A stretch of 64,000 nt of DNA from the NCBI RefSeq assembly GCF_010671565.1, contig NZ_JAABOQ010000003.1, forward strand, positions 372,001-436,000, in the 5' to 3' direction. The notes under the pieces were generated by a model. It searched no databases. It was given only the letters and a program-made list of their open reading frames with translations, and was not told the DNA's origin. The position numbers and the translations under genes are program-made. Positions 1 through 64,000 of this stretch are shown in pieces; the first letter of the stretch is position 1; the number at the start of each line of letters is the position of its first letter. This DNA is from Spongiivirga citrea. Its GTDB lineage: Bacteria > Bacteroidota > Bacteroidia > Flavobacteriales > Flavobacteriaceae.

Positions 1-1
1 T

Positions 2-667
2 AAAAACTTTAACGCATCAAAAACCTATTCAACGCTACTAGTTAGTTTTTTGATGGAAAGACAAGCTTGGAACGATGGTCAATTAATATATGAATTTGGA
101 AATGCCGATGCTGCATTACCCCAAACTAAAGATGATAAAAGTAAAAAGCCCTCATATCTATTCGAATTTAATGCTCGGGACACTAAAAATTTAAACATTC
201 TTACCAAATCTGGTCTATTGTGGAATACGAAGCAAGCAAGTGCTATTGAAAAAGGGAATATTATTCACAATATATTATCGTTCGTAACCTATTCAGAAGA
301 TGTGGAAGCTGCAGTGCAAAAAGCCATCGATCAAGGTATGATTACGACGGATGAAAAACAGGAAGTGCTCCAATCTTTAATTAGTATTACCGAGCACGAA
401 GAACTTAGTAATTACTATAATAAAACCTATACCATATATAATGAACGTGATATTATTAGTGAAACTGGAATGCTGCTAAGACCAGATCGCGTATGTATTG
501 ATGCTAATAACCATGCCATTTTAATCGACTATAAAACTGGTGCAATACATAAAGAACATAAGCAACAGCTCGTTGGCTATGAAGATATTTTAAAAGAGAT
601 GGGCTTTACAGTAACTACAAAACTGTTAGTCTATATTAATGACACGATTAATATTGTTGCTGCTTGA
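2..667 (+). CDS. AddA/RecB-type helicase-nuclease, C-terminal part (partial at left edge)
   Basis: The reading frame is open to the left edge, so only the C-terminal ~221 residues of a larger protein are visible. They carry the motifs of a PD-(D/E)XK nuclease of the RecB/AddA type: a helix with IIHN, then RPDRV, then IDYKTG (the catalytic D...E/D-x-K core), followed by a QLVGYE helix. In the family this nuclease ends a UvrD-like helicase that processes double-strand DNA ends for recombination. An AddB-type partner is encoded 2.8 kb downstream on the same strand, which supports the assignment. The helicase part lies outside the window, so its motifs cannot be checked. An internal TTG/ATG near base 50 is not the real start, because homologous nuclease domains are always fused to more upstream sequence. 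Confidence 0.85.
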   Translation, partial: KNFNASKTYSTLLVSFLMERQAWNDGQLIYEFGNADAALPQTKDDKSKKPSYLFEFNARDTKNLNILTKSGLLWNTKQASAIEKGNIIHNILSFVTYSEDVEAAVQKAIDQGMITTDEKQEVLQSLISITEHEELSNYYNKTYTIYNERDIISETGMLLRPDRVCIDANNHAILIDYKTGAIHKEHKQQLVGYEDILKEMGFTVTTKLLVYINDTINIVAA

Positions 668-718
668 TTATTTCCACTAAAAATCAGCTAATTTTACAGT
701 ATTAAACACACACCAATC

Positions 719-1912
719 ATGTACGGAAAAATACAAGAACACCTGCAAGCTGAAATTCAGGATATAAAGGAACAAGGTCTTTTTAAAAAAGAACGGATCA
801 TAACCTCTAAACAAGATGCGGTTATTAAAATTAGTACCGGAGAAGAAGTCATTAACTTTTGTGCTAATAATTATTTGGGCTTGTCATCACATCCTGATGT
901 AATTCAAGCGGCAAAAGATACCTTAGATTCTCATGGTTTCGGAATGTCGTCGGTACGTTTTATTTGCGGAACTCAGGATATTCATAAAGAGCTGGAAGAA
1001 AAAATAGCTGAATTCTACCATACCGAAGACACCATTTTATATGCCGCTGCTTTTGATGCGAACGGCGGTGTTTTCGAACCACTTTTGAGTAAGGAAGATG
1101 CTATTATATCCGATTCATTGAATCATGCATCTATTATAGACGGTGTTCGTTTATGTAAAGCTGCTCGTTATCGCTATCAAAATAATGATATGACTGATCT
1201 TGAAGCCCAACTTCAAAAAGCTAATGAAGACGGTGCCCGTTTTAAGATCATTGTAACCGATGGTGTATTTTCTATGGATGGTCTTGTAGCCCCTTTAGAT
1301 AAAATATGCGATCTGGCCGATAAATATGACGCAATGGTAATGATTGACGAATGTCATGCAGCTGGCTTTATAGGTAGTACTGGTCGTGGCACTCTAGAAG
1401 ATAAAAAAGTAATTGGGCGTATTGACATTATAACAGGAACCTTGGGCAAAGCGCTTGGTGGTGCAATGGGCGGTTATACAACTGGTAAAAAAGAGATTAT
1501 TGAGATCTTAAGACAACGTTCAAGACCCTATTTATTTTCCAATTCTCTAGCACCCGCTATTGTAGGTGCATCCATTAAGGTATTCGATATGTTAAGCAAT
1601 GACACAAGGTTACGGGATAAGCTTAGTGACAATACCGCTTATTTTAAGAAAGGAATGATTGATGCAGGCTTTGACATCATAGACGGAGATTCGGCAATAG
1701 TGCCCGTAATGCTATATGATGCCAAGCTGTCTCAAGTAATGGCCGATAAATTATTAGAAGAGGGTATTTATGTTATTGGCTTCTTTTTCCCTGTCGTACC
1801 AAAAGGAAAAGCACGAATACGCGTGCAATTATCAGCAGCACATACTAAGGAACACATTGATAAAGCTGTTAACGCTTTTACGAAAGTAGGAAAGGAATTA
1901 GGAGTACTCTAA
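719..1912 (+). CDS. kbl: Glycine C-acetyltransferase (2-amino-3-ketobutyrate CoA ligase)
   Basis: A 397-residue PLP enzyme of the alpha-oxoamine synthase family, full length for Kbl. It cleaves 2-amino-3-ketobutyrate with CoA to glycine and acetyl-CoA, the second step of threonine degradation, in the cytoplasm. Visible motifs: [10 protein letters not shown] near residue 50, NHAS with His136, MIDECHAAG with Asp210 and His213, and GTLGKALGG with the PLP lysine at position 244. Residue numbering matches the E. coli enzyme, where the lysine is also 244. The partner threonine dehydrogenase (tdh) is not in the window. The gene starts 51 nt after the AddA-like gene and could be co-transcribed with it. 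BioF and serine palmitoyltransferase are relatives, but the close match around the cofactor site favours Kbl. Confidence 0.95.
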
Positions 1913-1970
1913 ATCGTTCGGCACTAGCCGTTATTTCTTATATTCTATTAAATTTTTAATATATTTACCT

Positions 1971-2000
1971 TTGTTAATAAACTTTAACAACTTACATTTG
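1971..2000 (+). promoter_or_regulatory. Bacteroidota-type promoter of the OmpA gene
   Basis: TTG at 1971-1973, a 19-nt spacer, then TACATTTG at 1993-2000. This is an exact match to the Bacteroidota sigma-ABfr consensus (TTG, about 19 nt, TAnnTTTG). Transcription would start near 2006, leaving a leader of about 30 nt before the ATG at 2036. A second -7-like octamer, TACCTTTG at 1966-1973, overlaps the upstream TTG but has no -33 partner. Confidence 0.75.
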
Positions 2001-2035
2001 TCTCTAATTAAAACTTTAAATTAAACAAATTGAAC

Positions 2036-3388
2036 ATGAAACATCTTAGCAGATTACTAATTGCTGTAATGCTTTTTGCAGGCATCAGCAATGTGAGCGC
2101 ACAAGACAAAAACAACCCGTGGCAATTTAGCTTTGGTGTGAACGCCATTGACCTCTACCCAACCAATTCTGACAAAGCATTTGCAGGACCATGGTTTGAT
2201 GAGTACTTCAATGTATCTGATCACTGGAACATTTTACCATCTATTTCTACCATCGCTGTATCTAAATACGTAGGTGACGGTTTCTCTTTAGGAGCTAGAG
2301 GATCTTTAAACAGAATCGAAAACGCTGGAGACGTACGCGTTGACGATCTTTCTCACTACGCAATTGATGGTACTATTAAGTACAATCTTACGGAAGGTAA
2401 AAAATTCGATCCTTTTGTAGAAATTGGTGGTGGTTATACTTGGGTTGATGATATCGGTGCAGGTACAATTAACGGTGGACTTGGTTTTAACTACTGGTTT
2501 ACTGAAAACTTAGGTTTAAATGTTCAATCTAGCTATAAGCACGTATTCGAAGATTACGGATTCGAGCACTTCCAACACGTATTAGGTCTTGCTATTCGTT
2601 TTGGTGGATCTGACACTGACGGTGACGGTATCTACGACAAAGACGATGCTTGTCCAGAAGTTGCTGGTCTTGAAGCTTTCAACGGATGTCCTGATACTGA
2701 CGGTGACGGCATCGAAGATAGTAAAGACGATTGTCCTGATGTAGCAGGTATCGCAGCTCTTAACGGTTGCCCTGATACTGATGGTGACGGTATCGCTGAT
2801 AAAGATGATGCTTGTCCTAATGATGCAGGTCCTAAAGAATTAAACGGATGTCCTGATGCTGACGGTGACGGAGTTGCTGATAAAGACGATTCTTGTCCTA
2901 ACGAAGCTGGTCCATCTGAAAATAAAGGTTGTCCTTGGGCTGATAAAGACGGTGATAGCGTTCTTGACAAAGACGATCAGTGTCCAGATGTTGCAGGTAC
3001 TGTAGCAAATAACGGTTGTCCTGAAGTAACTGAAGAAGTTCAGAAGCAATTGAACGATTACGCTAAAACTATCTTATTTGATACTGGTAAATCTTCAATC
3101 AAATCGCAGTCTGAAACTGTATTAGGTGATATCATCAAGATTCTTAATGAGTATCCTAATGCTAAGTTTACAATCGAAGGTCATACTGACAGCGTAGGTA
3201 GAGCTTCTACTAACCAACGTCTTTCTGACGAAAGAGCTAACTCTGTAATGAACTACTTGATCACTAACGGAATTGCTTCTAATCGTCTGTCTGCACAAGG
3301 ATTCGGTGAAGACAAGCCAATCGCTTCTAACAAAACTAGAGCGGGACGTGCTAACAACCGTCGTGTAGAAATTAACTTAGTGAAGTAA
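2036..3388 (+). CDS. OmpA-family outer-membrane porin with thrombospondin type-3 repeats
   Basis: About 450 residues. An N-terminal signal peptide ends near SNVSAQ. A beta-barrel-like region of about 170 residues follows. Then come five tandem calcium-binding TSP type-3 repeats of the form DTDGDGI-x-D-x-DDxCP...NGCP, and a C-terminal OmpA peptidoglycan-binding domain with [22 protein letters not shown] and NRRVEI. The protein anchors the outer membrane to peptidoglycan, and the acidic repeats probably bind Ca2+ and act as a stiff linker. Start: ATG at 2036 is preferred over an in-frame TTG two codons upstream, because it fits the promoter and the signal peptide. A consensus promoter and a strong terminator make it a single-gene, probably highly expressed unit. 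This barrel-TSP3-OmpA layout is typical of flavobacteria. Confidence 0.93.
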
Positions 3389-3410
3389 TTTTCACCACAC
3401 ATAATTTTAA

Positions 3411-3440
3411 AAAGTCCTGAAGGTTTCTTCAGGACTTTTT
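3411..3440 (+). terminator. Rho-independent terminator after the OmpA gene
   Basis: A perfect 11-bp stem (3411-3421 with 3428-3438), a 6-nt loop, and a T tract directly after the stem, 22 nt downstream of the stop codon. Confidence 0.9.
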
Positions 3441-3486
3441 CATTTCTTATCCCTACTTTTAACATGAATCTCTGCCTTGTTAGTTC

Positions 3487-6267
3487 ATGTTTCAAGATAC
3501 TTTTATTAAAACGCTTATCGCTGACGTACTTTCTAAACATCAAACGATTGATAAGCTGGTATTTATACTCCCAAGTAAACGGGCTGGGGTATTTTTGCTG
3601 CATGAACTCAAAAAGCAAATAGCGAAGACCACCTTCGCCCCCAAGATTATTAGTATTGAAGAATTTATATGTGAATTATCAGGTCTTCAGTCTGCGGATA
3701 ATGCACAATTGCTATTTGAATTTTATCGCGTTTATTCCGATCTAACACCGCCCGGAAGTCAAGACTCTTTTGAGGCCTTCTCGACCTGGGCGCAAATACT
3801 TTTACAAGATTTTAATGAGATAGATCGCTATCTAGTTCCGCCTTATGAAATACTGAACTATTTAAGTGAAATAAAAGACTTGGAGCATTGGTCCTTGAAA
3901 CCTGAAAAGTCAGAGATGGTAAAAAATTATCTCATTTTTTGGAGTAGATTATACACCTATTATGACAACTACGCCAAAAGCCTACTTGAGCAAAAAAAAG
4001 CGTATCAGGGATTAATTTATAGAGAAGCTGCTAATCAAGTTTCGGGCTACGCAAAGATGACCAAGCATCATCATATTTTTGCTGGTTTCAATGCCTTAAA
4101 TAATGCTGAGCAAACTATTTTCCAAGAGCTTTTAACTGAAAACAAAGCAAGTGTCTATTGGGATACCGATAGTACTTTTATGAATGACGATATCCATGCA
4201 GCCTCCATATTTCTGCGCAATTATAAAAAGTCGTGGCACTATTATCAATCCAATTCCTTCAACTGGGAGTTTGACACTTTTGCCGGCACTAAGAATATTC
4301 AAATAAAAGGCATCCCAAAAAACATTGGTCAGGCTAAATATGTGGGCCATCTTTTAAGCAAGCTTGTTGATAACGATGCATCACTTCAAAAAACCGCAGT
4401 TATTTTAGGTGATGAGCAATTATTAATTCCCATTTTAAATGCCGTTCCCGCTACTATTCAAAATATGAATATTACCATGGGATTCCCATTACACGCTGCG
4501 CCTATTGCGACCATATTCGAATTATTATTCAACCTTCATAGTAAAGAGCAAGAACAGCTGTATTATCAGGATATCATCCATATTGTTTCGCATCCGAACA
4601 TTCGGCAGTTGCTTTCTTTAAATGAGTCAGATCAGTCCCAACGTATCATTGACCATTTACAGAAAAACAACATCATTTTTAGTTCGCTTACGCAATTGAC
4701 AGACTTGGTCACTTCTGAGACTAAATTGACCATTCAATTGTTATTTGATGGTTGGAAGAATAGTCCAAAAAATGCCATTCATCAATTGCAACAACTTATT
4801 CTTCTATTAAAAAGACAGACTCAAGAAAGTCCGCATACCGATAATTTGTTGCTAGAATATCTCTATCGATTTCATCAATTATTCAATCAGTTACAGCAAC
4901 TAAATGAAACCTATCAATATTTAAAATCCACTAAGGGGCTTCATAAAATATATAAGGAGTTACTTAGTATCGAAACCTTAGATTTTCAGGGCGAACCATT
5001 GGAGGGATTACAACTTATGGGAGTTCTAGAATCTCGTGTTTTGGACTTTGAAACTGTTATTATCACCAATGTTAATGAGGGCGTATTTCCTTCAGGTAAA
5101 ACACAAAACTCCTTTCTTCCTTTTGAGTTGAAATTGCAATATAAATTACCCACCTATCAGGAAAAAGATGCTATTTACACCTATCACTTTTACAAGCAAT
5201 TGCAACGTGCAAAAAATATCTATTTGCTTTACAACACGGAGGCTGATGCTTTAAATGCAGGTGAAAAAAGTCGATTTATTAATCAGCTAGAAATTGAAAG
5301 GCAGCCTGAACATACAATCACGCATGAGTTGATAAATGCAAATGTTCCTAAGATCGATAATGCCCTACAAAGCATTGATAAAAATAAAGATGTTCTCAAC
5401 CGTTTAAAAGAAATCGCTGCTAAAGGATTTTCTCCTTCTGCTTTGACAAGCTACATCCGGAATCCGATTGATTTCTTCAACAAGAAAATACTTAGAATTC
5501 AAACCTATGATGAAGTTGAAGAAACAGTTGCCGCCAATACTTTGGGAACGATAGTTCATGAAACCTTAAAAGAATTTTATCTCCCATTAATTAATGTGAT
5601 TTTAACCGAGACCCACATTACAACAATGCAGCAACAAATAGATAAAACAGTTACCCGATATTTCAAAAAGGAATATCAAAGCGATACGATTAATGAAGGA
5701 ATGAACCTTATTATATTCAATATCGCTAAACGCTATGTCGAGAATTTTTTACGAAGTGAATTAGAAGAAGTCAAAAACGGCAGTACTATTAAAATACTAC
5801 ATATTGAAGAAGATTTTAGTGCTCCCGTGACCATTGAAGGCTTTGATTTTCCAATCAATGTACATGGCCAAGTAGATCGGGTAGACGAGTATAATGGAAC
5901 GATGCGTATCATCGACTATAAAACCGGAAAAGTACTTCCGGGAAAAGTAAGACTGTATGATTGGGATTTAATCAATACGGATTATGACAAGTACAGCAAA
6001 AGTTTTCAGGTGCTATGCTATGCCTATATGCTGCATTATAAAAAGCCATTTACTGGTAAGGCAGAAGCTGGAATTATCTCATTTAAAAACCAAAAAGATG
6101 GTTTTTTAAAGTTCGGAGTAAAACCCACGCCTCGTTCCACGAAAGCAGATACAGAAATCACTCCAGAGGTGCTCTCTGAATTTTCAATTCAATTAAAAGC
6201 TTTGATTAAAGAGCTATTCGATCTATCGAAACCATTTGTAGAAAAACGCATTGAGTATGATTATTAA
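3487..6267 (+). CDS. AddB-type PD-(D/E)XK nuclease / inactivated helicase-like protein
   Basis: A 926-residue protein resembling the AddB subunit of the AddAB double-strand-break processing enzyme. The N-terminus has the Bacteroidota variant of the first helicase motif (ILPSKRAG), which is not a canonical Walker A, and the middle region keeps helicase-like segments such as NVNEGVFPSG. The C-terminal third is the nuclease: SPSALTSYIRNP, LGTIVHETLKEFY, GQVDRVDEYNG and IIDYKTGKV supply the His, Asp and Asp-x-Lys catalytic set. I see no C-terminal cysteine cluster of the kind that holds the Fe-S site in Bacillus AddB. The AddA-like partner is at the left edge of the window, separated by kbl and the OmpA gene. 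Starts at ATG 3487; overlaps the next gene by 11 nt, so they are probably co-transcribed. Confidence 0.87.
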   Translation: MFQDTFIKTLIADVLSKHQTIDKLVFILPSKRAGVFLLHELKKQIAKTTFAPKIISIEEFICELSGLQSADNAQLLFEFYRVYSDLTPPGSQDSFEAFSTWAQILLQDFNEIDRYLVPPYEILNYLSEIKDLEHWSLKPEKSEMVKNYLIFWSRLYTYYDNYAKSLLEQKKAYQGLIYREAANQVSGYAKMTKHHHIFAGFNALNNAEQTIFQELLTENKASVYWDTDSTFMNDDIHAASIFLRNYKKSWHYYQSNSFNWEFDTFAGTKNIQIKGIPKNIGQAKYVGHLLSKLVDNDASLQKTAVILGDEQLLIPILNAVPATIQNMNITMGFPLHAAPIATIFELLFNLHSKEQEQLYYQDIIHIVSHPNIRQLLSLNESDQSQRIIDHLQKNNIIFSSLTQLTDLVTSETKLTIQLLFDGWKNSPKNAIHQLQQLILLLKRQTQESPHTDNLLLEYLYRFHQLFNQLQQLNETYQYLKSTKGLHKIYKELLSIETLDFQGEPLEGLQLMGVLESRVLDFETVIITNVNEGVFPSGKTQNSFLPFELKLQYKLPTYQEKDAIYTYHFYKQLQRAKNIYLLYNTEADALNAGEKSRFINQLEIERQPEHTITHELINANVPKIDNALQSIDKNKDVLNRLKEIAAKGFSPSALTSYIRNPIDFFNKKILRIQTYDEVEETVAANTLGTIVHETLKEFYLPLINVILTETHITTMQQQIDKTVTRYFKKEYQSDTINEGMNLIIFNIAKRYVENFLRSELEEVKNGSTIKILHIEEDFSAPVTIEGFDFPINVHGQVDRVDEYNGTMRIIDYKTGKVLPGKVRLYDWDLINTDYDKYSKSFQVLCYAYMLHYKKPFTGKAEAGIISFKNQKDGFLKFGVKPTPRSTKADTEITPEVLSEFSIQLKALIKELFDLSKPFVEKRIEYDY

Positions 6268-7096
6268 GAAGAATATTGTTATCGAAAGAGCTGACGAAAA
6301 ACCAATGCTTGCCGATTTCTTTTATCAGGAAAATAGCCAGCCAAAACCCATTGTCATTTTTTGCCATGGTTATAAAGGTTTTAAAGATTGGGGTTGTTGG
6401 GATTTGGTCGCGAAGGCATTTGCTGAAAATGGTTTTTTCTTTCTGAAATTTAATTTTTCGCACAATGGGGGGACCATAGAACAGCCCATCGATTTTCCCG
6501 ATCTGGAAGCATTCGCAAATAACAATTACAGCCAAGAACTAAAAGATCTAGGCGACGTCATTGATTTGATTGTTGATTATACAGAAATACAAAATGAGAT
6601 TGATACAAATGCCATTTCACTCATAGGGCATTCTCGAGGTGGAGGAATTGTAACCTTAAAAGCAGCACAAGATCGTCGTGTTACCAAAGTCATTACTTGG
6701 GCCGGGGTTAGCGATTATAAAAAACGTTTCCCGCAAGGTGAAGCTTTTGAAAAATGGGAAAAAGATGGTGTTTATTATGTATTGAATGGCAGAACAAAAC
6801 AAGAGATGCCACACTACTTTCAATACTTCGAAGATTTTATTGAAAACGAAGAAAAACTCACTATAAAAACAGCATCACAGCAATTAAAAATCCCTCAGCT
6901 CATTATTCATGGTACAGCCGACGAATCGGTCTCTACCAACGACGCAGCTGATTTGCATTGGTGGTATCCATTAAGTCAAATCAAGTGGATTGAAGGCGCG
7001 AATCACGTTTTTGGAGGTAAGCACCCTTGGGAAAGTGATGAATTACCAGAACATTTGCAGGAAGTGATCAGTGAGAGTGTTCGATTTTTGGGGTGA
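6257..7096 (+). CDS. Alpha/beta hydrolase family protein (dienelactone hydrolase / S9-like)
   Basis: About 279 residues with a complete alpha/beta-hydrolase triad pattern. The oxyanion region is IFCHGYKGFKDW, the nucleophile elbow is IGHSRGG with Ser126, the acid is in HGTADESV, and the histidine is in ANHVFGG near the C-terminus. There is no signal peptide, so it is cytoplasmic. The substrate cannot be read from the sequence; the family includes esterases, acyl-peptidases and dienelactone hydrolases. The start is taken as ATG 6257, two codons inside a possible TTG start. It overlaps the end of the AddB-like gene by 11 nt, suggesting translational coupling, although no functional link is obvious. 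Confidence 0.85.
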   Translation: MIIKKNIVIERADEKPMLADFFYQENSQPKPIVIFCHGYKGFKDWGCWDLVAKAFAENGFFFLKFNFSHNGGTIEQPIDFPDLEAFANNNYSQELKDLGDVIDLIVDYTEIQNEIDTNAISLIGHSRGGGIVTLKAAQDRRVTKVITWAGVSDYKKRFPQGEAFEKWEKDGVYYVLNGRTKQEMPHYFQYFEDFIENEEKLTIKTASQQLKIPQLIIHGTADESVSTNDAADLHWWYPLSQIKWIEGANHVFGGKHPWESDELPEHLQEVISESVRFLG

Positions 7097-7156
7097 TTAA
7101 ATGATTATGTAATATCTTGTTTTCTGGAGATTATGAGTTATTAAAACAAAATAAAA

Positions 7157-7894
7157 ATGGCATTTTCAGAAAAAACCAAATTAGAAGCCAAAAAAAGATC
7201 TGCTTTTAGATGCTGTATCTGTCATAAATTATTTGTGGAAATTCATCATATTACCCCTCAAGCTAAGGGAGGTTCGGATGATATTGAAAATGCGGCTCCT
7301 CTTTGCTCTTCTTGTCACGATCTTTTTGGAGGTAATCCAGAAAAAAGAAAGCAAATAAGAGAAATGCGAGATTATTGGTGGTCATTAATGTCCAAAAGGC
7401 AAGAAAAGCTATCAACAAATCCCGATTTTAAAGATTATTGTTTAATAGATGAAGACCCCGATAGAATTAATCAACTACACACCAAGCATTCTGTGATTTA
7501 TCATAATATTTTTAAAGAAGAAAGTTTCGAAAAATCAGCAGATATATTATTTCGGCTTGTTTCGCATTCAATTAAAGATTCTCCAAATAAAAAAAGAGTT
7601 TTATTCCTGGATATTGAAGATCACTTAAATGAAAAAGGAGGATTTGACCATGATATGTTTGAATTACAATGCCATTTCATACCCAATATAATCTTACCCT
7701 TTTTAAGTGAATTTTATACACCTTTGTTATCTGTTAAAAACACTAAACCTCAAAGAAAAGATATTCCTGAAGGACTAAAGATTTTTCAGGATAATCCTGA
7801 GAGCGTATCTGAAATAATTAAATCTGATGATGAATATCAAATTTATTTAGCAGCTAATAATAGATGGGTTAGTAGTAAAAAAAGCACCTCATAG
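7157..7894 (+). CDS. HNH endonuclease-domain protein
   Basis: 245 residues. The N-terminal 60 residues form a clear HNH/zinc module: Cys19-x2-Cys22, the catalytic pair His30-His31 in IHHI, GGSDDIENA with the central Asn45, and LCSSCH with Cys50 and Cys53. HNH nucleases cut DNA in restriction, homing and repair systems. The remaining ~180 residues are acidic and match nothing I recognise. No methyltransferase, helicase or defence partner sits beside it. The gene follows the hydrolase after 60 nt but need not share its transcript. It could be a stand-alone defence or repair nuclease; its actual role is unknown. Confidence 0.8.
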   Translation: MAFSEKTKLEAKKRSAFRCCICHKLFVEIHHITPQAKGGSDDIENAAPLCSSCHDLFGGNPEKRKQIREMRDYWWSLMSKRQEKLSTNPDFKDYCLIDEDPDRINQLHTKHSVIYHNIFKEESFEKSADILFRLVSHSIKDSPNKKRVLFLDIEDHLNEKGGFDHDMFELQCHFIPNIILPFLSEFYTPLLSVKNTKPQRKDIPEGLKIFQDNPESVSEIIKSDDEYQIYLAANNRWVSSKKSTS

Positions 7895-8022
7895 CGCTAT
7901 ATAATGAATAGGTCGATTAGTGTTTATCCAAAAGGGCTTATTTATTTCGCTTGTTGCTAATCCTAAAAAATCAGTTATTTTCTGCCCTATTTGTCAGATA
8001 CTAAACATCAAAATCTAGTCCA

Positions 8023-8736
8023 CTACTTCAAATCTGGCCTAGTCGGCCTCACTTCGATCTTACTAGGCAACGTCCTAGGATGCATGGTCAATAAATCGAG
8101 CACTAACTTACCGATATCCTCTGGTTGAATTTTCCAGGCGTCTTTATCATTAGGTGTATGATTATTAAAATAGGTCGCTACCGACCCCGGCATAATGGTC
8201 GATACTTTAATTCCATACGGTCTTAAATCCAACATTGCCGCCTGTGTAAAACCAACCAATCCAAATTTTGAGGCATTGTATCCTGCCCCTTGCGCGAAGA
8301 AATTAGTCCCCGCCAAACTAGCTAACGTGATGTAGTATCCTTCTGATTTTTTTAGCGCCTCTACACTTGCCTTCAACGTATAAAACGCTCCAGTTAAATT
8401 GGTATCCATCATCTGATTCCACGCTTCTTCCGAAAGTGCATCGACCGGGCCGAAATTACCAACACCTGCATTGGCTAGTACAACATCTAACTGCCCCCAT
8501 TTCTCTAATATTTGCTTTACTGCATTATTCTCATCCTGTAAATTAGCCACATCCGAGGCTAAACCCAACACACGATCACTATCACCAAGACTTGAAGCTG
8601 CTTTTTGAGCCGATTCTAAATGACGACCGCTTATTGCCACTTTCATTCCGGCTGCAATTAATGTTTGCGCAACACCATACCCTATTCCTTTAGTACCTCC
8701 CGTTATATAAACTACTTTATCTTGTAATGTGCTCAT
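8023..8736 (-). CDS. Short-chain dehydrogenase/reductase
   Basis: About 237 residues, the usual length for a classical SDR. The NAD(P)-binding glycine motif is TGGTKGIG near residue 15, then NAGVGNFG, and the catalytic Ser-Tyr-Lys set lies in LASLAG and GYNASK. The substrate is unknown; ketone/alcohol or sugar reduction is typical. ATG at 8736 is chosen rather than a TTG four codons upstream, because N-termini of the family begin just before the glycine motif. It is the only minus-strand gene in this part of the window and is divergent from the small gene at 8867, sharing a ~130-nt intergenic region. Confidence 0.88.
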   Translation of the reverse strand: MSTLQDKVVYITGGTKGIGYGVAQTLIAAGMKVAISGRHLESAQKAASSLGDSDRVLGLASDVANLQDENNAVKQILEKWGQLDVVLANAGVGNFGPVDALSEEAWNQMMDTNLTGAFYTLKASVEALKKSEGYYITLASLAGTNFFAQGAGYNASKFGLVGFTQAAMLDLRPYGIKVSTIMPGSVATYFNNHTPNDKDAWKIQPEDIGKLVLDLLTMHPRTLPSKIEVRPTRPDLK

Positions 8737-8866
8737 GATCGTTTTCAAATTTTTGATAAAGGTAAAACCAATCGGGTTTATTTCATTCCATTTTTAAGAA
8801 ACATTTGTATGTTGTAAATTCATTTTGTTTAAACATATTGTATTATCTTTAAACAAAAATTATTCT

Positions 8867-9037
8867 ATGTTTGGTTTGTTTAAAAAGAAAACAGAAAAAG
8901 AGCAGCTTGAAGCTCAATACGCAAAGCTTTTAAAAGAGGCGCATTCCCTTTCTACAGTAGATCGCAAACAAAGCGACCAAAAAACTTGGGAAGCTGATCA
9001 GGTATTAAAACAAATAGAAGCCCTTCCACAGTCTTAA
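8867..9037 (+). CDS. Lacal_2735-family small protein
   Basis: 56 residues starting FGLFKKK-, then a lysine/glutamate-rich amphipathic stretch (EQLEAQYAKLLKEAH) and an SDQKTWEADQVLKQIE tail. This is the pattern of the Lacal_2735 family, short proteins known from Flavobacteriia with no assigned function. It is predicted to be helical and soluble. ATG 8867 is used; an upstream in-frame TTG would add 14 residues unlike the family. The stop is only 2 nt before the TIGR03643 gene, so it probably heads the photolyase/cryptochrome transcript. Confidence 0.8.
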   Translation: MFGLFKKKTEKEQLEAQYAKLLKEAHSLSTVDRKQSDQKTWEADQVLKQIEALPQS

Positions 9038-9039
9038 AC

Positions 9040-9321
9040 ATGCCAGATTTTACCGAAAGAGAACTCGATCGTATTATCGAAATGGCATGGGAAGATCGTA
9101 CTCCTTTTGAGGCCATCGAATATCAATTTGGTCTACCAGAAAAAGAGGTGATTAAACTAATGCGTAAAACACTTAAAGAAAGTAGTTTCAAATTATGGCG
9201 CAAACGGGTGAACAGTGGCGTAAGTCAAAAACACCTTAAAAAACGGAGCTCAGATATCGACCGATTTAAATGCAGTAGACAACGTCAAATTTCTAATAAT
9301 AAGATTAGTAAAAGACGATGA
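9040..9321 (+). CDS. TIGR03643-family protein (photolyase-associated)
   Basis: 93 residues. The first ~65 match the TIGR03643 pattern: an acidic helix with ELDRIIEMAWEDRTPF, FGLPEKEVIKLMR, and a basic SFKLWRKRV segment. This looks like a small helix-turn-helix-like fold, with a strongly basic C-terminal tail rich in Arg and Lys. The family has no known activity but is found next to photolyase/cryptochrome genes, as here. Its stop overlaps the ATG of the next gene in an ATGA arrangement, which indicates translational coupling to the photolyase-domain protein. A nucleic-acid-binding role is plausible from the charge but is inference only. Confidence 0.82.
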   Translation: MPDFTERELDRIIEMAWEDRTPFEAIEYQFGLPEKEVIKLMRKTLKESSFKLWRKRVNSGVSQKHLKKRSSDIDRFKCSRQRQISNNKISKRR

Positions 9322-10436
9322 ATAGTGTTCGCGAAATACAATACGAATTCCCAATCTCTATTGAAGCTATTTTAAATAGAATTGATCTGATTGATCCCAT
9401 TAAATATGGGAAAACGCGAAATTTTATTAATGGTGCCGTCACCTACTTATCACCCTATATTTCTCGGGGCGTCATCAGTACAAAGCAAGTTTTAGCAAAT
9501 GTGTTAGAAAAGGGATATAAGACCTACGATATCGAAAAGTTCATTCAGGAACTAGCTTGGCGAGACTATTGGCAACAAGTCTGGATTGCAAAGGGGAATA
9601 AAATTAATACCGATTTAAAAAGACCACAAGAAGACGTCACCAATCATGAACTTGCACATGCCGTTATTGAAGGGCAAACAGGCATTACTGCAATCGATAT
9701 AGCCATTAAGGAGCTGTACGAATCTGGTTATATGCATAATCATATTCGTATGTACACAGCTGCAATTGCATGTAATATGGCCAAAAGCCATTGGCTAACT
9801 CCTGCTCGATGGATGTACTACCATTTAATTGACGGTGATTGGGCAAGTAATGCACTTAGTTGGCAGTGGGTGGCCGGTGCCAGCGCAAACAAAAAGTATG
9901 TAGCCAATCAAGAAAATATTAATAAATACTGTTTTACAAACGATCAAGAAACCTTTTTAGATGTACCCTACGATGCGTTTGGCAATTTTGACACACCTAC
10001 AGTTTTACAAGAAACCATTAATCCTGCATTGCAAACCAACTTACCAAAGTCGGATGAGATCACTTTACAAAATGACGTTCCTACTTGTTTTTATAATTAT
10101 TATAATCTAGATCCGAATTGGTTATCGAGTACACAAACTAATAACATTTTACTAATCGAGCCATCACATTTCGAACACTACCCCATTTCGGATAATTCGA
10201 TGAATTTTATGCTCGATTTGAGCAAGAATATCTCCAACATTCAAGTCTATGTTGGAGAATTTGAAACGTTTATAAATGAACATCAACCCACCAACACACA
10301 CTATAAAGAACATCCACTAAATAAACATTACAAAGGCACAGAGCACGACAGGGATTGGATGTTTGATGTTACAGGATATTATCCTTCCTTTTTTGGCTTT
10401 TGGAAACAATGTAAAAAGGAATTAAAGAAGGCTTGA
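9318..10436 (+). CDS. Photolyase-type FAD-binding-domain protein with C-terminal alpha/beta region
   Basis: 372 residues. Residues ~20-240 match the FAD-binding helical domain of DNA photolyases and cryptochromes: GAVTYLSPYISRG, LAWRDYWQ near 80-85, TGITAIDIAIKELYESGYMHN at 121-141, RMYTA, and DGDWASNALSWQWVAG near 172-187. The antenna alpha/beta domain that normally precedes this is missing. Instead residues ~275-372 (NILLIEPSHFEHYPIS, then a helix, then IQVYVGEFETFI) look like a Rossmann-type alpha/beta unit placed after the FAD domain. It is therefore either a stand-alone FAD-domain protein with an extra domain or a permuted photolyase. It probably binds FAD and repairs DNA or senses blue light. 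Overlaps the TIGR03643 gene by 4 nt. Confidence 0.85.
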   Translation: MNSVREIQYEFPISIEAILNRIDLIDPIKYGKTRNFINGAVTYLSPYISRGVISTKQVLANVLEKGYKTYDIEKFIQELAWRDYWQQVWIAKGNKINTDLKRPQEDVTNHELAHAVIEGQTGITAIDIAIKELYESGYMHNHIRMYTAAIACNMAKSHWLTPARWMYYHLIDGDWASNALSWQWVAGASANKKYVANQENINKYCFTNDQETFLDVPYDAFGNFDTPTVLQETINPALQTNLPKSDEITLQNDVPTCFYNYYNLDPNWLSSTQTNNILLIEPSHFEHYPISDNSMNFMLDLSKNISNIQVYVGEFETFINEHQPTNTHYKEHPLNKHYKGTEHDRDWMFDVTGYYPSFFGFWKQCKKELKKA

Positions 10437-10493
10437 ATACGATTTAGATAAATAGAGAAGAAGCAAGCAACTATTCAAATAGCAATCGATACT

Positions 10494-11129
10494 ATGCATT
10501 TTACAAAAAGTGATATTGAGCAGATGGATCGCGTTAAGCGACTTAAAATAATCAACTCCGTTTCTGGTATTAAACCCGCTAATCTAATTGCTACTGCCTC
10601 AGAAAGTGGACAAGAAAATGTGGCCGTGTTTAGTTCAGTAGTTCATTTAGGAAGTAATCCCGCTTTGCTAGGGTTTATAATGCGCCCGTCGGATACTGTG
10701 CCCAGGCATACCTATAACAACATAAAAAGCACACGGGTGTACACCATAAATCATATTCATAAGGCCTTTGCCAAAAAAGCGCATTTTACATCAGCTAAGT
10801 TCGATGAAAATGAATCAGAATTTGACACCTGTTATTTAACAGCAGAGTATAACAATCAATTTAAAGCTCCTTTTGTAAAAGAAAGTCATTTTAAAATGGG
10901 AATGCGCTTTGTGCAAGAAATTGATATCGCGATTAACAGTACGAAAATGATTATTGGCCAGATAGAAGAGTTGATTATTCATGATGATTGCTGGGCAAAC
11001 GATGATATTGATTTAGCAATGGTAAACAATGTTGGTATTTCGGGCTTGAACACCTATTACGCTTTAGAAAAAATTGACAGGTATCCATATGCACGCGTAC
11101 ATGAAGTTGAAGATCATTTGAAAAAATGA
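10494..11129 (+). CDS. Flavin reductase family protein (FMN-binding split barrel)
   Basis: 211 residues in the flavin-reductase-like / FMN-binding split-barrel family. Supporting segments are [34 protein letters not shown], the RHTYNNI helix and [17 protein letters not shown]. Such proteins bind FMN or FAD and reduce free flavin with NAD(P)H, or simply bind it. Its place between two photolyase-family genes suggests that it supplies or keeps reduced flavin for them, which is inference. Its stop overlaps the start of the DUF2256 gene by an ATGA junction. Confidence 0.87.
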
Positions 11130-11257
11130 AAAAACGGCATTTACCACAAAAAATATGTGTTGTCTGCGAACGTCCTTTCTCTTGGCGCAAAAAATGGGAA
11201 AAGAATTGGGGTGAAGTTAAATACTGCAGCGAACGATGCAGACGAAATAAAAATTAA
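11126..11257 (+). CDS. DUF2256 small zinc-ribbon-like protein
   Basis: A 43-residue protein with all the DUF2256 landmarks: [14 protein letters not shown] at residues 11-24, then a tryptophan-rich turn and [10 protein letters not shown] at 31-40. The two CxxC/CxxxC pairs (Cys11, Cys14, Cys34, Cys38) can form one zinc site. DUF2256 proteins are usually encoded next to cryptochrome/photolyase genes, as here, but their function is unknown. Translation is coupled on both sides: the ATG overlaps the flavin reductase stop, and the next gene's ATG follows its TAA directly. Confidence 0.88.
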
Positions 11258-12751
11258 ATGAAGTCTTGTGTTTTAATTTATCCACATCAGCTATTTGAAC
11301 AACATCCATTATTAGATACTGAGTGCCCAATATATTTAATCGAAGAGCATCTGTTTTTTAATCACTTAAAATTTCACAAGCAAAAAATTGCATTCCACCA
11401 TGCAACAATGAAATTTTATGAATTTTATTTAAAAGAAAAGGGCAAGCACCTAACATATGTAGAAGCGCTAACTCCTAAGTGCGATTCTAGGAATTTAATC
11501 AAGGAACTGGCACTTGAAGGTTTCCAAGAAGTTCATTGTTTAGATGTTGTTGACAATTGGCTTTCTAGGCGAATTGAAAGTACTTGTACAAAGCATAACA
11601 TTAGCGTTAATTGGTACGATACTCCCTTATTTTTAAATTCACGAGATGAAATAAATGAATACTTTAAACCCGATAAAAAGAAGTTTTTTCAAACCGACTT
11701 TTATAAAAAAGAACGCAAAAAGCGCCACATTTTACTAGATAGTTACAATGAACCCGAAGGAGGTAAATGGACCTATGATGTTGACAATAGAAAAAAGTAT
11801 CCCAGTAAAAAGGAACCGCCCTTTATTCAATTTCCTGATAGCAATTCCTATTTTGAGGAAGCCATAACATATACCCAAAATAACTTTAAAGAGAACTACG
11901 GTAAACTCAGCAATCAACCTTTATATCCGGTGACTTTTAAGGATACCAAAAGTTGGCTCGATCAGTTTTTCGAAAATAGGTTTATGGAATTTGGACCCTA
12001 TGAGGATGCAATCGTTAAGGAGCATTCCATTTTGCATCATAGCGTATTGACGCCAATGCTAAATATTGGTTTGATTACACCAAAAGAAATTATTGACAAA
12101 GCCATTTCTTATGGAAAATTACATAACATTCCACTTAACTCATTAGAAGGTTTTATACGTCAAATAATAGGCTGGCGTGAGTTTATGCGCGGCCTATATA
12201 TTGCAATAGGAACTAAAGAACGTACCGCAAATTATTGGGGCTTTAACAGAAAAATACCTGCCACATTTTATAGTGGTACAACAGGCATACAGCCGGTAGA
12301 TGACACGATTAAAAAAGTATTAAAATCGGGTTATGCACATCATATTGAAAGATTGATGGTTTTAGGGAATTTTATGTTGTTGTGCGAATTTGATCCCGAT
12401 GAAGTCTACAAATGGTTTATGGAACTATTTATTGATGCCTATGATTGGGTTATGGTACCTAATGTATATGGAATGAGTCAATTTGCAGATGGTGGATTAA
12501 TGGCATCCAAGCCTTACATAAGCGGAAGTAATTATATCATGAAAATGAGTAATTACAAAAAAGGAGATTGGCAAGCCAGTTGGGACGGTCTCTTCTGGAG
12601 ATTTATGGATGTGAATAGGAGTTTCTTTTTAAAAAACCCACGATTGAGTATGCTGGTGCGTATGTTCGATAAAATGCCAGTTGAAAAGAAAGAGCTGCAT
12701 CTAACAAATGCCAACAGCTACCTAGAAAAACTAGATACTTTGTTAAAATAA
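11258..12751 (+). CDS. Cryptochrome/photolyase family protein (DPRP type), Fe-S motif absent
   Basis: 497 residues of the deoxyribodipyrimidine photolyase-related family. The N-terminal alpha/beta domain begins CVLIYPHQLFEQHP; the FAD domain contains RQIIGWREFMRG, RLMVLGNFMLL, DAYDWVMVPNVYGMSQFADGG and SGSNYIMKMS. Relatives such as bacterial (6-4) photolyase PhrB hold a [4Fe-4S] cluster through a Cys-x2-Cys and a later Cys just after the NYI segment. Here that stretch (about residues 428-445) reads SNYKKGDWQASWDG and has no cysteine. Only Cys376, in LLCEFD, is near. It therefore represents the Fe-S-free branch. Expected role: light-driven repair of UV photoproducts or blue-light sensing. Starts immediately after the DUF2256 stop. 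Confidence 0.88.
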   Translation: MKSCVLIYPHQLFEQHPLLDTECPIYLIEEHLFFNHLKFHKQKIAFHHATMKFYEFYLKEKGKHLTYVEALTPKCDSRNLIKELALEGFQEVHCLDVVDNWLSRRIESTCTKHNISVNWYDTPLFLNSRDEINEYFKPDKKKFFQTDFYKKERKKRHILLDSYNEPEGGKWTYDVDNRKKYPSKKEPPFIQFPDSNSYFEEAITYTQNNFKENYGKLSNQPLYPVTFKDTKSWLDQFFENRFMEFGPYEDAIVKEHSILHHSVLTPMLNIGLITPKEIIDKAISYGKLHNIPLNSLEGFIRQIIGWREFMRGLYIAIGTKERTANYWGFNRKIPATFYSGTTGIQPVDDTIKKVLKSGYAHHIERLMVLGNFMLLCEFDPDEVYKWFMELFIDAYDWVMVPNVYGMSQFADGGLMASKPYISGSNYIMKMSNYKKGDWQASWDGLFWRFMDVNRSFFLKNPRLSMLVRMFDKMPVEKKELHLTNANSYLEKLDTLLK

Positions 12752-12757
12752 ACCCTT

Positions 12758-13147
12758 ATGAAATTAACACTAAAACTTGCGGCCATCTATAACATACTAT
12801 GGGGTGTTTGGGTTGTATTGTTCCCAAATCATTTTTTTGAGCTCGTAGGAATGCAACCGCTTAATCATTCTATGGTTTGGCAAGGTATGGGAATGGTTAT
12901 TGGCGTATACGGATTGGGTTATTGGTGGGCTAGTTACGATCCACTGCGTCATTGGCCCATTGTTGCCGTTGGATTTTTAGGAAAAATATTTGGCCCGCTC
13001 GGATTTCTATTTAATTACTTGCGAGATATTGTGCCTTTCGAGTTTATCTATACCCTAATTACCAATGATTTTATTTGGTGGATTCCCTTTTTTATAATTA
13101 TGAAAAAGGTTCATATAATACAGAAATGGCGCTTAACCGATGCATAA
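12758..13147 (+). CDS. Small integral membrane protein of the photolyase cluster
   Basis: 129 residues with about four hydrophobic helices: an N-terminal one containing IYNILWGVWVVLF, then MVWQGMGMVIGVYGLGYW, VAVGFLGKIFGPLGFLF, and a C-terminal FIWWIPFFIIM. It is a family of small inner-membrane proteins commonly seen in flavobacterial cryptochrome clusters and sometimes mislabelled as an alkyl hydroperoxide reductase; I see no thioredoxin-fold or peroxidase motif here. It begins 6 nt after the photolyase gene and overlaps the next gene by 8 nt, so it clearly belongs to the operon. Function unknown. Confidence 0.8.
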   Translation: MKLTLKLAAIYNILWGVWVVLFPNHFFELVGMQPLNHSMVWQGMGMVIGVYGLGYWWASYDPLRHWPIVAVGFLGKIFGPLGFLFNYLRDIVPFEFIYTLITNDFIWWIPFFIIMKKVHIIQKWRLTDA

Positions 13148-13544
13148 TATCTCAAAATACATACTCGCCCTCTTTTTCTTAGTTGCCGGTAGTTGTCATT
13201 TTATAGATCCAGGTTTTTATAGCGGACTCATCCCTGATTATTTGCCTTACCAAAACGCACTAAATGTGGTAAGTGGTATTGTTGAAATTGTCCTGGGCCT
13301 TTTGGTACTTTTTCCTAAAACGAGAAAAATAGCTGGAATACTATTAATCGCAATGCTAATAATATTCATCGCTTCTCATGTCCATTTTACAAAGCTAGGC
13401 TCTTGTATTCAGGACGGACTTTGCATACCTGAATGGATTAGCTATATACGCTTATTGGTAGTTCATCCAATATTAATGATATGGGTCGCTAAAGTATGTA
13501 TTACACCTATAAAAAAGCATAATATTGCAAACGCTAATTCCTAA
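13140..13544 (+). CDS. DoxX-like / MauE-like small membrane protein
   Basis: 134 residues, four predicted transmembrane helices. The N-terminal SKYILALFFLVAGSCHFIDPGFY and the VSGIVEIVLGLLVLFPKTRKIAG segment fit the DoxX-like superfamily, in which a short FxxxGxxHFxxP motif follows the first helix. Members are inner-membrane proteins of unclear role, some linked to quinone or thiol redox. It overlaps the previous gene by 8 nt and precedes the next by 18 nt. A redox role beside flavin-dependent photoreceptors would make sense but is not shown by the sequence. Confidence 0.78.
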   Translation: MHNISKYILALFFLVAGSCHFIDPGFYSGLIPDYLPYQNALNVVSGIVEIVLGLLVLFPKTRKIAGILLIAMLIIFIASHVHFTKLGSCIQDGLCIPEWISYIRLLVVHPILMIWVAKVCITPIKKHNIANANS

Positions 13545-13562
13545 ATTAGAAGCAGATACAAC

Positions 13563-13979
13563 ATGCAGATCGATCTAATTCGTTTATTGGTAGATTTTGG
13601 CCTTTTCGTCCTTATTTGGATGGTTCAATTGGTGGTATATCCATCTTTTTCTTATTTCTCGAAACAAGAATTAATTAATTGGCACCAGCTTTATACGCCG
13701 CGAATTACACTAATGGTTTTCCCATTAATGGCGGGACAATTGCTTACTGCTATTTTTCAATTGGCAAAAGATCAAGACCTCTTTGCTGTTCTTAGCTTGA
13801 TTATTATTGTCGGTATGTGGCTGCTTACCTTTTTCATTTTTGTGCCAACCCACAACAAGATCACATCGGAAGAAGTAGATGATGAAATTTGTGCAAAACT
13901 TGTGAAATTTAACTGGCTGCGAACTGCTGGTTGGACCTTTCTATTTATTTGGAATTTCCTTCAATACTATTTTAGATAA
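13563..13979 (+). CDS. Hypothetical four-helix membrane protein
   Basis: 138 residues with four hydrophobic helices: LVDFGLFVLIWMVQLVVYPSF, ITLMVFPLMAGQLLTAIF, VLSLIIIVGMWLLTFFIFVP, and the C-terminal WLRTAGWTFLFIWNFLQYYF. A short PTHNKI loop sits between helices three and four. It is conserved in type with membrane proteins near photolyase/cryptochrome genes, but I cannot assign a function. It is the last gene of the light/flavin cluster; the following gene has its own probable promoter. Confidence 0.75.
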   Translation: MQIDLIRLLVDFGLFVLIWMVQLVVYPSFSYFSKQELINWHQLYTPRITLMVFPLMAGQLLTAIFQLAKDQDLFAVLSLIIIVGMWLLTFFIFVPTHNKITSEEVDDEICAKLVKFNWLRTAGWTFLFIWNFLQYYFR

Positions 13980-13993
13980 AAGCTTTCTGATTC

Positions 13994-14026
13994 TTGGAAT
14001 CATTTGATAGTTGCGTTGTATTTTTG
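13994..14026 (+). promoter_or_regulatory. Candidate promoter for the gene at 14046
   Basis: TTG at 13994-13996 and TATTTTTG at 14019-14026 (matches TAnnTTTG), with a 22-nt spacer, at the long end of the normal range. Transcription would start near 14031, leaving a very short leader. Confidence 0.45.
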
Positions 14027-14045
14027 AAAAACAACTATATACTTT

Positions 14046-14519
14046 ATGAAAGCCGTCACCGTGAAGCAGTTAAAAGATGAATTAAAACATCTTTCCCAAA
14101 CTGAATTAATCGCACTTTGTTTACGCCTTTCTAAATTCAAAAAAGAAAATAAAGAATTACTAACCTATTTACTTTTCGAAGCTTCTAACGAAGAGGGATA
14201 TATAGAAACGATCAAAAATGAAATTGATGAGCAATTTGATGAGATTAATACCTCATCCTATTTCTATATTAAAAAGAGCGCTCGAAAAATACTGCGCAAT
14301 GTCAAAAAGTACATCCGCTATTCATTAAATAAGGAAACAGAAGTGGCCTTGCTGTTGTATTACTGCCAAAAACTAGGAGAATTAAATCCTTCAATTAAAA
14401 GGAATACAACATTGATGAATTTGTACAACCGTCAACTTGCTTTAGCCAAAAAACGGATTCTATTGCTGCATGAAGATTTGCAATATGATTTTAATATGAT
14501 GATTACTGATTTGGAATAG
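14046..14519 (+). CDS. Conserved hypothetical helical protein
   Basis: 157 residues, almost entirely charged helices: VKQLKDELKHLSQTELIALCLRL at the start, then EEGYIETIKNEIDEQFDEI, SARKILRNVKKYIRYS and a C-terminal KKRILLLHEDLQYDF. No signal peptide, membrane segment or catalytic motif. The opening heptad-like SQTELIALCLRLSKFKKEN resembles the start of other small flavobacterial proteins, but I do not know the family. It has its own probable promoter, so it is probably separate from the photolyase operon, and it ends at a strong terminator shared with the convergent small gene at 14597. Confidence 0.7.
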   Translation: MKAVTVKQLKDELKHLSQTELIALCLRLSKFKKENKELLTYLLFEASNEEGYIETIKNEIDEQFDEINTSSYFYIKKSARKILRNVKKYIRYSLNKETEVALLLYYCQKLGELNPSIKRNTTLMNLYNRQLALAKKRILLLHEDLQYDFNMMITDLE

Positions 14520-14545
14520 CAATCTGTAATATTCACCAAAAAATA

Positions 14546-14575
14546 AAAAGCCCTGACACATTTGTCAGGGCTTTT
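14546..14575. terminator. Bidirectional terminator between convergent genes
   Basis: A perfect 13-bp stem (14546-14558 with 14563-14575), 4-nt loop, A tract on one side and T tract on the other, so it can serve both the plus-strand gene ending at 14519 and the minus-strand gene ending at 14597. Confidence 0.9.
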
Positions 14576-14596
14576 CTAAATACTAGATGTACTAGT

Positions 14597-14767
14597 TTAT
14601 CCGATCATAAAAAATCCGGTAAATACGCGGTAAATAAATGCGAAAATACCTAATGCGATGAATCCCATCACAGCATACGAAAATGCTTTTAATACGTATA
14701 ATTGATACGTTTTTAATGCTTCAAAAGCTTGTGAATAAAGATTCTTAAAAAGTAATAGTGTACTCAT
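14597..14767 (-). CDS. Small single-span membrane protein (possible DUF6747 family)
   Basis: 56 residues: a polar N-terminal helix (LFKNLYSQAFEALKTYQLYVLK) followed by one hydrophobic segment (YAVMGFIALGIFAFIYR) and the ending VFTGFFMIG. The pattern 'IY-x2-AF-x2-L ... F-x-W/Y ... AFIYR-x-x-TGF' recalls the short DUF6747 membrane proteins of Flavobacteriia, though I make that link from memory of the pattern only. Function unknown. The frame ends 21 nt from the shared terminator, and its codon use is like its neighbours', which supports a real gene. Confidence 0.65.
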   Translation of the reverse strand: MSTLLLFKNLYSQAFEALKTYQLYVLKAFSYAVMGFIALGIFAFIYRVFTGFFMIG

Positions 14768-15152
14768 ACTCAAATTGTTTAATGTTAAACGTTAATATAG
14801 TTCTTAAACAATTAGGTATAATGGATGGTGATACAAATATAAGACAGATCACTGTTTACATACCCTCATCGACGAAATACTCGTTTATAGCAGCTAAAAA
14901 TCGGTTGTAAAACAAGGACAATGCTATACATCGACAAAAAACACATCTTAAACAAAAATTAGCTTTAGTGCTTTTTATACTAAAGACAACTGTCTGTAAA
15001 ACAGTTTTTTATATTTTACTCACCTAGAATATGACAAGTTTTTATTCTAAAAAATAAGAAATATTCAGTGTTTCAATTTAATTTTTAACGATTTCTCATA
15101 AATATGATACCTTTATACTTGAACAGCTTAATTGTTCTAAATCACTTTCAAA
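14768..15152. other. Intergenic region with two adjacent hairpins and a T tract
   Basis: A 385-nt gap between divergent genes with no convincing reading frame. It contains two perfect inverted repeats side by side: a 7-bp stem (14963-14969 with 14979-14985) and a 6-bp stem (14988-14993 with 15001-15006) followed by TTTT. The second looks like a weak terminator although no plus-strand gene precedes it, so a short non-coding transcript is possible. Near-consensus -7 elements for the SGNH gene (TACCTTTA, TATACTTG) lie at about 15108-15121. Confidence 0.4.
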
Positions 15153-15827
15153 ATGACTAGACTTTTATGGATTGTAATCGCACTATTTATGTCTGAACTC
15201 TCGCATGCTCAAGATTGGGCCAACCTTGGTCGGTATGAGGAAGAAAATTCAGTTCTAGGTGAACCTGAAGCAACAGAAAATCGTATTGTTTTTATGGGAA
15301 ACTCCATCACTGAAGGTTGGAGTAATCACCATGCAGATTTCTTTAACAATTCATCTTACATTAATCGAGGTATTAGTGGTCAAACAACACCCCAAATGTT
15401 ATTACGTTTTCGTGCAGATGTAATTGAATTAAAACCAAAAGCAGTAGTCATTTTAGCAGGCACCAATGATATTGCTCAAAACACAGGCCCAATGACCCTG
15501 GGTCAAATACTTAATAATTTAAAAAGTATGTGTGAACTGGCTAGAACTAATAACATAAAGGTAATCTTATCATCCGTATTACCCGCTGCCGATTATTCTT
15601 GGAAGCCTGGTCTTAATCCTGATAAAAAAATACCCGAACTAAACGACATGATTAAAGTTTATGCAAAAAGTAACGGTATTACTTACTTAGATTACTTTTC
15701 TGCAATGGTCAACGATAAAAACGGATTAAAGGATGCACTTACCTACGACGGCGTACACCCTAATAAAGATGGGTATTTAGTAATGGAACCTTTGGTAGAG
15801 GCTGCTATTAATAAGGCCTTTAAATAA
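15153..15827 (+). CDS. Secreted SGNH/GDSL-type hydrolase
   Basis: 224 residues with a signal peptide ending near SHAQ (residue 20). All four SGNH blocks are present: MGNSIT with the nucleophile Ser51, RGISGQ with Gly76, AGTNDI with Asn105, and DGVHPN with Asp199 and His202. The family contains esterases, lipases and carbohydrate deacetylases; this short single-domain type is often an acetylhydrolase of platelet-activating-factor or xylan-esterase type. It is probably periplasmic or exported, and the substrate is unknown. It stands alone and is ended by a terminator shared with the tRNA on the other strand. Confidence 0.92.
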   Translation: MTRLLWIVIALFMSELSHAQDWANLGRYEEENSVLGEPEATENRIVFMGNSITEGWSNHHADFFNNSSYINRGISGQTTPQMLLRFRADVIELKPKAVVILAGTNDIAQNTGPMTLGQILNNLKSMCELARTNNIKVILSSVLPAADYSWKPGLNPDKKIPELNDMIKVYAKSNGITYLDYFSAMVNDKNGLKDALTYDGVHPNKDGYLVMEPLVEAAINKAFK

Positions 15828-15832
15828 AGGAA

Positions 15833-15861
15833 AAAGCCATTATCTTTTAGATAATGGCTTT
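15833..15861. terminator. Bidirectional terminator between SGNH gene and tRNA-Ala
   Basis: A perfect 12-bp stem (15833-15844 with 15850-15861) with a 5-nt loop. It directly follows the SGNH stop and ends 1 nt before the 3' end of the minus-strand tRNA. Confidence 0.85.
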
Positions 15862-15862
15862 G

Positions 15863-15936
15863 TGGAGAAGATCGGGCTCGAACCGACGACCTCTTGACTG
15901 CCAGTCAAGCGCTCTAGCCAACTGAGCTACATCCCC
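15863..15936 (-). tRNA. tRNA-Ala (anticodon GGC)
   Basis: On the minus strand a 74-nt cloverleaf can be folded: acceptor GGGGATG/CTTCTCC, D stem GCTC/GAGC, anticodon stem CTTGA/TCAAG around loop CTGGCAG (anticodon GGC, reading GCC codons), and T arm with TTCGAGC. The acceptor has G3:U70, the alanine identity pair, which confirms the amino acid. There is a U6:U67 mismatch in the acceptor stem. The CCA end is not fully encoded and must be added after transcription. Confidence 0.95.
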
Positions 15937-16043
15937 ATTCTTAGCTGCTCAAATGTATTATTATCCTGATTAATATCCAATATAAATATACTTCATCATG
16001 CCTAAATCAAGATTGTCCTATATTTAAGCAAAAATCAAAGAAT

Positions 16044-16514
16044 TTGAGCCTAGAAATAGAACGAAAATTTTTAGTCAATTCAGAAGCATTTATTAAAGAA
16101 GCTTCCAGTAAAGTGCGAATAGTTCAAGGCTTTTTAACTAAAGATCCTAACCGTGTCGTTCGTATTCGAATAAAAGGAGATGAAGGTTTTATTACAATCA
16201 AAGGAATATCTAACGAAAATGGAACAACGCGATTTGAATGGGAAAAAAAGATTCCAATTAATGACGCCGAATCATTATTAAAATTATGTCTTCCGGGAAT
16301 AATCGACAAAACGAGATATGAAATCCCAATATGGAAACATCTTTATGAAGTCGATGTTTTTGAAGGAGACAATGAAGGATTGGTAATTGCCGAAGTTGAA
16401 TTAGAAAATGAAAATGACTCCTTCCAAAAACCTAAGTGGTTGGGTAAAGAAGTTACAGGAGATTCAAAATACTATAATTCGCAATTGAGCGAACATCCAT
16501 ACAAAAACTGGTAA
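16044..16514 (+). CDS. CYTH-domain triphosphate tunnel metalloenzyme
   Basis: 156 residues covering a full CYTH domain. The ExExK signature is at the very N-terminus (EIERK, residues 4-8), followed by the strand-turn pairs VRIRIKG, FITIKG, FEWEKKI, YEVDVFEG and IAEVELE that build the tunnel of acidic and basic residues. Family members hydrolyse inorganic triphosphate or act on nucleoside triphosphates with a metal ion. The start must be TTG at 16044: no in-frame ATG precedes the signature, and the family begins right there. It ends 1 nt before the next gene's ATG, so the two are co-transcribed. Confidence 0.9.
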   Translation: MSLEIERKFLVNSEAFIKEASSKVRIVQGFLTKDPNRVVRIRIKGDEGFITIKGISNENGTTRFEWEKKIPINDAESLLKLCLPGIIDKTRYEIPIWKHLYEVDVFEGDNEGLVIAEVELENENDSFQKPKWLGKEVTGDSKYYNSQLSEHPYKNW

Positions 16515-16515
16515 A

Positions 16516-17013
16516 ATGAAAACAATATTTTTCTCACTATTGGTCATATTTTTAATAGCCAGTTGTACAAATCAGCAAACAGATTCAGCCCGAAAACCAA
16601 TTGAAGTACGCAGTGCTCAAAAGAAATCTGTTGCAAAAGAAAAGCAAAAACTCATTGATAAGGGCTTCCAAGTTTTTGATTATATCGATGAGGAAACAAA
16701 AGATACGGTGATCATGCAACAATACTTCATTGCATTCTTAAAAAGTGGCCCTAATCGCTCTCAAACCAAAGAAGTAGCTGATAGTCTTCAAGGACTTCAC
16801 ATGGCTCATCTTGGTAAAATGTATGAAATGGGTTATGCGGATATTTCAGGACCTATGGGCGATGATGGAGAATTACGAGGTATTACCATTTATAATGTTC
16901 CTACGCTTCAAATGGCCGATAGTCTGGCCAACTCCGACCCTATGGTAAAGGCAGGTCGGCTAGTTATTGAAGTAAAACCGTGGTGGGCTGGAAAAGGATT
17001 TCCTTTAAGATAG
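16516..17013 (+). CDS. YCII-related-domain lipoprotein
   Basis: 165 residues. A lipoprotein signal ends in the lipobox IASC (Cys17). After a charged linker the domain contains QQYFIAFLKSGPNRSQ, HMAHLGKMYEMGYADISGPMGDDGELRGI and SLANSDPMVKAGRLVIEVKPWW, which follow the YCII-related ferredoxin-like dimeric alpha/beta barrel pattern, including a histidine and the DP...AG motif. YCII-like proteins have no general function. It is anchored in the outer or inner membrane facing the periplasm. The gene directly follows the CYTH gene. Confidence 0.83.
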   Translation: MKTIFFSLLVIFLIASCTNQQTDSARKPIEVRSAQKKSVAKEKQKLIDKGFQVFDYIDEETKDTVIMQQYFIAFLKSGPNRSQTKEVADSLQGLHMAHLGKMYEMGYADISGPMGDDGELRGITIYNVPTLQMADSLANSDPMVKAGRLVIEVKPWWAGKGFPLR

Positions 17014-17118
17014 TAACTGTGAATCTGGAATAATTACCACTTAAAACCGCACCTAAATTATCAATTATTTCAAAAATATAACAACTTGTTATAAAATTGA
17101 TAATTCTAATATTTTCTA

Positions 17119-17148
17119 TTAGGGAGACGTTATTAATATGTAACTTTG
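17119..17148 (+). promoter_or_regulatory. Candidate promoter of asd
   Basis: TAACTTTG at 17141-17148 fits TAnnTTTG exactly; 19 nt upstream is TTA (17119-17121), one base off the TTG element. The predicted start is about 40 nt before the asd ATG. Confidence 0.55.
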
Positions 17149-17191
17149 ACCCTCAAAATTAAGATCAAACTCCTTAAAAGAGTATAAGAAT

Positions 17192-18196
17192 ATGAAAGTA
17201 GCTGTTGTTGGCGCCACCGGTATGGTAGGTGAAGTAATGTTAAAAGTATTAGCAGAACGTAATTTTCCAATCACTGAGTTAATTCCTGTTGCGTCCGAGC
17301 GATCCATTGGAAAACAGGTTGTTTATAAAAACGATCCTTATACCATTGTTGGAATGCAAACTGCTATCGATATGCAGCCCGATATCGCTATATTTTCAGC
17401 AGGTGGAGATACATCATTAGAGTGGGCTCCGAAATTTGCAGAAGTTGGCACTACTGTAATCGATAACTCATCGGCATGGAGAATGGATCCGACGAAAAAA
17501 TTGGTTGTTCCCGAGATTAATGCGAATGAGTTAACACCAGAAGACAAGATAATAGCAAATCCAAACTGTTCGACTATTCAAATGGTTTTGGCATTAGCGC
17601 CTTTACATAAAAAATACACGATGAGGCGTGTGATTGTTTCTACTTATCAATCAGTTTCCGGTACTGGAGTTAAGGCGGTCCAACAATTAGATAATGAGAT
17701 CGCAGGAATTAAAGGCGAAATGGCATATCCGTATCCTATAAACAGAAATGCATTACCTCACTGCGATGTGTTTGAAGAAAATGGGTATACAAAAGAAGAA
17801 ATGAAACTTGCCCGTGAGCCTCAAAAAATATTGAATGACAAAACATTTTCTGTAAGTGCTACAGCTGTGCGTATTCCAACTGCAGGAGGTCATTCAGAAT
17901 CTGTTAATGTCGAATTTGAAAATGATTTTGACCTTGCTCAAGTTCGTAAGTTATTGCATGAAACACCAGGTATCGTTGTTCAAGATAACCCAGCTACAAA
18001 TACCTACCCAATGCCTATTTATGCACATGACAAAGATGATGTATTTGTAGGTCGTATTCGTCGTGATGAAACACAACCGAACACATTAAATATGTGGATA
18101 GTATCTGATAATCTTCGAAAAGGAGCTGCTACTAATGCAGTTCAAATAGCAGAATATTTGGTAGAAAAACAGCTGGTAAAGACTCTAGTTAGTTAA
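17192..18196 (+). CDS. asd: Aspartate-semialdehyde dehydrogenase
   Basis: 334 residues, full length. The enzyme reduces beta-aspartyl phosphate to aspartate semialdehyde with NADPH, the branch point to lysine/diaminopimelate, threonine and methionine. The N-terminus has the Rossmann motif GATGMVGEVM; the catalytic cysteine is Cys126 in NPNCST; further family segments are SVSGTG, RIPTAGGHSESV (catalytic His) and the C-terminal VSDNLRKGAATNAVQIAEYL. It stands as a single gene with its own probable promoter; no other amino-acid biosynthesis gene is adjacent. Confidence 0.97.
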   Translation: MKVAVVGATGMVGEVMLKVLAERNFPITELIPVASERSIGKQVVYKNDPYTIVGMQTAIDMQPDIAIFSAGGDTSLEWAPKFAEVGTTVIDNSSAWRMDPTKKLVVPEINANELTPEDKIIANPNCSTIQMVLALAPLHKKYTMRRVIVSTYQSVSGTGVKAVQQLDNEIAGIKGEMAYPYPINRNALPHCDVFEENGYTKEEMKLAREPQKILNDKTFSVSATAVRIPTAGGHSESVNVEFENDFDLAQVRKLLHETPGIVVQDNPATNTYPMPIYAHDKDDVFVGRIRRDETQPNTLNMWIVSDNLRKGAATNAVQIAEYLVEKQLVKTLVS

Positions 18197-18296
18197 ATAA
18201 TTTTTCTTCATAAAGAAGGTGCTTTAATGGCCTACTGAAAGTTCAATTCATAATTTTCGTCTAACTTGTGGTATTAACCAAAATTTAAAATAAATT

Positions 18297-18674
18297 ATGA
18301 ATTCGAAGTTAACAATGGTCCTACGTATTTTAATGGGACTGATTTTCGTAGTATTTGGAGCCAACAAATTTGGTGGTTTTTTGCCAAACCCTGAACTAGG
18401 AGAAAGTGCAGGTAGTCTAATTGGTGCAATCATTAATTCAGGCTTCATGTGGGAAGTAATGGGAGTAATTTACATAATAGCTGGTTTGTTGCTTATTGTT
18501 AACAAAGCAGTGCCTTTTGCGCTGGTATTATTGGCGCCTATGGTGGTAAATATCTTCTTGTTCCACGCAGTGTTAGATCCTGCAGGACTTGTAGGACCAT
18601 CAACGCTTGTTGCAATCTTGCAAATCGCATTAATGTATGCTCACTGGGATAAGTTTAAAGGTTTGTTCTCGTAA
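18297..18674 (+). CDS. DoxX-family membrane protein
   Basis: 125 residues with four transmembrane helices and the DoxX pattern: RILMGLIFVVFGANKFGGFLP at the start, MWEVMGVIYIIAGLLLIV in the middle, and the VVNIFLFHAVLDPAG loop before the last helix. DoxX proteins are small inner-membrane proteins of uncertain role, linked in some bacteria to thiol or quinone redox. It forms a single-gene unit followed by a strong terminator. Confidence 0.88.
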   Translation: MNSKLTMVLRILMGLIFVVFGANKFGGFLPNPELGESAGSLIGAIINSGFMWEVMGVIYIIAGLLLIVNKAVPFALVLLAPMVVNIFLFHAVLDPAGLVGPSTLVAILQIALMYAHWDKFKGLFS

Positions 18675-18695
18675 CAATCCACTTAAATAATTGTT

Positions 18696-18732
18696 AAAAG
18701 CCCTACGCTATTACAGCGTAGGGCTTTTTTTT
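18696..18732 (+). terminator. Rho-independent terminator after DoxX gene
   Basis: A perfect 14-bp stem (18696-18709 with 18715-18728), 5-nt loop, and a run of eight T that begins within the stem end. Confidence 0.92.
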
Positions 18733-18736
18733 ATGA

Positions 18737-18744
18737 TACTTTTG
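18737..18744 (+). promoter_or_regulatory. -7 element for the prolyl oligopeptidase gene
   Basis: TACTTTTG matches TAnnTTTG. It sits right behind the preceding terminator and 24 nt before the ATG. No TTG is found at the expected -33 spacing. Confidence 0.45.
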
Positions 18745-18767
18745 AAAAAACACCAATCCAATACACG

Positions 18768-20918
18768 ATGAAACATACAATTCTCCTAGGTGGACTTACT
18801 GCCTTATTATTTTCCTGTAATTCAAACTCTAACAAACAAGTGGCTGTAAATTATCCCGAGACAAAAAAAGACACCGTTATTGATACTTATTTTGAGACCA
18901 AGGTGGCTGATCCGTATCGCTGGCTGGAAGATGACATGAGCAAGGAAACTGGGAATTGGGTTAAGTCTCAAAATGAAGTAACCTTTGATTATTTGAATAA
19001 AATTCCATATCGAGATGAACTAAAAGCACGATTAGAAAACATCTTAAATTATGAACGTATTTCTGCTCCTTTTACTGAAGGTGATTATACTTACTACAGC
19101 AAGAATGACGGACTACAAAACCAAAGTGTTTATTACCGCAAAAAAGGCGACGATGAGGCGACGGTTTTTATAGACCCTAATAAGTTTACGGACGATGGAA
19201 CGATCTCATTAGCAGGACTAAGTTTTTCCAAAAATAGTAAAATTGGCACCTATTCGATATCCGAAGGTGGCAGCGACTGGAGAAAGGTTATTGTGTTTGA
19301 TGTGGAAACACTCGAACAAAAAGAAGATACTTTGGTAGATGTGAAATTTAGTGGTGTTTCATGGAAAGGTAATGAGGGATTTTACTATTCAAGTTATGAC
19401 AAACCAGAAGGAAGCGAGCTTTCTGCTAAAACCGATCAGCATAAAGTGTACTACCATAAGCTAGGAACTTCACAAAAAGACGACCAGTTAATATATGGAG
19501 GAACTCCAGACGAAAAACATCGTTATATAGGAGCAGGAGTAACTGAAGATGATCGTTATTTAATTGTTTATCCTCGAGTGTCCACTTCCGGAAATAAGCT
19601 ATTGATCAAAGATTTGTCAAAACCAAATTCCGATTTTATTACAGTTCTTGATCATACAGATAGTGATACCTATTATATAGACAATGATGGTTCTAAATTG
19701 TTTCTGGTTACAAACTTGAATGCACCAAATCAAAAAATTGTTACTGTTGATGCTTCGAATCCTGCACCAGAAAATTGGGTAGACCTTATTCCTGAAACGG
19801 ATAATGTACTAAGTCCAAGTACTGGTGGCGGTTATTTCTTTGCGGAATATATGGTTGATGCTATTTCAAAAGTATTACAGTACGATTATGATGGTAAACT
19901 ATTACGAGAAGTAAAACTACCAGGTATTGGCAGCGCAGGAGGTTTTGGTGGAAAAAAAGAAGATACCGAGCTCTATTTTTCATTTTCTAACTACCACACT
20001 CCTGGAACCACATTTAAATTTGATCCAAAAAGCGGGGAATATGAAGTTTATTGGAAACCAGAAATCGATTTTGACGGATCGAACTTTGAGTCAACTCAAG
20101 TATTTTATACTTCAAAAGATGGTACGAAAGTTCCTATGATCATTACTCATAAAAAAGGTGTTGAGCTCGATGGTAAAAATCCTACAATTCTTTATGGATA
20201 TGGTGGGTTTGATGTTAGCCTTACTCCAGGGTTTAGTCCGATAAATGCTGTTTGGATGGAGCAAGGTGGAGTATATGCCGTTCCTAACCTTAGAGGTGGT
20301 GGCGAATATGGTAAAAAATGGCATGATGCAGGGACCAAAATGCAAAAGCAAAATGTGTTTGATGATTTCATAGCCGCTGCCGAATATCTTATTCAAGAAA
20401 ATTATACTTCACCAGAGTTTTTAGCAATACGAGGTGGTTCTAACGGTGGTCTTTTAGTAGGAGCAACAATGACGCAACGACCAGATTTAATGAAAGTAGC
20501 TTTACCTGCTGTTGGCGTTTTAGATATGCTACGTTATCATACATTTACAGCTGGTGCAGGATGGGATTATGATTATGGTACAGCGGAAGAATCTAAGGAA
20601 ATGTTTGAGTATTTAAAAGGATATTCACCCGTACATAATGTCGATGCCGACACCCAATATCCAGCCACTTTAGTTACCACTGGAGATCATGATGATCGCG
20701 TGGTACCGGCACATAGTTTTAAGTTTGCAGCCGCATTGCAAGACAAACAAACAGGGAAAAATCCGACTTTAATTCGCATAGAAACAGATGCGGGTCACGG
20801 CGCTGGAACACCTATTAGTAAAACCATTGAACAATATGCTGATATTTATGGCTTTACCCTATACAATATGGGCTTCAAGGTTTTGCCGAATAAAGTAGAT
20901 GAGAAAGTAAAAGGATAA
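18768..20918 (+). CDS. Prolyl oligopeptidase family serine peptidase (S9A), lipoprotein
   Basis: 716 residues. The N-terminus is a lipoprotein signal with lipobox LFSC (Cys16). Then come DPYRWLED, typical of S9A, a beta-propeller region (about residues 90-430), and the C-terminal alpha/beta-hydrolase domain with the nucleophile Ser558 in RGGSNGG, the acid in [10 protein letters not shown] and His677 in DAGHGAG. The enzyme cleaves short peptides after proline; as a lipoprotein it would act in the periplasm or on the surface. Its own -7 element lies just after the previous terminator, and a terminator follows it, so it is transcribed alone. Clear family assignment; peptide preference is not known. 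Confidence 0.95.
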
Positions 20919-20940
20919 GCCTTCCTTACTAAGATCAACA

Positions 20941-20976
20941 AAGACTCCTTTCCTAACTGTAAGGGGTCTTTTTTTT
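20941..20976 (+). terminator. Terminator after prolyl oligopeptidase
   Basis: A 10-bp stem (20941-20950 with 20961-20970, one G:T pair), 10-nt loop, then an eight-T tract. Confidence 0.82.
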
Positions 20977-21063
20977 GCTAACAACTTTGTTCATTCTATT
21001 TTAATTTCAAACCAAAAAAGCTATGTCTACATCTTATTTTTGATTTTATAAACTTCATCTTTT

Positions 21064-22047
21064 ATGCTGGTTGTAGATCATGTTTCCTTTTCTTACCAAG
21101 AGAAAATCACATTAAAAAACATCAATTTTAAGGCTAAAAAGGGAGAACATATTTCTATTATTGGTGAAAGCGGATCAGGAAAAAGCACCTTACTAAAATC
21201 AATTTACGGATTACTTCAACTAAATGAAGGCAAAATTACGTGGAATGGTGAAGAACTTCTTGGTCCAGATTTTAATTTGATTCCTGGCCATCTTTTCATG
21301 AAATATGTCGCCCAAGATTTTGAGTTAATGCCATTTACTACGGTAGCCGAAAATGTGGGTACTTACTTTGCAAGAGGTGATAAAAAAGGAGAAGATCGCG
21401 TTAAGGAATTAATTGAAATTATGCAGTTAGAAGATTTTGCTGACACCAAAGTAAAAAACCTCAGTGGTGGCCAACAACAACGTGTTGCTCTGGCCAAAGC
21501 ACTAGCTACAAAACCTGAGGTATTGCTGCTTGACGAGCCATTTAATCAGGTTGATCATTTTTTAAAAAACAGTCTTCGACGAGCTTTATTTGCTTATTTA
21601 AAAAAAGAGAAGATTATGTGTTTTGTCGCTACACATGATATGACTGATGCATTATCATATTCGGACACAACGATTGTCCTAAAAGATGGAGAAATTAAAG
21701 CGAACAACTCCCCTAAGAAGCTCTACGAAAAACCGAATGATCGTTATATCGCCTTACTATTTGGTGAGGTAAACGACCTAAATGTGAGTGATGTATGGAA
21801 AGGGGAAATCCCCAGTGAACTAAAAAATAAAAGTTTTTTTTGCTATCCACATGATCTACGAAAATCTAAAATAGGAACGCTAAAGGTTAATGTAGTACAA
21901 TCATATTATCGTGGTGATCGCTATCTCGTCAAGTCCAGATCTAATAAAAAAACGGTGTTCTTTTTTCATAAAAACCTATTGAAAACAGGATTGGAAGTTT
22001 CATTATTTATCTCCAAAGAAACAATTGCAAAAAGAATTGTAAATTAA
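21064..22047 (+). CDS. ABC transporter ATP-binding protein with TOBE-like tail
   Basis: 327 residues. The ATPase core occupies residues 1-~230: Walker A GESGSGKS with Lys40, Q-loop near VAQDFELMP, signature LSGGQQQR, Walker B VLLLDEP, and the H-loop in ATHDMTD. It is nearest to the PotA/FbpC class of importer ATPases. The last ~90 residues (from FCYPHDLR onward) form a beta-rich region like the TOBE regulatory domain found in that class. No permease or binding-protein gene is next to it; the following gene is a small three-helix membrane protein. It may serve a permease elsewhere. ATG 21064 has a good position directly before the first beta strand. Confidence 0.88.
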   Translation: MLVVDHVSFSYQEKITLKNINFKAKKGEHISIIGESGSGKSTLLKSIYGLLQLNEGKITWNGEELLGPDFNLIPGHLFMKYVAQDFELMPFTTVAENVGTYFARGDKKGEDRVKELIEIMQLEDFADTKVKNLSGGQQQRVALAKALATKPEVLLLDEPFNQVDHFLKNSLRRALFAYLKKEKIMCFVATHDMTDALSYSDTTIVLKDGEIKANNSPKKLYEKPNDRYIALLFGEVNDLNVSDVWKGEIPSELKNKSFFCYPHDLRKSKIGTLKVNVVQSYYRGDRYLVKSRSNKKTVFFFHKNLLKTGLEVSLFISKETIAKRIVN

Positions 22048-22068
22048 GCTAAACAAACACCGAGTAAT

Positions 22069-22353
22069 ATGGGTACAGCTGTTTCTAGAAATTCCAATAG
22101 ACTTGTTTTAATTAATCTAATAATTATCGCATACTTTTTAATGACCTATATACTCCATGTTTTTAAAATTGATGCGGTATTTATAGGAGTAATTAGAGAG
22201 CTCAGTACCATCCCATTCTTAATCGCCCAAATCGTTTTTCTTGTAATAGGAATAGTAACAATTACTAAATCACAGACAACAAATAAATTATTATTAATCA
22301 GCGTAATCTTGCTTGGTGTTTGCGCACTTTTTACCCTTGGTTCTTTCTTTTAA
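22069..22353 (+). CDS. Small three-helix membrane protein
   Basis: 94 residues, three hydrophobic segments: LVLINLIIIAYFLMTYILHVF, IPFLIAQIVFLVIGIVTI, and LLLISVILLGVCALFTLGSFF. No recognisable domain. It follows the ABC ATPase by 21 nt, so the two may be co-transcribed, but with three helices it does not look like an ordinary permease. It overlaps the stop of the minus-strand GreA-like gene by 4 nt, tail to tail. Confidence 0.7.
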   Translation: MGTAVSRNSNRLVLINLIIIAYFLMTYILHVFKIDAVFIGVIRELSTIPFLIAQIVFLVIGIVTITKSQTTNKLLLISVILLGVCALFTLGSFF

Positions 22354-22811
22354 ACTACTTGAGTTATTCGAATCGCATTCTCATTAAAAACGATCTCATC
22401 TCCAACCTTTTTACCAAGTAGTAATTTCCCAATTGGCGTATTTGCAGCAACAGCAAAATAGGTAGTATTATCCACCACTATTTCTCCAGCGCTAATTGCA
22501 ATAAAATAATTGGCCTGATTAGTAATTACCAAACTTCCTAAACCAACATTAGTAGTTGTGTTGTCTATGTTGACTTTCGTTAGCAATTCCAGTAAAGCTT
22601 GCACTTGTGCTAACTGCGCTCCTGATTTTTCCCTCTCTAACTGTAGCATAGCTCGGCCTGTTTCATGCTTGTCACCTGCACTTGATTTTGTTTCAGAAAG
22701 TAGAGACGCTTCAATGTCATCAATGCGTTTTTGAATGCGTTGTAATCGTTCAGTAACGAACTCTTGGCATTTGTTGTGCAATTGTCTTTTTATATGTTGC
22801 TCTTCGTTCAA
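22350..22811 (-). CDS. GreA/GreB-family elongation-factor-like protein
   Basis: 153 residues. The N-terminal half is a coiled coil with the conserved tip SSAGDKHETGRAMLQLEREK (about residues 42-61), and the C-terminal half ends with the GreA-type FKBP-like strand pattern TPIGKLLLGKKVGDEI. GreA/GreB proteins enter the RNA polymerase secondary channel and trigger transcript cleavage using acidic residues at the coiled-coil tip; the Asp and Glu in GDKHE are candidates here. The protein belongs to a Bacteroidota subfamily often mislabelled as a 3-oxoacyl-ACP synthase, for which there is no support. Divergent from the CvpA gene. Confidence 0.8.
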   Translation of the reverse strand: MNEEQHIKRQLHNKCQEFVTERLQRIQKRIDDIEASLLSETKSSAGDKHETGRAMLQLEREKSGAQLAQVQALLELLTKVNIDNTTTNVGLGSLVITNQANYFIAISAGEIVVDNTTYFAVAANTPIGKLLLGKKVGDEIVFNENAIRITQVV

Positions 22812-22890
22812 ATCGTAAGTGTTGTTCTACTAATAAATGTAGTGTAAATTAATATTGAATGATCTTAGAGGAATTGATTATTTTTAACAT

Positions 22891-23409
22891 ATGAACTTCA
22901 TCGACATATTTCTCGGAGCTATTATTGCATTTGGCTTGTATCGCGGATTTACCAAAGGCCTTTTTTTAGAAGTAGCGGCACTTGTTTCGTTAATTGCTGG
23001 TATTTATGGTGCTATTCATTTCTCATATTTTGTAGGAGACTATCTTGGAGATCGTGTGAATTGGAATGAGAAATACGTAAACCTTACGGCTTTTATTATC
23101 ACCTTCATCATTATTATTATCGCGGTGACGATGCTGGGCAAATTATTGACTAAAGTAGCCGACTTCGCCGCTTTAGGCATTTTAAATAAGTTACTTGGTG
23201 CAGCTTTTGGCGGACTGAAATTTGCTATTATTTTAGGCGCTGTACTTGTGTTTTTTGATCGTACGAATAATACGATTAAGTTAATAAGTGAAGAAACGAT
23301 CGAAGAATCTGTTTTATATAAACCTGTTCGAAACCTTGGAAATTTTGTGTTTCAATGGGTGCTTGAACAGAAACCTGAGGAGATTGATGCTCAAACAACC
23401 AATCAATAA
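22891..23409 (+). CDS. CvpA family membrane protein
   Basis: 172 residues with four transmembrane helices in the CvpA arrangement: MNFIDIFLGAIIAFGLYRGFTKGLF at the N-terminus, EVAALVSLIAGIYGAI, FIITFIIIIIAVTMLGKLL, and LNKLLGAAFGGLKFAIILGAVLVFF. CvpA is needed for colicin V production and for envelope homeostasis in enterobacteria; in Bacteroidota the role is not known. It is convergent with the bat operon and ends 33 nt from the batE stop. Confidence 0.9.
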   Translation: MNFIDIFLGAIIAFGLYRGFTKGLFLEVAALVSLIAGIYGAIHFSYFVGDYLGDRVNWNEKYVNLTAFIITFIIIIIAVTMLGKLLTKVADFAALGILNKLLGAAFGGLKFAIILGAVLVFFDRTNNTIKLISEETIEESVLYKPVRNLGNFVFQWVLEQKPEEIDAQTTNQ

Positions 23410-23442
23410 CTTTAAATATTTCGATTAAAAGAAGGCTTTTTA

Positions 23443-24192
23443 TTACAACTCCTTAATATCGGCAGCAGGAATCCAGCCTTCGGTGCCATTGGCAATTTGA
23501 ATTTTCTTCCAGTCTTCAAAAGTTTCAAGTACTTGTACCTTGGTCCCCTCATGTAAAACAAAAACGGGTTCACTAGTGAAATTAGGGTCAGTCTTTGCTT
23601 GTGTTTCTGTTGCAAAAACAATCGCCGGTTTGTCTTTTGCTTGCATTGCTTTTTGCTGAAAAGCAAATACAACACTCAATATCAAACATGCAAGCGCAAT
23701 AAAACTAAGTATAAAAAAATAACGCTTCTGATTTGCTCTATGGGAAAAGTAATATGTGATGAATGCTAGTACAAATATGAAAGTACAAATTACTGCAATT
23801 CGTGCCCAACTATTGTAGCTTAGCTTGGCGATCCACCCATTAAATATTTTTGAAAAACCAGCTTCAGGCAGCACGTCGATAGCATCGATGGTCATGTTTT
23901 GCGCAAAAGCTAGATTACTTTTAATATCATCATCATTAGGCGCTAATTGCAATGCCTTTTCGTAATAATATACCGTTGGTGCAATTTTATTTAGCTTATA
24001 ATTGGCATTTGCCATATTATAATACAATGCCGCAGAATGATTTCCACTATCTAAAATAGCCTGATACTGCTCAATCGCTTCAATATATTTTCCTTGATTG
24101 TATAACTGATTACCTTTTTCAAAAGCAGCATCGTTTTGAGCAAAAAGCCCTGCAGAAATAAGAAAAACAAGTAATAATAGTCCCTTCTTCAT
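23443..24192 (-). CDS. batE: BatE: TPR / SH3-domain protein
   Basis: 249 residues. A signal peptide (to about residue 19) is followed by two or three TPR units (residues 21-100, with NQLYNQGKYIEAIEQY and ALYYNMANANYKL), two transmembrane helices (about 131-150 and 159-178), and a C-terminal bacterial SH3 domain (190-249, HEGTKVQVLE, WIPAADI). This order is that of BatE, the last gene of Bacteroides aerotolerance-type operons. It would sit in the inner membrane with TPRs and SH3 in the periplasm. Starts 1 nt after the BatD stop, so it is clearly in the same operon. Confidence 0.9.
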   Translation of the reverse strand: MKKGLLLLVFLISAGLFAQNDAAFEKGNQLYNQGKYIEAIEQYQAILDSGNHSAALYYNMANANYKLNKIAPTVYYYEKALQLAPNDDDIKSNLAFAQNMTIDAIDVLPEAGFSKIFNGWIAKLSYNSWARIAVICTFIFVLAFITYYFSHRANQKRYFFILSFIALACLILSVVFAFQQKAMQAKDKPAIVFATETQAKTDPNFTSEPVFVLHEGTKVQVLETFEDWKKIQIANGTEGWIPAADIKEL

Positions 24193-24193
24193 C

Positions 24194-25960
24194 TTAAAAC
24201 TGTTTATCTATTGTTGATACTGTTGCCACTGCATTATCATAATCTTGTTTCATGGCATCGGTAGATGATGGAGTGTATCTCGCAAATTCACATGCTTTTA
24301 ATAAACTTATAAATTGATCAATTGCAGCATCATTAACATTTCTATCTTGTAATAATGAAACAATTTTTTCCTTACTAAAATCGCTTGTTTCAATATTCAA
24401 TTTTGCCTTTAGGTAATTGTGGAGTGCCTTTTCTAAAGACACATAAAATGCTTCCTGATCACCTAGGTTTTTCTTGGCAGTGCTCAGATATTTTTTAGCT
24501 AGCCTATTTGCCTTTCTTATTCTAGAGCCTTCTACATCATTGTCTATTTGCCTTTTCTTTTTCATTACGATCATCGTAATAGGAATAAGTAATAATGGGG
24601 CTAACAACAACCAATAAAACAGCTTAGACTCAAAGAAATCTGTAGTCTGCATCGACACTAGATTAGCATTTACCTTAAACCCTCTAAATTGATTTGGGTT
24701 TAGATTAACCGCTTGCTTTGTAGTGCCTGCAACGCTGGTATTTGCTAAAGAATTATTTGTTGGCCCGTCAATAACATCTATAACAATTTCATCAGAATTG
24801 ATAGTTTTATAGGTTTCAGATTTTGGATCAAAATATGAGAAACTTAAGGCGGGAATTGGATATTTTCCTTGATATTGGGGTACCAATGTGTAGTTATCGC
24901 TAACACTACCACGCATTCCACGCAGGCTAGTTGCTACTTTGGTATCTCGCTCAGGGTCATATGCTTCTAACGAATTAGGAACGTTTAATTTAGGCAGTTC
25001 AAACAACTTTAAATTTCCATTTCCTTTTACCTGTACTTTTGCTTGTAATGATTCTGATGCACTAAGACTATTTCGGCTAACATCTACTGTAAAATCAAAA
25101 TTACCAACAGCACCCGTAAAACTTTCAGGCTTACCTTCATCAGGTAGTGCTTTCACGTTAATTTTTCGGCTTCCAGCAGTTAAAGACTTTTCTGCCTTTT
25201 TGTACATACGTTGCCCGAAGATATCTCGACGATTTGTCGGAACATCCACAAATACATTAATAGAATATGGTTTGATAGTCAAGTTACCCGATTTCTGTGG
25301 GTATAAAACGATCTTTTTGAATACGTAATAGTAAAAAGGCTTCCCTCTAAATGTGCCTTGTTGTAATGGATAGCCTTTGATTGGAATATCATTACTCCAA
25401 AAATCATTGTACTTAGGAGTATCTAAAATATCATAATTACGAACGGCTATATTTTTGGAAAAGTATAGTTTATAGGTGATGCTAATGGGCTCATTTAAAT
25501 ACGGACTCGCATTCGAAATCTCCGCAACAAAAAACATATTATCATTAATAATGTTGGTAGGATCATTGGGGTCTTTAGGGACATCAACTGCGTCGGTTAC
25601 TACAATATTAATGGGTATAGATTTATAGGTCTCCCCCTGATACTGCATCGTCGCTTGCTTGATTTTTTTGTTTCCTTTGGAGGTTGGTTGTAATATATAG
25701 GTAAACTTCTTAGAGAACGATCGCTTCCCGTTTGACCACGATCTACTTATAGAATGATTAGGTCCCGCTACCACTTGAAAACCTGCAAAATCGGCAATAC
25801 TAAAATTATCGCCGTCTACATTCATTTCGAAATCAACACGAATACGCTCGTTAACCCCGAGGGTTTTCTTGCTAACTTTCGCTTCAAATTGAACTTGAGC
25901 TATCGTCGAAGCCGAGGTTAACAATACGAAAAGTAGTATGTAGTTTTTAAGTGTATTCAT
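24194..25960 (-). CDS. batD: BatD family protein
   Basis: 588 residues. A signal peptide ending near TIAQ is followed by a long beta-rich periplasmic region starting VQFEAKVSKKTLGVNERIRVDFE, with the BatD landmarks GPNHSISRSW, KKFTYILQPTSKG and YYYVFKKIVLYPQKSG. One transmembrane helix (FYWLLLAPLLLIPITMIV) lies near residue 450, and a cytoplasmic helical tail follows. BatD is a component of the Bat membrane complex with the VWA proteins BatA and BatB; it is thought to scaffold them in the periplasm. Separated from batC by 65 nt without an obvious terminator. Confidence 0.92.
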   Translation of the reverse strand: MNTLKNYILLFVLLTSASTIAQVQFEAKVSKKTLGVNERIRVDFEMNVDGDNFSIADFAGFQVVAGPNHSISRSWSNGKRSFSKKFTYILQPTSKGNKKIKQATMQYQGETYKSIPINIVVTDAVDVPKDPNDPTNIINDNMFFVAEISNASPYLNEPISITYKLYFSKNIAVRNYDILDTPKYNDFWSNDIPIKGYPLQQGTFRGKPFYYYVFKKIVLYPQKSGNLTIKPYSINVFVDVPTNRRDIFGQRMYKKAEKSLTAGSRKINVKALPDEGKPESFTGAVGNFDFTVDVSRNSLSASESLQAKVQVKGNGNLKLFELPKLNVPNSLEAYDPERDTKVATSLRGMRGSVSDNYTLVPQYQGKYPIPALSFSYFDPKSETYKTINSDEIVIDVIDGPTNNSLANTSVAGTTKQAVNLNPNQFRGFKVNANLVSMQTTDFFESKLFYWLLLAPLLLIPITMIVMKKKRQIDNDVEGSRIRKANRLAKKYLSTAKKNLGDQEAFYVSLEKALHNYLKAKLNIETSDFSKEKIVSLLQDRNVNDAAIDQFISLLKACEFARYTPSSTDAMKQDYDNAVATVSTIDKQF

Positions 25961-26025
25961 TTATCTAGAAACCTCTTCCCGAATACTCCGGACTCGAGGC
26001 GACATTTTCAATTTAGGTTATTTGC

Positions 26026-26934
26026 CTACCAATCTTTTTCGTTTTTAACTTTTGCGCCTTTTGCTTTTTTGGCGTTTATTTTTTGCTGTACTTTTTTCTC
26101 TTCATTATTCATCGCTTGCAGCAAGTTTTTTATTTGTTGTGGTGACAACTGACCAGGGCGAGGTTTGGGTGGTTTCTTGTTTTTATCTTTAGGCTGATCA
26201 CCTCCCTTATTTTTATCTTTCTGATCTTTTTGATCCTCAGGTTTTTTATCTCCTTCATTATCCTTAGGCTCTTCAGGTTTCTTTTCATTTTCACCATCAC
26301 CTTCTTTGTTTTCGTCCTTTTTATCGCCTTCCTTATCGTTTTCTTTCTCGTTGTCGCCCTCTTTCTTATCGTCCTTATTATCCTTTTGGTCTTTGTTTTT
26401 ATCATCTTTATTGTCTCCACCACCGCCGTTTTTATCTTGTTCTTCTTTCTTCTGTTTTGCTAAAGCAAGATTATAACGGGTCTCATCATCAGTTGGATTG
26501 TTTCTTAAGGCATTTTTATAAGCTTCTACTGCCTTGTCGTATTGCTTTTCTTTCATAAATACATTTCCCATATTATGAAATGCTTTATGCTTATCAGGTT
26601 TCCCCGTGGTAACCTCAGCAGCTTGTTTAAATCGGTCAAAAGCCTCAGCTAAACTTTGGCGGTTGTAATATGCATTACCAAGATTGTATTTAGCAGCTCC
26701 GCTATCGGGATTGGTAGAAATGGCACGTCGGTAATCTGCCTCAGCATCTACAAACTTGTTGCTTTGCAGTTTGTTGTTACCTTGATAAGTATAGGTTTGC
26801 GCCTTCTGCTTTTGTTTTTCTAACTCCTTAGCAGCAGCGTCGGCCTTTGCTTCATCCTGCTCTTGTGCGAGCATTATATTGAAGCACAATAATGATAAGA
26901 TTCCAATAATCGCTTTCATTGTTTTAAGCTTCAT
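26026..26934 (-). CDS. batC: BatC: TPR protein with long charged low-complexity tract
   Basis: 302 residues. A signal peptide (to about residue 23) is followed by three TPR units (about 45-160: AKYNLGNAYYNRQSLAEAF, HNMGNVFMKEKQYDKAVEAY), then about 90 residues made almost only of Lys, Asp, Glu, Asn and Gly, and a short C-terminal helix with LSPQQIKNLLQAMNNEEKKVQQK. This is the BatC layout. The TPRs presumably bind the Bat partners in the periplasm; the charged tract is probably disordered. The gene starts inside the end of batB (11-nt overlap). A second in-frame ATG five codons later is also possible. Confidence 0.9.
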   Translation of the reverse strand: MKLKTMKAIIGILSLLCFNIMLAQEQDEAKADAAAKELEKQKQKAQTYTYQGNNKLQSNKFVDAEADYRRAISTNPDSGAAKYNLGNAYYNRQSLAEAFDRFKQAAEVTTGKPDKHKAFHNMGNVFMKEKQYDKAVEAYKNALRNNPTDDETRYNLALAKQKKEEQDKNGGGGDNKDDKNKDQKDNKDDKKEGDNEKENDKEGDKKDENKEGDGENEKKPEEPKDNEGDKKPEDQKDQKDKNKGGDQPKDKNKKPPKPRPGQLSPQQIKNLLQAMNNEEKKVQQKINAKKAKGAKVKNEKDW

Positions 26935-27958
26935 TAAATAAATTCAATTTTCGTAGCCAATTTGTTTTTCTCTCTAACAAGAACACATCGACGAATATCA
27001 AAAATATGCCAATTCCTAAGAACCATTGAAACTGATCTTTATAATCCGAAACTTCTTTCGCTTCAAACTCAGTTCTATCCATCTCGTCAAGGGTGTCTTT
27101 TACAAAATCGACCACCTCTTGTGTGTTATTGCCATTAATGTATGTTCCACTAGCTTCATTGGCAATGTCCTGTAGCGTTTTTTCATCTAATCTTGTGATG
27201 ACAACCTCGCCTGCCTGATTTTTTTTATAGGTTTGAATAATACCATTTCTTTTAATTGGAATTGGACCTCCTTTTGAAGTTCCTACTCCAATGGTAAATA
27301 TCTTTATTCCTTCACTCTTTGCTTCTTCGGCTATTGATGCTGAATTCTCTGAATGATCTTCGCCATCAGAAATAATAAATAATACTCGATTGGTTTGCTC
27401 TTCATCATCATAATAACTCTTAGCAAGCTTAATTGCCTCATCGATCGCTGTACCTTGTGACGATAGCATATTGGTGTTCATACCTTGCAAGAACATTTTT
27501 GCCGAGGCAAAATCTGTTGTAATTGGTAACTGCGGAAATGCTGTTCCAGCATATGCAATAATCCCCACACGATCACTTGCCAATTGACTAATAATCTCTG
27601 ACACTAAGCGCTTGGATTTTTCCATGCGATTGGGAGCAATATCCTCAGCCAGCATACTTTTCGAGACATCGACAGCAAAAACAATATCAACCCCTTCGCG
27701 TTTGATAGTCTCTAATTTTGTTCCAATTTTCGGGTTCACCAAAGCAATGGTCAAACTAATAAAAGCTAATAGTAATACAATCAACTTTAACAAAGGTTTA
27801 AACTTGGATTTATCAGGAACCAGCCTACTAAAAAGGGTTTTGTCTGCAAATCGTTTTTGTTTGCTACTTTTCCAGATTTGTACAAACAAGAAAATGACAA
27901 GCATTATTGGAATTAATGCCAGTAGGTAAAACCACATTTTTTCTTCTAGTTGATACAT
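26924..27958 (-). CDS. batB: BatB: VWA-domain membrane protein
   Basis: 344 residues. One transmembrane helix at the N-terminus (FYLLALIPIMLVIFLFV), a second near residue 50-70 (LLKLIVLLLAFISLTIAL), a von Willebrand factor A domain (about 90-280) with the metal-site motif DVSKS and the conserved TNRVLFIISDGEDH, and a C-terminal transmembrane helix (FQWFLGIGIFLIFVDVFLL). BatB pairs with BatA in the inner membrane with the VWA domain in the periplasm. Its start is 1 nt from the batA stop; its stop overlaps batC. Confidence 0.93.
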   Translation of the reverse strand: MYQLEEKMWFYLLALIPIMLVIFLFVQIWKSSKQKRFADKTLFSRLVPDKSKFKPLLKLIVLLLAFISLTIALVNPKIGTKLETIKREGVDIVFAVDVSKSMLAEDIAPNRMEKSKRLVSEIISQLASDRVGIIAYAGTAFPQLPITTDFASAKMFLQGMNTNMLSSQGTAIDEAIKLAKSYYDDEEQTNRVLFIISDGEDHSENSASIAEEAKSEGIKIFTIGVGTSKGGPIPIKRNGIIQTYKKNQAGEVVITRLDEKTLQDIANEASGTYINGNNTQEVVDFVKDTLDEMDRTEFEAKEVSDYKDQFQWFLGIGIFLIFVDVFLLERKTNWLRKLNLFNEA

Positions 27959-28963
27959 CTAAATAAAGCCTCTAAAAATTGTTATTCGCAATAACCATTC
28001 AAACACTAAAAAGCCAATTGCCAATAGTACCCATGAGCGGTATTTTTCTTCGTAATTGGTGTATTTAAATTCTTCTATCTCTGTTTTTTCAAGCTTGTTA
28101 ATCTCGTCATAGATTTCCTCTAACTTCTCATTATCGGTAGCTCTAAAATACAGTCCGCCTGTTTCATCTGCTATTTCTTGTAATAGCTTTTCATCTATCT
28201 CTACTTGTTTTTGACCGTAACGGAACTTACCATTTGGCAATATCCCGATTGGTGCTAATGCAAGTCCATTTGTTCCTATACCAATAGTGTATACTTTAAT
28301 GCCAAATTCAACAGCAAGTTCAGCGGCAATCTTTGGGTCAATGAAACCGGAATTATTAACTCCGTCCGTCAATAAAATAATCACTTTACTTTCTGCTCGA
28401 CTTTCTTTAAGTCGGTTTACTGAGGTCGCCAATCCCATTCCAATCGCAGTACCATCTTCGATAATTCCATCAAAGGAAATATCACGTAGCCCCCGTTGTA
28501 CGATACGTTTATCACTTGTTATTGGCGTTTTTGTAAAACTCTCTCCGGCATAAATAACCACACCTATTCGATCGCTAGGTCGACCATTTACAAAATCGAT
28601 TGCTACTTCTTTCAATGCTTCTAATCGATATGGTTCTAGGTCACGCGCCAACATACTTGAAGACACATCAATTGCCATGACGATATCAATACCCTTATTG
28701 GTTTTTGTTTTGGTAGAAATATCTACCGTTTGTGGTCTTGCCATTGCTGTTATTAAAGCAGCGAGACCTAACACTCTAAAAGCGAAAAGCAATGGTTTTA
28801 GTTTTGGTAATATTGATGACTTGACTTTAAAGCCCTGTAAGCTTGAAATTTTCAAAGGGGCTGTTTCCTTTTTCCTTTTAAAAACATACCAAAGAATAGC
28901 AAGAGGAACTAGCAATAGTAGCCAGAAAAAATACGGATGTGCAAATTCAATTCCTTTAAACAT
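27959..28963 (-). CDS. batA: BatA: VWA-domain membrane protein
   Basis: 334 residues with the same layout as BatB: N-terminal helix (YFFWLLLLVPLAILWYVF), a second helix near residue 60, a VWA domain (about 88-290) with complete MIDAS motif DVSSS and the strand VIILLTDGVNNSG, and a final helix (WVLLAIGFLVFEWLL). The family is essential for the Bat complex that has been linked to aerotolerance, stress survival and MoxR-dependent assembly. It overlaps the stop of the preceding BatD-like gene by 1 nt, so translation is coupled. Confidence 0.93.
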   Translation of the reverse strand: MFKGIEFAHPYFFWLLLLVPLAILWYVFKRKKETAPLKISSLQGFKVKSSILPKLKPLLFAFRVLGLAALITAMARPQTVDISTKTKTNKGIDIVMAIDVSSSMLARDLEPYRLEALKEVAIDFVNGRPSDRIGVVIYAGESFTKTPITSDKRIVQRGLRDISFDGIIEDGTAIGMGLATSVNRLKESRAESKVIILLTDGVNNSGFIDPKIAAELAVEFGIKVYTIGIGTNGLALAPIGILPNGKFRYGQKQVEIDEKLLQEIADETGGLYFRATDNEKLEEIYDEINKLEKTEIEEFKYTNYEEKYRSWVLLAIGFLVFEWLLRITIFRGFI

Positions 28964-30615
28964 TAGATGGTCGTTTTAAGTTCAATTGAATTAATAATCA
29001 AGTCGACAATTTCCTGGGCATATACATCATTATCTGCCCAAGTAATTAGTAGCTGTTGTGTTACACCCTGTGCAGCGAAAGTGAAAAGTGCATATTCACC
29101 CGCAATCAATTCATTATCAATTTTAAACGATGCGCTACCATGGGTTTTCAATCCTTCAGCACCTGCCGGTGTATTAAATTTCTCTGTTTTTACAATGATG
29201 TTTTGAACACCTTCTTTCTCTAGATCTTTTATAGCCTTATCGACTACTTTAGGGATATCAATTTCCTTTTGTTCTTTATATACTACAGAATGTAACGATA
29301 CTTTAAAGGCTGCCTCTTTGACTTCGTGTAAAAAGGTGCCTTCCTGTTTTATTTCATCAGAAACCGCTGCCACACTAACACTATCTTGCCTGACAAGAAC
29401 CTCTGGAGTGCTTAGGGCTATTCCCGGAGCACCATATGTACTACTAATCCATTCTTGTTCTAACAAAGGCTTGGTAGGATGACCGAAAACAGTATCATAG
29501 GTTTTTTGAAAGCCATTGATATACGAGTAGATAAATCCTGCTATTAGCAGTACCGAAGTTGTGATGATTACAGTATTTCGAATCATTCGATTTCTGCGTT
29601 TTCTAGCAACTTCAGCTGCATATAATTCGTCCGCCAATTTCTCATCTTCGGTATCTTCAGGAAGCACTTCCTTTGTTTCAGTAACCATTTGTTCGACAAC
29701 TGTGGTATCCGTTTTCACCTGAGTTTCTTCCGGTCTTAAACGAGCAAATTTTACTAAATCAGCAGTTTTTAATACTTGTTTAAAATTAGAAATGGTTTCA
29801 TTTTCTAGTGGAAGCTTATCTGCATCTTTTAGCATTTCTAACTTTGCTATCAACTCGTCCGAAGTACTTTCCATGGCTGAAAGATGTACATCTTCTTCAA
29901 TATATATTCTAACAATGTCAGTTAACTCCGAGTAGTATTTTTTATGTTCTGATCTTATTAAATACTGTGATTCCTCGAGGGCTTTCAATTTTTCTAAAGC
30001 ACGATCAAAAGGGGTTAAATTGGCAACCCGTTCTTCTTCGGTTTCTGGCTTTTTTCTAAGAAACAAAAAGTAGATGACTATAGCGGCAAACAGCAAAACC
30101 CCCAAGCCGATAAGTAGCCATTGCAACCAATTGCTTTTTGGTTTTTTGACGCTGATGAGCGGTTTAATCTCGAACATGGCTTGCTTGGTGGTATCAACCA
30201 CAACATCATTTACCCGAATTGGAATAGAATCAGTAAAAAAAGGCTTTTCGTTTATTGAAATTCGCTGTTTTGGGACATACCAAAAGCCGGAATCAAACTG
30301 CGTTACCCCATATTTTTTGATCAACTCGAATTTCGAACCTATTACGGCTGTATCTACTGGGTAGGATTCAATCGTTTCCATCGGACTAAAACTTTGTCCT
30401 TCTGGGAAAATAACAAGGTCTGTACTATCAACTTCTACACGAATGCTTAGTTTAATTTCTTCTCCGATCTTAATTTGAAAAGTGTCAACGGTTGCCGAGA
30501 CTTTGGGTTGAGATTGAGCGTTAACAATTCCATATACAAACAGCATCAATACAACTAATAAGCTGTTTGATATCCAATTTTTTATGTTGTTTGTTTTGTT
30601 CATTTTGACATACAT
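28963..30615 (-). CDS. Bat-operon membrane protein (BatD-like / DUF4381-like)
   Basis: 550 residues. A signal peptide ending near NAQS is followed by a beta-sandwich region (about 33-150: VDTFQIKIGEEIKLSIRVEV), a transmembrane helix (LQWLLIGLGVLLFAAIVIYFLF, about 164-185), a cytoplasmic helical segment with EEVDVHLSAMES-like pattern, a second transmembrane helix (TVIITTSVLLIAGFIYSYI) near residue 350, and a C-terminal periplasmic domain. It sits between the DUF58 gene and batA, where many Bacteroidota encode such a protein. It probably belongs to the Bat complex. An internal ATG at 30603 fits the signal peptide equally well and may be the true start. Confidence 0.8.
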   Translation of the reverse strand: MYVKMNKTNNIKNWISNSLLVVLMLFVYGIVNAQSQPKVSATVDTFQIKIGEEIKLSIRVEVDSTDLVIFPEGQSFSPMETIESYPVDTAVIGSKFELIKKYGVTQFDSGFWYVPKQRISINEKPFFTDSIPIRVNDVVVDTTKQAMFEIKPLISVKKPKSNWLQWLLIGLGVLLFAAIVIYFLFLRKKPETEEERVANLTPFDRALEKLKALEESQYLIRSEHKKYYSELTDIVRIYIEEDVHLSAMESTSDELIAKLEMLKDADKLPLENETISNFKQVLKTADLVKFARLRPEETQVKTDTTVVEQMVTETKEVLPEDTEDEKLADELYAAEVARKRRNRMIRNTVIITTSVLLIAGFIYSYINGFQKTYDTVFGHPTKPLLEQEWISSTYGAPGIALSTPEVLVRQDSVSVAAVSDEIKQEGTFLHEVKEAAFKVSLHSVVYKEQKEIDIPKVVDKAIKDLEKEGVQNIIVKTEKFNTPAGAEGLKTHGSASFKIDNELIAGEYALFTFAAQGVTQQLLITWADNDVYAQEIVDLIINSIELKTTI

Positions 30616-30621
30616 AGGTTT

Positions 30622-30660
30622 ACACCCTCACCTAACTTCTCCCTCAAGGGAGAGGAACTT
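30622..30660. repeat. Dispersed palindromic repeat, copy 1
   Basis: Contains a perfect inverted repeat with 7-bp arms (TCTCCCT/AGGGAGA, 2-nt centre) next to a CCTCACCTAAC arm. Its reverse complement matches the element at 38673-38710 along its whole length with few differences. It lies in the only real gap of the bat operon; the 94 nt beyond it are pyrimidine-rich on the plus strand and hold no gene. Confidence 0.7.
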
Positions 30661-30754
30661 AAATCAGTTTTAAAAATTATACTATTTAAATTCAATTTTC
30701 TTTGCTCCATTCTCTTTCAACTATTCACTCTTCACTCATAACTCTTAACTCTCA

Positions 30755-31621
30755 TTAGCCTCTTCGCTTAAAATACCCAAGTAATTTCTTCACATAGCTT
30801 TCATCAACCCGACTGCTCAAAACTCCTGATCCACTTTTGGTGAAGGCATTTTCAAAATAAGCTACTTTATCACGATAAAATTTGGCGTACTCGTTTCTAA
30901 CTGATTTACTTGCCGTATTTACCAATTGCAATTCGCCAGTCTCTTCATCTTGCATTTGTACCATTCCTATATTTGGTATCTCTTCTTCAGCTTTGTCGTA
31001 AATTCTTATTCCAGTAACGTCATGTTTCTTTCCAACAATTCGCAATGTTTGCTCGTAATCATCTGCAATAAAATCAGATAGCACAAAAACGATTGCTTTC
31101 TTTTTCATCACACTACTTAAAAATCGTAGTGCCTGACTAACATCTGTCTTTTTACTTTTTGGTTTAAACTCGATGAGTTCACGAATGATCCGCAATACAT
31201 GAGACTTTCCCTTTTTAGGTGGAATAAACAGCTCTATCTGATCAGAAAATAAAATTAGACCAATCTTGTCGTTATTTTGCATCGCAGAGAACGATAAGGT
31301 TGCTGCGATCTCGGTTACGATCTCATCTTTAAACTGCTCCTTGGTACCGAAAAACTTCGACCCACTTACATCAGCAATAAGCATCATCGTTAACTCACGC
31401 TCTTCTTCAAAAACTTTTATATATGGCTCATTATATCGTGCTGTTACATTCCAGTCGATATTACGAACATCATCGCCATATTGATACTGTCTCACCTCGC
31501 TAAATGTCATACCACGACCTTTAAACGTACTGTGATACTCACCACCAAAAATGTGGTCAGACAGACGGCGCGTCTTAATCTCGATCTTACGTACTTTCTT
31601 TAAAAGTTCTTTTGTATCCAT
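30755..31621 (-). CDS. DUF58 domain protein (MoxR-associated)
   Basis: 288 residues, cytoplasmic, no signal peptide. The DUF58 signature is complete: GGEYHSTFKGRGMTFSEVRQYQYGDDVRNIDWNVTAR at residues 27-63, then a VWA-like fold with IADVSGSK, IGLILFSD and VFVLSDF. DUF58 proteins are encoded next to moxR in nearly all bacteria that have Bat operons and probably act as partners of the ATPase. It lies 82 nt downstream of moxR, with an unusual CAGT-rich repeat between the two genes. Confidence 0.93.
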   Translation of the reverse strand: MDTKELLKKVRKIEIKTRRLSDHIFGGEYHSTFKGRGMTFSEVRQYQYGDDVRNIDWNVTARYNEPYIKVFEEERELTMMLIADVSGSKFFGTKEQFKDEIVTEIAATLSFSAMQNNDKIGLILFSDQIELFIPPKKGKSHVLRIIRELIEFKPKSKKTDVSQALRFLSSVMKKKAIVFVLSDFIADDYEQTLRIVGKKHDVTGIRIYDKAEEEIPNIGMVQMQDEETGELQLVNTASKSVRNEYAKFYRDKVAYFENAFTKSGSGVLSSRVDESYVKKLLGYFKRRG

Positions 31622-31625
31622 TCTG

Positions 31626-31703
31626 CTCAGTCGGCAGTCCGCAGTTGACAGTGGCAGTCAAGTCATTTTTACTGAAGACTGCATACCGGCTACTGCATAC
31701 TGA
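31626..31703. repeat. CAGT-rich intergenic repeat, partly inverted
   Basis: The whole gap between moxR and the DUF58 gene consists of short copies of CAGT spaced 6-9 nt apart (five of them in 31628-31659) and, after a 10-nt AT stretch, ACTG copies with CTGCATAC repeated twice (31672-31702). The two halves are roughly complementary and could fold into an imperfect hairpin. No gene is visible. Confidence 0.55.
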
Positions 31704-32705
31704 TTAAGGTACCTCGATCTCGTTTACGATCTTATTAATAATATCCTCTGAGGTCACATTCTCAGCTTCGGCTTCATAGGTAATCCCAATACGGTGTCTT
31801 AGCACATCATGTACTACCGCACGAACATCTTCAGGAATTACATAGCCACGACGCTTAATAAATGCGTAACATTTAGAAGCATTTGCTAAGTTTATACTTC
31901 CTCGAGGAGAGGCTCCGAAACTTATTAATGGTTTAAGGTTGGAAAGATTAAATTTTTCTGGATAACGTGTTGCGAAAATGATGTCAAGAATATACTTCTC
32001 GATTTTTTCATCCATATACACTTCGCGTACGGCTTCCTGCGCTTTTTTTATTTGAGCGGTACTTACCACTGCATTCACTTTTTCAAAAGCTCCTTTTAAA
32101 TTGGCTCGAACTATTTGTTGTTCTTCATCAACCTTAGGATAATCGATTACTGTTTTCAACATAAAACGGTCAACCTGCGCTTCTGGTAGCGGATATGTCC
32201 CTTCTTGCTCTACCGGGTTTTGCGTTGCCATTACTAAAAATGGTTTGTCTAAAATAAAAGTCTCATCACCAATGGTAACTTGCTTTTCCTGCATTGCTTC
32301 TAATAAAGCTGATTGCACTTTAGCTGGAGCACGGTTAATCTCATCTGCCAGTACGAAATTCGCAAAAATCGGTCCTTTTTTAATTGTGAAATCGTTCTCT
32401 TTAATATTGTAGATCATGGTACCTACAACATCGGCAGGTAGCAAGTCTGGCGTGAATTGTATTCTAGAAAATGAGCCTTTTACTGCTTGTGCAAGCGTAT
32501 TAATAGCAAGAGTTTTTGCTAGACCAGGCACACCTTCTAATAAAATATGTCCTTGTCCTAAAAGACCAATTAACAATCGTTCGACCATATGATTTTGGCC
32601 AACAATTACTTTATTCATTTCTGCTGTTAGCAGATCGATAAATGCGCTTTCTTTTTCAATTTTCTCGTTAATTGCAGCAATATCTATAGTAGTATTTTCT
32701 TCCAT
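31704..32705 (-). CDS. MoxR-family AAA+ ATPase
   Basis: 333 residues. AAA+ core with Walker A GVPGLAKT (residues 58-65), Walker B region LADEINRAP, sensor-1 ATQNP and the MoxR lid helices near SFGASPRGSINLA. MoxR ATPases act as chaperones in the assembly or activation of VWA-containing complexes, here the Bat proteins encoded directly downstream. It is the first gene of an eight-gene minus-strand operon (moxR, DUF58, BatD-like, batA, batB, batC, batD, batE). Start ATG 32705; I found no clear TAnnTTTG promoter in the 100 nt before it. Confidence 0.95.
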   Translation of the reverse strand: MEENTTIDIAAINEKIEKESAFIDLLTAEMNKVIVGQNHMVERLLIGLLGQGHILLEGVPGLAKTLAINTLAQAVKGSFSRIQFTPDLLPADVVGTMIYNIKENDFTIKKGPIFANFVLADEINRAPAKVQSALLEAMQEKQVTIGDETFILDKPFLVMATQNPVEQEGTYPLPEAQVDRFMLKTVIDYPKVDEEQQIVRANLKGAFEKVNAVVSTAQIKKAQEAVREVYMDEKIEKYILDIIFATRYPEKFNLSNLKPLISFGASPRGSINLANASKCYAFIKRRGYVIPEDVRAVVHDVLRHRIGITYEAEAENVTSEDIINKIVNEIEVP

Positions 32706-32805
32706 GCAAGCCTTTATTTTAGTGGCGTGAATATAGTAATGTCTTTAAAGGTTCGCAAATTGTTAATTTAATCACTTTGTTAATGTTAATAGATGGTTAA
32801 AAAGA

Positions 32806-32835
32806 AAAAGCAGCCCAACACTTTGAACTGCTTTT
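32806..32835 (-). terminator. Terminator after the DUF4382 gene
   Basis: On the minus strand a 13-bp stem (32835-32823 with 32818-32806, two G:U pairs) with a 4-nt loop and a T-rich tract after it. It separates the DUF4382 lipoprotein gene from moxR. Confidence 0.82.
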
Positions 32836-32889
32836 AACAATACTATAAGAAGTATTAATAAAACTATCTTCTTTTTGAAGTTTACGGGC

Positions 32890-33720
32890 TTATCCTGTTA
32901 CAGGAAGCTCCTCTAATTCAATAATACCTAAATCCGCACTTTTTCGGACTAATACTTCAACATTTTCAACCGTCTTTTCTTGGTAACCAGAATCGGTTGC
33001 AGGGGTGACTGTTATTTCGTATGAACCCTCGGGCATTCCGTTTAATACAAACTTTCCTCTTTTATCAACATAAGCAGAAACTGTGATTTCTCCATTAGTT
33101 GCAGTTACTATAGATTGAAAGGTAGATGGAGAAACCATACCCTCTATTTTTCCGCTATTAGATTCATCACTTGCTCTAATAACAGGTTTAAGTATTAAGT
33201 TGCCAGAATTTCCAGCATCGATTATTGACCTGCTAACATCAAAATCAAGCAAAAAGTTATGAGTAGATCCCGGTTCAAAAATATCATCAATTTTAATTTT
33301 TAATCCTGATTGCTCTGCACTTGGTGTTTTCAAATCATACACAGAACCATCCTTTTCAACGGTATTATTATCGCCCAACACCAATCTTATTTGTTCAATT
33401 TTACCTGCGGAAATATCTCCACTAACCAAAAGTGTATCAATACCTCCTGTTAGCTCAAGTAAATCGTAAATTCCCGTATTGACTGTACCAATAGATTCCC
33501 AACCAAATTCTTCGTCATTCAAGCTTTCATCTCCATCGGCCTTAGCTCGTTTGATTAGGACATCAGTCACTTCAATATTCACCTTATCATAATCTCCTGG
33601 CTTATCTGTTAGCCTAACAGCTATACTTGCTGTTCCTTCTTGCTTATCATCATTATCAGTACATGCTGTAATAGTTGCTATAGTAAGTAGCACTAGAAAC
33701 GATCTTATTAAATTTTTCAT
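32890..33720 (-). CDS. DUF4382 lipoprotein
   Basis: 276 residues. The lipoprotein signal ends in ITAC (Cys20). A DUF4382 domain follows (about 32-190: TASIAVRLTDKPGDYDKVNIEVTDV, YDLLELTGG, SAGKIEQIRLVLG), then a carboxypeptidase-like regulatory beta-sandwich (about 190-260) with GKFVLNGMPEGSYEITV. Probably surface or periplasmic. DUF4382 has no known activity. It is a single gene ended by its own terminator. Confidence 0.88.
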   Translation of the reverse strand: MKNLIRSFLVLLTIATITACTDNDDKQEGTASIAVRLTDKPGDYDKVNIEVTDVLIKRAKADGDESLNDEEFGWESIGTVNTGIYDLLELTGGIDTLLVSGDISAGKIEQIRLVLGDNNTVEKDGSVYDLKTPSAEQSGLKIKIDDIFEPGSTHNFLLDFDVSRSIIDAGNSGNLILKPVIRASDESNSGKIEGMVSPSTFQSIVTATNGEITVSAYVDKRGKFVLNGMPEGSYEITVTPATDSGYQEKTVENVEVLVRKSADLGIIELEELPVTG

Positions 33721-33824
33721 TTTTATATAAATTTGGTTTAGTAAAGATTTGAATATATACGCTATCTTCGGATTTGTTAGATGTTTGTCTTATCAATAAT
33801 ACCTTTAAACAAGATACTAAAAAG

Positions 33825-34688
33825 ATGGGTTATTCTCGAATTATTGCAGGCGCCATGAACTGGGGCGTCTGGAGTAAAAACTTAAACACAAACCAACAAG
33901 CCTCTTTAATTAACCATTGCCTGTCATTGGGGGTTACCACTTTCGATCATGCCGATATTTATGGAGGTTATACCACAGAAGCTAGCTTTGGTAAAGCATT
34001 CACTCAAAGTGAAGTAGGTCGTGATGCAGTTCAATTCATTTCTAAATGCGGAATTCAATACCCTGCTGATACTAGAGAAAATAGAGTGAAACACTACCAA
34101 TATGATAAAGAATATATCATTTGGTCAGTGGAAACATCGCTTAAAAATCTCCATACAGATTACCTAGACCTCTTGTTATTACATCGCCCTAGTCCGTTAA
34201 TGCACCCTGATGAAATTGCTGAGGCTATTGACGAATTACAAACTAGTGGAAAAATTCTAGATTTTGGTGTTTCTAACTTTACACCTTCACAAACCGATCT
34301 TATAGATTCAAAAGCGACCGTGCAAGTCAATCAAATTGAATTTTCATTGACTACTATTGAAGCTATGTTTAACGGGAGTCTAGACCATATGATGGCTAAT
34401 GACATTATACCGATGGCTTGGAGCCCTTTAGGTTCTTATTTTAAGGAGGAAAATGAAACTACCTCTAGGATAAAACCTGTTTTAACGAAGCTGTCCGAAA
34501 AATATGAAACTGGTGAAGATCAGTTGATATTAGCTTGGCTACTCCATCACCCATCAGGAATTCATCCAGTAGTGGGTACCACAAATGAAGTTCGTCTTAA
34601 AAAAGCAGTAGAAGCGCTTGATATTGAATTAGAATTACAAGATTGGTTTGAATTATTAGTAGCCAGTCAAGGACACAAAGTTCCATAA
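33825..34688 (+). CDS. Aldo/keto reductase (YdhF type)
   Basis: 287 residues forming a complete AKR barrel: TTFDHADIYGGY carries the catalytic Asp and Tyr, FISKCGI the Lys, and LLLLHRPSP the His; NADPH-binding residues are in VVGTTNEVRLKKAVEA. It is closest in pattern to the oxidoreductase YdhF. The substrate is unknown. ATG 33825 starts the family-typical MGYSRIIAGAMNWG; an upstream TTG would add 17 unrelated residues. A TAAATTTG -7 candidate lies at 33728-33735. Confidence 0.92.
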   Translation: MGYSRIIAGAMNWGVWSKNLNTNQQASLINHCLSLGVTTFDHADIYGGYTTEASFGKAFTQSEVGRDAVQFISKCGIQYPADTRENRVKHYQYDKEYIIWSVETSLKNLHTDYLDLLLLHRPSPLMHPDEIAEAIDELQTSGKILDFGVSNFTPSQTDLIDSKATVQVNQIEFSLTTIEAMFNGSLDHMMANDIIPMAWSPLGSYFKEENETTSRIKPVLTKLSEKYETGEDQLILAWLLHHPSGIHPVVGTTNEVRLKKAVEALDIELELQDWFELLVASQGHKVP

Positions 34689-34700
34689 AATGACAATTTA

Positions 34701-34740
34701 GTCTCCCTCCTTTAGGAGGAATTAAGGGAGGTGTCTCTCC
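34701..34740. repeat. Dispersed palindromic repeat, variant copy
   Basis: Contains CCTCC-TTTA-GGAGG (34706-34719) followed by a purine-rich AAGGGAGGTGTC arm. It is of the same general kind as the elements at 30622 and 38612-38710 and lies between two co-directional oxidoreductase genes. Confidence 0.6.
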
Positions 34741-34771
34741 AAGATTAAATTTCATAAAATAAGACTTGAAC

Positions 34772-35524
34772 ATGAGAAAAACAGCATTTATAACTGGAGC
34801 GACTAGCGGGATTGGTATGGCAACTGCCAAGCTTTTTGCTCAAAACAAAATCAATCTCATACTTTGTGGGAGAAGACAAGAACGCCTTGATAAATTAAAA
34901 AATGAATTAGCATCCAAAGTTGATGTGCATACATTGACCTTCGATGTGCGCGATCGAGAAGAAGTCTTTAGAACAATTGAAGGCCTGCCAGAGTCATTTC
35001 AAAAAATCGACATTCTTGTAAATAATGCAGGCAATGCCCATGGCCTTGATCTTATGCAAGATGGCAGCGTCGATGATTGGGATGCGATGATCGATATTAA
35101 TGTAAAGGGACTTTTATATGTGAGTAAGGCTATTATGCCCAGAATGATCGAACAGAAAAGCGGTCATATTATTAATATTGGGTCGATTGCTGGAAAAGAA
35201 GTGTATCCAAAAGGCAATGTGTATTGCGCATCTAAATTCGCAGTTGATGCACTGAATAATGCGATGCGTATTGATCTTAATGAACACGGAATCCGAGTAG
35301 GTGCTGTCAACCCAGGTTTGGTAGAAACTGAATTTAGCGAAGTCCGTTTTAAAGGAGACTCAGATCGTGCGGCTGGAGTTTACAGTCCGTTGGATGCTTT
35401 ACAAGCAGATGATATTGCAGACATCATCCACTTTGTAGTAACAAGACCGTATCATGTAAATATTGCTGATTTAGTTGTTGTGCCAACTGCCCAGGCATCG
35501 GCTTATGTGATTAATAAAAGGTAA
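34772..35524 (+). CDS. Short-chain dehydrogenase (YdfG/3-hydroxy acid type)
   Basis: 250 residues of the classical SDR family: TGATSGIGMATAKLF for cofactor binding, an RR pair after the second strand (LILCGRRQERL) that suggests NADPH, NNAGNAHGL, the catalytic Ser in IGSIAGKEVYPKG, and YCASK. It is similar to NADP-dependent 3-hydroxy acid/serine dehydrogenase YdfG. Starts at ATG 34772; it follows the aldo/keto reductase, with a repeat element between them. Confidence 0.92.
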   Translation: MRKTAFITGATSGIGMATAKLFAQNKINLILCGRRQERLDKLKNELASKVDVHTLTFDVRDREEVFRTIEGLPESFQKIDILVNNAGNAHGLDLMQDGSVDDWDAMIDINVKGLLYVSKAIMPRMIEQKSGHIINIGSIAGKEVYPKGNVYCASKFAVDALNNAMRIDLNEHGIRVGAVNPGLVETEFSEVRFKGDSDRAAGVYSPLDALQADDIADIIHFVVTRPYHVNIADLVVVPTAQASAYVINKR

Positions 35525-35533
35525 CTATTTATA

Positions 35534-36208
35534 ATGAAAACATTAAACTGGCTCTTGTTGATAATAGTTTTTTTAAGCTGCGGCCCATCACCTTCTAATT
35601 TTTCAGAATCGGAATTATCCTTACTCAAAAACCTTCAATTTGAACAAGGGGTATTATCCAATTTAAAGCAGGACATTCATACGGAATTTACACAATTTGA
35701 AATATCAGACCCAGGTTACATCATACGCTCAGATGGAGAAAAGGAAAAAACTGGCGTAGAAAAGAAAAATGGGATTTCATTTAAAGTTCCCGAAAAACAG
35801 TCTGATAAGGTAATTCTTAATCACAAGGATTATCTCAAACAAAATGGGTATTTGATTTTTTTATCCGAAAGTGGTTACGAAAGTCCATCTATTATTTCTA
35901 TCATTAAAGCTGAAGACAAATTCGATATTTTAAGAATTCAGAAAACAGATGGGATCAATTTCGATTTAGAGAATGACGATATCATCAAGAGACTCAAAAT
36001 TTGGGATGAAACCTATGGCATTGAAATACTTGGGGCAGATTATGATTGGGTTGATTTTATTTTTATAAAAGACATTAAAAACCCTTCAGAATTCGCTCAA
36101 GAAGTGTACGATTTTTGTCCAGATTCAGTAGATCAAGGAGTTGGTGAAATTACAATTCTTGAGCAGATACTTCAACAGGAAAAAAGACTTTTTCTTTGGT
36201 GGGATTAA
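35534..36208 (+). CDS. DUF4253 lipoprotein
   Basis: 224 residues. A lipoprotein signal ends in FLSC (Cys16). The C-terminal half is DUF4253: KIWDETYGIEILGADYDWVDF, a proline/acidic loop, EVYDFCPDSVDQG and the family-ending LWWD. DUF4253 occurs in many bacteria without known function, sometimes in immunity-like or small domain proteins. It follows the SDR gene by 9 nt, so the two are probably co-transcribed; the next gene follows by 16 nt. Confidence 0.85.
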   Translation: MKTLNWLLLIIVFLSCGPSPSNFSESELSLLKNLQFEQGVLSNLKQDIHTEFTQFEISDPGYIIRSDGEKEKTGVEKKNGISFKVPEKQSDKVILNHKDYLKQNGYLIFLSESGYESPSIISIIKAEDKFDILRIQKTDGINFDLENDDIIKRLKIWDETYGIEILGADYDWVDFIFIKDIKNPSEFAQEVYDFCPDSVDQGVGEITILEQILQQEKRLFLWWD

Positions 36209-36224
36209 TTCGTATTTGTAAAAA

Positions 36225-37358
36225 ATGATCAACAAACGCCTTCTTATTAAAAACCTTCTCGCACATAATGACGAGAACAGTTTTTATGATAAGAAACGTA
36301 AGATCAATATCTCATTAAAAGAAGGAAAAGCAAAATTTCTAAAGCATGTTTGCGCTTTGTCAAATAGCAATCCAAAGAACAACAGTTATATCGTAATTGG
36401 TGTAGAAGATGAGGACAATAAGATCATGGGAGTCGACTTTTTTGATGACAGTAAAATTCAAAACCTCATCAATGCCTATTTTACAAATCCGCCGATCGTT
36501 TCGTATGAAAACATCCCATTTCCGCATCTACCAGAAGGAAAAGTAGTGGGTTTAGTAACTATTAGGCCAAACGAAAAACTTACCTCACTCCGTAAAAATA
36601 TCTGGAAATACTATGGTGGTTCTATCTTCTTTAGGGAGGGAAGTACATCCATTTCTAAAGTATTTCAATCCGATATAAAAGATACAAATTCGAAGATCGT
36701 TGCCGCCATTGAATCACATGCTCAAAACAATATTTCACATACGTTGGATGGAGTGATGGATTTTATGAAAACCCGAGGTGATTATAACCCACAATACCGT
36801 GTTTTTAAAGAGTATTTTGTGGTTTGCTGGGCGGGAAATGAAAAAAAAATAAAAGGACAATCTTACTTTTCGCGTGTTGATATCGAATTAATAAACGAAC
36901 AAGTAAAATTGTTTTACTCCGCTCTAGATGAAGTCTCAATTCAGGTAAGCGACGACACTTTTAAAATACTTGAATATGTGCATTTAGGCGTAAATGACAA
37001 TTTTCAATATTATCCGTTAGAAGAAGTCACAATCACATTTAACGACAATGCCAGTTACAGTATAGATAGTGAACTAGTTTTCAACCCCCCACAATTCGAC
37101 AAAAAAGTACTTCATCACATTTATAATGCAAATAATACCTTAATAGATAAACTAAAAAAAGGACAGGCTTTGACTCCAAGTGAAGAACAAGATTTAATCA
37201 ATTTGCCGAGTACGTATATGATTTGTTATTTGAATTTATTTCATGAAGCAATTGACAAACTTGTAGAGGCAAAATCATATTTAAAAGAATACAATAACCA
37301 GACTAAATCTGCTTTTAAAGAGGCGATGCGAATACTTCGTAAAATACGCTACAACTAA
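36225..37358 (+). CDS. AlbA_2 (Schlafen-like) domain protein
   Basis: 377 residues. The N-terminal ~130 residues match the Schlafen AlbA_2 domain of bacterial ATP-binding or transcription-related proteins: the EGKAKFLKHVCALSNS helix, YIVIGVEDEDNKIMGVDFFDD, and GLVTIRPNEK. The C-terminal ~240 residues are a Bacteroidota-specific region (DUF5929-like as far as I recall) with no obvious motif and a helical end. It has no signal peptide. In other proteins this domain is linked to nucleic-acid or nucleotide binding; the function here is unknown. A terminator-like hairpin follows 24 nt downstream. Confidence 0.75.
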   Translation: MINKRLLIKNLLAHNDENSFYDKKRKINISLKEGKAKFLKHVCALSNSNPKNNSYIVIGVEDEDNKIMGVDFFDDSKIQNLINAYFTNPPIVSYENIPFPHLPEGKVVGLVTIRPNEKLTSLRKNIWKYYGGSIFFREGSTSISKVFQSDIKDTNSKIVAAIESHAQNNISHTLDGVMDFMKTRGDYNPQYRVFKEYFVVCWAGNEKKIKGQSYFSRVDIELINEQVKLFYSALDEVSIQVSDDTFKILEYVHLGVNDNFQYYPLEEVTITFNDNASYSIDSELVFNPPQFDKKVLHHIYNANNTLIDKLKKGQALTPSEEQDLINLPSTYMICYLNLFHEAIDKLVEAKSYLKEYNNQTKSAFKEAMRILRKIRYN

Positions 37359-37381
37359 TAGTAATTTTAGGTATCAGCTCG

Positions 37382-37420
37382 AAAAGTTAGTTTCCAATTA
37401 TTTGAAGCCAACTAACTTTT
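37382..37420 (+). terminator. Terminator-like inverted repeat after the AlbA_2 gene
   Basis: A perfect 11-bp inverted repeat (37382-37392 with 37410-37420) with a 17-nt loop and four T at the end. The loop is long for a classical terminator, but the position fits. Confidence 0.6.
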
Positions 37421-37455
37421 ACTATCTTTAAACCACAACCAAAAAACAACTACGA

Positions 37456-38595
37456 ATGGGACTTTTTGATGAGATAAAGAAGAAACTAAGCCATGAATTT
37501 ATTGATATTGTTGAGTGGCTAGACAATACAGATAATACCATCGTTCATCGATTTGAACGCTATCAAAATGAAATAAAAAATGGAGCCAAACTAATCGTTC
37601 GTGAAGGGCAGGCAGCAGTATTTGTTAGCGAAGGACGATTGGCAGACGTTTTTACACCAGGCACATACGATCTTGAAACAAAAAACCTCCCAATATTGGC
37701 AACCCTTAAAGGTTGGAAATACGGATTTAATAGCCCATTTAAAGCGGAAGTTTATTTTGTAAATACCCATTTATTTACTGACGAAAAATGGGGAACAAAA
37801 AATGCCGTTATTTTAAGCGACGAACGTTTTGGTTTAACTGAAATACGCGCATTCGGTACATATTCATTTAGAATATCGGATCCTGGAAAATTTGTCGTTG
37901 ACGTAGTTGGAACTGATGGGCATTTTACCAATTTTGAAGTCAACGAGCACCTTAAAAGTCTTATAGCTACCAAGTTTACAGACACTATTGGCGAAGCTAA
38001 CTTACCCATTGAAATGTATGCAAGTAATGCGACTGAATTATCAGAAACTTGTCGCGAAGTCATGCAGCCAGAGTTTGATCGAGTGGGTATAGAACTTGAG
38101 CGTTTCTATATCGAAAATGTCTCGATGCCTGAAGATCTCAAAAAAGAGATCATGGAGTACAGTAGGCTAGATAAATTAGACATGGGCAAACTTGCTCAGT
38201 TTAAAGCAGCAAAAGCAATGGAAGCTGCTGCTAAAAATGAAGGTGGTACTGCAGGAGCTGGAATGGGAATGGGAATGGGCTTTGTACTTGCTCAACAAAT
38301 GGGCGGTATGATGAATCCAGGAATGCTGGGCGCACAAAAAGGCGCACAACAACCACAAGCTGCAGCCGTACCGCCACCAATGCCAACAGCGGTTACATAT
38401 TACTATGCAGTAAATGGTGCTCAACAGGGTCCAGTTACGGTCGATGCTTTAAGAAATTTATTTGCCAGTCGAACGGTGAATAAAGATTCGCTTGTATGGA
38501 AACAAGGTATGGATGGATGGAAAGCTCTTAAGGATGTAGAAGAGTTGAAATCGTTTTTAGGCGGAAGTACCCCACCGCCGTTACCTACAAGCTAG
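37456..38595 (+). CDS. SPFH-domain protein with C-terminal GYF_2 domain (YdjI-like)
   Basis: 379 residues. The N-terminal ~240 form an SPFH/band-7-like domain of the YdjI or 'virion core protein' type: NGAKLIVREGQAAVFVSEG, FTPGTYDLETKNLPIL, FGTYSFRISDP and FYIENVSMPEDL. A Gly/Met/Ala-rich linker (residues ~260-300) leads to a GYF_2 domain (about 313-365: TYYYAVNGAQQGPVTVDAL, GMDGWKALKDV). In Bacillus subtilis YdjI works with YdjG and YdjH to bring a PspA-type protein to the membrane under stress. The next gene encodes a YdjG-like zinc-ribbon protein, which supports a shared role, but no PspA gene is in the window. Confidence 0.85.
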   Translation: MGLFDEIKKKLSHEFIDIVEWLDNTDNTIVHRFERYQNEIKNGAKLIVREGQAAVFVSEGRLADVFTPGTYDLETKNLPILATLKGWKYGFNSPFKAEVYFVNTHLFTDEKWGTKNAVILSDERFGLTEIRAFGTYSFRISDPGKFVVDVVGTDGHFTNFEVNEHLKSLIATKFTDTIGEANLPIEMYASNATELSETCREVMQPEFDRVGIELERFYIENVSMPEDLKKEIMEYSRLDKLDMGKLAQFKAAKAMEAAAKNEGGTAGAGMGMGMGFVLAQQMGGMMNPGMLGAQKGAQQPQAAAVPPPMPTAVTYYYAVNGAQQGPVTVDALRNLFASRTVNKDSLVWKQGMDGWKALKDVEELKSFLGGSTPPPLPTS

Positions 38596-38611
38596 AAATA
38601 ATATCTCTCTA

Positions 38612-38710
38612 AATCTCTCTTTAAAGGGAGACTTTATTTATGAATTCAATTAACTAATAGGTCAGACACAAAGCCCTCTGCTTTGAAGGAGAGGGTTGGT
38701 GAGGATGTAT
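38612..38710. repeat. Dispersed palindromic repeats, two tandem elements
   Basis: First, a perfect 9-bp palindrome without loop (38614-38622 with 38623-38631, one G:T). Second, an element (38673-38708) with CCCTCT...AGAGGG arms followed by GGTTGGTGAGGATGTA, which matches the reverse complement of the copy at 30622-30660. The second runs up to 3 nt before the ATG of the zinc-ribbon gene and therefore contributes its ribosome-binding region. Confidence 0.7.
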
Positions 38711-38712
38711 CC

Positions 38713-39801
38713 ATGGAAGAACAAACCATTAAAAAATCCAATCAAAAAAAAGCATGTGCTAACTGCGGTGCCGAGCTCAATTTTAAGCCAGGATCCGACC
38801 AGTTAAAATGCGACTATTGTGGGTACGAAGAGTTTATAGAAAATGATAAAACGAGCTTTGAGGAACTCGAATTATCCCATTATTTAAATACTGTAGGCAA
38901 CGAAGCGCATACGCAAACAATTAGTGTCATTAATTGTAAGAATTGTGGCGCCAATCAGCATGTTGAAGAAAATTATAAATCGCTTGCCTGTGTATATTGT
39001 AACGAGCCACTTATTTTAGAAGATCAACAAGATGAGTCTTGGATATTTCCTGGGGCAGTAGTTCCCTTTCAATTTGATAAAAACAAGGCAAGACAAGTTT
39101 TTAAAAAATGGGTTGGTGGCATTTGGTTTGCTCCAAATAAACTTAAGAGAGCTGCTCTAGATGCTGAAGGTCTGCATGGGTTGTATATTCCGTATTGGAC
39201 ATTTGATTGTAATTTATACGCTTCTTACCAAGGGCAACGCGGTGTCTATTATTATGAAACTAGAAAAGTAAGAACAAAAAATGGTGTGCGAACCCAGCAA
39301 GTCCGAAAAACACGATGGTCGCATGCATCTGGAAATGTAAGCGGTTTTATAGATGATATTTTAATCAATGCTTCTGAGAAAAAAAGACGAGAAATCCCCA
39401 CGAAAATCTCACGTTGGGATTTAAAAAAACTAGTTCCTTTTACTGAAGAATATTTATCTGGTTTTGTAACTGAAAAATATACCATCTCTTTAAAAGATGG
39501 ACATCATCACTCTTTCCAAAAAGCTAAAGACGTTGCTTATAACTGGATTCGACAAGATATCGGCGGCGATACGCAAAGAGTAAGTCATGCTGATATTAAT
39601 CTATCGGATGAGACTTTTAAGCACATTTTGCTTCCTGTTTATATAAGTTCATATATCTATAATGGAAAGGATTATCATTTTTATGTTAATGGGCAGACTG
39701 GCCAAATTGCTGGTAAATATCCCATTTCATTCTGGAAAGTATTTTTTCTTATCTTATTAGTCATTATTATTGTCAGCTTAATTGTAGTTTATTCGCAATG
39801 A
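38713..39801 (+). CDS. Zinc-ribbon membrane protein (YdjG-like)
   Basis: 362 residues. Two zinc ribbons lie at the N-terminus: Cys15-x2-Cys18 with Cys33-x2-Cys36, and a second CKNCG ... CVYCN pair near residues 75-98. A long central region follows with PFQFDKNKARQVFKKWV, YIPYWTFDC and RWSHASGNVSGFIDDILI, and one C-terminal transmembrane helix (FFLILLVIIIVSLIVV). This is the layout of YdjG, a partner of SPFH protein YdjI. The ATG at 38713 is preferred: the reading frame extends 10 codons further up, but those codons lie inside a repeat element. Its stop overlaps the next ATG (ATGA). Confidence 0.85.
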   Translation: MEEQTIKKSNQKKACANCGAELNFKPGSDQLKCDYCGYEEFIENDKTSFEELELSHYLNTVGNEAHTQTISVINCKNCGANQHVEENYKSLACVYCNEPLILEDQQDESWIFPGAVVPFQFDKNKARQVFKKWVGGIWFAPNKLKRAALDAEGLHGLYIPYWTFDCNLYASYQGQRGVYYYETRKVRTKNGVRTQQVRKTRWSHASGNVSGFIDDILINASEKKRREIPTKISRWDLKKLVPFTEEYLSGFVTEKYTISLKDGHHHSFQKAKDVAYNWIRQDIGGDTQRVSHADINLSDETFKHILLPVYISSYIYNGKDYHFYVNGQTGQIAGKYPISFWKVFFLILLVIIIVSLIVVYSQ

Positions 39802-40526
39802 GCAGAACATTGGTAATTGGAGATATCCATGGAGCGTTAAAAGCGCTTATTCAAATCTTAGATCGAGCACAAGTTACGCCACAAGACCATCTTATTTTTT
39901 TAGGGGATTATGTCGACGGATGGAGCGATGCAGCTGAAACAATTGATTATTTAATTCAATTAAAATCTACTCATAACTGTACATTTATAAAAGGAAACCA
40001 TGATGAGTTGGCGAATGATTGGTTAAAGAAAGGCAAAAATAATCAGACTTGGTTAATGCATGGTGGTCAGACAACCGTAGAGAGTTACAAACCATACGAC
40101 CCCGAAACACGTAATATTCATATACAATTTAACGACACTCTGGAACACTATTATTTAGATGATAAGAATCGGCTTTTCCTTCATGCTGGCTTTACGAACT
40201 TAAAAGGGGTGAAGTTCGAATACTTTTCAAAGCTATTCTATTGGGATCGCACGTTGTGGGAAATGGCTTTGTCGATCGATCCATTATTGACAAAAGAAGA
40301 TCAGAATTTTCCCCAACGATTGTTACAATATGAGGAAATATATATTGGACATACTCCAGTTACCAGAATAGGAAAAACAACGCCTGTAAAAGCTGCGAAT
40401 GTTTGGAATATTGATACTGGCGCTGCATTTAAAGGTCCGCTCACTATTCTTAATGTAGATACCAAAGAGTTTTGGCAGAGTGATCCTGTATATAAATTGT
40501 ATCCTTTAGAGAATGGACGGAATTGA
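39798..40526 (+). CDS. Calcineurin-like metallophosphoesterase (Ser/Thr phosphatase type)
   Basis: 242 residues with the metal-binding blocks of the PPP phosphatase family: GDIHG at residues 8-12, FLGDYVDGW near 34-42, and IKGNHDE near 64-70, then an LHAGF and an IGHTPV histidine block. It resembles bacterial PrpA/ApaH-like enzymes that remove phosphate from proteins or from dinucleoside polyphosphates. Cytoplasmic. Overlaps the zinc-ribbon gene by 4 nt, so it probably belongs to the SPFH/zinc-ribbon transcript. Confidence 0.9.
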   Translation: MSRTLVIGDIHGALKALIQILDRAQVTPQDHLIFLGDYVDGWSDAAETIDYLIQLKSTHNCTFIKGNHDELANDWLKKGKNNQTWLMHGGQTTVESYKPYDPETRNIHIQFNDTLEHYYLDDKNRLFLHAGFTNLKGVKFEYFSKLFYWDRTLWEMALSIDPLLTKEDQNFPQRLLQYEEIYIGHTPVTRIGKTTPVKAANVWNIDTGAAFKGPLTILNVDTKEFWQSDPVYKLYPLENGRN

Positions 40527-40541
40527 CAATTTATATCTCTC

Positions 40542-40880
40542 ATGATTAATTACAATAACAAAAAATTCCGTCCAATTAGTAATTCTGACAATTCTGAAAC
40601 TGACTCGGAAACTGAATTTGTGTATAAGCAGGAAGGAAATATTGTTACTTCAACTTATCAAGGCAACCAAATTACAAAAGGACACCTCATCGGCACTGTT
40701 GATAAAAACGGAATTATAGATATGCGGTATCATCAGGTAAACTATAAAGGTGAACTAATGTCTGGAATTTGTAAATCGACTCCTGAAATTCTGGCAAACG
40801 GTAAAATTAAGTTGCATGAAGTATGGCAATGGACATCTGGAGATTTATCTAGAGGGAGTTCAGTTTTGGAGGAAATCTAG
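40542..40880 (+). CDS. Conserved hypothetical protein (often mislabelled N-acetylglutamate synthase)
   Basis: 112 residues, mostly beta strands: MINYNNKKFRPISNS, ETEFVYKQEGNIVTSTYQG, KGHLIGTVDKNGIIDMRYHQVN, and LHEVWQWTSGD. The same short protein is widespread in Bacteroidota and Firmicutes and is often named N-acetylglutamate synthase, but it has none of the acetyltransferase motifs (no acetyl-CoA P-loop), so that name should not be trusted. A lipocalin-like small beta-barrel seems possible. It follows the phosphatase by 15 nt. Confidence 0.75.
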   Translation: MINYNNKKFRPISNSDNSETDSETEFVYKQEGNIVTSTYQGNQITKGHLIGTVDKNGIIDMRYHQVNYKGELMSGICKSTPEILANGKIKLHEVWQWTSGDLSRGSSVLEEI

Positions 40881-41074
40881 CGGACATTTATCCTGAACGA
40901 AGATAAACAGGAAACAAAACAGGACAAACCGCACACCTTAACATTTAGCAGGGGGAATTTTCCCGTATACAATCCTCAATATACCTCTTACATAACACAT
41001 ACTTTACATGCATCTTTGTAAAGCTATTAATCGATAATGTAAAGTTGACATAAACGGAACCACCTAGTCATATT

Positions 41075-41082
41075 TACTTTTG
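41075..41082 (+). promoter_or_regulatory. -7 element for the small gene at 41107
   Basis: TACTTTTG matches TAnnTTTG. A TTG at 41045-41047 lies 27 nt upstream, too far for a normal -33 box, so this is a partial match. Confidence 0.4.
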
Positions 41083-41106
41083 ATTTTTGCTAAACAACCT
41101 AACAAC

Positions 41107-41238
41107 ATGAAAAGGTATTTACGCATTTTTTTGATCTTGCTGGTGCTTGCAATTGAAACCTTCTATTTAGTTTCTACTGCAACAGATGAAGATAAACAAG
41201 CAAATGATCTGGCAACAGTTGAAGTTGTCAACCAATAA
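41107..41238 (+). CDS. Small single-span membrane peptide
   Basis: 43 residues: a short basic start (MKRYLR), one hydrophobic segment (IFLILLVLAIETFYLV), and an acidic, polar tail (TDEDKQANDLATVEVVNQ). It is flanked by a -7 element upstream and a strong terminator 55 nt after the stop, which suggests a dedicated transcript. Family unknown. It may be a membrane-anchored microprotein; the hydrophobic stretch could also be an uncleaved signal. Confidence 0.55.
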   Translation: MKRYLRIFLILLVLAIETFYLVSTATDEDKQANDLATVEVVNQ

Positions 41239-41292
41239 CAATATATACGAGTTCACATATTCTTCATATAATTTTGGTTAGTTAGAATTTGA

Positions 41293-41323
41293 AAAACCTT
41301 GACGATAATGTCAAGGTTTTTTT
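41293..41323 (+). terminator. Rho-independent terminator
   Basis: A perfect 11-bp stem (41293-41303 with 41310-41320), 6-nt loop, and a seven-T run, downstream of the 43-residue gene. Confidence 0.9.
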
Positions 41324-41428
41324 CTTAGCGGGCTAGTCTTCAGCAAATAGGAAAACATACCTTATTAAATTGGGGCATTATAAATATGTCTAAAAACAAT
41401 CACACAATTAATCTTAAACAACCGACTA

Positions 41429-41980
41429 ATGAAAAGAACATTCAATTTTATGAAACTGGCATTTCTCGTGATAGCATTAATTTCAATCTCTTGTTCTCCC
41501 GAAGATGGTAGAGATGGTGAACAAGGTTCTCAAGGTGTAGCTGGCCAAGACGGACAGGATGGTACTGACGGTAACGCAAACGTAGTGGCAAGCCCGTGGT
41601 TTGATGAGGAGTTTCCTAATACTGCATCAACCTCGGCATCTTTTAACAGAACAGATACTGCAATTGATCAAGATGTTGCCAATGCAGCTGCATTTTTGGT
41701 ATACGGTAAACGGTTTACGCTGGGTGGAACCGACATTATTGTGCAGCTTCCAGTAACAGATGACGAAAGAACCTATTTTTATGAGTTATTTCCTCAGACC
41801 AATAGAATATTCTTTAGAGCAGAATCTGTTGATAAGACAACACAGTTTATTTTTGATGATTATGCCCAATTTAGATTTGTCATTATCCCATCTAACAATT
41901 CCACTGGAAAAGGCAGCTCTCCAGACTTTTCAAAAATGAGTTATGAAGAAGTGATGGATTACTTTGGCTTAACATATTAG
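41429..41980 (+). CDS. Lipoprotein with collagen-like G-x-y stretch
   Basis: 183 residues. The signal ends in SISC (Cys22). Directly after the lipid-anchored cysteine there is a short collagen-like tract of about nine Gly-x-y triplets (DGRDGEQGSQGVAGQDG and following), then a beta-rich domain (about 60-165) with ASPWFDEEFP and DDYAQFRFVIIP. Such G-x-y lipoproteins are common in Bacteroidota and are thought to display the domain on the surface. Function unknown. Convergent with the ALDH gene, with a shared terminator between. Confidence 0.8.
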   Translation: MKRTFNFMKLAFLVIALISISCSPEDGRDGEQGSQGVAGQDGQDGTDGNANVVASPWFDEEFPNTASTSASFNRTDTAIDQDVANAAAFLVYGKRFTLGGTDIIVQLPVTDDERTYFYELFPQTNRIFFRAESVDKTTQFIFDDYAQFRFVIIPSNNSTGKGSSPDFSKMSYEEVMDYFGLTY

Positions 41981-41986
41981 AAAATA

Positions 41987-42015
41987 AAAACTACTTCCTA
42001 ATAGGAAGTGGTTTT
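41987..42015. terminator. Bidirectional terminator between collagen-like lipoprotein and ALDH gene
   Basis: A 12-bp stem (41987-41998 with 42004-42015, one T:G pair) and a 5-nt loop, 6 nt after the plus-strand stop and 20 nt from the minus-strand stop. Confidence 0.85.
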
Positions 42016-42035
42016 ACTTTTACTCTGTAAGATCT

Positions 42036-43589
42036 TTAAAGATCAAACTTAATTCCTTGTGCCAACGGTAACTCTGTTGTATAATTAATTGTATTAGTTT
42101 GTCTTCTCATATATACTTTCCAAGCATCTGAACCAGATTCGCGACCACCACCAGTTTCTTTTTCACCACCAAAAGCACCACCAATTTCAGCACCACTAGT
42201 ACCAATATTTACATTGGCAATACCACAATCTGATCCTGCATGACTTAAAAAGCGTTCTGCCTCTCTTAAATTGTTGGTCATAATTGCAGATGATAATCCT
42301 TGCGCCACTCCATTCTGAGTATCGATGGCATTTTCTACATCACCAGAATATTTTAATAGGTATAATACCGGAGCGAAAGTCTCGTGTTGTACAATCTCAA
42401 ATGAGTTATCAGCTTCGGCAATTGCTGGTTTTACATAGCAACCACTTTCATAACCTTCACCTGAAAGCACTCCTCCCTCGACAACTACTTTACCACCTTC
42501 TTGTACCACTTTCTCAAGTGCATTTTGGTAACCATTTACAGCATCAGTGTCAATTAAAGGTCCAACATGATTATTCTCATCAAGCGGATTCCCGATTCTT
42601 AATTGATCATATGCATCAACCACTGCGTTTTTTACTTGATCATAAATACTTTCATGAATGATCAATCTTCTTGTAGAAGTACAACGTTGTCCAGCAGTAC
42701 CTACTGCTCCAAAAACAGCTCCTATTACAGTCATTTTAATATCAGCATCTGGAGTAACTATAATGGCATTATTTCCACCTAGTTCTAAAAGTGACTTCCC
42801 TAAACGCTCACCAACCGTTTTAGCTACAATTTTTCCCATTCTAGTGGATCCTGTTGCAGATACTAATGGAATACGCTTATCTGTTGTCATCATTTCACCA
42901 ACACGATAATCACCATTAATTAGGCATGAGATACCCTCTGGTAAATCGTTATCCTTTAAAACTTGTGCTATTATATTTTGACAAGCAACACCACATAACG
43001 GTGTTTTTTCACTCGGTTTCCAAACACACACATCACCACAAATCCAAGCTAAAGCAGTATTCCATGCCCAAACTGCTACTGGGAAGTTAAAGGCAGAAAT
43101 TATTCCAACAACACCCAGCGGATGGTACTGCTCATACATTCTATGTCCAGGTCGTTCTGAGTGCATAGTCAGACCATGTAGTTGACGTGAAAGTCCAACA
43201 GCAAAATCACAGATATCAATCATCTCCTGAACCTCACCTAGACCCTCTTGATATGATTTTCCCATTTCATAAGAAACCAATTTTCCAAGAGGTTCTTTCA
43301 ACTCGCGTAATTTCTCACCAAACTGACGTACAATCTCTCCTCTTAGGGGAGCTGGTTTTGTTCTCCAACTTTTAAATGCCAAAGTAGCCGACTGCATTAC
43401 CTTTTCGTAATCTTCCTTAGTAGTTGTTTTTACTTTTCCAATTAGTTCACCATCCACTGGCGAGTACGAAGAAATTTCCTCTCCATTAGAAAACCAATTA
43501 GAACCTGTTGAAGTCCCATTATTTATTGTGTGTAACCCCAGTTCTCTTAGGGCTGTATCCATTCCAAAATCAGTTGCGACTGTTGTCAT
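42036..43589 (-). CDS. ALDH7-type aldehyde dehydrogenase (alpha-aminoadipic semialdehyde / piperideine-6-carboxylate)
   Basis: 517 residues, full length. The NAD+-dependent aldehyde dehydrogenase has catalytic Asn168 (SAFNFP), Glu269 (LELGGNN) and Cys303 (GTAGQRCT). The C-terminal block NVNIGTSGAEIGGAFGGEK and GGGRESGSDAWKVYMRRQTNTINY is specific to the ALDH7 subfamily, which oxidises alpha-aminoadipic semialdehyde in lysine catabolism (AmaB in bacteria). No other lysine-degradation gene is adjacent. It is divergent from the kinase operon and shares a 247-nt upstream region with it, which contains the candidate LytTR site. Confidence 0.93.
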   Translation of the reverse strand: MTTVATDFGMDTALRELGLHTINNGTSTGSNWFSNGEEISSYSPVDGELIGKVKTTTKEDYEKVMQSATLAFKSWRTKPAPLRGEIVRQFGEKLRELKEPLGKLVSYEMGKSYQEGLGEVQEMIDICDFAVGLSRQLHGLTMHSERPGHRMYEQYHPLGVVGIISAFNFPVAVWAWNTALAWICGDVCVWKPSEKTPLCGVACQNIIAQVLKDNDLPEGISCLINGDYRVGEMMTTDKRIPLVSATGSTRMGKIVAKTVGERLGKSLLELGGNNAIIVTPDADIKMTVIGAVFGAVGTAGQRCTSTRRLIIHESIYDQVKNAVVDAYDQLRIGNPLDENNHVGPLIDTDAVNGYQNALEKVVQEGGKVVVEGGVLSGEGYESGCYVKPAIAEADNSFEIVQHETFAPVLYLLKYSGDVENAIDTQNGVAQGLSSAIMTNNLREAERFLSHAGSDCGIANVNIGTSGAEIGGAFGGEKETGGGRESGSDAWKVYMRRQTNTINYTTELPLAQGIKFDL

Positions 43590-43681
43590 ATTTATAACTT
43601 TTTATGGTGTTATTGTTATGTTTTGCTAAAGTAGTAAATGGTATTTCAAATAAAGATAATTCATCTCGAAATTTAGCACCA

Positions 43682-43709
43682 CTTATTCCTGTAAAACCTC
43701 CACTTAAAG
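43682..43709 (+). promoter_or_regulatory. Direct-repeat candidate LytTR site upstream of the kinase operon
   Basis: CCACTTA at 43682-43688 and again at 43703-43709, 21 nt start to start. The 28-nt block is identical at 23 positions to the one at 46589-46616. LytTR regulators bind direct repeats with this kind of two-turn spacing. Unlike the other two sites, no TAnnTTTG follows at 35 nt, so here it could act in autoregulation through another promoter, or on the divergent ALDH gene. Confidence 0.55.
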
Positions 43710-43836
43710 TTTGTTAGATACCAACTAAAGTGTGGGCATAGGAAAATCCCCCTAATTAATTCAAATTGAAGGTCCGAACTTTAATATTTCGTATCTTAAT
43801 ATGTTGCACCAATGCAGCTGACTAAGACTTTGTGTC

Positions 43837-45825
43837 ATGAGAAACATCATTTCCTCCTTAACAGTCATTATCTTCTTAATTAGTTCATCCAAAGTAGTGG
43901 GTCAGATCAATCCCAAAATTGATAGTCTGAAACAAGTTTTAACTACTTCAGCAACCGACTCTGCCAAAGTTCAGCTATATGGGCAAATAGCTTGGGCCTA
44001 TGCGAGTACAAGAATACAAACAGCAGAAGCAAGAACTTATGCTGACAGCATTAGACTTATAGCCGAGCGCACCCAAGACCAATATTATATTGCTAGATAC
44101 AATTTCTATTACGGTGTAGTCGATCGATTAGAAGGCAAGAATAATTCTGGGATTTACCATATGAACAAATATGTTGCGTACAACAAAAGGCAAGGTGACT
44201 CTTCAAGAGTTGCTGGAGGTTTGTTTCAGATAGCAGCTATGCAATCAGCAATGGGAGTCTATGAGAAAGCAATTGCTACTCATTACAGAGTGTTGTCAAT
44301 TGAAGAACAGAATAATGATCAAAATGGGATTGCCTACACTAAACAAGGTATTGGGATTGCACTGTTTGAAACCCAACGTCATAATGAAGCACTGGTATAT
44401 TTAAATGAAGCATTAGCCCTCTATAAAAAACTAAATCGTCTTGGTGGTCAGGCCAATGTCCATGTTACTCTTGGCAATGTATATACCCAAATGAGTAATA
44501 TTGAAGATGCAAAAGAAAATTACGAGCAAGCCCTAAGAAATTTCAAAAAAATTAATTCGCCATGGGGTATTGCTTTAACCCAATCTAATATTGGTCACTT
44601 AAATGAAAAAACGGGAAATTTTAACGATTCAAAAAGCAATCATCTAAAGGCTTTAAAAATCCGAGAATCTCTTCCAAATAAAGAACTCCTTACAAGAAGT
44701 TTATTGGCTGTTGGAGTTGTTCATCATCACGACAAAGAGTACAACAAGGCATTGGAGTATTTTAATAGGGCAAAAAAAACGGCTAAAGAAACGGACTCTA
44801 AATCATTAATGAGAGATATTCAATTTCGAATGAGCGAAACTTTTGCCGCAATGAACAACTATAAAGCGGCCTTTGAAGCAAGAACTGCCCAAATGATATT
44901 AAAAGACAGCATTTATGATAAAACCAAAGCCCATCAAATCGCTGATTTACAAACCAAGTACGAAACGGAACAAAAAGACAAAGAAATCCTGACTCTAACA
45001 AGAGAAAATGAAATTCAACAGGTCAAAGCCGATACACAAACTACCATAAAAAATGCTGTTATAGGGGGGATATTCTTAATAGGCATTATCGCTGGATTGA
45101 TTATTTACAACTTGCGACAGCGTTTGAAATCGCAAAAACTTCTCCTTGCAAAAAATGAACAACTTAAAAATGCAAAACTAAAAGAACAGCTTCAAGATTT
45201 AGAGATGAAAGCCCTGCGTGCACAAATGAATCCGCACTTTTTGTTTAATTGTTTAAATGCAATCAACACGATGATTCTTCAAAATGATGGCGACAATGCC
45301 TCACGGTATCTGGCTAAATTCTCAAAATTGGTCCGGCTTATTCTTGAAAATTCGGAACAGCAGAAAGTATCATTAAAAGATGAGCTAGACATGTTGGAAT
45401 CGTATATTCAATTAGAGGCTATCCGTTTTAACAACAAAATGGATTATGATATTAATGTAGACGAGTCTATTGATCAGTTCAATACCTTTATTCCTTCTAT
45501 GGTATTGCAACCTTTTGTTGAAAATGGAATATGGCATGGACTACTGCATAAAGAGAAAAAGGGCTTGTTAACCATCAATATAAAAGAAAACAATGACGAT
45601 CTACTCTGTGAAATTATTGACAATGGTATTGGGCGTGAAAAATCATTAAGTCTTGAAAAGCAAGAACATCTCAAGAAAAAATCAATGGGCATTAAGATTA
45701 CGACAGAACGTCTAAAAATACTGACTCAGCAAAAAATGAATGAACTTGTTAATATCATCGATCTAAAAGATGAAAACAACAATGCCCTTGGAACTAAAGT
45801 TAATATTGCAATCCCAACTTCATGA
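43837..45825 (+). CDS. LytS-type sensor histidine kinase with periplasmic TPR domain
   Basis: 662 residues. Signal peptide (to about residue 23), a periplasmic domain of about six TPR units (residues ~40-370, e.g. AYTKQGIGIALFETQRHNEALVYL), a coiled coil, one transmembrane helix (VIGGIFLIGIIAGLIIYNL, about 407-425), and a cytoplasmic LytS-type kinase core: LRAQMNPHFLFNCLNAINTM with His467, PSMVLQPFVENGIWHG and DNGIGREKS in the ATP-binding part. It probably senses a periplasmic or surface signal through the TPRs and phosphorylates the LytTR regulator encoded next, whose ATG overlaps its stop. Such TPR-LytS/LytTR pairs are frequent in Bacteroidota; the ligand is unknown. Confidence 0.93.
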   Translation: MRNIISSLTVIIFLISSSKVVGQINPKIDSLKQVLTTSATDSAKVQLYGQIAWAYASTRIQTAEARTYADSIRLIAERTQDQYYIARYNFYYGVVDRLEGKNNSGIYHMNKYVAYNKRQGDSSRVAGGLFQIAAMQSAMGVYEKAIATHYRVLSIEEQNNDQNGIAYTKQGIGIALFETQRHNEALVYLNEALALYKKLNRLGGQANVHVTLGNVYTQMSNIEDAKENYEQALRNFKKINSPWGIALTQSNIGHLNEKTGNFNDSKSNHLKALKIRESLPNKELLTRSLLAVGVVHHHDKEYNKALEYFNRAKKTAKETDSKSLMRDIQFRMSETFAAMNNYKAAFEARTAQMILKDSIYDKTKAHQIADLQTKYETEQKDKEILTLTRENEIQQVKADTQTTIKNAVIGGIFLIGIIAGLIIYNLRQRLKSQKLLLAKNEQLKNAKLKEQLQDLEMKALRAQMNPHFLFNCLNAINTMILQNDGDNASRYLAKFSKLVRLILENSEQQKVSLKDELDMLESYIQLEAIRFNNKMDYDINVDESIDQFNTFIPSMVLQPFVENGIWHGLLHKEKKGLLTINIKENNDDLLCEIIDNGIGREKSLSLEKQEHLKKKSMGIKITTERLKILTQQKMNELVNIIDLKDENNNALGTKVNIAIPTS

Positions 45826-46568
45826 CTAGAGCGATCATAATAGACGACGAAGAGGGCGCTCGTGAGGGCCTCAGCCTTTTAATGCAAAAGTATTGTGCTG
45901 ATGTAGAAATATTGGCCCTGTGCAATGGGGGCAAACAAGGTATAGAAGCAATTCATACCTATAAACCCGAACTTGTTTTTCTTGATGTACAAATGCCAGG
46001 AATGTCTGGTTTTCAAATGCTGGAAACACTTGGTAACATCGATTTTGAGATCATTTTTGTGACGGCATATGATAAATATGCCATTAAAGCAATTAAGTTT
46101 AGCGCACTTGATTACCTGTTAAAACCGGTCGATATAGATGATCTAATCAAATCAGTACAAAAAGTACAACAAAAACAGTTTCAGAAACAGCAGGCAGGTT
46201 TTCAATCATTGTTGAATAATATGAGTCAGATACAAGATGAGCTTACCCGACTGGCAATCCCCTCAGATAATGAGATTATCATGCAAGAAGTTAAAGATAT
46301 TGTTTATTGTGAAGCTGATAGTAGTTATACCACTATTCATATTGCAAATGATAAAAAGTTGACGGTGTCAAAAACCTTAAAGGAATTTGAGATCATTCTT
46401 CCAGAAACGAAATTTTGCCGGATTCATCATGGAACCTTGGTTAACATTGAACATGTTTCTAAGTATATAAAGGGAGAAGGTGGTTATGTAATCGTTTCCA
46501 ACGGGCAGCATCTCAACGTTTCTCGTCGAAAAAAAGAGTCTTTCATTCAAATGCTTTCCAAAGTGTAG
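45822..46568 (+). CDS. LytTR-type response regulator
   Basis: 248 residues. Receiver domain 1-120 with the acidic pocket IIDDEEG, phosphoacceptor Asp55 in VFLDVQMPG, Thr in VTAYDKYA and the conserved Lys in LLKPVD. A linker of about 25 residues with a glutamine-rich coil leads to the LytTR DNA-binding domain (about 145-245): IVYCEADSSYTTIHI, KFCRIHHGTLVNIEHV and VIVSNGQHLNVSRRKK. LytTR proteins bind pairs of direct repeats and usually activate transcription. Translation is coupled to the kinase (ATGA overlap). Candidate target sites are the 21-nt-spaced repeats at 43682, 46589 and 53547. Confidence 0.94.
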   Translation: MTRAIIIDDEEGAREGLSLLMQKYCADVEILALCNGGKQGIEAIHTYKPELVFLDVQMPGMSGFQMLETLGNIDFEIIFVTAYDKYAIKAIKFSALDYLLKPVDIDDLIKSVQKVQQKQFQKQQAGFQSLLNNMSQIQDELTRLAIPSDNEIIMQEVKDIVYCEADSSYTTIHIANDKKLTVSKTLKEFEIILPETKFCRIHHGTLVNIEHVSKYIKGEGGYVIVSNGQHLNVSRRKKESFIQMLSKV

Positions 46569-46588
46569 CTTGTACTTCGGACTAAATT

Positions 46589-46658
46589 ACACTTATCCCT
46601 TTTTAACCTCCACTTACTAGTTTCCCATAGTAACTGCTTCGATATCAATATAGTTTTG
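46589..46658 (+). promoter_or_regulatory. LytTR-like direct repeat and -7 element of the first LRR operon
   Basis: ACACTTA at 46589-46595 and CCACTTA at 46610-46616 (21 nt start to start), then TAGTTTTG at 46651-46658, which fits TAnnTTTG. There is no TTG -33 box, as expected for a promoter that needs an activator. From the last base of the second heptamer to the first base of the -7 element is 35 nt, the same as at the LRR gene on the other strand (53547 to 53512). The start would be near 46664, 23 nt before the ATG at 46687. Confidence 0.6.
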
Positions 46659-46686
46659 ATCCTGTTAATCAATTACAAACAAGATC

Positions 46687-46881
46687 ATGAAAAACTATCG
46701 ACGAATCAATTTATCATTTAGTGTATCATTAATTCTCGCTGCAATTATTCTGGCAATATGCATGTCATGTGAAGATGATGATGCCATACCGCAACAAGAC
46801 CCTAATCAAGATCCGCCACCAACAGAAGGTTCCGTTGGCCTAAAAAATTTAAACAATAATGCAATGTTGTTTTACTGCTAA
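46687..46881 (+). CDS. Small lipoprotein, first gene of the LRR operon
   Basis: 64 residues. A signal with lipobox ICMSC ends at Cys28; after it come an acidic EDDDAIPQQDP stretch, proline and glutamine, and a short tail GLKNLNNNAMLFYC. No domain is recognisable. It could be a true small lipoprotein or the remnant of a longer one cut by a stop codon; the abrupt hydrophobic end with a final Cys hints at the second. The predicted LytTR-dependent promoter lies immediately upstream, so whatever it is, it would be the first thing transcribed from it. Confidence 0.6.
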   Translation: MKNYRRINLSFSVSLILAAIILAICMSCEDDDAIPQQDPNQDPPPTEGSVGLKNLNNNAMLFYC

Positions 46882-46898
46882 TATGCTGTTTAACAAAA

Positions 46899-46961
46899 GG
46901 GAGGTTTTATGCCGTTGTTTTCAACGCTAAGAAGAGTATTCTTTTTTGGTAAAAACCTCCT
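46899..46961 (+). other. Possible structured leader (three-way junction) before the LRR gene
   Basis: An outer stem of nine perfect pairs plus one G:T (46899-46908 with 46952-46961) closes two inner hairpins: CGTTG-TTTT-CAACG (46913-46926) and AAGAA-GAGTA-TTCTT (46929-46943). It lies between the small lipoprotein stop and the LRR start (46990). It may be an RNA element controlling LRR expression; no known riboswitch class is recognised. Confidence 0.4.
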
Positions 46962-46989
46962 CATTGCTTTATCTAAAAACAAAACAATC

Positions 46990-48429
46990 ATGAAACATTC
47001 AAAACATATTTTAGTTGGTTTTATTTTCATTTTAGCCCTTGCTTCTTGCAAGAAAGACGACGATTCTCCTTTAGATATTCCTAATAATCCACCTGTGGCC
47101 GAGGAAATTGCTGAAGATTATGAAGCGCTTAAGGCACTGTACAATGCCAACCCAAATAATAATCTCGATTGGGACTTAGACGACAAAACCTTAAAAAGCT
47201 GGGAAGGTTTGACCCTTGTAAATGATCGCGTGACTGAAATTCGAATTCCCACAAAAGGAATAGACAAATTACCTCCAGCTATTGGCACTATCAGCGAATT
47301 AAAAGTACTCGGATTATTGGACAACACTATCTCGGTAATTCCAGCCACTATAGTGGCACTAAAAAAACTAGAGGTGTTGAATTTAGAAGGAAATAAATTA
47401 GAAGGTTTACTTCCAGAAATTAGTCAGATGACAAGCTTGAAGTTCCTTAGTTTAAAAAGCAACCAACTAAGAGATTTACCATACGATATGGACGAATTGA
47501 CCGCACTTGCAGTACTTGATATTGAAGATAACGTGCTGATTAAAATTCCATATGAAATATGTATTCTTGAAGAAAACGGGACTAACGTGATTAAGAATCC
47601 AAGAACAGAATGTGATTTAGTCAACTACCATTATAGGGGCCTAAAAGCCTTGAATGATGCAAACCCAAATAACATATTAAGTTGGGATTTAAATGATACG
47701 ACTATGGCTAGTTGGGCCGACATAATTCTTGCGAACGAAGGAATAGTTGAAGAACTTGACCTACAATCAAAGGGCTTATCAACTATCCCTAAAGAAATCG
47801 GAAATTTACTCGGCTTAAAATACCTTAACCTAACAAGCAATGGGATAACTCAACTTCCTGATGAATTTACGAGGCTTACGAGTTTAATGGTTCTAGATAT
47901 GGAAGAAAACAGTCTGTCTGGCCTTCCTAATGCATTTGGAAAGTTAAATAACCTAATTGAACTAGACCTTTCAGAAAACCTATTGGTGTCATTGCCAGAA
48001 TCAATAGGAATTATTCGGAATCTTGAAACAATTGATCTTACAGAAAATTTATTGAAGAAACTTCCTGAGTCAATAACCAATTTGTCAATGCTAAGAAGTC
48101 TTGATGCGGATAATAATGCCTTAGAGATTATTCCAATTTCAATTGGTGATCTTCAAAATTTACAGAACCTAGATTTAGAAGATAATAACATAGAGCTAAT
48201 CCCACAAAGTATTAAAGATTTACAAAGTATTGATGTAATAAACTTAGAAAATAATAAAATCGCAATACTGCCACAAGAGATAACGCAACTAGCCACGTTA
48301 AGAGTGTTTTCGTTTTCTGGAAATCCACTACAAGGTCCATTAACAATAGAGCTCTGTGATCTTCACATTCAGGGAATATTGTACTTAGATGCAGATCAAC
48401 TTACTACCTCAGGCTGCCCTACACCATAA
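46990..48429 (+). CDS. Leucine-rich-repeat lipoprotein with two LRRNT-like caps
   Basis: 479 residues. Lipobox LASC (Cys20). Two similar modules follow. Each opens with a cap of the form D/NY-x3-LKAL-x2-ANPNN-x-L-x-WDL-x-D-x-T-x3-W-x2 (from about residues 43 and 213), comparable to the plant LRRNT cap with its conserved Trp. Each is followed by typical 23-residue LRRs such as LEVLNLEGNKLEGLLPEI and LIELDLSENLLVSLPESI. The first has about five repeats, the second about nine. LRR solenoids bind proteins; as a lipoprotein it is probably on the cell surface. The true start is ATG 46990; an upstream in-frame ATG at 46909 lies inside the structured leader. Paralogue at 50645-53485. Confidence 0.88.
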   Translation: MKHSKHILVGFIFILALASCKKDDDSPLDIPNNPPVAEEIAEDYEALKALYNANPNNNLDWDLDDKTLKSWEGLTLVNDRVTEIRIPTKGIDKLPPAIGTISELKVLGLLDNTISVIPATIVALKKLEVLNLEGNKLEGLLPEISQMTSLKFLSLKSNQLRDLPYDMDELTALAVLDIEDNVLIKIPYEICILEENGTNVIKNPRTECDLVNYHYRGLKALNDANPNNILSWDLNDTTMASWADIILANEGIVEELDLQSKGLSTIPKEIGNLLGLKYLNLTSNGITQLPDEFTRLTSLMVLDMEENSLSGLPNAFGKLNNLIELDLSENLLVSLPESIGIIRNLETIDLTENLLKKLPESITNLSMLRSLDADNNALEIIPISIGDLQNLQNLDLEDNNIELIPQSIKDLQSIDVINLENNKIAILPQEITQLATLRVFSFSGNPLQGPLTIELCDLHIQGILYLDADQLTTSGCPTP

Positions 48430-48440
48430 ATACTACAGTA

Positions 48441-49049
48441 ATGAAAAATTTCAAAAATATCTCCAGAATTGCGATGATAATATCTATATGTTTCTTCTTA
48501 CCAAATAGAGTCGAGGCACAACTAAGAAAAACTACGGTGGTAAAACAAACCACTGTAAAACGCGGAGTTATAAGAAAAAGACCGGTTAAAGTACGACGTG
48601 TCGCTCATGTTCGCTACCGACATTTGCCAAGATGGGGTGCTACTGTAAGACGAATTGGCTTTGGCTATCGAACAATCGCTTACAGAGGGGTCGGTTTTAG
48701 GTTTTATAAAGGCATTTGGTATCGACCAAGTGGGCGACGACTTGTTGTTGCACGAGCACCTTTTGGTGTCCGTGTAAAGGTATTACCTGTAGGCTATAGC
48801 CGATTTGTTATCGGACTACGCCCCTACTTTTATTATTACGGAACTTTTTACACAAAAGTCGATGGAACCGATGAATACCAAGTTGTTGAACCACCAATAG
48901 GTGCGGAAATCGATGCGCTTCCTGACGGATATAAGATTGTCGAAGTTAATGGACAAGAATACTATAAACTTGAAAACACTTATTACGAAGCACACATCGA
49001 TGATAACGAAAATGAATATTATGTCGTAGTGGCTGACCCTACCAGATAA
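48441..49049 (+). CDS. DUF6515 family protein (basic, secreted)
   Basis: 202 residues. Signal peptide ending near RVEAQ. A very basic stretch (about 27-70, with KRGVIRKRPVKVRRVAHVRYR) is followed by the DUF6515 core: FRFYKGIWYRPSGRRLVVARAP, GVRVKVLPVGYSRFVIG, YYGTFYTKVDG and VVEPPIGAEIDALPDGYKIV. The family is found in Bacteroidota and Proteobacteria with unknown role. The charge suggests binding to polyanions such as surface polysaccharide or DNA. It is 11 nt downstream of the LRR gene, in the same operon. Confidence 0.85.
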   Translation: MKNFKNISRIAMIISICFFLPNRVEAQLRKTTVVKQTTVKRGVIRKRPVKVRRVAHVRYRHLPRWGATVRRIGFGYRTIAYRGVGFRFYKGIWYRPSGRRLVVARAPFGVRVKVLPVGYSRFVIGLRPYFYYYGTFYTKVDGTDEYQVVEPPIGAEIDALPDGYKIVEVNGQEYYKLENTYYEAHIDDNENEYYVVVADPTR

Positions 49050-49069
49050 TTCAATAAAACTTAGGACTA

Positions 49070-50035
49070 ATGAATAAAATAACACCTATATCCTATCTAT
49101 TCTTGCCGATAATATTTAGCCTTTGCTTTGGATGCAATAAAGATGACTCTTCTAAAGTAAATACAGTTATAAATAATGTAGGCAGCCGTATAGATATTAC
49201 TACTATGAATAATGGTGATGAACGCACCTACATCATTTATATACCCAGTACTTATAATCCTGAAAAAGAACACCCTCTTGTATTTCAATTACATGGGGGT
49301 TCAGGTAATGGTGAAAAGTTTTACAACATATCCGGATGGAACGATATTGCCGAGGAGAATGGGTTAATTATCGTATATCCTACTTCATTTGCCTACGATA
49401 TGAAAAATAATGGCTGTGGTAATAATCGTGTGACGCATTGGAATAATTACAATTTACCTAGTGAAGTTTGCAATGTGAATGACCTAAGAGATGAAACTAA
49501 CTTTTTAAACCAAGTCATTAACGAGGTAAAAGCTAGTTATACTATTGATGAAAGTCGGATATATATGGCCGGATTTTCACGTGGTTCAGGAATGGTAAAT
49601 AGGTTGGGAATTGAATTATCAAATAAGATAACTGCTGTTGGTGGCTTAGCTGGGTTTTTACCTGGTGATACCATTTACACTCCACAACGAAAACTACCTA
49701 TTCATATTATGTTGGGCACGCTGGATGAGAAAATTGCTTCCCAAACCATATTCAATACTGAAATTCCGTTTGATTTAGATGAAATGTTAGATGACCCTGG
49801 CTTAAAAGATATCCTTAAAACCTATATAGCCAGCTATAACCTTGACCCTAATTACACTCTTATACATAGTTCTGCAAGCGGAAGAACCTATCGCTTTGAA
49901 GGTAACTCAGGAGCTCCAGAAAATGTAATGCTCTTTTCATTGCTAAAAGATGTTACTCATGTGTTTCCAAACCCGCCAATAGAAGCCGGAGCCGCAGATA
50001 TATTCTGGAAGTTTTTTCAGCAGTACTCGCTTTAA
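49070..50035 (+). CDS. Esterase lipoprotein, PHB-depolymerase/LpqC type
   Basis: 321 residues. Lipobox-like signal ending at Cys22 (CFGC). Alpha/beta-hydrolase of the poly(3-hydroxybutyrate) depolymerase / feruloyl esterase type: oxyanion segment VFQLHGGSGNGE, nucleophile Ser170 in AGFSRGSGM, Asp in MLGTLDEKI, His in DVTHVFPNPP. Between them lies a CGNNR...CNVND segment that may form a disulfide. It probably cleaves ester bonds in polymers or glycans at the cell surface. It is 20 nt downstream of the DUF6515 gene, fourth in the LRR operon. Substrate unknown. Confidence 0.85.
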   Translation: MNKITPISYLFLPIIFSLCFGCNKDDSSKVNTVINNVGSRIDITTMNNGDERTYIIYIPSTYNPEKEHPLVFQLHGGSGNGEKFYNISGWNDIAEENGLIIVYPTSFAYDMKNNGCGNNRVTHWNNYNLPSEVCNVNDLRDETNFLNQVINEVKASYTIDESRIYMAGFSRGSGMVNRLGIELSNKITAVGGLAGFLPGDTIYTPQRKLPIHIMLGTLDEKIASQTIFNTEIPFDLDEMLDDPGLKDILKTYIASYNLDPNYTLIHSSASGRTYRFEGNSGAPENVMLFSLLKDVTHVFPNPPIEAGAADIFWKFFQQYSL

Positions 50036-50079
50036 TTCTTTAAGTCCTCCTCCAACCTCCTTAAAAAATTTCCTTTCTA

Positions 50080-50574
50080 ATGTCTAACCATCGAAAAAAT
50101 AGAGCTAAAAAGCATCTCGATATCCTTTTATCCGATTTTATGGATGTTGTTGACTATTTACAGAATCAAAATAAAAGCCAGCGGCATAAAAGAGCGAAGT
50201 CGCTTCTAATAAGCTATATCGCAGATCTAAACACCCACTATCCTTCTCTTCTAAGAAAAGTACTTGAACACAAAACACTCTCCGGAATTCAGCTAAAACT
50301 AGAGCAGTTATATTACTTTCACATTCAGTCACTTTGCACTTCTAATAGTTTTCATTGTTTAATTAAACTATTTATAAAAGGGCATGATAATATGGTAGCT
50401 ATGATCGATCTTATAAATGATGACCAATGGGATCTGCACTTAAAAACTACTTCTACTAGCTATAAATATTTAACTGTCGAAGATATCTTTTGTTTGCTTA
50501 TTCCTAATGATTTCGAATCGCAATGTTTGGAAATCATCCGAATTATAGAAACTAAAAATACAACCCCTAATTAG
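50080..50574 (+). CDS. Hypothetical helical protein, last gene of the LRR operon
   Basis: 164 residues, no signal peptide, helical and mixed in charge, with several cysteines and histidines. It begins with basic NHRKNRAKKHLDILLSDFMDVVDYL and includes LIKLFIKGHDNMVAMIDLI and YLTVEDIFCLLIPNDF. I do not recognise a family. The 44-nt gap from the esterase gene holds no promoter that I can see, and a terminator follows at once, so it is the probable end of the LRR transcript. Confidence 0.65.
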   Translation: MSNHRKNRAKKHLDILLSDFMDVVDYLQNQNKSQRHKRAKSLLISYIADLNTHYPSLLRKVLEHKTLSGIQLKLEQLYYFHIQSLCTSNSFHCLIKLFIKGHDNMVAMIDLINDDQWDLHLKTTSTSYKYLTVEDIFCLLIPNDFESQCLEIIRIIETKNTTPN

Positions 50575-50583
50575 TTAAAATAA

Positions 50584-50612
50584 AAAGCCGATACTTATTT
50601 TGTATCGGCTTT
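50584..50612. terminator. Bidirectional terminator between the two LRR loci
   Basis: A perfect 11-bp stem (50584-50594 with 50602-50612) with a 7-nt loop, between the convergent transcripts ending at 50574 (plus) and 50645 (minus). Confidence 0.88.
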
Positions 50613-50644
50613 CTATTTCTTGCTTTAGCGTTAATACACTGTTC

Positions 50645-53485
50645 TTATTGGGAACAGATGGCGTCAATGTCTCCATCAATTCTAATTGTAGTATTGACAC
50701 TACCTCCGGTACGCATATCACATATACGGCCTGGTAAATCAGTTACATTAGTAAGACGCAAATCCAGCAACGCTAAGTTGATCAATCCATCAAGAGCGCC
50801 TGGTAATTCTTGAAGATCACTGTTATTGTTTAGGTGCAGCTCTGTTAAACTTTCTATAGTGCCTATTTCATTTGGTATTGCATCCTTCTTTTTTAATAGG
50901 TTGCGGCTTACATCAAGAATTAAAAGACTCGGGAAATTACTGAATGAAACCGGTATTTCTTCCAGCTTGTTTTCTCGAATATACAGTTCCTCCAAAGCAA
51001 CCAGGCGTGTAGCCATACTCCCAGAGGGGAAATCGGCTTCAGTAAGTTTATTATTAGACAATATTAACTCCCTCAAATTTTTGAGATTGCCAAGAACGAT
51101 ATTGACTTCTCCTTCTAATTGGTTATTAAAGAGGGATAGTTCTTCAAGCCAAACCATATTACCTACAACATCTGGAATACTGGTGAAATTATTATTTAGG
51201 AGCCATAGGTTTTTCACGCCTGTCAAACCGACTATGCTTGGTGGCAATGTGTTCAGCTCATTTTCAGAAATCAAAAACGTTTCCAGGCTTGTCAAACCAG
51301 TTAATGTATCCGGAATCGCTACAATCTTATTATTTGATAGATCGCAATACACTAATTTACCAAGATTGCCAAAGCTGTTGGGTAGGGTTGCCAATTTATT
51401 TCCATACACATTTAGGTTCTCTAGGTTTTGCAAGTTTCCTAAATCTGCAGGAAGCTCAAGTAACAATTTCTTTCCAGTAAAAGAGGGCGCACCTCTAGAA
51501 CTAAGCTGAACCAAATTGGTTAATTGCGAAACGCTATTAGGAAGATATTCAAAATTATTGCCTCCGACTTTAAGAATTTCTAAGGCGGTTAAATTTCCAA
51601 TTTCATCTGGTAATTCCTGAAGTACGTTCTCGTCAACGTAAATAGCTTTAAGCGAAGAAAGTTGGCCGATCTCTTTTGGAAGTAAAGACATTTCATTCCC
51701 CGTCAACTGTAAAACTTGCAGTCCATCTAATTGACCAAAAGTTGAAGGTAATAGATCAATATTCATATAACGGGCGTCTAATTGTACTACCCTTCCTGCA
51801 TCAATAAAAACTCCCCCCCAACTAGCCATGGTTTCATCTGTAATGTCCCAATCAAGTCTATTGTTAGGGTTTTGCTCATAAAGATCTTTTAAAACTTCAT
51901 AATCACTTTGTAAAACAGGAGTATCGTCAGTACATAATGAGTCATCATCTACTAAAATAGTTATGGGAACACCGTTGACTTCTTGTGAGCATACTTCTTC
52001 AGGTATTTCTGTGATATCGTTCTCTCGCAAATCGAGTGTATTTAGTGAAAGAAGGTTTGCTAATTCAACAGGAATGCTGGTAATCTGGTTATTTCTTAAT
52101 AACAAGCTGTTTAAATTTTCAATATTGGCTATCGAAATTGGGATTTCAGTAATCTCGTTACCTTCAAAATTTAAAGACAGTATGTTCTTCATAGTGGTCA
52201 ACACTGAAGGAATTTCAATTAAATTATTATTAGCTAATGATAAACTTAGAGCTAACGTCATTGATACAATTTCATCTGGTAAAGAACTGAGTTGATTGTT
52301 GTCTAAGTTTAAACTCGTTAACTTATCAAGCTGTCCCATTTCTATTGGTAATTCCGTTATGACATTATCGGATAAATTAAGTGATTGTAAACCTATTAAT
52401 GAGCCTATTTCACTAGTAATATTGGGGAACTTTTTGCCTGAAATGTCGAGGCCAATAACAACACCGTCATCAGTTACCGTTACTCCTTCCCAACTTTTCA
52501 TAGTGCCATCTGCAAGATCCCAATTAACCGTATTATCAGGATTTTGAAGTAATAAATTATATAATGCAACATAGTTTGGATATAAGGTTCCACAAACTGT
52601 GGTCGCATCTCTTTTGATAGTCGTCCCAATGGTTTCGAGATCGCATATTTGCTGTGGTAAGACTCCTATTTCATTTTTTGTAAAGTCTAAACTATCTAAA
52701 CTCGTCATATTACCTATTTCTACAGGGACAATAACTAGTTCATTATCACTTAAATCAAGCTGTTTAATATTTTGAAGTTGTCCAATACTAGCGGGTAACC
52801 CTAAAAGTTGATTATTACTTAAATCAATTTTCTCAACGGCAACCAGTTTATTGATTCGTGAGGGCACTGCTGAAATTAAGTTACTGCTCAAGTCAAGGCG
52901 AATTAATTTGGCTAATCCCTCTATTTGAAAAGGGATGTCAGTAATTTCATTCTGACTAAGATCGAGCTCTACTAAGTTTATAAGCTGTCCAATTTCCGTG
53001 GGAATCGTGCTAATTTTATTCCCTTTAAAATTGATTTTAGCAAGTGCAGTTAAACCACTAACACTAGCTGGTATGCTTGCTATTTCATTTCCAACAAATG
53101 AGAGTTCGGTTAGTTTAAGGTTCTTGCTAATGTCAGAAGGAAAAGAAGTGATTACATTACTATCAGCTTTAAAAGAAGTTAGTTCATCAAGCTCTCCGAT
53201 CTTTGCAGGTATGGTTTTAAGGCCTTTTTTAAAGAGATCAAGCTTGGTTACTTTTTCTCCCGAAGTGGTAACGCCTTCCCAGCTTTTCATGCTTAGGTCA
53301 TCAAAATTCCAGTTCAAGCTATTGCCATTGTTAGCATCATAAACGGACTTTAATACCAAATAATCTGCGGGGAATTGTTGTATGCCTTCATCAATAATAT
53401 CATCATCCTTGTCGCATGCTATAAGGATAAATACTAGAAATATCATGGGGGAGATTAAGCGTAAAAAAAGTCTTGTAGTTTTCAT
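50645..53485 (-). CDS. Large leucine-rich-repeat lipoprotein with three LRRNT-like caps
   Basis: 946 residues. Lipobox LIAC (Cys24). Three modules, each starting with a cap containing the SW-x-GV signature: about residue 41 (DYLVLKSVYDANNGNSLNW), 304 (NYVALYNLLLQNPDNTVNW) and 528 (DYEVLKDLYEQNPNNRLDW). Each cap is followed by a run of 23-residue LRRs (LxxLxLxxNxLxxLPxxI) and, for the first two, a closing block with a cysteine (ICDLETIG..., EVCSQEVNG). The whole ends in a CDMRTGGSVNTTI block with a final Cys. It is a longer paralogue of the protein at 46990. Predicted to be a surface solenoid for protein or ligand binding. The promoter region carries the LytTR-like repeat. Confidence 0.88.
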   Translation of the reverse strand: MKTTRLFLRLISPMIFLVFILIACDKDDDIIDEGIQQFPADYLVLKSVYDANNGNSLNWNFDDLSMKSWEGVTTSGEKVTKLDLFKKGLKTIPAKIGELDELTSFKADSNVITSFPSDISKNLKLTELSFVGNEIASIPASVSGLTALAKINFKGNKISTIPTEIGQLINLVELDLSQNEITDIPFQIEGLAKLIRLDLSSNLISAVPSRINKLVAVEKIDLSNNQLLGLPASIGQLQNIKQLDLSDNELVIVPVEIGNMTSLDSLDFTKNEIGVLPQQICDLETIGTTIKRDATTVCGTLYPNYVALYNLLLQNPDNTVNWDLADGTMKSWEGVTVTDDGVVIGLDISGKKFPNITSEIGSLIGLQSLNLSDNVITELPIEMGQLDKLTSLNLDNNQLSSLPDEIVSMTLALSLSLANNNLIEIPSVLTTMKNILSLNFEGNEITEIPISIANIENLNSLLLRNNQITSIPVELANLLSLNTLDLRENDITEIPEEVCSQEVNGVPITILVDDDSLCTDDTPVLQSDYEVLKDLYEQNPNNRLDWDITDETMASWGGVFIDAGRVVQLDARYMNIDLLPSTFGQLDGLQVLQLTGNEMSLLPKEIGQLSSLKAIYVDENVLQELPDEIGNLTALEILKVGGNNFEYLPNSVSQLTNLVQLSSRGAPSFTGKKLLLELPADLGNLQNLENLNVYGNKLATLPNSFGNLGKLVYCDLSNNKIVAIPDTLTGLTSLETFLISENELNTLPPSIVGLTGVKNLWLLNNNFTSIPDVVGNMVWLEELSLFNNQLEGEVNIVLGNLKNLRELILSNNKLTEADFPSGSMATRLVALEELYIRENKLEEIPVSFSNFPSLLILDVSRNLLKKKDAIPNEIGTIESLTELHLNNNSDLQELPGALDGLINLALLDLRLTNVTDLPGRICDMRTGGSVNTTIRIDGDIDAICSQ

Positions 53486-53504
53486 GATAAATATGTTTTA
53501 TCAT

Positions 53505-53574
53505 CAAACTTACTAGTAAACCCCAGTGAAGAAAATACTAAATAAGTATATGGGAACGAGGCCTGACTAAGTGG
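53505..53574 (-). promoter_or_regulatory. LytTR-like direct repeat and -7 element of the large LRR gene
   Basis: On the minus strand: CCACTTA (53574-53568), then CCATATA (53553-53547, five of seven positions shared), 21 nt start to start, then TAAGTTTG (53512-53505), which fits TAnnTTTG. From the last base of the second heptamer to the first base of the -7 element is 35 nt, exactly as at 46616-46651. The heptamers are conserved but the spacer is not, as expected for protein half-sites. Confidence 0.5.
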
Positions 53575-53603
53575 TCATGCTTTGTAGATAAATGGTTGAG
53601 AAC

Positions 53604-54038
53604 CTATAGCCCAATCAACAATTCAATAATCGTGATCATTATTACTATCATTAAGCAAAGTGGTATGTATACATGAGTATCCATTTTGGCAAAGTCGGTA
53701 CCTTTTACGCGCTTGAAAATTCCCAAATAGTTGAACTCCCCTATCGCTCTTAATAAAAATATTCCTGCGATAATCCAACCTAGATAGTCGTTAACTAAGG
53801 TTGGCCAATTAAAAGAGGTATCAATTCTATACCAGAAAAAGAAGCCAAAAAATAATAAGCCTAACCCAACTAAGATTGTTGCTAGAACGGGAGGTTTAAA
53901 CTGATTTTTTATATTGGTTTTAGTTGGCACTGTAGTTTTAAGTGCCCATTTTCCTCCAAAGAGCCAATAAAAATGAAGCAATCCTAAAAACAAAAATACT
54001 AACCCGAGTATCGTTTTAAAAATAACGAATAGTGTCAT
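53604..54038 (-). CDS. DUF3995 membrane protein
   Basis: 144 residues, four transmembrane helices, with the DUF3995 start FLGLLHFYWLFGGKWALKTTVPT and later LATILVGLGLLFFGFFFW, WIIAGIFLLRAIGEFNYLGIFKRVKGTDFAKMD and a final helix. The RAIGEFNYLGIFK-x-TDFAKMD block is characteristic of the family. Function unknown. It begins 7 nt after the stop of the dioxygenase gene, so the two form one transcript. Confidence 0.87.
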   Translation of the reverse strand: MTLFVIFKTILGLVFLFLGLLHFYWLFGGKWALKTTVPTKTNIKNQFKPPVLATILVGLGLLFFGFFFWYRIDTSFNWPTLVNDYLGWIIAGIFLLRAIGEFNYLGIFKRVKGTDFAKMDTHVYIPLCLMIVIMITIIELLIGL

Positions 54039-54045
54039 ATATATT

Positions 54046-54582
54046 TTATTCGCCTACAAAACGTTTATCGGCATCCATCACCTCCCCACATTTAGCACAA
54101 GTGCGTTTTTCTTTAGAGCCGTAAAAATCTTTGAAGTGTTTGAGAAAATCTTTTTCAATGTCATTTAAAGGAAAGTACACATCATGTAGTTTGTTGTTGC
54201 AGTTGTCGCAAAACCAAAGTAAACCGTCTTCTCCTTCCAGATCAACTCGTTTTCGTTCAATTACCAAACCTATAGAACCTTCGTGCCGAACTGGCGAGTG
54301 TGGAACTTTAGCAGGATGTAAATACATGTCTCCCGGCCCTAGTTTCATTGTTCTTTTCTCACCGTTTTCCTGGATATGAACTTCGATATTGCCTTCTAGT
54401 TGATAAAAAAGCTCTTCCGTTTCATTATAGTGGTAGTCTTTTCTGGCATTTGGGCCAGCTACGATCATTACGATATAATCGCCTGCATCTTTGTAGAGGT
54501 TTTTATTGCCAACCGGAGGTTTAAGAGTGTCTCGGTTTTCCTCAATCCATTTTTGCAAATTGAATGGTGCGCTGATAGCCAT
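54046..54582 (-). CDS. nbaC: 3-Hydroxyanthranilate 3,4-dioxygenase
   Basis: 178 residues. It opens the ring of 3-hydroxyanthranilate with O2 in the kynurenine branch of tryptophan degradation or in NAD synthesis; cytoplasmic, Fe(II)-dependent cupin. The iron ligands are at His51, Glu57 and His95, and the C-terminal rubredoxin-like site at Cys125, Cys128, Cys162 and Cys165, the same numbers as in the Cupriavidus enzyme. The start is ATG 54582; an in-frame extension to 54621 would shift this numbering and adds residues not in the family. No other kynurenine-pathway gene is in the window. A palindrome lies just upstream. Confidence 0.94.
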   Translation of the reverse strand: MAISAPFNLQKWIEENRDTLKPPVGNKNLYKDAGDYIVMIVAGPNARKDYHYNETEELFYQLEGNIEVHIQENGEKRTMKLGPGDMYLHPAKVPHSPVRHEGSIGLVIERKRVDLEGEDGLLWFCDNCNNKLHDVYFPLNDIEKDFLKHFKDFYGSKEKRTCAKCGEVMDADKRFVGE

Positions 54583-54588
54583 AACTAA

Positions 54589-54604
54589 AAGGTTTAGAAA
54601 CCTT
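54589..54604. promoter_or_regulatory. Palindrome before the dioxygenase gene
   Basis: AAGGTTT-AG-AAACCTT, a perfect 7-bp inverted repeat with a 2-nt centre, 6 nt before the dioxygenase start. It could be an operator or a small hairpin in the leader. Confidence 0.35.
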
Positions 54605-54637
54605 AAAGTTACGGCATTCAACTAATATGTAAAACCT

Positions 54638-55132
54638 TTATTTTTTGTAAAAAATTTGTGTGTAGTATGCCTCTCCGTCATCTCCTTTTACCACCCCAAT
54701 ACCAGTATGTGTATAATCATTAATCATGTTATCGTGGTGTTCCTTACTATTTATCCAAGCGTGAATAACACCATCAGCAGTTTTGTATCCCTTAGCTACA
54801 TTTTCACCAGTAACCTGCGCATCTGTCATATCTTCTACTTTTAAATGGCGTGCATCAAAACTCTTGTGTGTAGCAGATCGCTCAGATAACATTTGTACTG
54901 AATGTTCTTTTGCAATTTCACTTACTTCTAAATCAAATGTAAGTTGTGATAAATCATTTTCAACACGAAAAGCATTCACGCGCTGGTGTACTTCTAAAGC
55001 CAAACGTTGATCTTCAGTAAAATTTATTGACTCTTCTTCGAAAGGAGCATCATCAGTGCTACAAGAAAAAAAGATAGGTGCAGTTGTCAGTAAAAGGCAT
55101 AGTAGTGCCAATCGTGTAAATAGATTAGTCAT
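54638..55132 (-). CDS. CAP-domain lipoprotein
   Basis: 164 residues. Lipobox FFSC (Cys24), an acidic linker, then a bacterial CAP (SCP/PR-1-like) domain: VHQRVNAFRVENDLSQL, the metal-site His in AKEHSVQMLSE, the GENVAKG motif, VIHAWINSKEHHDNMINDYTHTGIG and the closing YYTQIFYK. Secreted CAP proteins of bacteria have varied or unknown roles; this is a simple single-domain form. It lies upstream of the dioxygenase gene by 55 nt; whether they share a transcript is unclear. Confidence 0.92.
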   Translation of the reverse strand: MTNLFTRLALLCLLLTTAPIFFSCSTDDAPFEEESINFTEDQRLALEVHQRVNAFRVENDLSQLTFDLEVSEIAKEHSVQMLSERSATHKSFDARHLKVEDMTDAQVTGENVAKGYKTADGVIHAWINSKEHHDNMINDYTHTGIGVVKGDDGEAYYTQIFYKK

Positions 55133-55322
55133 GAGTAGGTGATTTAGGTGAAAAAAATGGGTTTGTTTTAGGTGGTGTTTTTTTAGGTCATGTTATCCAT
55201 GTTGTTTTAGTTGATGTACGTTTATAAAACAACCGTTAACTAAAAAACCCTACCCTTTGTCGGATAAAAAACTTTAGGAAAAGTGGTACATTAGAGCTCA
55301 GTTTTAATTCACACCAAAAGCA

Positions 55323-56399
55323 ATGAAAAAAATAGCTGTCCTTATCTCACTGATTTTTATAGGATTATCATGTAAAAACACAAATGAGTCAAAAACGACT
55401 ATTGTTCAGAACACTACAGTAGAAAAAAATGAAATAAATCCTGAAAATAATTTCGGAATTGTTATTCATGGAGGTGCCGGAACCATCCTGAAAAAGAATA
55501 TGACCCCAGAAAAAGAAGCTGCTTATAAAGCCAAATTAGAAGAAGCCATACGAGTTGGGCACGAGATTCTTAAAAATGGAGGTACAAGTTTAGAAGCCGT
55601 AGAAAAAACAATAAATATAATGGAGGATTCTCCATTATTTAATGCGGGCGTTGGAGCTGTATTCACCAATGCGGGCACCAATGAATTAGATGCATCTATC
55701 ATGGATGGTAAAACCCTAAATGCTGGGGCGGCAGCTGGAGTAAAAACAGTTAAAAATCCCATTAATCTAGCCAGAGCAGTAATGAATGACTCTCCACACG
55801 TAATGCTTTCTGGCGAAGGTGCTGATACCTTTGCAAAAGAACAAGGATTAGAAATCGTTGATCCTAAATACTTTTTTACTGAGCGTAGGATGAATTCACT
55901 CAAAAACGCTCAAAAGCGAGAACAAATCGAGCTTGACCATGATGAAAAAACTTCATTTTATGATGAGGATATTAAAGATTATAAATTCGGCACCGTAGGC
56001 TGTGCAGCTCTTGACAAAAATGGGAATTTAGCGGCCGGAACCTCAACCGGAGGCATGACCAATAAGCGCTGGGGGCGTGTGGGTGATGCTCCAATAATCG
56101 GAGCGGGAACCTATGCAAATAATGCTACTTGTGCAGTGTCATCAACAGGGTGGGGTGAATATTTCATTCGCGCTATGGTTGCCCATGACATCTCTGCGTT
56201 AATGAATTATAAAGGAATGACTATTCAAGATGCCGCACGTGAAGTTATTCACGATAAAGTTGGCAGACTTGGTGGTGACGGTGGTATCGTGGCAATCGAT
56301 AATAAAGGAAATATCGCAATGGAATTTAATACCGCCGGCATGTATCGAGCGCATATGAATGCCGATGGAGAATTAGTTATTGGGATTTATGAGAAGTAA
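55323..56399 (+). CDS. Isoaspartyl peptidase / L-asparaginase (IaaA type), lipoprotein
   Basis: 358 residues. Lipobox GLSC (Cys17), then an N-terminal nucleophile hydrolase of the plant-type asparaginase family: FGIVIHGGAG near 50, EDSPLFNAGVGAV, LDASIMDG. The precursor is cleaved before Thr224 in KFGTVGCAAL, which becomes the catalytic residue of the beta chain, and the substrate-binding STGGMTNK, GRVGDAPIIGAGTYA and GGDGGIVA follow. It releases L-aspartate from isoaspartyl dipeptides or hydrolyses asparagine. As a lipoprotein it acts in the periplasm. It precedes the DUF2461 gene by 6 nt. Confidence 0.93.
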   Translation: MKKIAVLISLIFIGLSCKNTNESKTTIVQNTTVEKNEINPENNFGIVIHGGAGTILKKNMTPEKEAAYKAKLEEAIRVGHEILKNGGTSLEAVEKTINIMEDSPLFNAGVGAVFTNAGTNELDASIMDGKTLNAGAAAGVKTVKNPINLARAVMNDSPHVMLSGEGADTFAKEQGLEIVDPKYFFTERRMNSLKNAQKREQIELDHDEKTSFYDEDIKDYKFGTVGCAALDKNGNLAAGTSTGGMTNKRWGRVGDAPIIGAGTYANNATCAVSSTGWGEYFIRAMVAHDISALMNYKGMTIQDAAREVIHDKVGRLGGDGGIVAIDNKGNIAMEFNTAGMYRAHMNADGELVIGIYEK

Positions 56400-56405
56400 T
56401 TATAA

Positions 56406-57059
56406 ATGAGTTTCCAAAACCTATTCTATTTCCTTCACGACCTCAACAAAAATAATCACAAGGAATGGATGGATGCACACCGAAAAGAGTATCACGCCGT
56501 TCGAGATTGGTATAAAAATTGGCTGGAAGCGTTGGATTCTGAATTGGCAAAAATTGATCCAAATTATTCCCATACACCTTCTAAAAAAGCGATTAACCGC
56601 ATTAATAACAACTTAATGTTTCATCCCAATAAACCTGTTTATAAAGATCATTTTGGCGCTGGTGTTGATATGGTAAGGGGTGAATGTGATTTTTATATTC
56701 ATCTTGGAATAAATGAATGTTTTCTTGCCAGCGGTTTCTACAAACCTGAGCCTAAAACCTTAAAAAGTATTCGTGATGCTATTGATTATAATGGTGAAGA
56801 ATTAAAGAAAATCCTCAACAAAAAATCTTTTAAAAAATACTTCCCTGAACTCATGCAAGACGATATATTAAAGACCGCTCCAAAAGGTTTTGCCAAAGAT
56901 CATCCCCATATCGATTTGCTAAGGCTTAAAAGTTTTGCCGTCGCGCACCCTATAACACGAGAACAGGTCTTACAGGATGATTTTATGGAATTTTTGATTG
57001 CTGTTTATAAGGAAGTTTTGCCGTTTAGGAACTATTTGAATGAGGCTGTTAGTGTTTAA
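56406..57059 (+). CDS. DUF2461 domain protein
   Basis: 217 residues with the typical DUF2461 order: FLHDLNKNNHKEWMDAHRKEY at the N-terminus, a RINNNLMFHPNKPVYKDHFGAG block, FYIHLGINECFLASGFYKPEP, and PHIDLLRLKSFAVAHPI. The family is widespread in Bacteroidota, cytoplasmic, and has no known function. It is co-directional with and almost touching the isoaspartyl peptidase gene. Ends 54 nt from the convergent gene. Confidence 0.9.
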   Translation: MSFQNLFYFLHDLNKNNHKEWMDAHRKEYHAVRDWYKNWLEALDSELAKIDPNYSHTPSKKAINRINNNLMFHPNKPVYKDHFGAGVDMVRGECDFYIHLGINECFLASGFYKPEPKTLKSIRDAIDYNGEELKKILNKKSFKKYFPELMQDDILKTAPKGFAKDHPHIDLLRLKSFAVAHPITREQVLQDDFMEFLIAVYKEVLPFRNYLNEAVSV

Positions 57060-57113
57060 TTTATAAACATAAGCAATCCCTCTTTCTTTCGAACTGCATA
57101 AACCTAGAAACAA

Positions 57114-59501
57114 CTAGTCAATATTATCAATATCTAACTGTTTTGAAACGGAAATTAACCTCCCACTAGAACTCATACCTTCTATTTTTAACTGCACTTT
57201 TTGTTGATCGAGTATAGGTATTTTAATTGTTTTTGGTTCATAATCAAGAATAACCTTTGGCAACCAATCTATTACTCCAAAATATTTAAACGCCCCAGTT
57301 TGATAGTTATAATAACCGGGATCGTAGTATTCTTCCGGACGGGAAAAACCATTCTTTACCGAGAATAGTTTAAACCCTCTATTAGTTTTTGATGAATAAA
57401 AATCATATCGTGGTACAATAGAGATAAATTTATTTCCAAAACCATCATAATAAATTGCTTGAACTTGACTTAAAGGCTTATTTAATAAATCAGACCCATT
57501 AGAAATCATGCCTCCAACATATACAGGAATAGGTACGCGTTGACCCATTGATGTTGGTGTAGGTGTTCGAGATAGCACTGTCACACTACCGCCATTAATT
57601 GAAATACGGTAACCTAATTTTATGAGATAATTTTGTAGAGTTCCTCTTCTTTTTATATCCTCGTCAGTGATTCGTTTTCCACTAACATCTGCATCGTTAA
57701 TCGGGATATCAGCCTTAGGTATTCGGCTTGCAGTCAACACAACTTCATCTAATTTTGTGGCTTCTTTGGTTAAACCCTTTCCTTTTTCAGAATTTAAAAA
57801 ATCACTATTCCAGTCATTATCGTTTTCGTCACTAAAATAGATGTATTGAAATGGTGCTTGTTCCTCTGCCTTCATTTCCAGAAGCTTTTGAAAGCTAATT
57901 TCTGCTTTTGGTTTTCGAAGTTTTCCTTTTTTATCTAATACCGTAATCCTTAGCGAATCCTTTTCGTACAATATTGTATTAGCCCTAATACTTTTATCTG
58001 ATTTTATTTCTGAGAAAAAAAACGTTTTTGTCCTATCCCCCGAACCCCAAATTTGTTTTTCTTTAGCAGGGTCAGCATCTAATATCTTACCTGTTATTTC
58101 AATTCCTGACTCGAATGGGTACTTAGGTACTTGAATTCCTTGCCCTATTGAATTCCATTTAAATCTTCCTTGCTTGTTTAGTATCATTAAAATATCTAAT
58201 TCAAACAGGTCTCCTCTGCTCAAATTGTCAAAATTTAAATCCGAGGACAGATGGGAATCATCAATATAAGTAGACGTCAAAAAAGATGTAGTTACAGAAT
58301 TCTTTGGCGAGTATGCTAATGATTCTTTGGGCAGAACTGAGATACTTAAAGATATAGGGGCTGTAAGTGGTTCCTTTTTTCTCAATTCAATTATTAATGA
58401 ATCTTTTGAATCATTTATTTGATAATCTACCAGGACATCATCAGCTATTCTATCTTCTATTCCAAGATCATTAAAAAATAGTCGGCTTAAAATGGGCTCT
58501 TGTAAACTGTCAAGAATTGTAATTGCATTTACCCCAAATGGTATTTCATATTTATCCAGACTAAAAACAGTCTCTTCTGATTCAATTACAATTTCTTGAA
58601 TTGATAATTGGCCGTTTCTATGGATAGCAAGAGATATCGGTTTGTTAATCCACTGTTCTAATTCAGGTTTATTTACCAAAAGTTTCCCAATCATTGTATC
58701 ATCAACTTGATTAAGACTAAGCAATAAACCTTTTTTCCTTGCCACAGGTAAGGCCGTAGTAATTAAAAACTCCTTCTCTTTTTTTAGTCTTAGGAAGTAG
58801 TCTCTACCATCTCTTAAATAGAAACTTATTTTCCCTAATCCGCTTTTACTCGTTGATATATTGTTTTTGACTACTTCACCCTTATCATTTACCAATTGAA
58901 TATTGTTTAGCTGATAGCCCCTTCCCAAACTATCACTTACCTTAAAAGCTATTGTATTTCTTAAATTACTTACAAGGTATCCACCTTCGGGATATATTGA
59001 AAAAGCACTAGACTCCTCCTTATTACTAATTCCATATGAAAAGGCTGGTTGATCAAGGATTTTGAAATTTTGGATAAAAGGTTTTGATTCCTTAAAATTT
59101 CTCATCCAGCTTGTTTCGGCCTTTATATAGTAATCTTTATGTGCAAAACTAGAATCTATTGCAAAATTGCCGTAACCTACTCCATTCTCAATGTAAATCA
59201 TTTTTCTTCCCTGAAGCTTTCCGCTATTATCAAAAATTCCAACATGTAAATTAGAACTTTTAATTGATGGTTTTTCTTCTTTCTGATCAAAAACATAAGC
59301 GGTAAACCACAATTGTTCTCCCTTGTAAAAAGCGGTTTTATTTAAATGTAAAAAAACATTCTCTCGAAGATTATCGAAGTAGTTTGCGTGTTTAATTGAT
59401 AGAGGGTGCAAATCATTTTGTTGTGCGACAGTAATATGGAAAGCGAAAAACAACAACCACTGGACTAGCCTTTGGTTAATCGGCAACCTAAACCTATTCA
59501 T
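57114..59501 (-). CDS. Macroglobulin-like (MG2) protein with TonB-plug-like domain
   Basis: 795 residues. Signal peptide ending near TVAQ. The N-terminal ~120 residues match the macroglobulin MG2-like domain of Bacteroidota surface proteins: NVFLHLNKTAFYKGEQLWFTAYVF, VGIFDNSGKLQGRKM and an aromatic KAETSWMRNF. After more beta-sandwich domains, the region ~600-740 contains LDEVVLTASR, VSGKRITDEDIKRRGTLQNYLIKLGYRI and VPIPVYVGGMISNGSDLLNKPLSQVQAIYYDG, a TonB-dependent-receptor plug pattern. There is no beta-barrel of TonB type after it. The role is unknown; it may handle proteins at the outer membrane. It is divergent from an alpha-2-macroglobulin gene. Confidence 0.8.
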   Translation of the reverse strand: MNRFRLPINQRLVQWLLFFAFHITVAQQNDLHPLSIKHANYFDNLRENVFLHLNKTAFYKGEQLWFTAYVFDQKEEKPSIKSSNLHVGIFDNSGKLQGRKMIYIENGVGYGNFAIDSSFAHKDYYIKAETSWMRNFKESKPFIQNFKILDQPAFSYGISNKEESSAFSIYPEGGYLVSNLRNTIAFKVSDSLGRGYQLNNIQLVNDKGEVVKNNISTSKSGLGKISFYLRDGRDYFLRLKKEKEFLITTALPVARKKGLLLSLNQVDDTMIGKLLVNKPELEQWINKPISLAIHRNGQLSIQEIVIESEETVFSLDKYEIPFGVNAITILDSLQEPILSRLFFNDLGIEDRIADDVLVDYQINDSKDSLIIELRKKEPLTAPISLSISVLPKESLAYSPKNSVTTSFLTSTYIDDSHLSSDLNFDNLSRGDLFELDILMILNKQGRFKWNSIGQGIQVPKYPFESGIEITGKILDADPAKEKQIWGSGDRTKTFFFSEIKSDKSIRANTILYEKDSLRITVLDKKGKLRKPKAEISFQKLLEMKAEEQAPFQYIYFSDENDNDWNSDFLNSEKGKGLTKEATKLDEVVLTASRIPKADIPINDADVSGKRITDEDIKRRGTLQNYLIKLGYRISINGGSVTVLSRTPTPTSMGQRVPIPVYVGGMISNGSDLLNKPLSQVQAIYYDGFGNKFISIVPRYDFYSSKTNRGFKLFSVKNGFSRPEEYYDPGYYNYQTGAFKYFGVIDWLPKVILDYEPKTIKIPILDQQKVQLKIEGMSSSGRLISVSKQLDIDNID

Positions 59502-59857
59502 TATTTATAGAGTTAAAGAAAATGGATGCACAACTCTTTTAACAATAAAAATAGAAATCATAGCTATACATGTTTTAGTAAAATTATGTCATTTTTAAAC
59601 TCTTAAATCCTAAAATTTTCCCAACAAAAAACTAAAACCATGCTTTACTCAGTATATTTAAGTGTAGCTAGTTAATAGTTACACCTCTCCATCTACATGT
59701 TAGTGAAATAAAAAATGGTCAAATCCCTGAAAGTAGGGATGTGCACCGTAATATTTCGCGATAATTTTACATTCATTTTAACGAAAAGCGTAACTTTCAG
59801 CTTGATATACTTTTGTGGTTTTCTACATCTGTTCATCAGCTACTTAACAAACAACCC
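59502..59857. other. Divergent intergenic region with A2M promoter candidate and palindrome
   Basis: 356 nt with no gene. TACTTTTG at 59808-59815 fits TAnnTTTG for the A2M gene, 43 nt before its ATG, but without a TTG box. An inverted repeat ATCCCT-GAAAGT-AGGGAT lies further upstream (59723-59740). I see nothing else convincing; the rest is AT-rich. Confidence 0.4.
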
Positions 59858-62800
59858 ATGAAGCGAATCCTAGCCTTAGTGTTGCTCGTTGCAACCATTT
59901 TTTCCTGTAAAGAGAAGTCAAGCGAAACTGATAATCTTTTTCAATTTAAAGACTATATACATTATACTACATCTGGTAGAATATCCGTGGAGCAACCCAT
60001 TCAAATAGATCTTGCAAAGGAAGTAGAAGGATGGGAAACGGGACAAACACTTGAAAGCGGTATTGTAAAAATTAGTCCATCGGTAGAAGGCACATTAAAA
60101 GCTGCTAATAAACGCTCGCTTATTTTCACGCCTACAGCTAGTTTACAATCTGATACGGAATACTCAGTTTCATTAAACCTAGGAAAAATATACAAAGACC
60201 TTCCATCGGAGTTCAAAAACTATGCTTTCAAATTCAAAACAATTGAACCGAATTTCAATATTGTTACCAATAATCTGCAGTCATATAGCAAACAGTGGCA
60301 GTATTTAGAAGGTGTTATCAAAGCATCTGATGTTATTAGTTTAGAAAATGCCAAAAAACTGGTAAGCGCTTCGCAAAACAAAAAAGGACTTTCAATTAAA
60401 TTTGACGAATCAATCCAAAAATCGAATGTATTCGACTTTAAAATTGACAGCATAAAACGTGAGGTAGCGGATTCAAAAATCAATGTAAAATGGGATGGAA
60501 AAGCAATTAATGCCGAAAACGAGGGTGAAAATTCGGTAACGATTCCAGGCATCAATAACTTCACTATTGTCGACGTCGATGTAATTCAAAGTCCAGAACA
60601 ATACTTGAGTATTAATTTCTCCGATCAACTAAAAAAACAACAAAATTTTGATGGGTTGGTGTCAATTTCGGGAGTAAAAAATCCCAATTATACCGTTGAG
60701 GGTAATGTACTCAAAGTATACCCTGACACTCGCGTGGTAGGCAATGTACAGGTCGATGTCTTTCAAGGAATAAAAAACTCCGACAACTATCGACTTAAAA
60801 AAGCATTTTCCGAAACGATCTCGTTCGAGGAATTAAAACCTCAGGTAAGACTAGTAACAAATGGTGTTATTCTCCCCGATTCTCAAAACCTAAAATTCAA
60901 TTTTGAAGCTGTTAGTTTAAAGGCTGTTGATGTGCGTATTATTAAGATCTATGAAAATAATGTACTTCAATTTCTACAGGATAATAATTTGAATGGTGGT
61001 TATTCAAACGGTATTAAGCGTGTAGGGCGTCGCATTGCCAAAAAGACCATTCAATTGGTAAATGAAGGTGAGATTAATTCAGGAAAATGGAAAGCCTATA
61101 GCATAGATCTCGCCTCTATTTTTAATGCCGATCCTGGAGCCCTGTATCGAGTCGAACTCAGCTTTAAAAAGAAATATTCTTTGTATGCATGTGCTGACGA
61201 TCAAACAGAAGATGACCAAGATAGCGCAGACTATGACGAAGACTTAACTGAAGAAGAATACTGGGATAACGTACGATATAATTATCGCAACTACAGATAT
61301 AACTGGAATCAACGAGAGAATCCTTGTCATGAAGCCTACTACCATGAAGATCGTGTTGTAACTAATAATTTATTGGCATCTAATCTTGGTGTCATTGCTA
61401 AAAGAGGTACAAACAAGTCCTATTATTTCGCAGTAACCAATATTCTGACCACCGAGCCAGAAGCAAGCACAACGATTAAGCTATTTAATTATCAGCAACA
61501 AGAAATAGGATCGACTACTACTGATGCCGAAGGCCTGGCAATCTTCGATGCTGACAATTATGCTTCATTTGCAATTGCTAAAAAAGGCAGTAATACTACC
61601 TATATTAAACTTGATGATGGGAATTCATTATCGCTAAGTAAGTTCAATGTTTCGGGTAGAACACTACAACGCGGGCTAAAAGGATTTATTTATGGTGAGC
61701 GCGGTGTTTGGAGACCAGGTGATTCATTGCATTTGACCTTTATGTTAAATGACAATGCAAACAAACTGCCTAAAAAACACCCAGTTAGAATGGAAATAAC
61801 GGACCCTAGTGGAAAACTCACTTACAAAAAGGTTCTTACCCAAGGAGTAAATAATTTCTACCGATTTACAGTCCCAACTGCTAGTGAAGACAAAACAGGA
61901 AATTGGAATGCAACAGTCTCAGTAGGTGGAGCGCGATTTTATAAAAGTTTAAAAGTTGAAACAGTAAAACCCAATCGACTAAAAATTAAATTCGATTTTG
62001 AAGATGAAGTGCTGTCTAATAAAAATCCGATAAATGCAGATTTAAATGTGCAATGGTTGCATGGTGCTCCGGCTAAAAATATTCGGGCTGAAGTAAAAGC
62101 TAATTTTTCATCTAGCTATACCAGTTTTGAAAAATACCCCAAATACGTATTTAACGATCCTTCTAGAAAATTCTCCTCTCAGGAAATTGTGGTTTTTGAT
62201 GGTGAATTGAATGAAGAAGGTAAAGCCAAAGTAAATAAAGAGCTGAATGTAGGAAGTAATGCTCCTGGAATGCTAAACATTGCGTTCTTAACCAGAGCTT
62301 TCGAAAAAGGTGGTGATTTCTCAATTGATGCATTTAGTAAAAAATATTCCCCCTATGAATCATATATCGGCTTACGCTCACCAAAAAGTCAAGCCTATGG
62401 TTCGTATTATACTGACGAAGACACCACTTTTGATATTGTTGTAGTCGATGAAAATGGGAAACCAGTGCAGCGCAATGGTGTTGAAATAAGAGTGTATCAA
62501 GTAAAATGGCGCTGGTGGTGGAGCTCTTCGTATGATAATCTTTCTTCATACGCATCTAATAATTATCACAGACCTTTTATTACTAAAAAAGTCAATACCA
62601 ATAGTAAGGGTGAAGCGAGCTTTACCATTAATGTTCCAGACGAAAATCGCGGACGGTATTTAATTCGCATATCCGATCCAAAAAGCGGTCATGCAACCGG
62701 GCGAACAACTTACTTCTACAAAAACTGGTGGAAAAGTGACTGGTCGGCAGATAAAGATGCAGCAAGCATGCTTGTTTTTTCAACAGACAAGGAAAAATAT

Positions 62801-64000
62801 AATGTTGGCGAAACCGCTACGGTTACTTTCCCTTCCGGAACTGAAGGCCGTGCTTTGTTAAGCATAGAAAACGGGACTGAAGTATTAGAAACAAAATGGA
62901 TCAAAACGAAAGAAGGAGAGACAAAGGCTACGATTCCTATCACCAAGGAAATGGCGCCAAATGTATTTATCAATCTATCATTATTACAACCACATGCAGT
63001 TACCAGTAATGATTTACCCCTACGCTTATATGGTGTAATTCCCATTTTAGTTGAAGATACAAATACTAGGCTAGAGCCTGAAATTTCTATGCCAGATGCA
63101 CTACAACCTGAGCAAAAATTTACGGTTAAAGTGAGTGAAAAAAGCAAGAAAGCAATGACTTATACGGTTGCCGTTGTTGATGATGGGTTGTTGGATCTTA
63201 CTCGATTTAAAACGCCAAATGCTTGGGATGATTTTTATGCTCGTGAGGCCTTAGGCGTAAAAACATGGGATATTTTTGATCATGTCATCGGTGCTTATGG
63301 TGGCAGTATTGAACAGGTTTTTGCCATTGGTGGTGGCGATGGCTCAGGTGATGGTAAAAAGAAAAAGGCCAATCGCTTTAAACCCGTCGTGAAGTATTTA
63401 GGTCCTTTCAATTTGAAAAAGGGAGAAACCAAAAGTCATACTATCACGATGCCTAATTATGTAGGTTCAGTTCGTACCATGGTGGTGGCAGGTGATGCTA
63501 CCAAGTCGGCCTATGGAAATGCGCAAAAAACAACCCCGGTGAAAAAACCATTAATGGTATTGGCAACCTTACCAAGGAAATTGAGTCCGGGTGAAAAAGT
63601 AAGCCTTCCAATTAGTGTATTTGCAATGGAAGACAAGGTGAAAAACGTCAATATTAGTCTAAAATTAAGTGATGGTATTGCAGTAGTAGGTGAAAAAACT
63701 CAAAATGTTTCGTTTGCACGGCCCGATGAGAAAATGGTGTTTTTCGACTTAGATGTAAGCAAAGCAAAAGGCATTAATACCGTGCAAGTAATCGCTTCCG
63801 GAAATGGTGAAAAATCCACCTATGAAGTGGAGATCGATGTGATAAATCCGAATCCTGTTACTACTAAATTTAAAGATGTTGTATTAGAAGCGAATGCCTC
63901 TCAAAATATTTCGTTCGATACTTTTGGGGTGATAGGAACGAATGCTGCTCAAGTAGAATTCTCGACCTTACCTCCGATGGATTTTACCCGTCGTATGGAA
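59858..64000 (+). CDS. Alpha-2-macroglobulin family protein, lipoprotein (partial at right edge)
   Basis: The frame from ATG 59858 stays open to the window end, giving 1381 visible residues. Lipobox IFSC (Cys17). An N-terminal Ig-like region is followed by the MG2 domain near residue 608 (GFIYGERGVWRPGDSLHLTF), further macroglobulin domains, a bait-type region with YTVAVVDDGLLDLTRFKTPNAW near 1105, and the A2M domain ending NAAQVEFSTLPP. The window stops just before the place where a thioester CxEQ motif would be expected, so I cannot say whether it is present. Bacterial A2M lipoproteins trap proteases in the periplasm. Its start and domain order fit YfhM-type proteins. Divergent partner: the MG2/plug protein. 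Confidence 0.9.
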   Translation, partial: MKRILALVLLVATIFSCKEKSSETDNLFQFKDYIHYTTSGRISVEQPIQIDLAKEVEGWETGQTLESGIVKISPSVEGTLKAANKRSLIFTPTASLQSDTEYSVSLNLGKIYKDLPSEFKNYAFKFKTIEPNFNIVTNNLQSYSKQWQYLEGVIKASDVISLENAKKLVSASQNKKGLSIKFDESIQKSNVFDFKIDSIKREVADSKINVKWDGKAINAENEGENSVTIPGINNFTIVDVDVIQSPEQYLSINFSDQLKKQQNFDGLVSISGVKNPNYTVEGNVLKVYPDTRVVGNVQVDVFQGIKNSDNYRLKKAFSETISFEELKPQVRLVTNGVILPDSQNLKFNFEAVSLKAVDVRIIKIYENNVLQFLQDNNLNGGYSNGIKRVGRRIAKKTIQLVNEGEINSGKWKAYSIDLASIFNADPGALYRVELSFKKKYSLYACADDQTEDDQDSADYDEDLTEEEYWDNVRYNYRNYRYNWNQRENPCHEAYYHEDRVVTNNLLASNLGVIAKRGTNKSYYFAVTNILTTEPEASTTIKLFNYQQQEIGSTTTDAEGLAIFDADNYASFAIAKKGSNTTYIKLDDGNSLSLSKFNVSGRTLQRGLKGFIYGERGVWRPGDSLHLTFMLNDNANKLPKKHPVRMEITDPSGKLTYKKVLTQGVNNFYRFTVPTASEDKTGNWNATVSVGGARFYKSLKVETVKPNRLKIKFDFEDEVLSNKNPINADLNVQWLHGAPAKNIRAEVKANFSSSYTSFEKYPKYVFNDPSRKFSSQEIVVFDGELNEEGKAKVNKELNVGSNAPGMLNIAFLTRAFEKGGDFSIDAFSKKYSPYESYIGLRSPKSQAYGSYYTDEDTTFDIVVVDENGKPVQRNGVEIRVYQVKWRWWWSSSYDNLSSYASNNYHRPFITKKVNTNSKGEASFTINVPDENRGRYLIRISDPKSGHATGRTTYFYKNWWKSDWSADKDAASMLVFSTDKEKYNVGETATVTFPSGTEGRALLSIENGTEVLETKWIKTKEGETKATIPITKEMAPNVFINLSLLQPHAVTSNDLPLRLYGVIPILVEDTNTRLEPEISMPDALQPEQKFTVKVSEKSKKAMTYTVAVVDDGLLDLTRFKTPNAWDDFYAREALGVKTWDIFDHVIGAYGGSIEQVFAIGGGDGSGDGKKKKANRFKPVVKYLGPFNLKKGETKSHTITMPNYVGSVRTMVVAGDATKSAYGNAQKTTPVKKPLMVLATLPRKLSPGEKVSLPISVFAMEDKVKNVNISLKLSDGIAVVGEKTQNVSFARPDEKMVFFDLDVSKAKGINTVQVIASGNGEKSTYEVEIDVINPNPVTTKFKDVVLEANASQNISFDTFGVIGTNAAQVEFSTLPPMDFTRRME

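Follow-up and report, generated by a model that had tools for sequence, protein, structure and literature searches.

The window analysed in this study is a stretch of 64,000 nucleotides from Spongiivirga citrea (genome G000; contig NZ_JAABOQ010000003.1, positions 372,001 to 436,000), and coordinates given without a contig refer to this window. It contains two adjoining plus-strand genes encoding a sensor kinase (43837..45825) and a response regulator (45822..46568). The kinase, recognised from Pfam PF06580, TPRs, hydropathy and its motif, has a hydrophobic N-terminus, a TPR region, one membrane segment (~403-427) and a His_kinase domain with the NPHFLFN motif. Its N-terminus is probably a signal peptide, and the TPR region is predicted to be periplasmic. 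The regulator combines a receiver domain (PF00072), whose Asp55 lies within an FLDxQMP motif present in all 11 orthologue rows, with a LytTR DNA-binding domain (PF04397; 67.5 bits against a cut-off of 22.6). Relatives with the receiver domain and with the LRR fold were found among the best 60 matches listed in a PDB search. Judged by its sequence, the pair belongs to the LytS/LytTR type of two-component system: a PF06580 kinase with a membrane segment adjoins the regulator, and direct repeats of ~9 bp, 10-13 bp apart, stand upstream of the promoter, as in the definition drawn from parts of PMC11347149 and PMC6193735.

The repeats form arrays of a unit, ACCACTTA, recurring every 21 nt; described by a weight matrix, it approximates ACCACTTACT. 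The kinase gene is preceded by a three-box array (43679..43727, plus strand) consisting of CCACTTA at 43679 and 43700 and CCAACTA at 43721. The original prediction had reported the first pair as two heptamers at 43682 and 43703; the two CCACTTA words and their 21-nt spacing are there, 3 nt away from that position. Upstream of the LRR1 operon lies a two-box array (46589..46616, plus strand; ACACTTA at 46589, CCACTTA at 46610), with no box at the in-register position 46568. Upstream of LRR2, on the minus strand, are three boxes (53547..53595; CCATTTA at 53595, CCACTTA at 53574, CCATATA at 53553). The heptamer pairs claimed for these two sites, 46589/46610 and 53574/53553, were confirmed by direct reading, CCATATA differing from CCACTTA at 2 of 7 bases, and a recount again gave 23 bases in common between the first two 28-nt blocks. 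What had been overlooked are the third boxes, in register at two of the three sites (53595, minus strand, and 43721). Hence, three direct repeats at two-turn spacing are present except at LRR1, which has two boxes.

At both LRR promoters a putative -7 element lies 34 nt past the last box: TAGTTTTG (46651..46658, plus strand) for LRR1 and TAAGTTTG (53505..53512, minus strand) for LRR2. This agrees with the claimed TAnnTTTG on opposite strands, which begins 35 nt past the last heptamer base (34 nt between) at 46651 and, on the minus strand, at 53512. Downstream of the kinase-gene array (43679..43727), TAnnTTTR is absent at 34 nt.

The first open reading frame behind the LRR1 promoter encodes a 64-aa lipoprotein-like protein (SC-EDDD; 46687..46881, plus strand). 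It is followed by LRR lipoprotein 1 (46909..48429, plus strand; likely true start 46990), with the lipobox LASC and then KKDDD, and, each after a short gap, by a DUF6515 protein (48441..49049, plus strand) and an esterase-like protein (Esterase_PHB/Abhydrolase_2; 49070..50035, plus strand). LRR lipoprotein 2 (50645..53485, minus strand) has the lipobox LIAC, then DKDDD. The CKKDDD of LRR1 and the CDKDDD of LRR2 fit the surface lipoprotein export signal C-X-K-(D/E)2 that follows the lipobox cysteine (PMC5080379, in part). The targets appear to be lipoproteins with surface-type signals, and a position at the cell surface is predicted. At the place equivalent to that of the 64-aa frame, genome G383 (L092) has a 56-aa frame of similar layout, SCRGDDD.

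Recurrence of the arrays in related genomes

We searched 397 genomes of the family for the regulator and found it in 19 at E 1e-62 and in 10, the own genome included, at E 1e-75, a cut chosen afterwards. These 10 genomes hold 11 regulator loci, as G167 carries two copies; 19 regions were fetched. The regulators at the ten relative loci with a kinase/LytTR pair are 47-67% identical to the one described here. Another eleven loci, from a named genome collection, were set aside as too distant or unrelated. Behind the regulator, LRR genes and the esterase gene recur in G262, G423 and G275, and the DUF6515 gene also in G262 and G423, where the gene order is kept. The esterases of these three genomes are 56-57% identical; G335 has a distant relative of it (35%), and G383 retains the DUF6515 gene. 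An LRR gene lies downstream of both G167 regulator copies, and another lipoprotein-like protein is encoded behind the regulator in G150, G349 and G011.

A motif-free test was applied to 23 intergenic regions (3 from the window; 10 preceding the kinase gene and 10 following the regulator gene), scoring threefold repeats at lags 11-45. The mean triple score was 16.96 at lag 21, the next highest being 13.26, and lag 21 ranked top in 18 of the 23 regions, three of them as ties. It was not first at the LRR1 site, with its two boxes, before the kinase gene in G275 and G335, or in either region of the first G167 copy. In later sets, some bounds were set wider, and for G275 the region before the kinase gene gave way to that in front of its neighbouring LRR gene; for these regions, the maximum over 40 mononucleotide shuffles was 13.57, compared with 17.17 observed.

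The weight matrix detected arrays in all 3 regions of the window and in 15/20 of the relatives, making 18 of 23 overall. Five relative regions lack one: on the kinase side those of G011, of G335 and of the two G167 copies, and on the regulator side that of the first G167 copy. Thus, both regions of that first copy are without an array, though an LRR gene and a gene of the lipoprotein family described below stand downstream. Arrays are present in nine genera (genus labels from the tool), and of the 10 genomes with an orthologue, 9 have a match of the composite pattern of boxes and promoter element at its locus. No lag-21 excess before a TAnnTTTR was seen at nine regulator loci of lower identity (39-44%).

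The distance to the promoter element was then counted over arrays chosen by their boxes alone. TAnnTTT[AG] stands exactly 34 nt past the last box in 12 of the 18 arrays, window included, and within the 112-nt rows it occurs at no other offset; with longer reach, one further occurrence appears 76 nt past the array in G383. Leaving out the two LRR sites, the element is found in 10/16 arrays (P ~3e-25, binomial, kinship of the rows ignored). The element accompanies 11 of the 12 arrays that lie behind the regulator gene or precede an LRR gene; the exception, G011, has TAGATTGG in the same register. The alignment of the arrays is gap-free through the -7 element, and most of the DNA between the boxes is not conserved. 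Altogether, the comparison of genomes with the same pair, proposed at the outset as a check, turned out favourably: orthologous pairs and LRR genes are again accompanied by arrays, and both the 21-nt spacing and the 34 nt to TAnnTTT(A/G) are kept.

Genome-wide matches and an unlinked lipoprotein family

As a genome-wide marker, the bare heptamer pair fails. With up to 2 mismatches it gave 43 matches, compared with 54 for the reversed pattern, which is background, and we rejected it. Allowing at most 1 mismatch, there are 7 matches in 4.15 Mb, 3 of them inside these 10 kb; given the first pair, the probability that at least two of the other six fall within the 10 kb is ~9e-5. The third local pair at this stringency is 53595/53574 and not the 53574/53553 of the original prediction. 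With the -7 element added and up to 3 mismatches allowed, the pair gave 3 matches, compared with 2 for the reversed pattern. The best two, with 1 and 2 mismatches, are those at the LRR promoters; the third, with 3 mismatches, is on contig C12. Three boxes without the promoter element, searched in 20 genomes, were not clearly above the reversed control in the listed rows, none of which is from G000. The motif-free test in relatives is stronger evidence than these chance statistics of the window. The composite pattern matched in 59 of 397 genomes and its reversed control in 28 of 397 (counted by eye from the table). Because the control was hit that often, composite matches away from the regulator were not taken as evidence unless their neighbours had been inspected.

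A sequence-only model, R1, was built from the 18 arrays and run on 10 genomes. Its training sites match by construction, 150 first-look candidates were scored per genome (150 of 2922 in G000), and its E-values are rough by the tool's own statement. In G000, R1 returned the three training sites and one new match with E 3e-8, the next having E 0.02. This new match (contig C12, 527732-527833, minus strand) is the same as the third match of the pair with the -7 element. Directly downstream is the gene for a 386-aa lipoprotein-like protein with no Pfam match, so that a further site upstream of a lipoprotein gene exists in the genome, as had been predicted. Near the other LRR proteins of G000 (contigs C13 and C14), no R1 match was present among the scored candidates.

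Homologues of the C12 lipoprotein are encoded directly behind the regulator and an array in G150 (E 3e-22), G011 (E 2e-20) and G349. In G167 a homologue is the second gene behind both regulators, with an array only at the second copy. At a threshold that missed the G335 member, 5 of the 397 genomes had the family, and each of these also has the regulator. Its co-occurrence with the regulator has P 3e-9 for the 10 genomes at E 1e-75 and P 1.5e-7 for the 19 at E 1e-62, kinship ignored in both. We inspected the neighbours of nine weaker R1 matches, and only the one in G335 (E 6e-5) precedes a member of the C12 family. The other eight do not: two on G167 C5, one within an open reading frame on G150 C34, and one each on G383 C2, G335 C29, G011 C14, G275 C4 and G349 C5. 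A match on G423 C7 is a simple repeat, judging from its sequence.

Proposed mechanism, alternatives and known systems

Taking these data together, we consider it highly probable that this LytS/LytTR pair acts through arrays of boxes 21 nt apart, and that it most likely activates the promoters of surface-type lipoprotein genes. In the mechanism we propose, the kinase would sense something periplasmic via its TPR region and, its motifs being intact, would phosphorylate the regulator. The LytTR domains would then bind head-to-tail boxes ACCACTTAn, one per 21 nt and usually three; as 21 nt corresponds to two helical turns, the boxes would face the same side of the helix. Between the end of the last 9-bp box and TAnnTTT(A/G) lie 33 nt. 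In Flavobacterium psychrophilum, TAnnTTTG spans -12 to -5 (PMC9723704, in part), and the box end would therefore fall at about -46. This is the position of published LytTR activators, so the bound regulator would most likely help to recruit RNA polymerase. Activation of the targets is what this geometry suggests. The putative targets are the LRR1, DUF6515 and esterase genes, LRR2 and the unlinked C12 lipoprotein gene, and the array of the kinase/regulator operon may serve autoregulation. The case for autoregulation is less clear than that for control of the lipoprotein genes, because the arrays before the kinase gene have the 34-nt element in 1 of 6 cases and lack it in 5. The sites without it are 43679-43769 of the window and those of G262, G423, G150 and G349.

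The missing elements could also mean that the regulator represses, or that it activates the lipoprotein promoters while repressing its own operon. Among LytTR proteins with three direct repeats, there is a precedent for repression in CoxC (PMC11347149, in part). However, the operator of CoxC overlaps the -35 region, whereas the arrays described here end at about -46, the LytTR activator position, and we regard repression as unlikely. Still less probable is that the arrays are bound by a LytTR protein other than the neighbouring regulator. The genome does encode 24 LytTR proteins, G143 has similar CCACTTATTAC boxes and, in the stretches fetched, no LytTR match, and the first G167 copy has no array. 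Against this, composite matches lie at the locus of this very orthologue in 9 of the 10 genomes carrying it, the C12 family co-occurs with it, and the boxes differ at the two G000 paralogues whose arrays are clear. That the repeats arose by chance, or belong to a mobile element in AT-rich DNA, is extremely improbable: the two-heptamer pattern at 2 mismatches does occur at background rate, but the motif-free lag peak, the fixed 34-nt distance, the new match with a fitting neighbour and the mostly unconserved inter-box DNA speak against it, and the spread over nine genera (tool's labels) already contradicts it.

Activation through the arrays by the neighbouring regulator thus remains our preferred reading. 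Most of the predictions that can be examined in sequence came out favourably, and the original reading is well supported at that level, with two amendments. The site usually has three boxes, and the regulon, envisaged as a local one of LRR lipoproteins, a DUF6515 protein and an esterase, keeps these members and is not purely local, given the unlinked C12 gene. A word placed every two helical turns at a fixed promoter distance would make the targets of this regulator readable from sequence. What emerges is a predicted regulator, site and promoter geometry with a small set of targets, to which a family with no Pfam match is tied by co-occurrence. In addition, the role of LRR surface lipoproteins becomes testable through the switch.

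The resemblance of the heptamer to LytTR sites was borne out: the published LytTR box is matched, in identical orientation to the promoter (PMC6193735). The available parts of that source give ACCACTTAT-12-ACCGCTTAT for BrsR and ACCACTTAC-12-ACCACTTAC for another regulator. Summing its rows, we placed the -10 hexamer mostly 32-34 nt past the box (BrsR 31, SMU_294 27), compared with 33 here. The HdrRM/BrsRM systems are also similar in the 9-bp length of their direct repeats (ACCACTTAn, for example), in the gap of mostly 12 bp, in the same orientation, and in having an autoregulatory site plus target sites. Accordingly, the activator position known from streptococci is suggested to hold with the TAnnTTTG promoters of Bacteroidota. 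Those systems differ in having two boxes, where three are usual here, and other target genes, and in pairing the regulator with an inhibitory membrane protein (PMC6193735, in part). The pair is therefore not an LRS, which has such a partner and no kinase: the regulator carries a receiver and its partner is a kinase.

RcoM1 and CoxC likewise have three direct repeats, with gaps of 12-13 bp for RcoM1, but their boxes are TTCNNGCA or TTNNNGCN instead of CCACTTA. They are CO-responsive one-component proteins of proteobacteria, of which CoxC represses (PMC11347149, in part). Our regulator does not belong with them, as it has a receiver in place of a CO-sensing domain fused to LytTR, and its box is CCACTTA and not TTCNNGCA. 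Closer in phylogeny, the LRS-like operons of Bacteroides, also Bacteroidota, have repeats upstream of a TATCTTTG promoter at a similar distance (11 + 4 + 19 nt after an 11-mer). These are two 11-bp repeats of other sequence, the regulator is membrane-spanning, and the source terms the function of these operons presumable (PMC6193735, in part). As published LytTR sites, three-repeat ones included, are matched, this kind of site is already known. In the open-licence literature, we found no paper by title on a LytTR site for a two-component pair of Bacteroidota, and none naming the targets of such regulators. By their description, the LRR proteins recall the tandem LRR proteins of F. psychrophilum, thought to be secreted adhesins and induced by fish plasma (PMC9723704, in part); the main text of that paper does not mention LytTR.

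Other LytTR genes and a possible general code

The same layout might be a general code of Bacteroidota, in which many LytTR two-component regulators act at boxes of their own, three at exactly 21 nt, before TAnnTTTR. We put this forward tentatively, as a possibility that falls somewhat short of being probable. Such a code would fix the last box ~31-34 nt before TAnnTTTR, depending on box register, and, if true, would make many orphan LytTR regulons readable from genome sequence.

Among the other 23 LytTR loci of G000, two places have clear arrays with different boxes. On contig C9 (L198, oriented ~5290-5385), three TCAAATTCT-type boxes at 21 nt lie between two LytTR genes. G026 retains this array with an unchanged distance to the promoter (by eye), and lag 21 ties for second there; in both L198 and the G026 orthologue L289, TATCTTTA or TAGTTTTA follows AAATTCT at 31 nt (by eye). 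On contig C10 (L216, oriented ~5290-5400), three TCATAAAAC-type boxes, again 21 nt apart, stand behind a LytTR gene together with TAGCTTTA, the -7 element lying a few nt farther. Orthologues of the C9 and C10 regulators were found at E 1e-75 in 2/319 and 1/319 genomes, own included, and little footprinting of these arrays is therefore possible. The idea that all LytTR paralogues of G000 have three-box arrays nearby was rejected: over 81 intergenic stretches of the 23 loci (two of which overlap, so that one stretch was counted twice), lag 21 was mildly the highest, with a mean of 13.65 and the next highest at 13.17. Six stretches scored at least 18 at lag 21, compared with at most 3 at any other lag.

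From the composite-pattern matches in other genomes, 17 arrays were picked for their array-like look. Six of them stand beside a LytTR gene, 5 of these 6 with a kinase-like neighbour, and they include two pairs from one genus each. These six are three-box arrays of CCATTTATACA, CCATTTATT or similar, at L222 and L223 (G434, G282), L228 and L229 (G166, G360), L231 and L234. Dispersed intergenic CCACTTATTAC boxes at 21 nt occur at L218, L219 and L220 (G143) and at L253 and L259 (G167 C5), and may represent another LytTR regulon. At L219, the second gene downstream encodes a protein with a T9SS C-terminal sorting domain.
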